A stretch of 25,919 bases of DNA. It comes from a virus. Positions 1 through 25,919 of the stretch are shown here, in pieces. The notes beneath the pieces were generated by a model. It made no database searches and had not been told where the DNA came from. It worked only from the letters and a program-made list of their open reading frames with translations. The position numbers and the translations under genes are program-made. The first letter of the stretch is position 1. Every line of letters starts with the position of its first letter. The stretch is from IMG/VR virus record IMGVR_UViG_3300034019_000996, positions 1-25,919 of that record; one strand, 5' to 3'.

Positions 1-231
1 ACAGTTTACTAGTTCATTTTTTTGTTCATCAGAACCATAACACTGATCATAACTCATACCTAAAATATTAATACATATATCTTTTTTAAGAGGATCAGCA
101 AAATTATATATCTTGGAATTATTATAAGGATTATAAGGATGCAATGTGTCATTACCGTATTTTAATACGGCTTCTGAACATGTGGTCTTGCCAGACTGTT
201 TGCGACCAGCAAAAGCTATGATTTTAGTCAT
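1..231 (-). CDS. Deoxynucleoside monophosphate kinase (3' end outside window)
   Basis: This is the first 77 codons of a P-loop kinase whose C-terminus lies beyond the window edge. It would phosphorylate dNMPs to dNDPs, as phage T4 gp1-type kinases do, feeding the deoxynucleotide pool. Seen directly: MTKIIAFAGRKQSGKTT at the N-terminus with a Walker A loop (GRKQSGKTT, residues 9-17), a FADPLK motif near residue 47 that is typical of phage dNMP kinases, and a GSDEQKN motif near residue 68. The ATG at 231-229 overlaps the TGA of the upstream primase gene (ATGA), which suggests translational coupling. The context of reductase, dCMP deaminase and primase genes fits nucleotide supply for replication. 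The family call is fairly firm; substrate range cannot be read from this fragment. Confidence 0.82.
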   Translation of the reverse strand, partial: MTKIIAFAGRKQSGKTTCSEAVLKYGNDTLHPYNPYNNSKIYNFADPLKKDICINILGMSYDQCYGSDEQKNELVNC

Positions 232-1388
232 TTGATACTTTCTAAATAATTAGTAATTTCTGTTTGAATTTCTTCTTTAGACATTTCGCCAACATCTGAC
301 TTGGTAATTTTTGGTATAAAAACTCTATAAGTATTTTGACACTTTTGTTTAATTTGTGCAGCAGCTTTATGTCCAGCCTCATCATTATCTGTTAGTACGA
401 CTAAGTTCATAGCACCAGAAGAATCCAATAAAATCTTTTGTCTATCACTTAAAGACGAGCCAAAAATTGCTACGCTATTATGTATTCCGTTTTCTTCTAA
501 TCTCCAAACATTACCTGGACTTTCTACTATAATAGCAGTATGACTCTTTAAAATAAAGTCTTTGGCGAACCAGAAATTGTACAAATGACTTTGGCTCTTA
601 AAATCTGCATTATGTTTCCATTTGGGGAATTTCCAAACATCATTTACAGAAGGACATTGATGTTCTGGATTATGATAACCCTTGCAACTAGTACATTTTT
701 CATAAATACTACGACCAGTACATCCTACCATATATTTATAATCATTATCATATATGGGTACAACAACTCTGTCACTCATTTCTTTTCCAGATTTATCACA
801 TAATCCTACATCATATTTAGACAATACTTCTTTAGAATAATTTCTAGATAAATAATATTGTGCTGGAATAATTAGTGATTTAACAATTTGTGCTCTAGTA
901 ATGTGTGACGTGGTTTTTTGTGGTTCTTTATTTAGATAATTAACAACATTAGTGAACTGCTTCTTTTCTCGTTCTGTTTTGGAAATTTTGATATTGCTCA
1001 AATCTTTTTTAATGAAAGCTAAGGCATATTCTACCGCCTCATTAAATGAGCACATATCATCACCAGCTTTACTCCAACCATATTTTTGGTTAGATATAAT
1101 GCCGCGAATCAAACCAATGATAGAACCTTTAAATGTTTTCTCACAATTGTGAGTTCTACATTTCCAGTTACCTCTGTATGTATCTCCTTCTGGATAGAGA
1201 TTTAATGCTGAGATATTATCTCCACCATGTATGGGACACGACATCACTATCATCTTTGAATGTGTTTTGTAGTCATCAATACCAAAACCATCCAACAACG
1301 ACTCGATATTATCGCATACTTCGTCACAAATAATTTTAAGTTTTAACTGATCATTCAAATGGGATTTGGTTTTCGTCATCGTCTTCAT
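228..1388 (-). CDS. DNA primase, CHC2 zinc finger plus TOPRIM
   Basis: Synthesises RNA primers for lagging-strand replication together with the helicase encoded just upstream. The N-terminal zinc-binding site uses C51, H54, C77 and H80/C82 (CPIH then CRTHNC). The TOPRIM catalytic core is visible as IIVES (E289) and LTDNDEAG (D334, D336), the expected Mg2+ ligands. At 386 aa it is compact for a DnaG-type primase. Between the two domains is an extra Cys/His cluster (C223, C232, C235, H243, C245) that may hold a second zinc. The start ATG at 1388 has an AGAAGG Shine-Dalgarno 11 nt upstream and overlaps the 3' end of the helicase gene by 38 bp; a second ATG at 1379 is possible. It ends in an ATGA overlap with the dNMP kinase gene. 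Confidence 0.9.
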   Translation of the reverse strand: MKTMTKTKSHLNDQLKLKIICDEVCDNIESLLDGFGIDDYKTHSKMIVMSCPIHGGDNISALNLYPEGDTYRGNWKCRTHNCEKTFKGSIIGLIRGIISNQKYGWSKAGDDMCSFNEAVEYALAFIKKDLSNIKISKTEREKKQFTNVVNYLNKEPQKTTSHITRAQIVKSLIIPAQYYLSRNYSKEVLSKYDVGLCDKSGKEMSDRVVVPIYDNDYKYMVGCTGRSIYEKCTSCKGYHNPEHQCPSVNDVWKFPKWKHNADFKSQSHLYNFWFAKDFILKSHTAIIVESPGNVWRLEENGIHNSVAIFGSSLSDRQKILLDSSGAMNLVVLTDNDEAGHKAAAQIKQKCQNTYRVFIPKITKSDVGEMSKEEIQTEITNYLESIK

Positions 1389-2805
1389 CTATTATAAAGC
1401 CTTCTTCGGTAGATTTTGTATTGTGTTTGATTTCTAAATGTGTTTTACCTTCTGTAATTTTAGCACACCAGCCTTTCATATGACAATTAATATAGTCATT
1501 ATCATCCAAACCGCCGCCGTGTCTACTGATTAGTGGAATAAGTTTTCTGTTGCCACCATCAGGACCATCTTCGGCCATTTCTTCATCACTCTTTCTTTTA
1601 AAGATACTAAAATTACTACATAGCCAAATAATTCTATCCGAACCACTGGCAGAGTCTGTACTCTCTTTTGTGATACCATCTCTGTTTAATTGAATAAATG
1701 CTATTATTGGCACTTTATACCTAACAGCAAAATTATGCAAACTGGTCATCATAAAACCTAAAACTTGATATTCTTTTAAGTCTTGACTAATGCCAGCGCT
1801 ATCCATAAGCTTTAAATAATCATAAAAAATCACACAATCTTTTGCTGTACCATCATCATTTAATCCGACATCCTTAACTAACCAACGTCTCATAATTGCT
1901 AATTGATCTTCAAATGGTTTACCAGCAATACTCTTATGATACAACTTCATTGATTTGAGTTCTTCTGCTGCTTTTAAGATCTTATTCTTTTTGTCTGGCG
2001 AGTCAGCAAAACGCCCTGTTTCTATTGTGTTAATCTCTATTTCTGTAATCATACCAAGAATACGATTGATATGATCTTCCTTATTCATTTCTGTATCCAT
2101 ATTTAAAACAGGAATACCTAGCTTGGCTATATTTCTTCCCATATTATCAGATAATAAAGTTTTACCTGTTTTGGGTCTGGCACCAATAACATTAATGGTA
2201 CCTTTTCTTAATCCACCACCTATAGCCTGATCATATATAGGAAATCCTGTTGGTATGCCTACTTGATCTACTTTATTTTCTTCTAGATTTTTTACATAGT
2301 CATCAATAGTGGATCCCATAATTTCTGGACCACTATCAGTATCATTGAGCAGACTAGTGAAATTGAATATACTATCTTCGGCCAGTCCAATAATTGACGA
2401 GATTGGTTCTGATCCAGTAACTTCTAATATTTTATCCTGGGTTAATTCTAGTTGCTTTCTTAAAAGTCTAGCAATTTCTAGTTTTCTAATTTTAGCAGCA
2501 AACTTACGAACATTATCTAGACTAACAGGAAAATCCATAATAGCCTTAAGATGTTGAGTTTCTTCTTTTTTGGAAAGAATATGAGAAACACCCAAGTCTT
2601 GTGCTACAGAATAAATAGAAGCAATATCTATTGACTTTTGATGACTTTCACAAATATGCTTAAGACATTTAAAGATAATAGTATTACTATCAACTGTAAA
2701 AGAAGATTCTTGTAAAATATCTGCAATATCTAAATATGCGTCCTCACCATATGTACAAATACCAGCCAAAATGGCACGTTCTGCTGCCGGATCACACAAA
2801 ATCAT
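1351..2805 (-). CDS. Replicative DNA helicase, DnaB family
   Basis: Hexameric 5'-3' helicase that unwinds the replication fork and recruits primase. The N-terminal helical domain opens with a DnaB-like CDPAAERAILAGI segment. The RecA-fold C-terminal domain has Walker A GARPKTGKT (about residues 208-216) and a Walker B-like CVIFYDYLKL (about 324). I choose the ATG at 2805 rather than one 21 bp further upstream at 2826: it forms a TGATG overlap with the preceding stop, has AGGAG 7 nt upstream, and matches the family N-terminus. That gives 484 aa, a usual length for DnaB. The acidic C-terminal tail is encoded in DNA shared with the start of the primase gene. Confidence 0.92.
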   Translation of the reverse strand: MILCDPAAERAILAGICTYGEDAYLDIADILQESSFTVDSNTIIFKCLKHICESHQKSIDIASIYSVAQDLGVSHILSKKEETQHLKAIMDFPVSLDNVRKFAAKIRKLEIARLLRKQLELTQDKILEVTGSEPISSIIGLAEDSIFNFTSLLNDTDSGPEIMGSTIDDYVKNLEENKVDQVGIPTGFPIYDQAIGGGLRKGTINVIGARPKTGKTLLSDNMGRNIAKLGIPVLNMDTEMNKEDHINRILGMITEIEINTIETGRFADSPDKKNKILKAAEELKSMKLYHKSIAGKPFEDQLAIMRRWLVKDVGLNDDGTAKDCVIFYDYLKLMDSAGISQDLKEYQVLGFMMTSLHNFAVRYKVPIIAFIQLNRDGITKESTDSASGSDRIIWLCSNFSIFKRKSDEEMAEDGPDGGNRKLIPLISRHGGGLDDNDYINCHMKGWCAKITEGKTHLEIKHNTKSTEEGFIIDEDDDENQIPFE

Positions 2806-3185
2806 CAGCCTGCTCCTGTTGAACACTTGTTACACTTATATCTTTCAGTACTCTCGACGAGCATGGGTGCAACTTTTTCTTTTTTTCCACATACTCTGCA
2901 CTGGACTTTTATAAAGTCAAATGGCCTATTTCTGATAGAAGGTGGTGGTTTCTTAATTTTTTTATCTATTTCAGTATCTTCCTTACACATACTAAACTCA
3001 GCCATCTTATCAAACTTATTGATAGCTTTTTTCTTTTTAGGTTTAGTTGTTGGTACTGATGTCTTTTTCTTGACTGGTTTAATATGCACAGGTTCTTCTA
3101 TATCATTATCAGATTCATCCTCGTCTACTAAACCCTTTTGTAGAATAGCTATTAAAGCTTTAATATCATCTTTATCAAGAGCCAT
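2805..3185 (-). CDS. Small zinc-ribbon protein between recombination and helicase genes
   Basis: A 126-aa protein of unknown function. An acidic N-terminal stretch (DEDESDNDIEE, about residues 21-31) is followed by a lysine-rich linker (about 38-57). The C-terminus carries a zinc-ribbon with two CxxC pairs (C96/C99 and C118/C121). This charge layout with a terminal zinc ribbon suggests nucleic-acid or protein binding; its place between the UvsY-like gene and the helicase suggests a replication or recombination accessory role, for example helicase loading, but that is inference. The start has a good AAAGGTG Shine-Dalgarno and overlaps the upstream gene by 11 bp; its stop overlaps the helicase start by one base. 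Confidence 0.75.
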   Translation of the reverse strand: MALDKDDIKALIAILQKGLVDEDESDNDIEEPVHIKPVKKKTSVPTTKPKKKKAINKFDKMAEFSMCKEDTEIDKKIKKPPPSIRNRPFDFIKVQCRVCGKKEKVAPMLVESTERYKCNKCSTGAG

Positions 3186-3666
3186 GTTTCACCTTTGTTC
3201 TTTGTACAGATAACATAATATCAGATAGATTTTTAACGCTGTTAGCTAGATATGATAGTCTATCCATTCTCTGCTGGGCATATCTTTTAATCTTGCTCAA
3301 TGTACTAGCCTTGTCATTATGCTTAATAGCTTGTAATGATTTTTCTACATAACCATAGCCCTTATAATTATTAATCTCATCAGCTATAGTTTCTTTAATA
3401 TTTTCTTCTGCCCAATTAAATCGGGCAATTTCTCTATTTAGTGTTCGTTGTAAAAAGAAAGCATATTGGGCTAATCTCGCTGCTATTTGAGCACAATCTT
3501 CTGGACTAAGTTTTTCAATAGCATCTCTATTCATAGTAAAATAAATATTAAGTTCACCATCAGTAAAATTGTGGACTTCTGAATATTTTCCTAATCCAAT
3601 AGATGTTTCATATTCGTCTAATATATCATCCCAATATTTTACTTCTTCTTTTGATGTTTTAAGCAT
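3175..3666 (-). CDS. Helical protein, possible UvsY-like recombination mediator
   Basis: About 163 aa from the ATG at 3666, which overlaps the upstream gene by 8 bp; an ATG at 3702 would add 12 residues, and neither start has a strong Shine-Dalgarno. The protein is almost entirely predicted alpha-helix with a charged, amphipathic pattern, including GYGYVEKSLQA mid-protein followed by a long basic helix (SKIKRYAQQRMDRL). Size, helical character, a G-x-G-x-x-E turn before paired basic helices, and position beside a RecA/UvsX gene recall T4 UvsY, which loads the recombinase onto SSB-coated DNA. That resemblance is pattern-level only. It could equally be another replication accessory protein. That it is a real gene is well supported by its tight coupling on both sides. 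Confidence 0.7.
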   Translation of the reverse strand: MLKTSKEEVKYWDDILDEYETSIGLGKYSEVHNFTDGELNIYFTMNRDAIEKLSPEDCAQIAARLAQYAFFLQRTLNREIARFNWAEENIKETIADEINNYKGYGYVEKSLQAIKHNDKASTLSKIKRYAQQRMDRLSYLANSVKNLSDIMLSVQRTKVKHGS

Positions 3667-4066
3667 TTGATATTCTTTCACTCCACTCTGTTTCTGATTC
3701 ATTATATGCTAGGACAATATATTTAATATTATTACTTTCGCACCATTCTTGTTTTTCTTTATCTCTTTTTTGAGATTTTAAAAAGTTCAGCACATTATTA
3801 TGATAAAATGGAATAAATTTATAATGTTGCTCTCCATGTACTTCGCAACATATCTTTTTTAGTGGTAGATAAAAATCTAAATATAGAGTTTCGCTTTTTC
3901 GTAAAGGTATTGGTACTTCTTCTAAAATCTGTAAAGTAGGAAATAATTCGGTAATAATACTTCTAGCTCGTAAATGATGAGATGATCTATTAGTAATCTT
4001 ACCCTTAGCCATATTCCCGGTTAATAACCAGTTATGAGAGTGTCCATCTAAATCTTTAACTAGCAT
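3659..4066 (-). CDS. Vsr/PD-(D/E)XK-like endonuclease next to recombinase
   Basis: A 135-aa putative nuclease. Seen: a hydrophobic strand ending in Asp (LYLDFYLP), then a CCEVHGEQHY motif, a basic helix with repeated K/R (KSQKRDKEKQEWC) and a final strand IKYIVLAYNE. The D...E-V-H-G-E-Q-H arrangement is typical of the Vsr-like branch of the PD-(D/E)XK/EDxHD nucleases, which cleave DNA using a metal bound by the acidic residues. It lies between the RecA-like recombinase (7-bp overlap) and the UvsY-like gene (stop overlapping the preferred start), so a recombination or branched-DNA cleavage role is plausible. A free-standing homing endonuclease is the alternative. The nuclease fold is moderately sure; the specific role is inference. 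Confidence 0.72.
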   Translation of the reverse strand: MLVKDLDGHSHNWLLTGNMAKGKITNRSSHHLRARSIITELFPTLQILEEVPIPLRKSETLYLDFYLPLKKICCEVHGEQHYKFIPFYHNNVLNFLKSQKRDKEKQEWCESNNIKYIVLAYNESETEWSERISNA

Positions 4067-5073
4067 TTAATACCCATTGTTTCCTTGATAGAAGTTACTA
4101 GATCAATATATGCTGAATTATTTTCTAGTAAGTATTGTCTAACCTTTTCTGCTCCTTGAAACTTGGGTTTATCTGGTAGAGCAGTGATAGTATACCATGC
4201 TCCGCCTTTGTGAATAATACCCATATCAGATGCTAGTGTAATCGCCTCCATGTATTTGTCAATACCCTGTCCATAACGAATATAGCTAGTAATATTGCCT
4301 CCTGGTGGTCCTAATGCAGAACATATAACTTGCCAATCAATTTCTTGACCTATTTGGGTGCTATCTGCACTTAAAGTCCATGGTTTAAATGTTTTGGCTC
4401 TTAGTTTAATATCTGTTTGATAAGCAATAGCTTGCCCACTCTTCTCCTTAAATTCTGCACCATATCCTGTTGGATTGCCCATAAGATGGGTAATACCAAT
4501 TACTATATTTTTATTTACAGGAATAACGTTTGCTACTTTACGACAAAACTTAGCTAATAGTTTAGCGCCATCTGCTCTTTGCATTTTATCCATTTCGCTT
4601 GTAATTTCTGCTTCTGTACATAATGCAGAATACGAGTCTATAATAACAATTGACCCTGGGATCTCATTAATAATTTTTTCTGCAATTTGCAAATATTCTT
4701 CGGCGTGTAGTATTTTACCCTGTTGACTACTAATAATATGAAATCTATCTAGATCTAATCCTGGTATACCTTCTAAGTCTCGTTTCTTCAATCTACCTTC
4801 AATGTTTAGGTAATACACTTCTCTAGGGCTTTTAAGAGTTCCTTGGTATTCTGGTCTTTGGGCAGTTGCGGCGAAATCTAATGATGTTGTGGTTTTACCA
4901 CACTTCGGCTGGCCAGTTAATACTACAAAACTGCCTTCTGGTATTCCACCATTCAGTACAATATCTAATGATGGACTAACTGGTATGGTAATACTCTTCT
5001 TATCCATCAAAGCATTGCCACTAAGGATAATATCATCACCAAAATTTTTAGTCACATCTTCTTTAAGACTCAT
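4060..5073 (-). CDS. RecA/UvsX-family recombinase
   Basis: ATP-dependent strand-exchange protein for recombination-dependent replication and repair. At 337 aa it is RecA/UvsX-sized. Walker A is GQPKCGKTT (residues 54-62); Walker B is SIVIIDSYSAL (about 136-146). Downstream, THLMGNPTGYGAEFKEKSG followed by AYQTDIKLRAK matches the loop-2 and following beta region of the family. The N-terminal segment (SITIPVSPSLDIVLNGGIP) fits the RecA start of core. The ATG at 5073 overlaps the upstream stop by 11 bp; the gene ends in TAG overlapping the nuclease start. A RecA versus UvsX label needs a phylogeny. The nuclease and UvsY-like neighbours favour a phage UvsX-type system. Confidence 0.9.
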   Translation of the reverse strand: MSLKEDVTKNFGDDIILSGNALMDKKSITIPVSPSLDIVLNGGIPEGSFVVLTGQPKCGKTTTSLDFAATAQRPEYQGTLKSPREVYYLNIEGRLKKRDLEGIPGLDLDRFHIISSQQGKILHAEEYLQIAEKIINEIPGSIVIIDSYSALCTEAEITSEMDKMQRADGAKLLAKFCRKVANVIPVNKNIVIGITHLMGNPTGYGAEFKEKSGQAIAYQTDIKLRAKTFKPWTLSADSTQIGQEIDWQVICSALGPPGGNITSYIRYGQGIDKYMEAITLASDMGIIHKGGAWYTITALPDKPKFQGAEKVRQYLLENNSAYIDLVTSIKETMGIKC

Positions 5074-5491
5074 TATCTAAATCCTTCAATTTGGAAATTA
5101 TGTTAGTTTTATTAATCTTCTTTTCACCAAATATAACATCTTCTGGCCTATTTAATTGTAAGGACAGAGTTTGGTTTTCGTTTTTTAATTTTTGTTCTTC
5201 GTCCTCTATGATAGGTATGAGGAATGGTGCTCGCAGGGAATAGATTTTTTCTGCTTTAGGATTTGATAGTCCTCTTACGATGGCAGTATCAGAGTACTTT
5301 TGTAAGAGTTTATTAGCAGAAGCTATTTGTTCTCTATAAAATCTAGCCCATTCTTTATTAACCCAAAACCTATAATGTAAATCCTTTTTATTATACTTTG
5401 CTCTTTTTTCGCATATAATTTCGGTAATATACTGAGCAGCACTAACGGTCTTCCCGTTAGAATATTTAGAAGCATATTTTTTATGAGACAT
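5063..5491 (-). CDS. Hypothetical basic protein upstream of recombinase
   Basis: A 142-aa protein I do not recognise. The N-terminal two thirds are basic and predicted helical with many aromatic residues (YRFWVNKEWARFYREQ). The middle contains SLRAPFLIPIIEDEEQ, and the C-terminus is polar and charged, ending in NES. No membrane segment, signal peptide or catalytic motif is visible. It overlaps the recombinase start by 11 bp and sits 6 bp after the preceding gene, so it belongs to the replication/recombination operon. The aromatic and basic content would suit nucleic-acid binding, but that is only a guess. Confidence 0.7.
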   Translation of the reverse strand: MSHKKYASKYSNGKTVSAAQYITEIICEKRAKYNKKDLHYRFWVNKEWARFYREQIASANKLLQKYSDTAIVRGLSNPKAEKIYSLRAPFLIPIIEDEEQKLKNENQTLSLQLNRPEDVIFGEKKINKTNIISKLKDLDNES

Positions 5492-5497
5492 TAAAGC

Positions 5498-5821
5498 TTA
5501 GTTATCTCTTGGTCTGTAAATATACTTAGCAGTACGCTCTTTGTTTTTGGTGTCCATATTTTTAATAAATTCATCTGATAGTTGAGCCGCTGCTTCTGTC
5601 ATAATGCTTACATTATTATTTTTCTTAGCTGATGTTTGTCTAATCATCAACTCTTTAGTTTTATCAGTTTTAGTCTTGGATATCTTAGTTTTAGTACCAA
5701 TAATGTCTTGTACGTTCTTTAGTGGAATTTTTAATTCAGCAGCAATATCCTCTGGTGTTTTCTTAGCATAATTAAAAAGATATCTGATTGCATATTCTTT
5801 GGTTTTAGTAATCTTAGCCAT
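5498..5821 (-). CDS. Small basic protein with N-terminal helix-turn-helix
   Basis: A 107-aa lysine-rich protein. Residues about 11-41 (AIRYLFNYAKKTPEDIAAEL followed by KIPLKNVQDIIG) have the spacing of a helix-turn-helix, with a recognition helix after the turn at KIPL. A threonine/lysine-rich linker follows (GTKTKISKTKTDKTK), then a helical C-terminus ending in YIYRPRDN. It is probably a DNA-binding protein, possibly a phage transcription regulator. It starts in a TAATG overlap with the preceding gene, so it is translationally coupled. The target and regulated genes are unknown. Confidence 0.72.
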   Translation of the reverse strand: MAKITKTKEYAIRYLFNYAKKTPEDIAAELKIPLKNVQDIIGTKTKISKTKTDKTKELMIRQTSAKKNNNVSIMTEAAAQLSDEFIKNMDTKNKERTAKYIYRPRDN

Positions 5822-6213
5822 TAGTTTAGTTCCCTTTCAGCATTATTTAACCATGCCATATTTTTAGTAGATAAAAAGTTAGTATAAAAATCAAATACTC
5901 TTTGATTTACTTCTTTAAATTCAAATTCTTTACGTCCTATCTTAGATAGAAATTTTGTATTTTTTCCTTCACTAAACATACCAATAGGATTATAAATTTT
6001 TCCATAGGTTCCAACTTTAATATAGTATCTGGTTGGCTTCTTGTCCGATGTAGAGGTTTTTGCTACAACTTTATTGGTTTCTTCATTAGATCGTGGTCTA
6101 TTAAGATCATCTAAATAATCATGATCTCCTAATATAGTAAAGTATTCATATTCTTTAACTACTGGATCTGTATTATTTTGAAAAAATAAATTATCGTCTT
6201 TTAACTTGGCCAT
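5821..6213 (-). CDS. Hypothetical protein, replication-side cluster
   Basis: A 130-aa protein that I cannot assign to a family. It is polar and mixed-charge, with an aromatic-rich C-terminal half (RYYIKVGTYGKIYNPIGMF, then FEFKEVNQRVFDFYTNFL) that looks like a small alpha/beta domain. There is no membrane segment or Cys/His cluster. It overlaps the upstream zinc-ribbon gene by 13 bp, and its TAA shares a base with the next ATG. Position and tight coupling support a genuine gene co-expressed with the DNA-metabolism genes. Confidence 0.68.
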   Translation of the reverse strand: MAKLKDDNLFFQNNTDPVVKEYEYFTILGDHDYLDDLNRPRSNEETNKVVAKTSTSDKKPTRYYIKVGTYGKIYNPIGMFSEGKNTKFLSKIGRKEFEFKEVNQRVFDFYTNFLSTKNMAWLNNAERELN

Positions 6214-6548
6214 ATGGTTTTAACACCTTTCTTCATTCGGCTCATGCCTTTGGGTAATGGTTTTTCTTCCTTATACTCTTTATATGAATTATGTTTTTGA
6301 TATAATTCAGTTTTTTGATCATCGCTTAATTTATCACGATTCCTATTAGCTAAATCGCCTATGGTTTTTAGTTCGCTATCTGATTTTCTTACAGAAGCAT
6401 TCTGTGTACTAACATCCTTAATATAATGCCTATGTGTAATAGAGCTTTGACAATGGACACATTTGGGTTGTTCTATATAGTCCTTAATATAGAAAAACAA
6501 CTCAAAGTCCTGGTTGCAATCGTCACAATAGTAAGAATACGTGGGCAT
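6201..6548 (-). CDS. FmdB-type zinc-ribbon protein
   Basis: A 115-aa protein starting MPTYSYYCDDC, the standard opening of FmdB-type CxxC...CxxC zinc-ribbon proteins. The zinc ligands are C8, C11, C30 and C33. A helical, lysine-rich C-terminal half ends in KKGVKTIWPS. I place the start at 6548 because that ATG forms a TAATG overlap with the HNH nuclease stop and matches the family N-terminus; an upstream ATG at 6581 would add 11 unlikely residues. The function of phage FmdB-like proteins is not established; zinc-ribbon-mediated regulation or nucleic-acid binding is the usual suggestion. The family call is good, the role is open. Confidence 0.8.
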   Translation of the reverse strand: MPTYSYYCDDCNQDFELFFYIKDYIEQPKCVHCQSSITHRHYIKDVSTQNASVRKSDSELKTIGDLANRNRDKLSDDQKTELYQKHNSYKEYKEEKPLPKGMSRMKKGVKTIWPS

Positions 6549-7129
6549 TATAAATATGATTCTGGTAAATATATCTTCCATTCATCTGGTATTGTCAACT
6601 TTATTTTACTCAGATGGATCGTGATTGGCAAGTACTTGATATTTTTATTCGGCTTAATAGGTAAAGTTTTAAGGGGCATATTAGCTTCTTTAGGTGTTTT
6701 ATTACCCTTTTTTCTATTACAAGCTATACATGCTGTAACAATATTAGTCCAACATGTAGCAGAAGATCTATTGTGATCTTTCCATTTTGACTTTGGTATA
6801 ACATGGTCATAAGTTAAATATGATATTTCATATTTTGTATGACAATATTGGCATGTAAAATCATCTCTAGTGAAAATATTCTTTCTAGAAAATGTTACAG
6901 TCTGGTTGTTCATCTTAAAAAATCTATGAGTTTTGGCTACTGCTGGGGTAGGATATTTTTTGTCTACTCCAGCAATATAATCATTTTTATAAAAGTCTAT
7001 GATTTCAATACCATATTTTGGATTATGATTAAATCTCATAGACCAAATTATAGCCTTTTGCCATGAAATAATACTTAATGGAGTATAGTCTGCATTAAGC
7101 AATAAGCATTGTTTATGGTTGGGTTCCAT
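6548..7129 (-). CDS. HNH endonuclease
   Basis: A 193-aa HNH-fold nuclease. Counting from the ATG at 7129, the zinc-binding knuckles are C93/C96 and C134/C137, the catalytic core is DHVIPKSKW (D108, H109), and the third motif is NIVTACIACNRKKGNKTP. The N-terminal domain (CLLLNADYTPLSIISWQKA) is characteristic of a widespread HNH subfamily with this leader. Such proteins nick or cut DNA; in phages they serve packaging, homing or host DNA breakdown. A TTG at 7135 is also in frame, but ATG is preferred. It overlaps the PhoH gene end by 17 bp. The fold is firm; the role is unresolved. Confidence 0.87.
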   Translation of the reverse strand: MEPNHKQCLLLNADYTPLSIISWQKAIIWSMRFNHNPKYGIEIIDFYKNDYIAGVDKKYPTPAVAKTHRFFKMNNQTVTFSRKNIFTRDDFTCQYCHTKYEISYLTYDHVIPKSKWKDHNRSSATCWTNIVTACIACNRKKGNKTPKEANMPLKTLPIKPNKNIKYLPITIHLSKIKLTIPDEWKIYLPESYL

Positions 7130-7847
7130 TTTCAAAAGTATCTAATCTAGATAAAATTTTAGCTATAATTGGATTGCGTACAATATCAGAAGATTCTAGC
7201 TTAACATCACCGATACCTTCAACGCCACCAAGAGCATTTATCATATTTATAAATCCTCCTTGAAGATGTCTGTTAAGATCGGACTGCCCAACGTCACCAG
7301 TCAAAATTAATTTACTCTCATGACCCACTCTTGTCAATAACATTTTTAATTGTTCATACGAAGCATTTTGACATTCATCTGCTACAATAAAACAATTATG
7401 AAAATTACGACCTCTCATTAATCCTAAAGGCACTACTTCTATCTTATTATTTAATTTTAATGATGCGTATTGAGCTATTGGAATAAAATGATTAATTTCA
7501 TCAATAATTGGTAATAAATATGGATGTAGTTTTTCTTCTGCTGTTCCTGGTAAATAACCTATTTTTTCTCCAGCCTCTATTACTGGTCTAGTAATTACAA
7601 TTCTGTTTACCTTAGAATCTAATAAATATTCTAAGGCCATACCTATAGCGATATGGGTTTTACCACTACCAGCTAAACCTTGACAAAAAGTAATAGTATT
7701 TTCAGCAACTGTTCTTATATAGTCTTTTTGATTCTCACTTCGTGGTTTGAGTCTATTTCTAAACGCATGACCCTGAGATACGTTATTGTCAAGAGCACTA
7801 GTTAAATCAATAGCTTTTTTCTTTTTATTTTTATTGTTTTTTCTCAA
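7113..7847 (-). CDS. phoH: PhoH-like P-loop ATPase
   Basis: A 244-aa PhoH-family ATPase, common in aquatic phages, where it is often treated as an auxiliary metabolic gene; its biochemical role (possibly RNA-related ATPase or helicase) is unsettled. Walker A is GLAGSGKT (residues 57-64) and Walker B is IVADECQNA, followed by the family LLTRVGHESKLILTGD segment. The reading frame has no ATG before residue 70; the best start is TTG at 7847, preceded by AAAGGG at Shine-Dalgarno distance. The N-terminal extension is highly lysine/asparagine-rich. The gene follows the reductase gene by 22 bp. Confidence 0.9.
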   Translation of the reverse strand: MRKNNKNKKKKAIDLTSALDNNVSQGHAFRNRLKPRSENQKDYIRTVAENTITFCQGLAGSGKTHIAIGMALEYLLDSKVNRIVITRPVIEAGEKIGYLPGTAEEKLHPYLLPIIDEINHFIPIAQYASLKLNNKIEVVPLGLMRGRNFHNCFIVADECQNASYEQLKMLLTRVGHESKLILTGDVGQSDLNRHLQGGFINMINALGGVEGIGDVKLESSDIVRNPIIAKILSRLDTFENGTQP

Positions 7848-7869
7848 TGTTTACCCTTTGTGAATAAAG

Positions 7870-10065
7870 TTAAATTAGACATGCACCACCAGCGCAACTA
7901 ATTTCCTCTATCCCAACGGTATTGTCCTCTGTTTCAGACAGTTGCGTATAATCAACCTTTTTAAAACTGTTAAATAGATCGCAATATATCTTCCAATTAT
8001 ATACATCTTTCATACAATAGGTCAATCTACGAATATCTCCATCAAAATATTTACCAGCAAAATTCTTCATTTTAGTAGTAAACATTCTCTTATCATCAGC
8101 ATCATTTTTATTAGCCTGATTTAATGTTACATAGTCACAAGCTGCCCATAAATTATTATTAAAGGCATTAAGGGCTAATTCAATTAAACCAGAACACCAT
8201 AAAGCAGCATCTCCGTATTCTTTAACAATTTCTCTACTGGTATAAACTGTGGTGAATGGAGCCTGTGGGTAATCCTTATCTCCACTTTGAGGAATAAGAC
8301 TAATGCCAGCAAAATACTTTCTATTATCATAAATGTATTTAGTAACATCATCCCACTCATCGGGTTTAACTGTAACAGTATTGCTTACATTATGACTGAG
8401 ATACTCTTGTGTGCATAATGCTTTATTTTTACCAGAATTAACCCAATGCTTTTGGGTTTCTTTAACTACAGACAACATTTCCACAGCGGGTAATTGATTC
8501 TTAAGTTTGGCTCCATCTGGAACCTCTATTGGAAACTTAATAACCTCGTCTGTATTATTAGCAGACCACGAGGACTTCTCACAAGCCTGTGGATTTAGTT
8601 TCTTGAAGTGTTGGTATGGTGCTTCTAAAACATTGGCCTGTACATGGCGGATATATCGCTTGGCATGATGTGGGTGGATACCCGAACTGGTGCCTAACAT
8701 ACTGCTACTGGTGCCTTCTGGTTTTAAGCAAGTTACTCTAGCGGCTTGATTAATACCAATAGCCTTAGCTAATACCTTATTAGTCTCTACGGCTATTTTA
8801 GCACCATTCTTTAGTACTTTTTCTGTTAGTACGAGGTCATGCTTTTCCATTGTGCCAGTTAAAGAAACTCCTAATAGAGCTTCTCTGGCAAAAATCTTAG
8901 AGCTGGTTTCTCCAAGATAAGCCATATTTGTAAATCCAGCTTGTAGAGTACCAATAATAGAAGCAGCTTTGCATCTTTCATAAAAATCATTTTCATCTTC
9001 AACAGACGAGCAATTGATGGTTGACAGGTTACAGCCTTGCCAGCCGCTCTTACCAGTTTCTTCGTCTACGGGCCACATGCCGATTTCTACACATGGATTA
9101 AATACCATTTCTGTAGATTCACTCCAGATAAATCCTGGTTCTCCGAATTCCTTAACGCTTTCCATTAATGTTTGAAATTCTTCAAATGTTGTTTCGTTCT
9201 TTAGTAATAGCGCCGAATTATTACTTCGTGCTCGTTGTGGATTTTCCATATACCAATTGCCAGTTTTAGCCTTTGCCATTTCTTCATCGTCTGGACTAAA
9301 TAGTGCAAGACTAGCAGAACGACGAACACCACCGCTTAATACAGCATCACTACTGTGCATAACGATATCATAAGCGTCAATTGGACGTAGTTTCTTTTGA
9401 TCATTAGCAATACAGCGATCTAATAATGCTCTGATTTTTTCAAGACCATTTTGCAGTGGTTCAAATCCTGGAGCTTTGCCTACGCCGCTTGCTAGTGATG
9501 CTCCCTTTGGCCTAATATTAGAATAATCAAATATTACATATGTATTTTTATATTGTTTAAATTCTTCAATAGGCTTACTGAAATATGAACTAAGCAGTAC
9601 TCCTAGAGCATCTGCCCAGCCTTCGATACTATCGTCTATAACATACTTAGCGCCCTCTCCATTATCTGGTACATCGTGTTCTAAGGTTGGTAATTTAGCA
9701 ACATGGTGTTTTTGAACACTAAATCCTGTACCGCTTCCACATAGAAGTAACCAGAAACATTCTTGAAAAAACCTTAGTCTATCACAATATGAACTTGTGC
9801 AATTATATATTTTAGCATGTCTCTTAAGAATAGGTTCTCCACCAAACTGTAAAGCTCTTTGACTTCCAAGCACCTTTTTCTTATACATTATATCGTATGC
9901 CCAATCAATATCTTCTTTGATGTCATATTGATCGTACATTGTGTGCATCATTTCTCTTACTCTATCCACCGCTTCTTTCCATGTTTCACGACGGTTTTTG
10001 TCTTCAAGCCAACGAGCATACTTACTAACGAATGTATAATTTTGTAATTCTTGTAAAGCCGACAT
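7870..10065 (-). CDS. nrdJ: Adenosylcobalamin-dependent (class II) monomeric ribonucleotide reductase
   Basis: Reduces ribonucleotides to deoxyribonucleotides using a B12-generated thiyl radical, so no oxygen and no small subunit are needed. Its 731 aa match the monomeric Lactobacillus leichmannii-type triphosphate reductase (739 aa). Visible residues: redox Cys in YNCTSSYC (C89/C94), the radical site NPCVEIGM (N323, C325, E327), the partner Cys in GCNLSTINC (C345), and a C-terminal thiol pair C724/C729 (SCAGGAC) that re-reduces the active site. The start ATG has a strong AGGAG 5 nt upstream. It is coupled to a 44-aa peptide and dCMP deaminase, a nucleotide-supply operon. No second RNR subunit is visible here. 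Use requires host or environmental cobalamin. Confidence 0.95.
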   Translation of the reverse strand: MSALQELQNYTFVSKYARWLEDKNRRETWKEAVDRVREMMHTMYDQYDIKEDIDWAYDIMYKKKVLGSQRALQFGGEPILKRHAKIYNCTSSYCDRLRFFQECFWLLLCGSGTGFSVQKHHVAKLPTLEHDVPDNGEGAKYVIDDSIEGWADALGVLLSSYFSKPIEEFKQYKNTYVIFDYSNIRPKGASLASGVGKAPGFEPLQNGLEKIRALLDRCIANDQKKLRPIDAYDIVMHSSDAVLSGGVRRSASLALFSPDDEEMAKAKTGNWYMENPQRARSNNSALLLKNETTFEEFQTLMESVKEFGEPGFIWSESTEMVFNPCVEIGMWPVDEETGKSGWQGCNLSTINCSSVEDENDFYERCKAASIIGTLQAGFTNMAYLGETSSKIFAREALLGVSLTGTMEKHDLVLTEKVLKNGAKIAVETNKVLAKAIGINQAARVTCLKPEGTSSSMLGTSSGIHPHHAKRYIRHVQANVLEAPYQHFKKLNPQACEKSSWSANNTDEVIKFPIEVPDGAKLKNQLPAVEMLSVVKETQKHWVNSGKNKALCTQEYLSHNVSNTVTVKPDEWDDVTKYIYDNRKYFAGISLIPQSGDKDYPQAPFTTVYTSREIVKEYGDAALWCSGLIELALNAFNNNLWAACDYVTLNQANKNDADDKRMFTTKMKNFAGKYFDGDIRRLTYCMKDVYNWKIYCDLFNSFKKVDYTQLSETEDNTVGIEEISCAGGACLI

Positions 10066-10066
10066 A

Positions 10067-10201
10067 TTATCTCCTATTGATGAGTTCGATTAGACCTATA
10101 ATGACAATACTCTGGAAAGAATAATTAATCATACTAGTATTGCCAGTTAAGATATGAAATAAATGAATAAAAATTGAAATATAAAAAATTATTTTGTACA
10201 T
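10067..10201 (-). CDS. 44-aa hydrophobic membrane peptide
   Basis: A short ORF that exactly fills the space between dCMP deaminase and the reductase. Its ATG shares a base with the deaminase TAA (TAATG), and its TAA lies inside the reductase Shine-Dalgarno/start region (AGGAGATAATATG). The 44 residues begin MYKIIFYISIFIHLFHIL and end LIELINRR, giving two hydrophobic stretches (about 4-19 and 24-40) and a basic C-terminus. The exact tiling at both ends and unbroken frame support translation; even if the peptide has no function, translating it would couple the two flanking enzymes. No family is recognised. Confidence 0.6.
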   Translation of the reverse strand: MYKIIFYISIFIHLFHILTGNTSMINYSFQSIVIIGLIELINRR

Positions 10202-10668
10202 TACAATACACCACACAAATGTTTCAGCCAGGAAAGATCTGGCTCTATATAGACAATTTCTATGCCGCTCATAGAAACAAAAGTATCAAATCTTTTTTTG
10301 GCATCATCATTAAATAAATGAGTACCATGATCTTGAGACATGACAACTTTTTTAATTCCTTCTTGCCATAACGCCATAATACAATCATTACAACTTTGAC
10401 CAGTAACATAGGCTATTCCATCATCAGGACGAACAACACAATTAGATAGCGCATTTCGTTCAGCATGAATCATCCAAGGATATTTTTCTGGTCTGGTATT
10501 GGGTAAATATTGATCGTCAACACCTCTAGGAAATCCATTATATCCCATACCTAGAATTCTATTTTTAGAATCTGTAATTACACAACCATGCTGTGTTTGT
10601 ATATCGTGACTACGTTGAGAAACAACTTTAGCCAAGCCTAGAAAATAATCGGTCCATGTGGGTCTCAT
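10201..10668 (-). CDS. dCMP deaminase
   Basis: Zinc-dependent deamination of dCMP to dUMP, the precursor for dTMP. The 155-aa protein has the family start MRPTWTDYFLGLAKVVSQRS, the catalytic zinc site HAERNAL (H68, E70) and the second zinc motif SCNDC (C93, C96), where the usual proline before the first Cys is Ser. GYNGFPRGVDD matches the phage/bacterial dCMP-deaminase loop. There is no Shine-Dalgarno; instead a TTGACT-N16-TATAAT promoter ends 6 bp before the ATG, so the message is probably leaderless. It heads the nucleotide-metabolism and replication unit. Confidence 0.92.
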   Translation of the reverse strand: MRPTWTDYFLGLAKVVSQRSHDIQTQHGCVITDSKNRILGMGYNGFPRGVDDQYLPNTRPEKYPWMIHAERNALSNCVVRPDDGIAYVTGQSCNDCIMALWQEGIKKVVMSQDHGTHLFNDDAKKRFDTFVSMSGIEIVYIEPDLSWLKHLCGVL

Positions 10669-10702
10669 GGAAGTATTATAGTTGGTTGTGAGATGGAGTC
10701 AA
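10669..10702 (-). promoter_or_regulatory. Sigma70-type promoter giving a leaderless dCMP deaminase message
   Basis: On the minus strand, TTGACT (10702-10697), a 16-bp spacer and a perfect TATAAT (10680-10675) lie in the 36-bp gap after the GlsB-like stop codon. Transcription would begin about 6-7 bp after the -10 box, at or next to the A of the dCMP deaminase ATG (10668). That agrees with the absence of a ribosome binding site. It marks the switch from the membrane cassette to the nucleotide/replication unit. Confidence 0.72.
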
Positions 10703-10704
10703 GA

Positions 10705-10953
10705 CTATTTTGTAGTTAGTTTGTTATATAAAACTAAACTAAGTACGCCACCAGCAACACCCATTAAAATGCCAGCGGGCGAAACAGCCTCATAACTGCC
10801 TAATAGGTAGAGTATGGCACCACCCATATATGAACCAGCAACGCCTAACGCTACTGTTTTGACAAAACCAAAATTTTCTTCACCAGGAACTATGCTTTTA
10901 GCAATAGATCCTACAAATAAACCATATACACACCATACTAAAATATTAAACAT
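10705..10953 (-). CDS. GlsB/YeaQ/YmgE-family small membrane protein
   Basis: An 82-aa integral membrane protein with three hydrophobic segments (about residues 3-18, 30-50 and 56-76) and the glycine-rich pattern of the GlsB/YeaQ/YmgE (transglycosylase-associated) family: GLFVGSIAKSIVPGEENFGF, then LGVAGSYMGGAILYLLG and GVAGGVLSLVLY. Bacterial members are stress-linked membrane proteins of unclear biochemistry; phage copies may alter the host envelope. It overlaps the upstream gene by 8 bp (ATGTTTAA) and ends in TAG just before the promoter at 10702. Confidence 0.8.
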   Translation of the reverse strand: MFNILVWCVYGLFVGSIAKSIVPGEENFGFVKTVALGVAGSYMGGAILYLLGSYEAVSPAGILMGVAGGVLSLVLYNKLTTK

Positions 10954-11338
10954 TGGCAGCCTCCACTAAATATGATACCTCTGTGTTATCTAAGCTTTCT
11001 CCAGTATCTAATAAAGCACTGGTTAAAGCTAAACTGTATTTATTATATTGTTCTGGACTTAATTCTCTGCGTAGGATTTTTTTGATTCTCATTTTAGTGA
11101 ACCATCCACGACGCATACTGTATTCCTTTATTTCTGCTCCATACAAAGAGTACTTATCTTCTGCTGTGCAAGTAGCTGATAATTTATTCTTATTGCATTC
11201 TTGCAGAACCCTTATAACAGTTAAAATAATACTAATAATCATTAAGATAGCAATAATACTACCAAATTTTTCATCTTCTGGTATATTAGCTTTAGCTAAT
11301 ACTTTAGATCCTATAGCTTTAAGTTTTGCCTCGCTCAT
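10946..11338 (-). CDS. Single-pass membrane protein, unknown function
   Basis: A 130-aa protein with one clear transmembrane segment (about residues 27-44, GSIIAILMIISIILTVIRVL). A short basic N-terminal domain precedes it, and a C-terminal domain of about 85 residues carries two Cys (C48, C57) and a basic patch (MRRGWFTKMRIKKILRRE). Its ATG forms an ATGA overlap with the stop of the secreted Cys-rich gene. The soluble domain is mostly helical. I do not recognise a family; it belongs to the membrane-protein cassette surrounding the papain-like peptidase. Confidence 0.72.
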   Translation of the reverse strand: MSEAKLKAIGSKVLAKANIPEDEKFGSIIAILMIISIILTVIRVLQECNKNKLSATCTAEDKYSLYGAEIKEYSMRRGWFTKMRIKKILRRELSPEQYNKYSLALTSALLDTGESLDNTEVSYLVEAANV

Positions 11339-11685
11339 TGTCTTACCCTACAATTAGGACCGGTACATTGTGGATCGCTATTGATGATAATTGGCGAGTG
11401 TTGAATGATTGTTGGTTGTGGACATTTAATCTTTGATTCGCCATTTTTCTTTTCTGGTTCGCAATATCCACAGTCTACCATTTCTATACCATCACCACTT
11501 AAATATTTACCAGTACCTTTACATACTGGACAATTTTTTCTTTCATATTTTTTATCAGGCATTTCTATATGGGTAGATTTTATAATGCCTCCAGATAATA
11601 CAACAGCAGCAGTTGTTGATCCTTTATATGGAGACGATCCAAAGATTATCGTAGCAATTAGTAATAAACCAAATACCTTATTCAT
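11335..11685 (-). CDS. Exported Cys-rich protein with DnaJ-type CxxCxGxG motif
   Basis: A 116-aa protein with an N-terminal signal-like hydrophobic segment (MNKVFGLLLIATIIFGSS). The body has a CPVCKGTGK motif (C52, C55) paired with CGYC (C72, C75), resembling one half of a DnaJ zinc finger, and three more Cys (C88, C107, C112) in the tail. A DnaJ-like zinc site on an exported protein is unusual; a disulfide-bonded fold is the alternative. The start has AAGGG upstream and an ATGA overlap with the 56-aa gene; the stop makes another ATGA overlap. Function unknown. Confidence 0.72.
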   Translation of the reverse strand: MNKVFGLLLIATIIFGSSPYKGSTTAAVVLSGGIIKSTHIEMPDKKYERKNCPVCKGTGKYLSGDGIEMVDCGYCEPEKKNGESKIKCPQPTIIQHSPIIINSDPQCTGPNCRVRQ

Positions 11686-11852
11686 TTGTTTACCCTTGGA
11701 AAAATTCTTTTTCTTTTTGGTTTGGGTTTAGGATTATCAACATTATCATCAACTTCTGTATTAGACGGCATAAATAATTTCAGTACTGCTAATATAAAAG
11801 TTAACAACATACTAATCAATCGTTGCAATGCAATTTTATCTATTATTCTCAT
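11682..11852 (-). CDS. 56-aa single-pass membrane protein with basic tail
   Basis: A short gene found by tiling. ATG at 11852 lies 8 bp after the peptidase stop, with AAGGTG at good Shine-Dalgarno distance; TGA at 11684-11682 overlaps the next ATG (ATGA). The 56 residues comprise an amphipathic start (MRIIDKIALQRL), a transmembrane helix (about 13-28, ISMLLTFILAVLKLF), an acidic turn (NTEVDDNVDN) and a strongly basic, proline-rich tail (PKPKPKRKRIFPRVNK). Both junctions and the ribosome site argue strongly for expression. No family is recognised. Confidence 0.72.
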   Translation of the reverse strand: MRIIDKIALQRLISMLLTFILAVLKLFMPSNTEVDDNVDNPKPKPKRKRIFPRVNK

Positions 11853-11860
11853 AATACACC

Positions 11861-12784
11861 TTATAAGTAATCAAACCCATAATCTGGTAATTTTTGTACA
11901 GGAAATCCGTTAAAATTACTAAAGGCATATGTTCCGTTTTGTTTGATCATGCCTTCTGCTACATCGCTGTGAATTAAAAATGAACCGTCTGGAATTGGCC
12001 CCCAAGACGGGTGGCCACCATCATTCCATTTACCCCAACTATTTTGCACTAAAAAGGATGTGTCTCCATTGGTATCATCACAGGCTATCCAAGCCATACA
12101 ATGAGCCCAGCTACCACTGGTTCTGGCAAATCCCTTACTATCTCTTTTATTACTAAAACCATAATTAGAACATACGGCTATTCCATAACCATTCGCTAAA
12201 GCATCTCTCGCTTCTTCAACAGTTTTAATTAATGATACTGTTTTAATTTGATGATCATTAGCAAGATCTAAAACCTTATCCGGTACACCTCTACCGCCCC
12301 ATCCGGCACCAAGCATTCCATCATATTTAGTGAGGTCAACTACGCCATTATAGTTTTTGCGAACAAGAATTCCACCAATTTTGTTAACAAATTCAGCAGC
12401 CTTGCTACCTGTCATACCCTGACCACTCCAGCCGCGAGCACCATAAATAGCTTCTGTTGCGCCTCTGGCTATCCAACTTTCTTTTTCGCCCAATACATCA
12501 ATCTCTACTGCTCGACTAATATCACAAGCATTTCTTGTACCATGGCTTACGCAATCACCAGTAACTTGTCGTTCTTCATAAGGCTTCTTATCAAATTTTA
12601 ATACGCTTTTGTATGGCGTTGATAATTTACCTTTGCCACTATCTGTGATTCTAGAACTAGCATCACCAAAGAGTGGATATTTTAAAATTTCCATCAAGTG
12701 GTCAAATTCTAGTTGATTCCAGATGGCTCCTTGAAAGCCTTGTCTATAATTGTTATAAAGATCTACTGGTGATAAACGAGCCAT
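11861..12784 (-). CDS. Papain-like (C1 family) cysteine peptidase
   Basis: A 307-aa protein with the papain catalytic order Cys-His-Asn: C78 in QVTGDCVSHGT (the position of the papain QGxCGSCW motif), H228 in SWAHCMAW and N248 in VQNSWGKW. The region after the Asn (PSWGPIPDGSFLIHSD) matches the strand that closes the papain fold. No signal peptide or pro-domain is evident, so it is made in the cytoplasm; export would need help from a neighbour. AAGGAG precedes the start, which directly follows the upstream stop. Its place amid small membrane proteins and a holin-like gene suggests lysis, envelope modification or virion-associated proteolysis. Catalytic competence is likely; the substrate is unknown. 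Confidence 0.85.
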   Translation of the reverse strand: MARLSPVDLYNNYRQGFQGAIWNQLEFDHLMEILKYPLFGDASSRITDSGKGKLSTPYKSVLKFDKKPYEERQVTGDCVSHGTRNACDISRAVEIDVLGEKESWIARGATEAIYGARGWSGQGMTGSKAAEFVNKIGGILVRKNYNGVVDLTKYDGMLGAGWGGRGVPDKVLDLANDHQIKTVSLIKTVEEARDALANGYGIAVCSNYGFSNKRDSKGFARTSGSWAHCMAWIACDDTNGDTSFLVQNSWGKWNDGGHPSWGPIPDGSFLIHSDVAEGMIKQNGTYAFSNFNGFPVQKLPDYGFDYL

Positions 12785-13282
12785 TTATTTTGCTCCTTGT
12801 TGACAAGCCCATGCTAATGCTTTAAAACCCTCTGCTGCCTGAACTCGTGATTCTTTATTTAATGCAACACTATCGTCACCAATAGCTTCAACTATAACAG
12901 CCTTGCAAGCTTCTGCTAATTTAGGATATTTATTTTTCATATCCAATTTTAGCATAGTTCCTGCTAGTCTATTAGATTGTCTAATTTCTTCTGTATTTTT
13001 AATAACTTCATCATCACCATCTAAAGCTACAAGAGTTGCTAAGTCTACATATAAACTAGCCAATCTTTGACCATCAGTCTTACGATCAGGATCACTATCT
13101 TTTAAAATTTTAACCACTTCATCGGCCTTAGTTTTTAGTCCTTCTCTAACTGGTGCTGATAGTTCTTCAACCTCAACAACAACTGGCTTTGGACGATTAA
13201 CTAATGATCCAAGATCTGGCTTAAATAAACCAACTACTATTAATAAACCAGCTAATCCTAGTAATAATGTTTTAGTATTCAT
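12785..13282 (-). CDS. Exported or membrane-anchored helical protein
   Basis: A 165-aa protein with an N-terminal signal or anchor segment (TLLLGLAGLLIVVGLF, residues 5-20) followed by a proline/valine linker (RPKPVVVEVEEL) and a helical domain of about 120 residues (SLYVDLATLVALDGDDEV and following). No lipobox Cys is visible, so it is probably anchored by the uncleaved helix or cleaved by signal peptidase I. It is immediately followed by the papain-like peptidase gene (no gap) and starts in an ATGA overlap with the preceding gene. It could be a partner or substrate of the peptidase. Family not recognised. Confidence 0.72.
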   Translation of the reverse strand: MNTKTLLLGLAGLLIVVGLFKPDLGSLVNRPKPVVVEVEELSAPVREGLKTKADEVVKILKDSDPDRKTDGQRLASLYVDLATLVALDGDDEVIKNTEEIRQSNRLAGTMLKLDMKNKYPKLAEACKAVIVEAIGDDSVALNKESRVQAAEGFKALAWACQQGAK

Positions 13283-13656
13283 GTGTTCTCCTTATCTCCA
13301 CAAACTACAGGACTTAAGTATGGAAACATTTGATCGGCAACTTCAACTGCTTTATCGCAGCCGCATTCAGATGCTAAGTCTCGTGTTTGTTTCCAACTAA
13401 CGACTAATTTAAAAAAGATATCTTCTTTCGTTGTAACTACTGGCTTGACAGAAGGAACAACAACTGCCACAGGAGTTACTGGCTTTAATGGAGATACATT
13501 CTTAAATTTTTCTACTAATCCACCTACAAATGTTTGAACAGGGCTTAGTTTATCCTTAAATAATACCCATAGTACTAGACCAACACCAGCATATAAGGCC
13601 AAATCCATTGGTCCAACCTTGCTAGCAAACTCTTCAAAAGTTTCTGTATAATTCAT
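13279..13656 (-). CDS. Single-pass membrane protein with small C-terminal domain
   Basis: A 125-aa protein: a short acidic N-terminus, a transmembrane helix (about 18-33, DLALYAGVGLVLWVLF), a Pro/Val-rich spacer (PLKPVTPVAVVVPSVKP) and a C-terminal helical domain with a CGC pair (SECGCDKAVEVADQMFPYL). The architecture of helix, Pro/Val spacer, small domain resembles the next gene in the cassette, hinting that both display domains at a fixed distance from the membrane. ATGA overlaps are present at both ends. Function unknown. Confidence 0.72.
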   Translation of the reverse strand: MNYTETFEEFASKVGPMDLALYAGVGLVLWVLFKDKLSPVQTFVGGLVEKFKNVSPLKPVTPVAVVVPSVKPVVTTKEDIFFKLVVSWKQTRDLASECGCDKAVEVADQMFPYLSPVVCGDKENT

Positions 13657-14039
13657 AATCCAGCCTCTCTTTTAATAAAAACGCCCGTATTTCTAAAAAT
13701 TGTAACTGTAGCATCAATAGTAGCACTCACCATTATCATGAGTATATTTTTGATGTACTTATGTATAATAGGCTCAACAAGATTAGGAACAAAGGGAACG
13801 TCCACCACTAAAAATACTTTATCATAAAAACTATTTAATAAATCCATTGCTAAAGCTTTTTTATCAGGATTACTTAGATCATTACCAATAGCTTCTATAA
13901 TTTGTACAACACTAGCTGTGGTTAATTGTAATAGTTTCCACGCTTCGCCTAGAGCAAAACGCTTAACTTCATTTACTCTTTCTTTTGTGCTGACTATTAG
14001 TTTTTCTACTTCTGCTCTTATTAGTTCTTTGCTTGACAT
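13653..14039 (-). CDS. Hypothetical helical membrane-associated protein
   Basis: A 128-aa predicted helical protein with amphipathic N-terminal helices (SSKELIRAEVEKLIVSTKER) and a hydrophobic C-terminal half (VFLVVDVPFVPNLVEPIIHK, then NILMIMVSATIDATVTIF) that could lie on or cross the membrane. The start has an AGAGG Shine-Dalgarno and lies 71 bp inside the 3' end of the holin-like gene, in another frame. It ends in an ATGA overlap with the next gene. No family is recognised. It may work with the holin-like protein. Confidence 0.7.
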   Translation of the reverse strand: MSSKELIRAEVEKLIVSTKERVNEVKRFALGEAWKLLQLTTASVVQIIEAIGNDLSNPDKKALAMDLLNSFYDKVFLVVDVPFVPNLVEPIIHKYIKNILMIMVSATIDATVTIFRNTGVFIKREAGL

Positions 14040-14313
14040 CTTTTTTTACCTCTGGTTGTTCTATGAGCTTATTTGATTCGTTTTGATTACTCCACCAAAT
14101 TTTCTTAATTTCATTACGACCCTTAACATATCGAAATAGTACTGTTAATTGACCAATAATTAGTATTAATGCTTCTAAACCTCGACTAGTTTCTGCAATA
14201 AGATCTTCTTTTTGAGAATGATCATTTAGTATACCCAATAAATATAGTCCACTAAATAAGAAACTTACTAGTGTGAACCAGAATTCGCTTGTTTTGTATC
14301 CTGGTTTAATCAT
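13969..14313 (-). CDS. Holin-like small membrane protein
   Basis: A 114-aa protein with two transmembrane helices (about 12-30 and 45-63), a short polar turn between them, and a long, strongly basic C-terminal tail rich in K, R, S and N. The opening MIKPGYKTSEFWFTLVSFLF is of a type frequent in phage holin-like proteins. Holins permeabilise the inner membrane to time lysis. Against this, no endolysin is recognised next to it. The last 71 bp overlap the following gene in a different frame, so the basic tail is encoded by dual-coding DNA. It starts 3 bp after the GC-rich repeat gene. Confidence 0.65.
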   Translation of the reverse strand: MIKPGYKTSEFWFTLVSFLFSGLYLLGILNDHSQKEDLIAETSRGLEALILIIGQLTVLFRYVKGRNEIKKIWWSNQNESNKLIEQPEVKKDVKQRTNKSRSRKTNSQHKRKSK

Positions 14314-14316
14314 AAC

Positions 14317-15492
14317 TTAAATTATCCCCAGGATTGACGAACCGTTGATGCCTAACTGCGCGCGGAAAAAGGTGAACGTGCCATTTGTGATGCTATTTGT
14401 GAGTCCGGCGGTAGCCATCACAGGATCGCCATAGATTGTGAGACCGTTGCTGAAATAGCCGCCAGAAGGAATGTACGAACGGTCGTAGAACTCCGCGCTG
14501 CCGCTGACGGAGCCGCCAGTGAAGTACGAGTTGTCGTGGAACCTCGCTTCGCCGTTGAAGGTGCCGTAGGCTTGCGAGTTGTCGTAGAACGTCGCGTTGC
14601 CATTGACGGTGGCGCTGTAGTTTTGCGAGTAGTCATTGAATGTCGCGTTGTTAGTGACGGTGCCGTCGTATTCGTTGGTCGAATACTCATTGAATGTCGC
14701 GCTGTTGAGAGTGCCGTTGTTTGACGCAGTGCTGTAGAATGTGGCGTGGCCGTTGACGGTGCCGTTACTAAAGTTGTCAGCATCTAGGTAAAACGTGGCG
14801 TCTCCGCTGACGGTGCCACGGTTGCCGGTCGAACTGGTGTGGAACGTCGCGTTGTTATCGACGGTGCCGTAGTTTTTTGCATCACCGTAGAACGCGGCGC
14901 TGCCCCCGACGGTGCCGTTGTTGGGGCCGTAGAACGTCGCGCTTCCGCTAACCGTGCCGTTGTTGGCTGAAATGCTGCCGTTGAACGTCGCGTTGCCAGT
15001 GACTGTGCCGGAGACGCTGTTGTTCGAATCTTCGTTGAACGTCGCGTTGCCACTGACGGTGCCGTTGTTTTGCGAGACGCTGTTGAACGTCGCGTCTCCG
15101 CTGACGGTGCCGCTGTTTTGCCAGTTGCCGTTGAACGTCGCGTCTCGGGTGACGGTGCCGTAGTTGGTGCCGTTGCCGTCAACAAAATTGGCCCGCCCGG
15201 TATATGTCAGCGTCCTTCCTGCGGCGAGAGCCCCTCCACGGACCTCCACAGTGCCGGTGCCGGTGACCGTGATGTCCAGGTCGATATTCATGTAATGCGC
15301 GGTCAGATTGGCTACTGTTGGCTGCGCCCCAGTGTTGGTGCATTCAGGGCCGTAAATGTGAACGCTGTCGCTGCTCGTCGGCAGCGCTGCGGCAGCGTTT
15401 CGCGGATCGGCTTCGGGCGGGTCTGTCCACCAGTTGCCCAGAGTTTGCCAATCGGAGTTGCCGCCGCTGTTGTCAAAATAGAGAGTTGCCAT
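14317..15492 (-). CDS. GC-rich tandem-repeat beta-structured protein (putative adhesin/fibre)
   Basis: A 391-aa protein with an N-terminal domain (LYFDNSGGNSDWQTLGNWW, residues about 4-22) and 14 imperfect repeats of consensus GTVxGxATF, spaced 15-18 residues, between about 112 and 335. Such Asn/Gly/Thr-rich short-period repeats usually form beta-solenoids used for surface binding. The C-terminal 50 residues are non-repetitive and may form the tip. The gene is much richer in G+C than its neighbours, with GC-ending codons, suggesting recent horizontal acquisition. It starts MATLYFD after AAGGA. It lies among tail and adhesin genes, so a receptor-binding or decoration role is likely but unproven. 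Confidence 0.82.
   Translation of the reverse strand: MATLYFDNSGGNSDWQTLGNWWTDPPEADPRNAAAALPTSSDSVHIYGPECTNTGAQPTVANLTAHYMNIDLDITVTGTGTVEVRGGALAAGRTLTYTGRANFVDGNGTNYGTVTRDATFNGNWQNSGTVSGDATFNSVSQNNGTVSGNATFNEDSNNSVSGTVTGNATFNGSISANNGTVSGSATFYGPNNGTVGGSAAFYGDAKNYGTVDNNATFHTSSTGNRGTVSGDATFYLDADNFSNGTVNGHATFYSTASNNGTLNSATFNEYSTNEYDGTVTNNATFNDYSQNYSATVNGNATFYDNSQAYGTFNGEARFHDNSYFTGGSVSGSAEFYDRSYIPSGGYFSNGLTIYGDPVMATAGLTNSITNGTFTFFRAQLGINGSSILGII
14473..15165 (-). repeat. 14-unit coding repeat (GTVxGxATF)
   Basis: Fourteen degenerate units of about 45-54 bp encode the GTV-x-G-x-ATF core, at residues 112, 128, 144, 162, 179, 194, 209, 226, 244, 260, 277, 294, 310 and 327 of the host protein. The N-terminal copies are closest to consensus; the last three drift (ATVNGNATF, GTFNGEARF, GSVSGSAEF). 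All units stay in frame and spacing changes only by whole codons, which shows selection on the protein rather than simple replication slippage. Confidence 0.85.
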
Positions 15493-15507
15493 TTGTTATC
15501 CTTAAAT

Positions 15508-15819
15508 TTAGTGAGTTGGTCTTGCTGGGGGTAAAAACAAATTTTCAAGAACACTTTTGGGATCAGTTCCAAGAAGCTCTAAAATTTTAGCTTCAACCTG
15601 TGTCTGAGTATAATCACCAACATCATCATAAGCATCGCCATTCCATAATACTAGTGGACGAGGAACTGGACGAATTTGAACCATAACGCTTTTATGTTTA
15701 CTATTATCAATAATTGTAACGTCAAGTTCGTTAAGTGTGATTGGATTAAAAGTCTTAATGGTTCCGTCAGCCTTTTTGATGGCTGGTGGAGTGATTGTAA
15801 TTGGGTTTGATAAGTTCAT
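15508..15819 (-). CDS. Small phage structural protein, unknown
   Basis: A 103-aa protein with AGGAG upstream of its ATG. The N-terminal part is beta-rich (NPITITPPAIKKADGTIKTF, then LDVTIIDNSKHKSVMVQIRP), and the C-terminus is a helix (QTQVEAKILELLGTDPKSVL) ending in PPARPTH. Location between fibre-type genes suggests a small tail or fibre-attachment component. No family is recognised. It lies 13 bp after the preceding tail gene and 15 bp before the GC-rich repeat gene. Confidence 0.7.
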   Translation of the reverse strand: MNLSNPITITPPAIKKADGTIKTFNPITLNELDVTIIDNSKHKSVMVQIRPVPRPLVLWNGDAYDDVGDYTQTQVEAKILELLGTDPKSVLENLFLPPARPTH

Positions 15820-15832
15820 AATTTTCTCCTAA

Positions 15833-16297
15833 TTAATAACCGGGTACGAATGATATAATATCCCACTTGTTTCTACTTTGATCATATGTGGCTGCTAATA
15901 AATCCATAGTTCCGCTAGTGCTACTAAGTGGAAGTGGACTTGTGGCACTACTAGGAATTTTAAATTGGTTACCAAAATTAAGAGTTAAACTATTAGCGTT
16001 GTGAGAGATTCTCCAGCGTAAACTTTGACCATCTGTGGGATTAGTTGGATTAGATAAAGTACCACTAGCAGCTAACGTAAGATCAAAAATATCTCCAAGA
16101 CTAGCGTCTGTATTGATAGTACCACTAACACTACCAAGTTGAACTACTGTGGGATATCCAATACCAGCACTTATTTCACTAAGACTAATCTTTTTAGTAA
16201 CACCGCTACCAGATGGATCATCCATAAATAAGAAAACGTCATCGTTACTCAGACTGCCGCTACCTTCTGGAAATTCATTTATTCTTAAAATTGGCAT
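15833..16297 (-). CDS. Tail-fibre-associated protein with fibre-type N-terminus
   Basis: A 154-aa protein starting MPILRINEFPEGSGSLSNDD and continuing VFLFMDDPSGSGVTKKISLSEI. This is an opening commonly seen at the start of phage tail fibres, where it describes a short virion-attachment domain. The rest is a beta-rich domain (DIFDLTLAASGTLSNPTNPT, then SLRWRISHNANSLTLNFGNQ) like those in fibre tips. A strong AGGAGG precedes the start. It could be a short independent fibre or an adaptor for one of the neighbouring adhesins. Confidence 0.75.
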   Translation of the reverse strand: MPILRINEFPEGSGSLSNDDVFLFMDDPSGSGVTKKISLSEISAGIGYPTVVQLGSVSGTINTDASLGDIFDLTLAASGTLSNPTNPTDGQSLRWRISHNANSLTLNFGNQFKIPSSATSPLPLSSTSGTMDLLAATYDQSRNKWDIISFVPGY

Positions 16298-16298
16298 A

Positions 16299-16511
16299 TT
16301 AGCCTCCTACTACTGTTTCGTTACCAATACCATAATAATAAGCAGGATCATCGAATCTTTCATCATATTTAGATTGTATATCAGTTATTGTGGGTGTGTT
16401 TTGAACATAAGTATTGAGAGCAGAATATTCTCCAGTTATTGTGCAGGAGACTAGGGCTGTTCCATTTTTAAGTGGATTGGCCGAAATTGCTTTTGTGATA
16501 TCATTAGCCAT
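16299..16511 (-). CDS. Small hypothetical tail-region protein
   Basis: A 70-aa protein starting MANDITKAISANPLKNGTAL, with a tyrosine-rich C-terminal half (SKYDERFDDPAYYYGIG). AAAGG precedes the start at suitable distance, and the stop lies one base before the next gene. It is too short and unspecific for a family call. Its tight placement between fibre-type genes supports it as a minor structural protein. Confidence 0.66.
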   Translation of the reverse strand: MANDITKAISANPLKNGTALVSCTITGEYSALNTYVQNTPTITDIQSKYDERFDDPAYYYGIGNETVVGG

Positions 16512-16555
16512 ATTATTTTTCCTTTTATTAGGGGATAATTAATAATTACACCAAG

Positions 16556-17815
16556 TTATGGTGCGAAACCACCATCTGTTATAAACCACCCATAAGTTGT
16601 TAATGCTTCTCTAGCGTCTGCTCCAGCGACCGAATATTTGCTTCCTCCAAAGTTTGGACGCAAATCAGTTCTATAAGATTCTTTATTAGCGTTCCAGCCT
16701 ATGAGTAAGGCATCATAATTTTCTGTTGATAATCCTGTAGCAAATTGCATAAAACCCGTTAAGCCAGTACTAGTATTAATTCCAGAAAGATTCCATGATG
16801 CTAAGTTTTGATTAAAACTATCACAATTATTAAACATTTGATTAAAACTGGTAACTTTACTAACATTCCAATTATTAAGTGGTTGATTAAAGTTAGTACA
16901 ATTAATAAACATAGCACTCATGGTTGTAGCAGAACTTGTATTCCAATTATTTAATGGTTGATTAAAAGTAGTATTATTAGAAAATACTGATGACATATTA
17001 ATAACATTTGATACATTCCAATTATTTATATTTTGATTGAATGAGGATGACGCAAACATACTTTGCATATTGTTAACTTTGCCTACATTCCAATTAGAAA
17101 TACTATTATTATTAAAACCTGACCTATCAAACATGAAACTCATATTAATGGATGGTGTGGCTACGTTTGATCCAATATTCCAACCAGATAAATTCCCATT
17201 AAAAATTGAGGCGACACTGAACATATTACCAAAATTATTAACTTTGCCAACATTCCAGTTAGTGAGATTCTGATTAAATGATGAGCATCTTACAAACATA
17301 TTAGTCATAATAGAAACATTACTAGTATTCCAATCTGATATTGAGATATCATTAAAATTAACACAACCTATAAATAAACTCTGTAAGTTTGTTACAGCGG
17401 TTGGTATTGAACTCGGAACCTTTGTTAAATTAGTACACGAATCAAATCCACCACCTAATGAATTTAATCCTATATTACCAAAACTTAAACATTGTATTAA
17501 TTTTTCTTTTGATCCAATAACAGGAATCGTGGCACTGTGAGATAGTGTTCTCATAGTTCCAGATATTTGAACTACATAAGTACCAGAAGTGGCATATGTA
17601 TGACTTTTATAGCCTATTGTTGTATATGTGTCTGATAATCCATCACCCCAATCAATTATGACATTAGGAGATGTTCCTTGTACTGGAACATAAATAGTAT
17701 TCGCTCCATTTCCTAATGAAGTATTATAAAGTAATACTAAATTATTTGGATTATAAGTATATTCTAATTTAGTTTTAGTTGATAATAAACTATTATTTTT
17801 TATAAAAGTATTCAT
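16556..17815 (-). CDS. PKD plus DUF285 (BspA-like) repeat surface protein
   Basis: A 419-aa protein. Residues about 40-87 form a PKD-like beta sandwich (VIIDWGDGLSDTYTT then HTYATSGTYVVQI). Residues about 155-345 contain eight repeats of about 25 aa with a W-N core (DWNTSNV, NWNVGKV, GWNIGSN, NWNVSNV and so on) and MF...FN spacing, the hallmark of DUF285/BspA-type repeats. These occur on bacterial surface proteins that bind host or matrix molecules. In a phage tail block it is probably an adhesin or receptor-binding protein. No signal peptide is present, as expected for a virion protein. It starts in an ATGA overlap with the upstream tail gene. Confidence 0.86.
   Translation of the reverse strand: MNTFIKNNSLLSTKTKLEYTYNPNNLVLLYNTSLGNGANTIYVPVQGTSPNVIIDWGDGLSDTYTTIGYKSHTYATSGTYVVQISGTMRTLSHSATIPVIGSKEKLIQCLSFGNIGLNSLGGGFDSCTNLTKVPSSIPTAVTNLQSLFIGCVNFNDISISDWNTSNVSIMTNMFVRCSSFNQNLTNWNVGKVNNFGNMFSVASIFNGNLSGWNIGSNVATPSINMSFMFDRSGFNNNSISNWNVGKVNNMQSMFASSSFNQNINNWNVSNVINMSSVFSNNTTFNQPLNNWNTSSATTMSAMFINCTNFNQPLNNWNVSKVTSFNQMFNNCDSFNQNLASWNLSGINTSTGLTGFMQFATGLSTENYDALLIGWNANKESYRTDLRPNFGGSKYSVAGADAREALTTYGWFITDGGFAP
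16781..17335 (-). repeat. DUF285 repeat array (8 units)
   Basis: Eight in-frame units of about 75 bp encode the W-N-containing DUF285 repeat at residues 161, 186, 211, 241, 265, 290, 315 and 340. One unit (211 to 241) is longer by about 5 residues. At the DNA level the copies share short words such as those encoding NNWNV but are well diverged, so the array is not freshly duplicated. Confidence 0.75.
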
Positions 17816-18306
17816 AATTGACTAGCTATGATAAATCCTTGATCAATTTGTTCACTAGTCAATCCTAATGCCGCACCTAGTGTGTCTATTAATGGGTGAT
17901 ATCTTTCGATATATGGAGCATATTCCCATTCAACCTGTGTTTTTTGTCTTAATATAGGATCCTCTATAGTATTAATAATATTGACTACATTATTTAAATC
18001 TATATTATTATCAATTAACCATAAACGCACCTGTCTTGCACTAATATTTTCTGGTACAATAATTGGAGCAGTAATCCATGTGCGAATTATATCAACATAT
18101 GGCTTGTCTAAATCCACTACTCTTTGCGAAATATTTTCTACGGTGTTATCTGGTTGTGGTGGACTATCACTACGAACAGTATAATAACCACCCTCCGCTA
18201 ATATTGATATATCTAAATTATCACCAGTGATCACTGTTCCATTTTGCAGAGTAATGCTAGATGGTGGACTATTAATTACTTGTTGATTATGAATATTATA
18301 ATACAT
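17812..18306 (-). CDS. Tail protein, paralogue of the gene at 18308-18622, with C-terminal extension
   Basis: A 164-aa protein. Its first 80 residues (MYYNIHNQQVINS to VVDLDKPYVDIIRTWI) align with the N-terminus of the next upstream gene, so they are paralogues. The C-terminal half (ISARQVRLWLIDNNIDLNNV to GLTSEQIDQGFIIASQL) is a helical domain found at the ends of phage tail or fibre-accessory proteins. ATGA overlap with the DUF285 gene suggests coupled synthesis, perhaps as an assembly or adaptor protein for it. The exact role is inference. Confidence 0.72.
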   Translation of the reverse strand: MYYNIHNQQVINSPPSSITLQNGTVITGDNLDISILAEGGYYTVRSDSPPQPDNTVENISQRVVDLDKPYVDIIRTWITAPIIVPENISARQVRLWLIDNNIDLNNVVNIINTIEDPILRQKTQVEWEYAPYIERYHPLIDTLGAALGLTSEQIDQGFIIASQL

Positions 18307-18307
18307 T

Positions 18308-18622
18308 TTATTCCTCTGATGGATTATTGGGAACAGTGATATTATTTACTGGAGAATTATTAACTGGTATTTCATTATCTAAAATCCATACTCTACTAAT
18401 ATCAGCATATGGTTTATCTAGAGTTACCACTCGCTTATTCTCATCTTCATGATAGTCTGGTCCAGGAGACTGATTATCATTTCGTATAGTATAATAATTA
18501 TGATCGGCCCACAAGTCAATATTATTAGCAGTATCAAAATTAAAATAGAAGTTACCATCAGGCCCAATGCTATTTTTAGGTAATGTGTTTATAATGATTT
18601 GATTTTTATTATCATAATACAT
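18308..18622 (-). CDS. Tail protein, short paralogue of the gene at 17812-18306
   Basis: A 104-aa protein starting MYYDNKNQIIINTLP that shares the MYYxxxNQ opening, a YYTIRxD strand and the VVTLDKPYADISRVWI segment with its downstream neighbour. It lacks the helical C-terminal domain and instead ends in an Asn/Pro-rich tail (NNSPVNNITVPNNPSEE). AAGGAT precedes the start. The arrangement looks like tandem duplication followed by loss or replacement of the C-terminal domain. It lies between the long fibre gene and its paralogue, so it is probably a tail accessory protein. Confidence 0.7.
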   Translation of the reverse strand: MYYDNKNQIIINTLPKNSIGPDGNFYFNFDTANNIDLWADHNYYTIRNDNQSPGPDYHEDENKRVVTLDKPYADISRVWILDNEIPVNNSPVNNITVPNNPSEE

Positions 18623-18639
18623 AATAGATTATATCCTTA

Positions 18640-21600
18640 CTAAAGTTTTTTACCTATATAATGTCCTTGCACTACACTAGATCCAACACTTCTTAATAAT
18701 ATCAAATATGTACCACTTGAGAAAGTTGGTAATATACTATACCAATCAGTCACAAAACCACTATCAAACGCAACAGTTGTTGTGCTAGTAACAGTAATTT
18801 GTAAGACTACATCAACACTCTTATTAGCTAAATTCCATCCTGTTCCTTCAGTAAAATTTACACTAGTTCCATTTAAAGTAAGGGTTTGTATTTGTCTATC
18901 AATAGCATAGTTAATAGCGGTATTACCACTAACCGTACCTAAACTATACACTGGAGTTGGCGAGCTTAATCCATTATCCACACTAATACTACCAGCAAAA
19001 TAATTAGGATTATTACTTTCTTGATAAATACCATAATGATTATTTATATTTCCAATTTGAAACTGATCATCAGCTAAAAATAAGTCATAAGCATAATTAA
19101 TATCACCATAGCCTCTTTGTGGATATATATATAATCCAATAGCATTTTCAGTATATGGAGTCACTCCGGTCGGTGCTGGACCTAATATTCCGCTTTGTCC
19201 TATATTATGACCATATATAGATACTAATCCGAATAAATAACTCAATGCTCCATTATCATCATACCATGGACTTCCAATATTTGCTCCTCTAGCATTTCTT
19301 ATTGCTCCAAATTGACCGCCAACAATACCTCCAGAATTAGTTACGTTTTCTCTAACTTCACTAAAAGTAATTGAGTTTGTGCTATAATAATTAATAGAGT
19401 AATTTCCGGTAGGACTTATTGGACTAAAGTTAATAGCACTACCATATAAATTACCACTGGTGCCAATGTTACCACTTGGAGTACTATATATACCCAACGA
19501 TTGTTGTTGCGAACTATTAGTTACTAAGGAGTGCCTAGATTGATTGATAATACTTAAATATCCATTAGTATATACTTCTCCATCGTCTTCTAAAGATAAA
19601 GTATTGTTAACAAGAGACTGACCGTCACTAGTATTAAAATAAAGTCTATTACTATCGTATGGTTGAGAACCTGATACTGGTGGAGAAACAATGTCTGATC
19701 GTATTCTAATGTTTCCTCTACTAATATTATCAGCATCTAGAATATTACCTCGTATAACAAATATACAGTCGCCAGATTGTACTGGTAGCGGAGCTTGTTC
19801 TGTACCTCTAAATTTATGGAAAATTAATCTTCCACCCGAACTTGTGTCTATATTATTTCCTGATGCGTATGAATACAGTACAATTTGTGGACCTTGATTA
19901 AAGGTGCCAGAATAAGAAATATCATTGTATAATATTAATGGTGATATACCACTACTAGAAATAGCATTAGGTCTTATAACTAATTGTTCTCCATCAAATA
20001 CCAAACCACTTTCAGCAACTATACCTGTTGATGTTCCATCACTAGTTAATAGTCTATTATTTCCACTATTTGCTATAGTTGGTAATAATCCACTAACGCT
20101 AGTATTGAAGTCTGTAATACTGCTTGATGTATGGGTATGACCATTTAAACTAACACCAGTACCATTAACACTTAACGATGTAAAAGAGCCACTCGTAGCA
20201 CTTAATAATCCACTACTAATAGTTAAGCCATTAGTAAAAGTATGATTAGCAGTTATTGTTCGTGCGGTATCGATATGAAGATATTGATGATGATCATCAT
20301 CTCCAAGACCGAATAATAATCCATGATCATTCTGAGTCACGCCGTTAATTGTTGATGATACGCTCACTCTAAGATCTAGTATGCTTTGTAAACTGCTCTT
20401 TGGAGTATTAGTATAAGTATTATTTGTTTGGAATATCAATCTATAGAGTGGTTTGATTTCACTAGCTGGAATATTAACTAAATTAATACTATCCCAGGTA
20501 TTATGATTTTCAGCACTATTTAAACTACTATCCTGTCTTTGACCAACAATTGCTAGTATAGGATCATTAATATCATTAGTTGCCACAATCCACATAGCAA
20601 AAAATCTATCGTTAGTAACGTTTGGAATTGTCCAAGTTCCACCAGACAACAAATTATATTGCGCTCTTGTGCCATTATATTTAACTGGAAATGCTGTTGC
20701 GGAATCTCTTACCCACTGACCGGTACTTCCACTATGGTAGTAGGTCGGAATATAAGCAATTGGACTTAATTGTTGAGTAAATTCAACTCCATTGTCTCCA
20801 TCAGCAATATTAATAATGATATCTTCTTGATAAAGCGTACCATCGCTAATACTAATTTGAGCGTGGGCATCTAAGCTACCATTTCCTAATAATACATAAT
20901 TACCAATACTTAATCCCTCAATATATTGAACACCAAAAGTGCGATGAATCCACTTGTGTGTTGCAGAATCCATTCGGATACCGTGGCGTTCTTCACCAAA
21001 GAACGTGCTTTGATTAATATCAGCATTCCAATGAATATATGCAATTGGCACATCAATATCAAAATTAAATTCTGTTGTTTTATTGCTCAATAATCCAGTA
21101 TCAACATCAAAATGTAAATAGTTGAGTGCTGTTCCACTACCGATAACAATAGTTTCCGTTGCTGTTTTTGTTACTTTTACACCCCCAATATAAATATCAT
21201 AGCTTACTCCAGTAGGTGCTATAGTAAATGTTCGTGTACTATCATTAAAACTAATAACGCTATCAAGCCTATTAACAAATCCTTGAGGTTCTAAACTAAG
21301 CTCATTAATTTGAGTATGAAGATTATCTAATGTTAAGGTGTTAGCGGCGTCATTATAGGTTAATTGAACACCTGTTCCGGCCACTAAAAAACCACTACCC
21401 AAATTATCTTGAATAGTTTCTAGAATTACACCACTAACATCAGCATTAATGGTATAAACACCACTAGTTGATGATACAGAAATACCGCTACCAGCTAATA
21501 TGTCTTTAACTGGAAGTAGTCCACTAACGGATGAATTAAAGTTTGTGATGTCATTAGTAACGTGAGAGTGACCACTAATGCTCACCACCACCCCTCCAAC

Positions 21601-23103
21601 TGTTAAACTATCAAAATTGCCAGTTCCGCTAGGAATAGTTACTGATCCAGTGAAAATAGCTCCGCTTAAATTTGCCTTTTGTCCCAATCCACTAGCAATA
21701 GTGGTGGCAAAATTAGGATCGTCACCTAGTGCTGCTGCTAATTCATTAAGAGTATCTAGTGTTGATGGGGCGGAGTCTATTAGGTTACTGATTTCTGTTC
21801 TAACAAATGCTGTGCTAGCAATTTGGGTAGAATTTGTTCCGCTTGGTGCTGTTGGCACAGTTGGGGTGCCACTAAAAGCGGGACTATTATTAAATACTAA
21901 ATTTCCAGACCCAGTTTCATCACTAATTAAAGTATTAAGATTACTACTAGACGGTGTTAATAAAAAAGTTCTAGCATTAGAAGATAGATCTGTAATATCA
22001 GCTAGTTGAATAGTAGGATCACTTAATGTTACAAAATAATTTGTGCCACTATTAGTGACAACTATTCCGCTTAATCCAGTTAGTGAAGTAAAGTTAGACG
22101 GAGGAATCAATCCACTAACAGCACTATTGAAGTCTGTGATATCAGAACTAATATGATAATGAATACCACTAGCATAAACTCCACTTGGTTGTTTACTATC
22201 TAAAGCATTTTGCAATCCCGAAACATCAGCTATAACATGTGAATGACCAACAACACTATAGTTACCACTTGGTTGTAGCCCACTAGTGCTAAGAGTATAG
22301 ATATTATTAGCGAAAGACGATACTATATATCCGCTGCCACTAACGCTAGGAAGGAGTCCGCTTACTCCGCTATTAAAGTCTGTTATATCACTAGTATTGT
22401 GAGAGTGTCCAATTAAACTATAGTTTCCACTTGGCTGAACGCCAGTAACAGAAATTATTAGACTGTTTCCTAAATCATTATAATTAAGATTTACATAATT
22501 ACCACCCACTAATAAATTACTTACTCTATCATCAACTTCTTCGTCAGTAAGACCAAAAGTCCCAGTAACACTAACTGTAAAATCACCAGAAACTGAAGAT
22601 ATTCCTATGCCGCTGCCAGCACTAATATTCTTAACAGGAAGAAGTCCGCTAACACTAGAGTTAAAATCTGTAATATTAGAGCTTGTATGAGTATGACCAT
22701 CAACGCTATAATTTCCACTAGGTTGCAATCCTGTGGCTGAAACAGTAGTATATCCAGTAGAATCATTATAGTTTACGTTAATATAATTTCCAGCTAATAG
22801 CCCACTATTACCAATAATATCTTGTACGGTTTCTAATAGACTTACAGGATCACTATTATTTGATGAAATAGTATATATGCCACTAATACTACTAACTGAG
22901 ATTCCACTACCAGCCACTATATCTTGCACAGGAATTAGCTCACTAATATCCGAAGGCAATAATGCTATACAATGAGAAACTTCTACTAGTGCAGTATTGT
23001 CATATGTAACTATATCTATAGAAGATGGCTGTTCACCAATACAAGTTTGTATTTCTATGGTGTTTATATCTGGATCTATAATTTTAACATCAAAACAGCT
23101 CAT
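18640..23103 (-). CDS. Long modular tail fibre protein
   Basis: A 1487-aa fibre, the largest gene here. The N-terminal 600 residues repeat a module: GSGISVSS strand, PSGNYS, GHxH motif, then SDITDFNSxVSGLLP. Six HxH motifs are at residues 137, 233, 287, 315, 512 and 989. Standard fibre segments are visible: NSPAFSGTPTVPTAPSGTNS (about 406-425), IDSAPSTLDTLNELAAALGD (about 442-461) and LGDDDHHQYLHIDTARTI (about 933-950). The C-terminal 450 residues are beta-rich and probably form the receptor-binding tip; no intramolecular chaperone motif is evident. It is a virion protein with no signal peptide. It starts in an ATGA overlap with the upstream structural gene. Confidence 0.92.
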   Translation of the reverse strand: MSCFDVKIIDPDINTIEIQTCIGEQPSSIDIVTYDNTALVEVSHCIALLPSDISELIPVQDIVAGSGISVSSISGIYTISSNNSDPVSLLETVQDIIGNSGLLAGNYINVNYNDSTGYTTVSATGLQPSGNYSVDGHTHTSSNITDFNSSVSGLLPVKNISAGSGIGISSVSGDFTVSVTGTFGLTDEEVDDRVSNLLVGGNYVNLNYNDLGNSLIISVTGVQPSGNYSLIGHSHNTSDITDFNSGVSGLLPSVSGSGYIVSSFANNIYTLSTSGLQPSGNYSVVGHSHVIADVSGLQNALDSKQPSGVYASGIHYHISSDITDFNSAVSGLIPPSNFTSLTGLSGIVVTNSGTNYFVTLSDPTIQLADITDLSSNARTFLLTPSSSNLNTLISDETGSGNLVFNNSPAFSGTPTVPTAPSGTNSTQIASTAFVRTEISNLIDSAPSTLDTLNELAAALGDDPNFATTIASGLGQKANLSGAIFTGSVTIPSGTGNFDSLTVGGVVVSISGHSHVTNDITNFNSSVSGLLPVKDILAGSGISVSSTSGVYTINADVSGVILETIQDNLGSGFLVAGTGVQLTYNDAANTLTLDNLHTQINELSLEPQGFVNRLDSVISFNDSTRTFTIAPTGVSYDIYIGGVKVTKTATETIVIGSGTALNYLHFDVDTGLLSNKTTEFNFDIDVPIAYIHWNADINQSTFFGEERHGIRMDSATHKWIHRTFGVQYIEGLSIGNYVLLGNGSLDAHAQISISDGTLYQEDIIINIADGDNGVEFTQQLSPIAYIPTYYHSGSTGQWVRDSATAFPVKYNGTRAQYNLLSGGTWTIPNVTNDRFFAMWIVATNDINDPILAIVGQRQDSSLNSAENHNTWDSINLVNIPASEIKPLYRLIFQTNNTYTNTPKSSLQSILDLRVSVSSTINGVTQNDHGLLFGLGDDDHHQYLHIDTARTITANHTFTNGLTISSGLLSATSGSFTSLSVNGTGVSLNGHTHTSSSITDFNTSVSGLLPTIANSGNNRLLTSDGTSTGIVAESGLVFDGEQLVIRPNAISSSGISPLILYNDISYSGTFNQGPQIVLYSYASGNNIDTSSGGRLIFHKFRGTEQAPLPVQSGDCIFVIRGNILDADNISRGNIRIRSDIVSPPVSGSQPYDSNRLYFNTSDGQSLVNNTLSLEDDGEVYTNGYLSIINQSRHSLVTNSSQQQSLGIYSTPSGNIGTSGNLYGSAINFSPISPTGNYSINYYSTNSITFSEVRENVTNSGGIVGGQFGAIRNARGANIGSPWYDDNGALSYLFGLVSIYGHNIGQSGILGPAPTGVTPYTENAIGLYIYPQRGYGDINYAYDLFLADDQFQIGNINNHYGIYQESNNPNYFAGSISVDNGLSSPTPVYSLGTVSGNTAINYAIDRQIQTLTLNGTSVNFTEGTGWNLANKSVDVVLQITVTSTTTVAFDSGFVTDWYSILPTFSSGTYLILLRSVGSSVVQGHYIGKKL
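20095..22705 (-). repeat. Dispersed fibre module repeats (SSDITDFNSxVSGLLP)
   Basis: The stretch encoding xHxH-xxSDITDFNSxVSGLLP recurs near 20095-20150, 21512-21575, 22108-22170, 22348-22410 and 22648-22705. The copies are recognisable at the DNA level (a shared core reading attaaagtctgt or close variants on the plus strand) but diverged at third positions. They offer homologous segments where fibre genes can recombine or change length. Confidence 0.75.
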
Positions 23104-23504
23104 ATTGTGCAGTCTAGCAGAGTGGTTGATTGACTAAATCGTTTAATAATAGAAATAGTTCCATATAATACTCTTATGGTATATTTACCCCCACCAACAT
23201 ATAAATCCTGTGGGCTTTGTAGTTCAAGATCATATTTAGCGCTATTAAAGTTATAATTATTAGTAGCACTAGCAGGAATTAATAAATTAATACTACCTTG
23301 TGGGCCATCAATAGTAAATTTATATTCAGTATAATCGTTATTTAAAGTACTAAAAGTTTTAAATTCTTGCCCTCCAACTTTCATTGTTAGTCTAGCGCAA
23401 TATCCAGTTAGATCTATAACATCTCCATTAGTATCTTTATATGTTAATAATAATCTAAAAGATGATCCTTGTTCTATAGAAAAATTATATTCAGTAGCTG
23501 CCAT
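23100..23504 (-). CDS. Beta-rich phage structural protein
   Basis: A 134-aa protein, almost all predicted beta-strand: EYNFSIEQGSSFRLLLTYKD, VIDLTGYCARLTMKVGGQEF and SAKYDLELQSPQDLYVGGGK. The pattern of an early IEQGSSF strand, 'DLTGYxARLxMK' and a closing 'YDLEL' strand resembles the immunoglobulin-like domain of phage baseplate or fibre-attachment proteins (BppU N-terminal type). It precedes the long fibre with an ATGA overlap, so it may be the adaptor linking the fibre to the tail. The domain type is likely; the adaptor role is inference. Confidence 0.75.
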   Translation of the reverse strand: MAATEYNFSIEQGSSFRLLLTYKDTNGDVIDLTGYCARLTMKVGGQEFKTFSTLNNDYTEYKFTIDGPQGSINLLIPASATNNYNFNSAKYDLELQSPQDLYVGGGKYTIRVLYGTISIIKRFSQSTTLLDCTI

Positions 23505-23505
23505 T

Positions 23506-23826
23506 TTAAACTCTTTCTATTCTATCTTCTAAAGCTTCTAGTGTTTTACCTAAAGTAGCTATTTGTACTTTGAGTTCATTCATTACATCGCTGTTTCTTT
23601 GTAGTGCAGACGCAAAAGCGGCTTGTGTTTCTTTATTACTAGCTAATCTTTCCATAATAAATTGTCTATCTTGAAGATAAGGACTTTCATTTTTTATCAA
23701 CTCAGCCACTTCTGCTTTAGTGACCATTTTTTTACCTATTGCTACCCAAAAACCCATCATTGTTACAATAATTCCTATACTAGTCGTAGCAATATTTTCC
23801 CAGAAATGAATGATTGTGTCTGACAT
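23506..23826 (-). CDS. Small protein with N-terminal membrane helix and coiled coil
   Basis: A 106-aa protein: an N-terminal transmembrane helix (about 12-30, ATTSIGIIVTMMGFWVAIG) followed by a basic linker and a long charged helix with heptad pattern to the end (NELKVQIATLGKTLEALEDR). This is the layout of XhlA-like or holin/spanin-related phage lysis proteins, but also of small tail membrane anchors. It is preceded by GGGG as a Shine-Dalgarno and by the strong hairpin at 23845-23879. I favour a membrane-active lysis accessory, with low certainty. Confidence 0.7.
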   Translation of the reverse strand: MSDTIIHFWENIATTSIGIIVTMMGFWVAIGKKMVTKAEVAELIKNESPYLQDRQFIMERLASNKETQAAFASALQRNSDVMNELKVQIATLGKTLEALEDRIERV

Positions 23827-23844
23827 ATTTAGCCCCTATATTGA

Positions 23845-23879
23845 ATAAGCCAACGACACAAAATGTATCATTGGCTTAT
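23845..23879 (-). terminator. 16-bp RNA hairpin in minus-strand transcript, no U-tract
   Basis: In the 85-bp gap, positions 23845-23860 pair with 23864-23879 over all 16 positions around a 3-nt loop (UUU in the minus-strand RNA). Two positions (54/70 and 57/67 of this hundred) are G-U wobbles in the minus-strand RNA but would be C-A mismatches in plus-strand RNA, so the structure belongs to the minus transcript. No U-run follows, so it may be a factor-aided terminator, a processing site or a stabilising 5' hairpin for the fibre operon. Confidence 0.62.
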
Positions 23880-23911
23880 ATTGTGTCAATAATTTAAAAA
23901 ATATAATTATA

Positions 23912-24481
23912 TCAATAACTGGTCTTAGCCTTGTAGTTATCATTGTAAGGAGTCTTAGCACCACTCATATAGGTCAATTCGCCAGGAACACTGGAGGTTG
24001 GAGCGGCTGCTTCGTCTGTTGCCAATGTGTCTACTGAGACTTGTGGATAGCCAGCATCAAACTCATTTGTATAACGATTGTATTTGTTCTCTCTAATGGC
24101 TGTGGTAAGTTTGCGAGTACGAAGTGTTTCTAGTTTATTTATACTACGAATAGTATCCTGATCATTACCTGGTGTTTTGATACTATTATTACTTAGTCCA
24201 GCTAATTCATCAGTAATTAAACTTGAAATTGGTTTGACATGATTATGGGCAAAAACACCACCAGAAACAGCCTTACCAGCATAATCTTTTACTGTTACTG
24301 TATCTTCAACAACCTTCGATGCAAAAGCATCTACTACTGGACTTGGTGTTGTAACACTTTCTACAATATTTGATGTGGCTGTTCCGTTGGCCTTCATTGT
24401 GCCGTGTGCATTATTGGCTTCTAAAAAAGAACCATAGCCATTATTTGTTAAAGCGGAACCGTTGACTTGTGCTGTGGCCAT
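23912..24481 (-). CDS. Putative structural protein, isolated between two hairpins
   Basis: A 189-aa Ala/Thr/Asn/Val-rich protein with no Cys, no membrane helix and no recognisable fold motif. It opens MATAQVNGSALTNNGYGSFL and contains TVKDYAGKAVSGGVFAHNHV and a basic central helix (INKLETLRTRKLTTAIRENK). Composition suits an abundant virion protein such as a decoration or scaffold-related protein. GGAG lies 7 nt before the ATG. It is the only gene here with true gaps on both sides (52 and 85 bp), each carrying a hairpin, so it may be transcribed or processed separately for high expression. Function is inference. Confidence 0.72.
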   Translation of the reverse strand: MATAQVNGSALTNNGYGSFLEANNAHGTMKANGTATSNIVESVTTPSPVVDAFASKVVEDTVTVKDYAGKAVSGGVFAHNHVKPISSLITDELAGLSNNSIKTPGNDQDTIRSINKLETLRTRKLTTAIRENKYNRYTNEFDAGYPQVSVDTLATDEAAAPTSSVPGELTYMSGAKTPYNDNYKAKTSY

Positions 24482-24495
24482 TATTGTACTCCATA

Positions 24496-24527
24496 ATAAA
24501 AAGATGTTTGTTAACTAGACTTTTTAT
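24496..24527 (-). terminator. Weak AU-rich hairpin after DeoC-like gene
   Basis: In the minus-strand RNA, AUAAAAAG (24527-24520) pairs with CUUUUUAU (24503-24496) across a 16-nt loop, just after the DeoC-like stop. The 3' arm is itself U-rich, as in simple terminators, but the stem is almost all A-U and the loop long. A TATAAAAA word in the upstream arm could instead be a late-promoter-like element. Low certainty. Confidence 0.3.
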
Positions 24528-24533
24528 ACACCA

Positions 24534-25205
24534 TTATTTCTCTTTACGACTAGAATTGAAAAGCATGAAATTTTTCAGGCTATGGATGGAGGTTGTTCTA
24601 AAACCAAATAGGCCAGATTTTATAATCGTTTCAAAATGCTTATCTGTCCAGATATTTCCTGTGGATATAACATTTAAGTCTTTAGAGTTTTGATGCAAAA
24701 AAATGGATGCTAGGATATTATCGGCTAAATTATCTAAAAAAAATCCAGTAGATGGATAAACATGTGTAATTTGATGATTCTCAAAAATTTCACATATTTT
24801 TTTAAGACAATGATGGTCAAACATTCTATATTCTAAGATATATTTAACACTTAAATTATGTTCTATACAAAATTCTTGAGTAGACTTTATATCTTCACGA
24901 ATTTTATCATACTTTCTATTGGCTGCTAAATTTTGTGGCATAGCCATATCTATACAATTTGTACCAATTTTAAAAGCTTGTTCTATTGCACACTTTCGTG
25001 TTTTAAGATCTGAAATTCCTAATGGATAATCAATTAGGCAAGATAATATCTTGTTAGAAGATGGGCCTAATAAATTCTTAGCTGTTTTAATTAAATAAAA
25101 TGGTACAGTAATACTATTTATAGGATAACTGATTATTTCTTGTATAATTTGTTTTGCGTCTGATTCTGATATATCCGTAGATGTTATAGCAAAGTCAATA
25201 TACAT
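24534..25205 (-). CDS. DeoC-fold (deoxyribose-phosphate aldolase-like) protein lacking the catalytic lysines
   Basis: A 223-aa TIM-barrel protein aligning by eye to DeoC: SCLIDYPLGISDLKTRKCAI matches the xIGFPLG strand and following helix, CIDMAMP (D86) matches the conserved DExDMVI segment, VKYILEYRMF matches VILETGLL, and HVYPSTGFF matches FVKTSTGF. The Schiff-base lysine of DeoC (K167 in E. coli) is Tyr150 here, and the second lysine (K201, in KASGGIR) aligns with Val179 in VISTGNI. It is therefore unlikely to cleave deoxyribose-5-phosphate by the standard mechanism. The ATG is 1 bp after the ClpP-like stop (TAATATG). It may bind a sugar phosphate or act in assembly; both are inference. 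Confidence 0.75.
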   Translation of the reverse strand: MYIDFAITSTDISESDAKQIIQEIISYPINSITVPFYLIKTAKNLLGPSSNKILSCLIDYPLGISDLKTRKCAIEQAFKIGTNCIDMAMPQNLAANRKYDKIREDIKSTQEFCIEHNLSVKYILEYRMFDHHCLKKICEIFENHQITHVYPSTGFFLDNLADNILASIFLHQNSKDLNVISTGNIWTDKHFETIIKSGLFGFRTTSIHSLKNFMLFNSSRKEK

Positions 25206-25206
25206 A

Positions 25207-25875
25207 TTATTTTGATTTTTTCATTAAGTTTTTGATATAATCGATATTAGGATATCTCTTAGTGCCAAGTATTCCATCAGCAAAACCGTATCTAACCGCT
25301 TCTTCTGCTGTTAAAATCCAATCTCTTTTAGTTGCTAATTGACTCACAATATGTTTTCTGGCCATCATTTTTTTCCAATTTTTCTCTTTAGATATCATAC
25401 TATTTATACACTTTTCTGTAAATATATCAATCATCTTTTCGCTCTCTTTTTCGCTCCATTGAACCATGCTTAAAGCTGCTTTATGTTCATTATCCACGCT
25501 AATTGACCCATAATGAACCAAAAAATTGGTATTAGGAGTTAAGATTCTTAAATCCGCCGCCTGCAACAAAACAGTACTGCTGGACTCTACTTTAGCAGAT
25601 GCTACTATAATAGTTTTACTTTTACTGGACTTGATAGCATCATAAATACCTAGACAATCTTGCCAATCCCCTCCAGGTAAATGCATGTGTATAAGAATAG
25701 GATCTAATGATAGTAAATTAAGATATCTTAAATTTTTTTCAAATACTATAGCTGATCTATAGTCTACACCAGACTCATCTTCTTCTTCATTAAAATAAGA
25801 ATGTAAATAAATTTCTCTATTATCTATATCTATATTATAGTCATGAATATTATGTAGTTGATTGATTGGTGTCAT
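25207..25875 (-). CDS. ClpP-like serine peptidase (S14 fold)
   Basis: A 222-aa ClpP/crotonase-fold peptidase. Visible elements: the oxyanion strand HLPGGDW (G68, G69), the nucleophile region ESSSTVLLQAAD (Ser98 by alignment; Ser99 and Ser100 adjacent), the catalytic His in NFLVHYGSIS (H121) and Asp in TKRDWILTAEEAVRYGFADG (D185), with the last segment strongly ClpP-like. In phages such enzymes usually act as capsid maturation proteases rather than with Clp ATPases. No capsid gene lies next to it in this window; more genes continue beyond the edge. The start at 25875 has a modest AGG upstream and overlaps the preceding gene by 26 bp. Confidence 0.87.
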   Translation of the reverse strand: MTPINQLHNIHDYNIDIDNREIYLHSYFNEEEDESGVDYRSAIVFEKNLRYLNLLSLDPILIHMHLPGGDWQDCLGIYDAIKSSKSKTIIVASAKVESSSTVLLQAADLRILTPNTNFLVHYGSISVDNEHKAALSMVQWSEKESEKMIDIFTEKCINSMISKEKNWKKMMARKHIVSQLATKRDWILTAEEAVRYGFADGILGTKRYPNIDYIKNLMKKSK

Positions 25876-25919
25876 GTTTATAGCCTAAAAAGTCATACAT
25901 TTTTTGATTAATTTCATTC
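25850..25919 (-). CDS. C-terminal end of an upstream gene (partial)
   Basis: The frame running in from the right edge is open for 22 codons and ends at TAA (25852-25850), reading NEINQKMYDFLGYKHD then TNQSTT. The protein-like composition and the 26-bp overlap with the ClpP-like start fit the overlapping style of this genome. Too little is present to name a family, and the open frame could be chance. Confidence 0.45.
   Translation of the reverse strand, partial: NEINQKMYDFLGYKHDTNQSTT

Follow-up and report, generated by a model that had tools for sequence, protein, structure and literature searches.

The closest described counterparts of the locus analysed here are the holin-endolysin-spanin cassettes of tailed phages, with which it shares a set of small membrane genes, one of them holin-like, beside the gene of a soluble hydrolase that lacks a signal peptide, and an upstream motif common to structural genes. 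Some LysA endolysins of mycobacteriophages have N-terminal peptidase domains, predicted papain-family N5 domains among them, in some cases without a catalytic domain of another kind (PMC3314691), and these papain-family domains provide a precedent for a papain-like peptidase as a lysis enzyme. The bS21-encoding freshwater jumbo phages are, like the phages considered here, large AT-rich freshwater tailed phages recovered from metagenomes (PMC9723584), but membership of that group was rejected, as bS21 was absent from 18 contigs.

The present locus lies in IMG/VR record IMGVR_UViG_3300034019_000996, the whole 25,919-nucleotide stretch of which is referred to below as the window. It comprises nine genes that make up a single conserved expression unit, apparently of late type, in a lineage of large freshwater phages that have not been cultured, with the following features:

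13969..14313, minus strand: hol114, first cassette gene; two-TM holin-like protein with a basic C-terminal tail
13653..14039, minus strand: hel128, helical protein with a hydrophobic C-terminal half; a PHROG holin family is a distant match
13279..13656, minus strand: TM125, a single TM helix at the N-terminus and, at the C-terminus, a conserved domain of 45 aa in which two Cys are invariant (alignment, hydropathy)
12785..13282, minus strand: TM165, N-terminal TM anchor and five-helix bundle (AF2 model, pLDDT 78)
11861..12784, minus strand: PEP, 307-aa papain-like (C1A fold) cysteine peptidase, Q73/C78/H228/N248, without signal peptide
11682..11852, minus strand: TM56, short protein with one TM (one hydropathic segment) and a basic tail
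11335..11685, minus strand: CxxC116, Cys-rich, probably exported protein; a single CxxCxGxG and a single CxxC
10946..11338, minus strand: TM130, single strong TM helix with a basic flank
10705..10953, minus strand: GlsB82, last cassette gene; three-TM, GlsB/YeaQ-like protein (Transgly_assoc)
10675..10702, minus strand: sigma70-type promoter TTGACT-16-TATAAT (11/12 match), after the cassette and ahead of the dCMP deaminase gene
16545..16552, minus strand: GGTGTAAT, closest upstream copy of the structural-gene-type motif

Organisation and conservation of the cassette

All nine open reading frames of the original prediction were present between 10705 and 14313 on the minus strand. Its description of almost every junction as an ATGA-type overlap was overstated, as only four are exact 4-nt overlaps, the others being one 71-nt overlap, one 8-nt overlap, one 8-nt gap and the direct abutment of TM165 and PEP.

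The order hol114-hel128-TM125-TM165-PEP was kept in 82/82 distinct IMG/VR contigs that could accommodate the block, of which 80 contained all eight main cassette genes; TM56 was found in 50/82 loci. GlsB82 followed TM130 in 65/65 TM130-baited loci with room, and in four TM130-baited loci this pair was separate from the other cassette genes. Scattered homologues were otherwise not seen, and because PEP, TM165, hol114 and, in most cases, TM130 used as baits recovered the same ordered block, an explanation as scattered cargo was rejected. No relative of PEP, TM165, hol114 or hel128 was found in isolate phages, and no description of the nine-gene cassette was found in the literature. The synteny, the upstream motif, the separate promoter after the block and the lack of isolate-phage relatives together give good support to the original view of the cassette as one undescribed envelope-directed unit. 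PEP relatives are encoded on 431 stretches (profile search) and a capsid-protein search of the lineage returned at least 600 matches; this lineage of large, AT-rich, uncultured freshwater tailed phages is widespread and looks common.

A GGTGTAWW motif lies ahead of the cassette in 51/85 loci; in the window phage, adhesin/fibre-like genes stand between GGTGTAAT and hol114. The cassette looks late because structural genes share this motif whereas replication genes almost never carry it (23/193 structural-gene starts versus 1/213 replication-gene starts). It also precedes the gene of a trypsin-like protease (7/10) and PhoH (7/10), the latter meaning that the motif is no proof of late timing. At the other end of the block, a sigma70-type promoter matching at 10/12 positions or better occurs in 41/74 loci, compared with 2.7% in shuffles, and probably starts a separate downstream dCMP-deaminase operon, marking the next unit.

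One phage contig in a Flavobacteriales MAG suggested a Bacteroidota host, which is disfavoured by the use of sigma70-type promoters and of ribosome sites resembling Shine-Dalgarno sequences. LG[IF]ExLEN[KR], with which three phage subtilases start, resembles planctomycete export motifs; because NCBIfam gave no planctomycete export domain match for this motif, a Planctomycetota host is speculation.

A predicted papain-like peptidase

The C78/H228/N248 triad reported as intact in PEP was invariant in 80/80 of the first set of relatives, and Q73, C78, H228 and N248 were all kept in 99/99 distinct relatives of normal length. These residues follow the Gln-Cys-His-Asn order of C1A active sites, with an NSWG motif at N248, and the dN/dS of PEP (0.109) is similar to that of RecA, indicating purifying selection. 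The top PDB matches of the PEP model were all C1A peptidases, with Z up to 13.5 (Der p 1) and a Foldseek E of 7.5e-5 against C1A, pointing to a papain (C1A) fold at modest model confidence (pLDDT 56). No papain family profile matched PEP in searches of Pfam, NCBIfam and PDB sequences, so it is described as papain-like by fold and motif, without assignment to a named sequence family. A search of 50,697 phage records detected no relative of PEP. A paralogue search returned only its own close copies. Hydropathy gave neither a TM segment nor an export signal. PEP is a predicted, active-looking peptidase. C20 and C126 co-vary, perhaps as a disulphide, yet this was given no weight because the pattern separates just two clades.

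Seven contigs carry an intein immediately ahead of the catalytic C78 of PEP, and one further contig carries an intein between H228 and C229. Six long PEP open reading frames contain in-frame inserts, ruling out start-codon errors. The position of the inteins at the active site suggests that an active enzyme is important.

Predicted membrane and exported proteins

The small proteins surrounding PEP largely have the topologies attributed to them originally. Two hydropathic segments were present in 20/21 relatives of hol114, which begins with M[IV]KPG and was present in 82/82 loci; it had no convincing match among PHROG holins and is holin-like by topology. The helical, membrane-associated hel128 has two or three weak C-terminal hydropathic segments. 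The holin family phrog_6918 was matched by 11/21 hel128 family members (best E 2.2e-5) and, weakly, by the hel128 of the window (E 0.018).

Among the proteins predicted to have a single anchor or helix, TM165, TM130 and TM56 have one segment each, conserved in 23/23 relatives of TM165 and 21/21 of TM130, and TM125 has one in most relatives; a fold search with TM165 gave no match above background. CxxC116 is Cys-rich and probably exported, with a single weak N-terminal signal-like segment by hydropathy and exactly one CxxCxGxG followed by a CxxC in 22/22 relatives, unlike a DnaJ zinc-finger domain, for which four such repeats are needed. GlsB82 has three TM segments and 38% identity to an Acinetobacter phage transglycosylase-associated protein; its PF04226 (Transgly_assoc) score fell just below the curated cut-off (22.6 versus 25.3 bits, E 1.3e-4). 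No lipobox was detected in six cassette families including CxxC116, indicating that there is no outer-membrane spanin with a lipobox among these. Pfam matches of the SecG, restriction-alleviation and Gag-like types were at chance level.

Search for endolysins, and further proteases encoded

The original observation that no endolysin is present holds for the window and, by family profiles, for related near-complete genomes. None of seven peptidoglycan-hydrolase families scored above cut-off in the 18-32 contigs searched. For G006, which is a near-complete genome, a Pfam scan listed no peptidoglycan hydrolase among the best 25 families per table. Both negatives are limited by the capacity of profile searches to miss a divergent endolysin. 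Sub-threshold M15_4 matches in 11/18 contigs were not accepted as an endolysin, as they cover ~20-35 residues of a ~630 aa protein; NlpC/P60 had one sub-threshold match (in G014), and the GH19 search was not counted, since its control matched nowhere. How these phages leave the host becomes a question because no peptidoglycan hydrolase was recognised. A ClpP-like protein, of the type that serves as head-maturation protease, is also encoded, and 10/10 genomes encode the trypsin-like protease, which begins with a signal-like hydrophobic stretch.

Proposed function of the cassette

The best-supported function is the protease-based lysis or exit suggested originally, in which the cassette would be late, envelope-directed exit machinery or its central part, with PEP in place of an endolysin. 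This reading, which we put tentatively at slightly under an even chance, is supported by the failure to detect a known peptidoglycan-hydrolase family, the fixed gene order, the conservation and C1A fold of PEP, the inteins at its active site in relatives, the distant holin likeness of hel128, the motif shared with structural genes and the trypsin-like protease, the sigma70-type promoter that sets off the next operon, and the mycobacteriophage precedent. In such a mechanism, hel128 and/or hol114 would act as holins permeabilising the inner membrane late in infection, allowing soluble PEP, which has no export signal, to pass the membrane and cut envelope proteins or peptide cross-links, so doing the endolysin's job. 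TM165, TM125, CxxC116, TM130 and GlsB82, anchored in the envelope or exported, would act with PEP by positioning or controlling it, or would aid envelope disruption. Known lysis genes are usually less conserved than this cassette, which counts against an exit function, as do the sub-threshold M15_4 and NlpC/P60 matches, the weakness of the holin match, the lack of a lipobox spanin, and the position of the cassette next to nucleotide-metabolism genes and not the TerL-portal-MCP-tail virion module.

That position also argues against a virion-associated envelope-penetration set, in which PEP and some membrane proteins would be packaged and would breach the envelope at infection so that DNA can enter. 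Packaging would suit the structural-gene motif, the high conservation and the possibility that the TM proteins form a channel, and a Cys-rich, Cys-dead PEP paralogue in 10/80 loci hints that the fold can serve a structural purpose, but the active site of PEP is invariant and signal- or anchor-like N-termini on several proteins would be odd in a virion, making this explanation unlikely. Phages commonly use maturation proteases, and PEP could instead process proteins of the phage itself, either its cassette partners or virion components, with the membrane genes as substrates or scaffold, as its obligate neighbours and strong purifying selection would allow. This is less likely again, given that the ClpP-like protein is already available and that eight small membrane or exported partners would be unusual for head maturation.

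Host-envelope remodelling during infection, whether to exclude superinfecting phages or to protect the infected cell, agrees with the many small membrane proteins and with GlsB/YeaQ-like relatives, which are membrane stress proteins. Exclusion genes are usually variable cargo, in contrast to this near-invariant core under purifying selection, and the structural-gene type of the upstream motif, almost lacking from replication genes, makes the superinfection exclusion of the original prediction less likely; remodelling as a whole appears improbable.

Returning to host exit, the cassette is a concrete, testable candidate, and if it has this role, PEP might be timed by protein splicing through its active-site inteins. 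A broader and rather doubtful proposal is that this tailed-phage lineage may leave the host by proteolysis and not peptidoglycan hydrolysis, through a holin-gated papain-like peptidase and dedicated envelope partners. The trypsin-like protease, which shares the upstream motif, would help, and some lineages would activate the peptidase only once an intein has spliced out of its active site.

Comparison with known systems

Other phages and giant viruses also have C1A papain-like peptidases (BFVD matches), which share the papain fold; for some that come from uncultured tailed phages the alignment covers most of PEP. Identity is 10-20% only, and none was found to be functionally characterised in the literature. 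LysA endolysins differ from PEP in also carrying wall-binding or second catalytic domains, whereas PEP is a single-domain C1A-type protein with no detectable sequence similarity to them. Compared with holin-endolysin-spanin cassettes, the present locus is made up of nine genes, lacks an o-spanin with a lipobox, is far more conserved, and has a papain-like peptidase where a recognisable peptidoglycan hydrolase would stand. If the exit function is correct, the known means of phage lysis would come to include a papain-type protease that acts where no wall hydrolase can be recognised.

Conservation of the cassette

All nine open reading frames predicted at 10705-14313 of the IMG/VR virus record (25,919 bases) were found there on the minus strand, and the tight packing described for them stood: neighbouring genes overlap at six of eight junctions, by exactly 4 nt at four, which is fewer than the ATGA-type overlap claimed for almost every gene. 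Hydropathy backs membrane segments in holin-like hol114, TM125, TM165, TM56, TM130 and GlsB/YeaQ-like GlsB82, weaker segments in helical hel128 and a signal-like N-terminus in CxxC116, and gives zero segments for the papain-like peptidase (PEP).

A PEP search of IMG/VR returned 149 relatives, of which the best 80 were kept (75-100% identical, on contigs as long as 238 kb), and a profile search gave 431 stretches with a PEP relative. PEP, TM165, hol114 and hel128 had no convincing match among 50,697 phage records. The genes had been proposed to form one set, and the order hol114-hel128-TM125-TM165-PEP-(TM56)-CxxC116-TM130-GlsB82 is indeed kept in every one of the 82 distinct contigs, baited with PEP, TM165 or hol114, that have sufficient flanking sequence; five genes are present in every contig, all eight main genes in 80, and TM56 was detected in 50. 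With TM130 as bait, the remaining cassette genes adjoin in 60 of 65 loci with room, and the TM130-GlsB82 pair is separate from them in four. Beyond the cassette ends, spacing to the next conserved genes differs by kilobases. Selection by major capsid protein found cassette genes on all four newly examined contigs of at least 90 kb, one of which is without PEP and has only TM130 and a paralogue fragment near the contig end; PEP was not seen on capsid-selected contigs below 90 kb, which probably do not extend to its region. dN/dS is far below 1 for all nine genes (PEP 0.109, similar to RecA 0.130 and dCMP deaminase 0.140). The cassette is a real, conserved unit.

Genome setting and regulation

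Ten contigs of 150-230 kb were analysed over their full or almost full length, with 83 gene families common to at least four of the first five long contigs. Genomes G003, G004 and G006 have identical gene order, circularly permuted, and are therefore taken as near-complete. The cassette belongs to a long block that also holds ClpP and genes for nucleotide metabolism and replication, and it runs opposite to the TerL-portal-MCP-tail module. In the window, 14317-18622, upstream of the cassette, holds variable adhesin/fibre-like cargo; the gene beside the ClpP-like one (24534-25205), which has no Pfam hit, looks by eye like a TIM-barrel aldolase.

Features of the window outside the cassette
14317-15492, bactofilin-like repeat protein, within the upstream cargo
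16556-17815, PARCEL/DUF285-type repeat protein, within the upstream cargo
25207-25875, ClpP-like protein, head-maturation-protease type, outside the virion module

Of 85 loci, 51 have the motif tTGGTGTATA (GGTGTAWW) in the 100 nt ahead of hol114, at a median distance of 45 nt from its start; shuffling would give 0.67, and 1.9% of random windows contain the motif. Across ten genomes it precedes 23/193 structural-module versus 1/213 replication genes (Fisher p 3.5e-7), and hol114 in six, the trypsin-like gene in seven and PhoH in seven (expectation 0.6% per window). In the window, the nearest motif upstream of hol114 is at 16552, with fibre/adhesin-like genes in between. Further copies occur at 24532 (-), ~50 nt ahead of the gene at 23912-24481, as well as at 11860 (-), the start of TM56, and the motif is also upstream of TM56-position genes in 5/10 genomes. 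In 41/74 loci (shuffles, 2.7%), dCMP deaminase, the start of the next operon, has ahead of it a sigma70-type promoter that matches TTGACY-16/17-TATAAT at 10/12 positions or more. From the distribution of motif and promoter, the cassette is read as a unit that would be co-regulated with the virion genes, separate from the downstream early operon.

No isolate is close to the clade: its terminase is ~25% identical to the best match. Shine-Dalgarno-like sites occur before 38-41% of genes versus 9-12% inside genes, and this usage, with the sigma70-type promoters, argues against a Bacteroidota host. A contig of the lineage (L082) is binned in a Flavobacteriales MAG (PKDP01000010.1), probably by mis-binning.

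Inteins and a paralogue of the peptidase

The catalytic residues C78/H228/N248, described as intact, are invariant together with Q73 in 99/99 distinct normal-length PEP relatives. Six distinct PEP ORFs reach 650-687 aa owing to in-frame inserts, which begin with Cys and end with Asn (HN or NN) followed by Cys. Five carry the insert directly before C78 (seven contigs by tblastn), in two lineages 32-34% identical, the first type matching PI-SceI (E 1.9e-6). The sixth carries it between H228 and C229; this insert has no PDB match, and is called an intein because of its terminal motifs and because it shares 23-24% identity with the other inserts.

Inteins that interrupt the PEP gene in relatives of the window phage
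L206:8730-9848
L306:2172-3290
L327:6190-7326
L375:3734-4852
L365:172-1290
L312:10381-11475

Both insertion sites are at catalytic residues. Native inteins lie on average 8.3 Angstrom from active-site residues versus 21.1 for other C/S/T sites (PMC3359363), so the PEP inteins fit a peptidase whose active site matters. PEP may be regulated by intein splicing, the copy in the window being intein-free.

A PEP paralogue of 515-627 aa follows GlsB82 in 10/80 loci, with Gly or Thr at the catalytic Cys position and 23-27 Cys residues, and is read from these residues as a pseudo-peptidase.

PEP paralogue copies (Cys-rich, catalytic Cys lost; others also occur)
L012:12092-13702
L029:14630-16513
L044:12189-13736
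L064:8069-9655

Lysis genes and possible function

The absence of an endolysin, as originally predicted, was upheld for seven known peptidoglycan-hydrolase families, none of which passed cut-off in 18-32 contigs: phage lysozyme (PF00959) in 32, and Amidase_2, Amidase_3, SLT, M23, CHAP and NlpC/P60 in 18. In near-complete G006, the matches listed from Pfam scans of ~140 ORFs include trypsin, subtilase, replication, nucleotide and glycosyltransferase families and no peptidoglycan hydrolase. A trypsin-like protease, whose gene has an upstream motif in common with the cassette, is encoded in 10/10 genomes, and a subtilase in 8/10.

Trypsin-like and subtilase genes
L095:3880-4635 (-)
L098:8190-9422 (-)
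L106:16984-17922 (-)

In the hel128 family, 11/21 members show distant similarity to PHROG holin family 6918 (best E 2.2e-5). A lipobox was looked for in six cassette families and found in none. These observations are consistent with a late, envelope-directed exit cassette with the papain-like peptidase as its soluble hydrolase; rival readings take the genes for a set that serves the virion or ejection, for protein maturation or for envelope remodelling. PEP had zero Pfam family matches and no PDB sequence match, even with a profile as query. Its AlphaFold2 model (pLDDT 56, pTM 0.62) aligns with C1A papain-family structures (Foldseek E 7.5e-5; Der p 1, Z 13.5; cathepsin B, Z 13.1), and LysA proteins occur among the structural matches.
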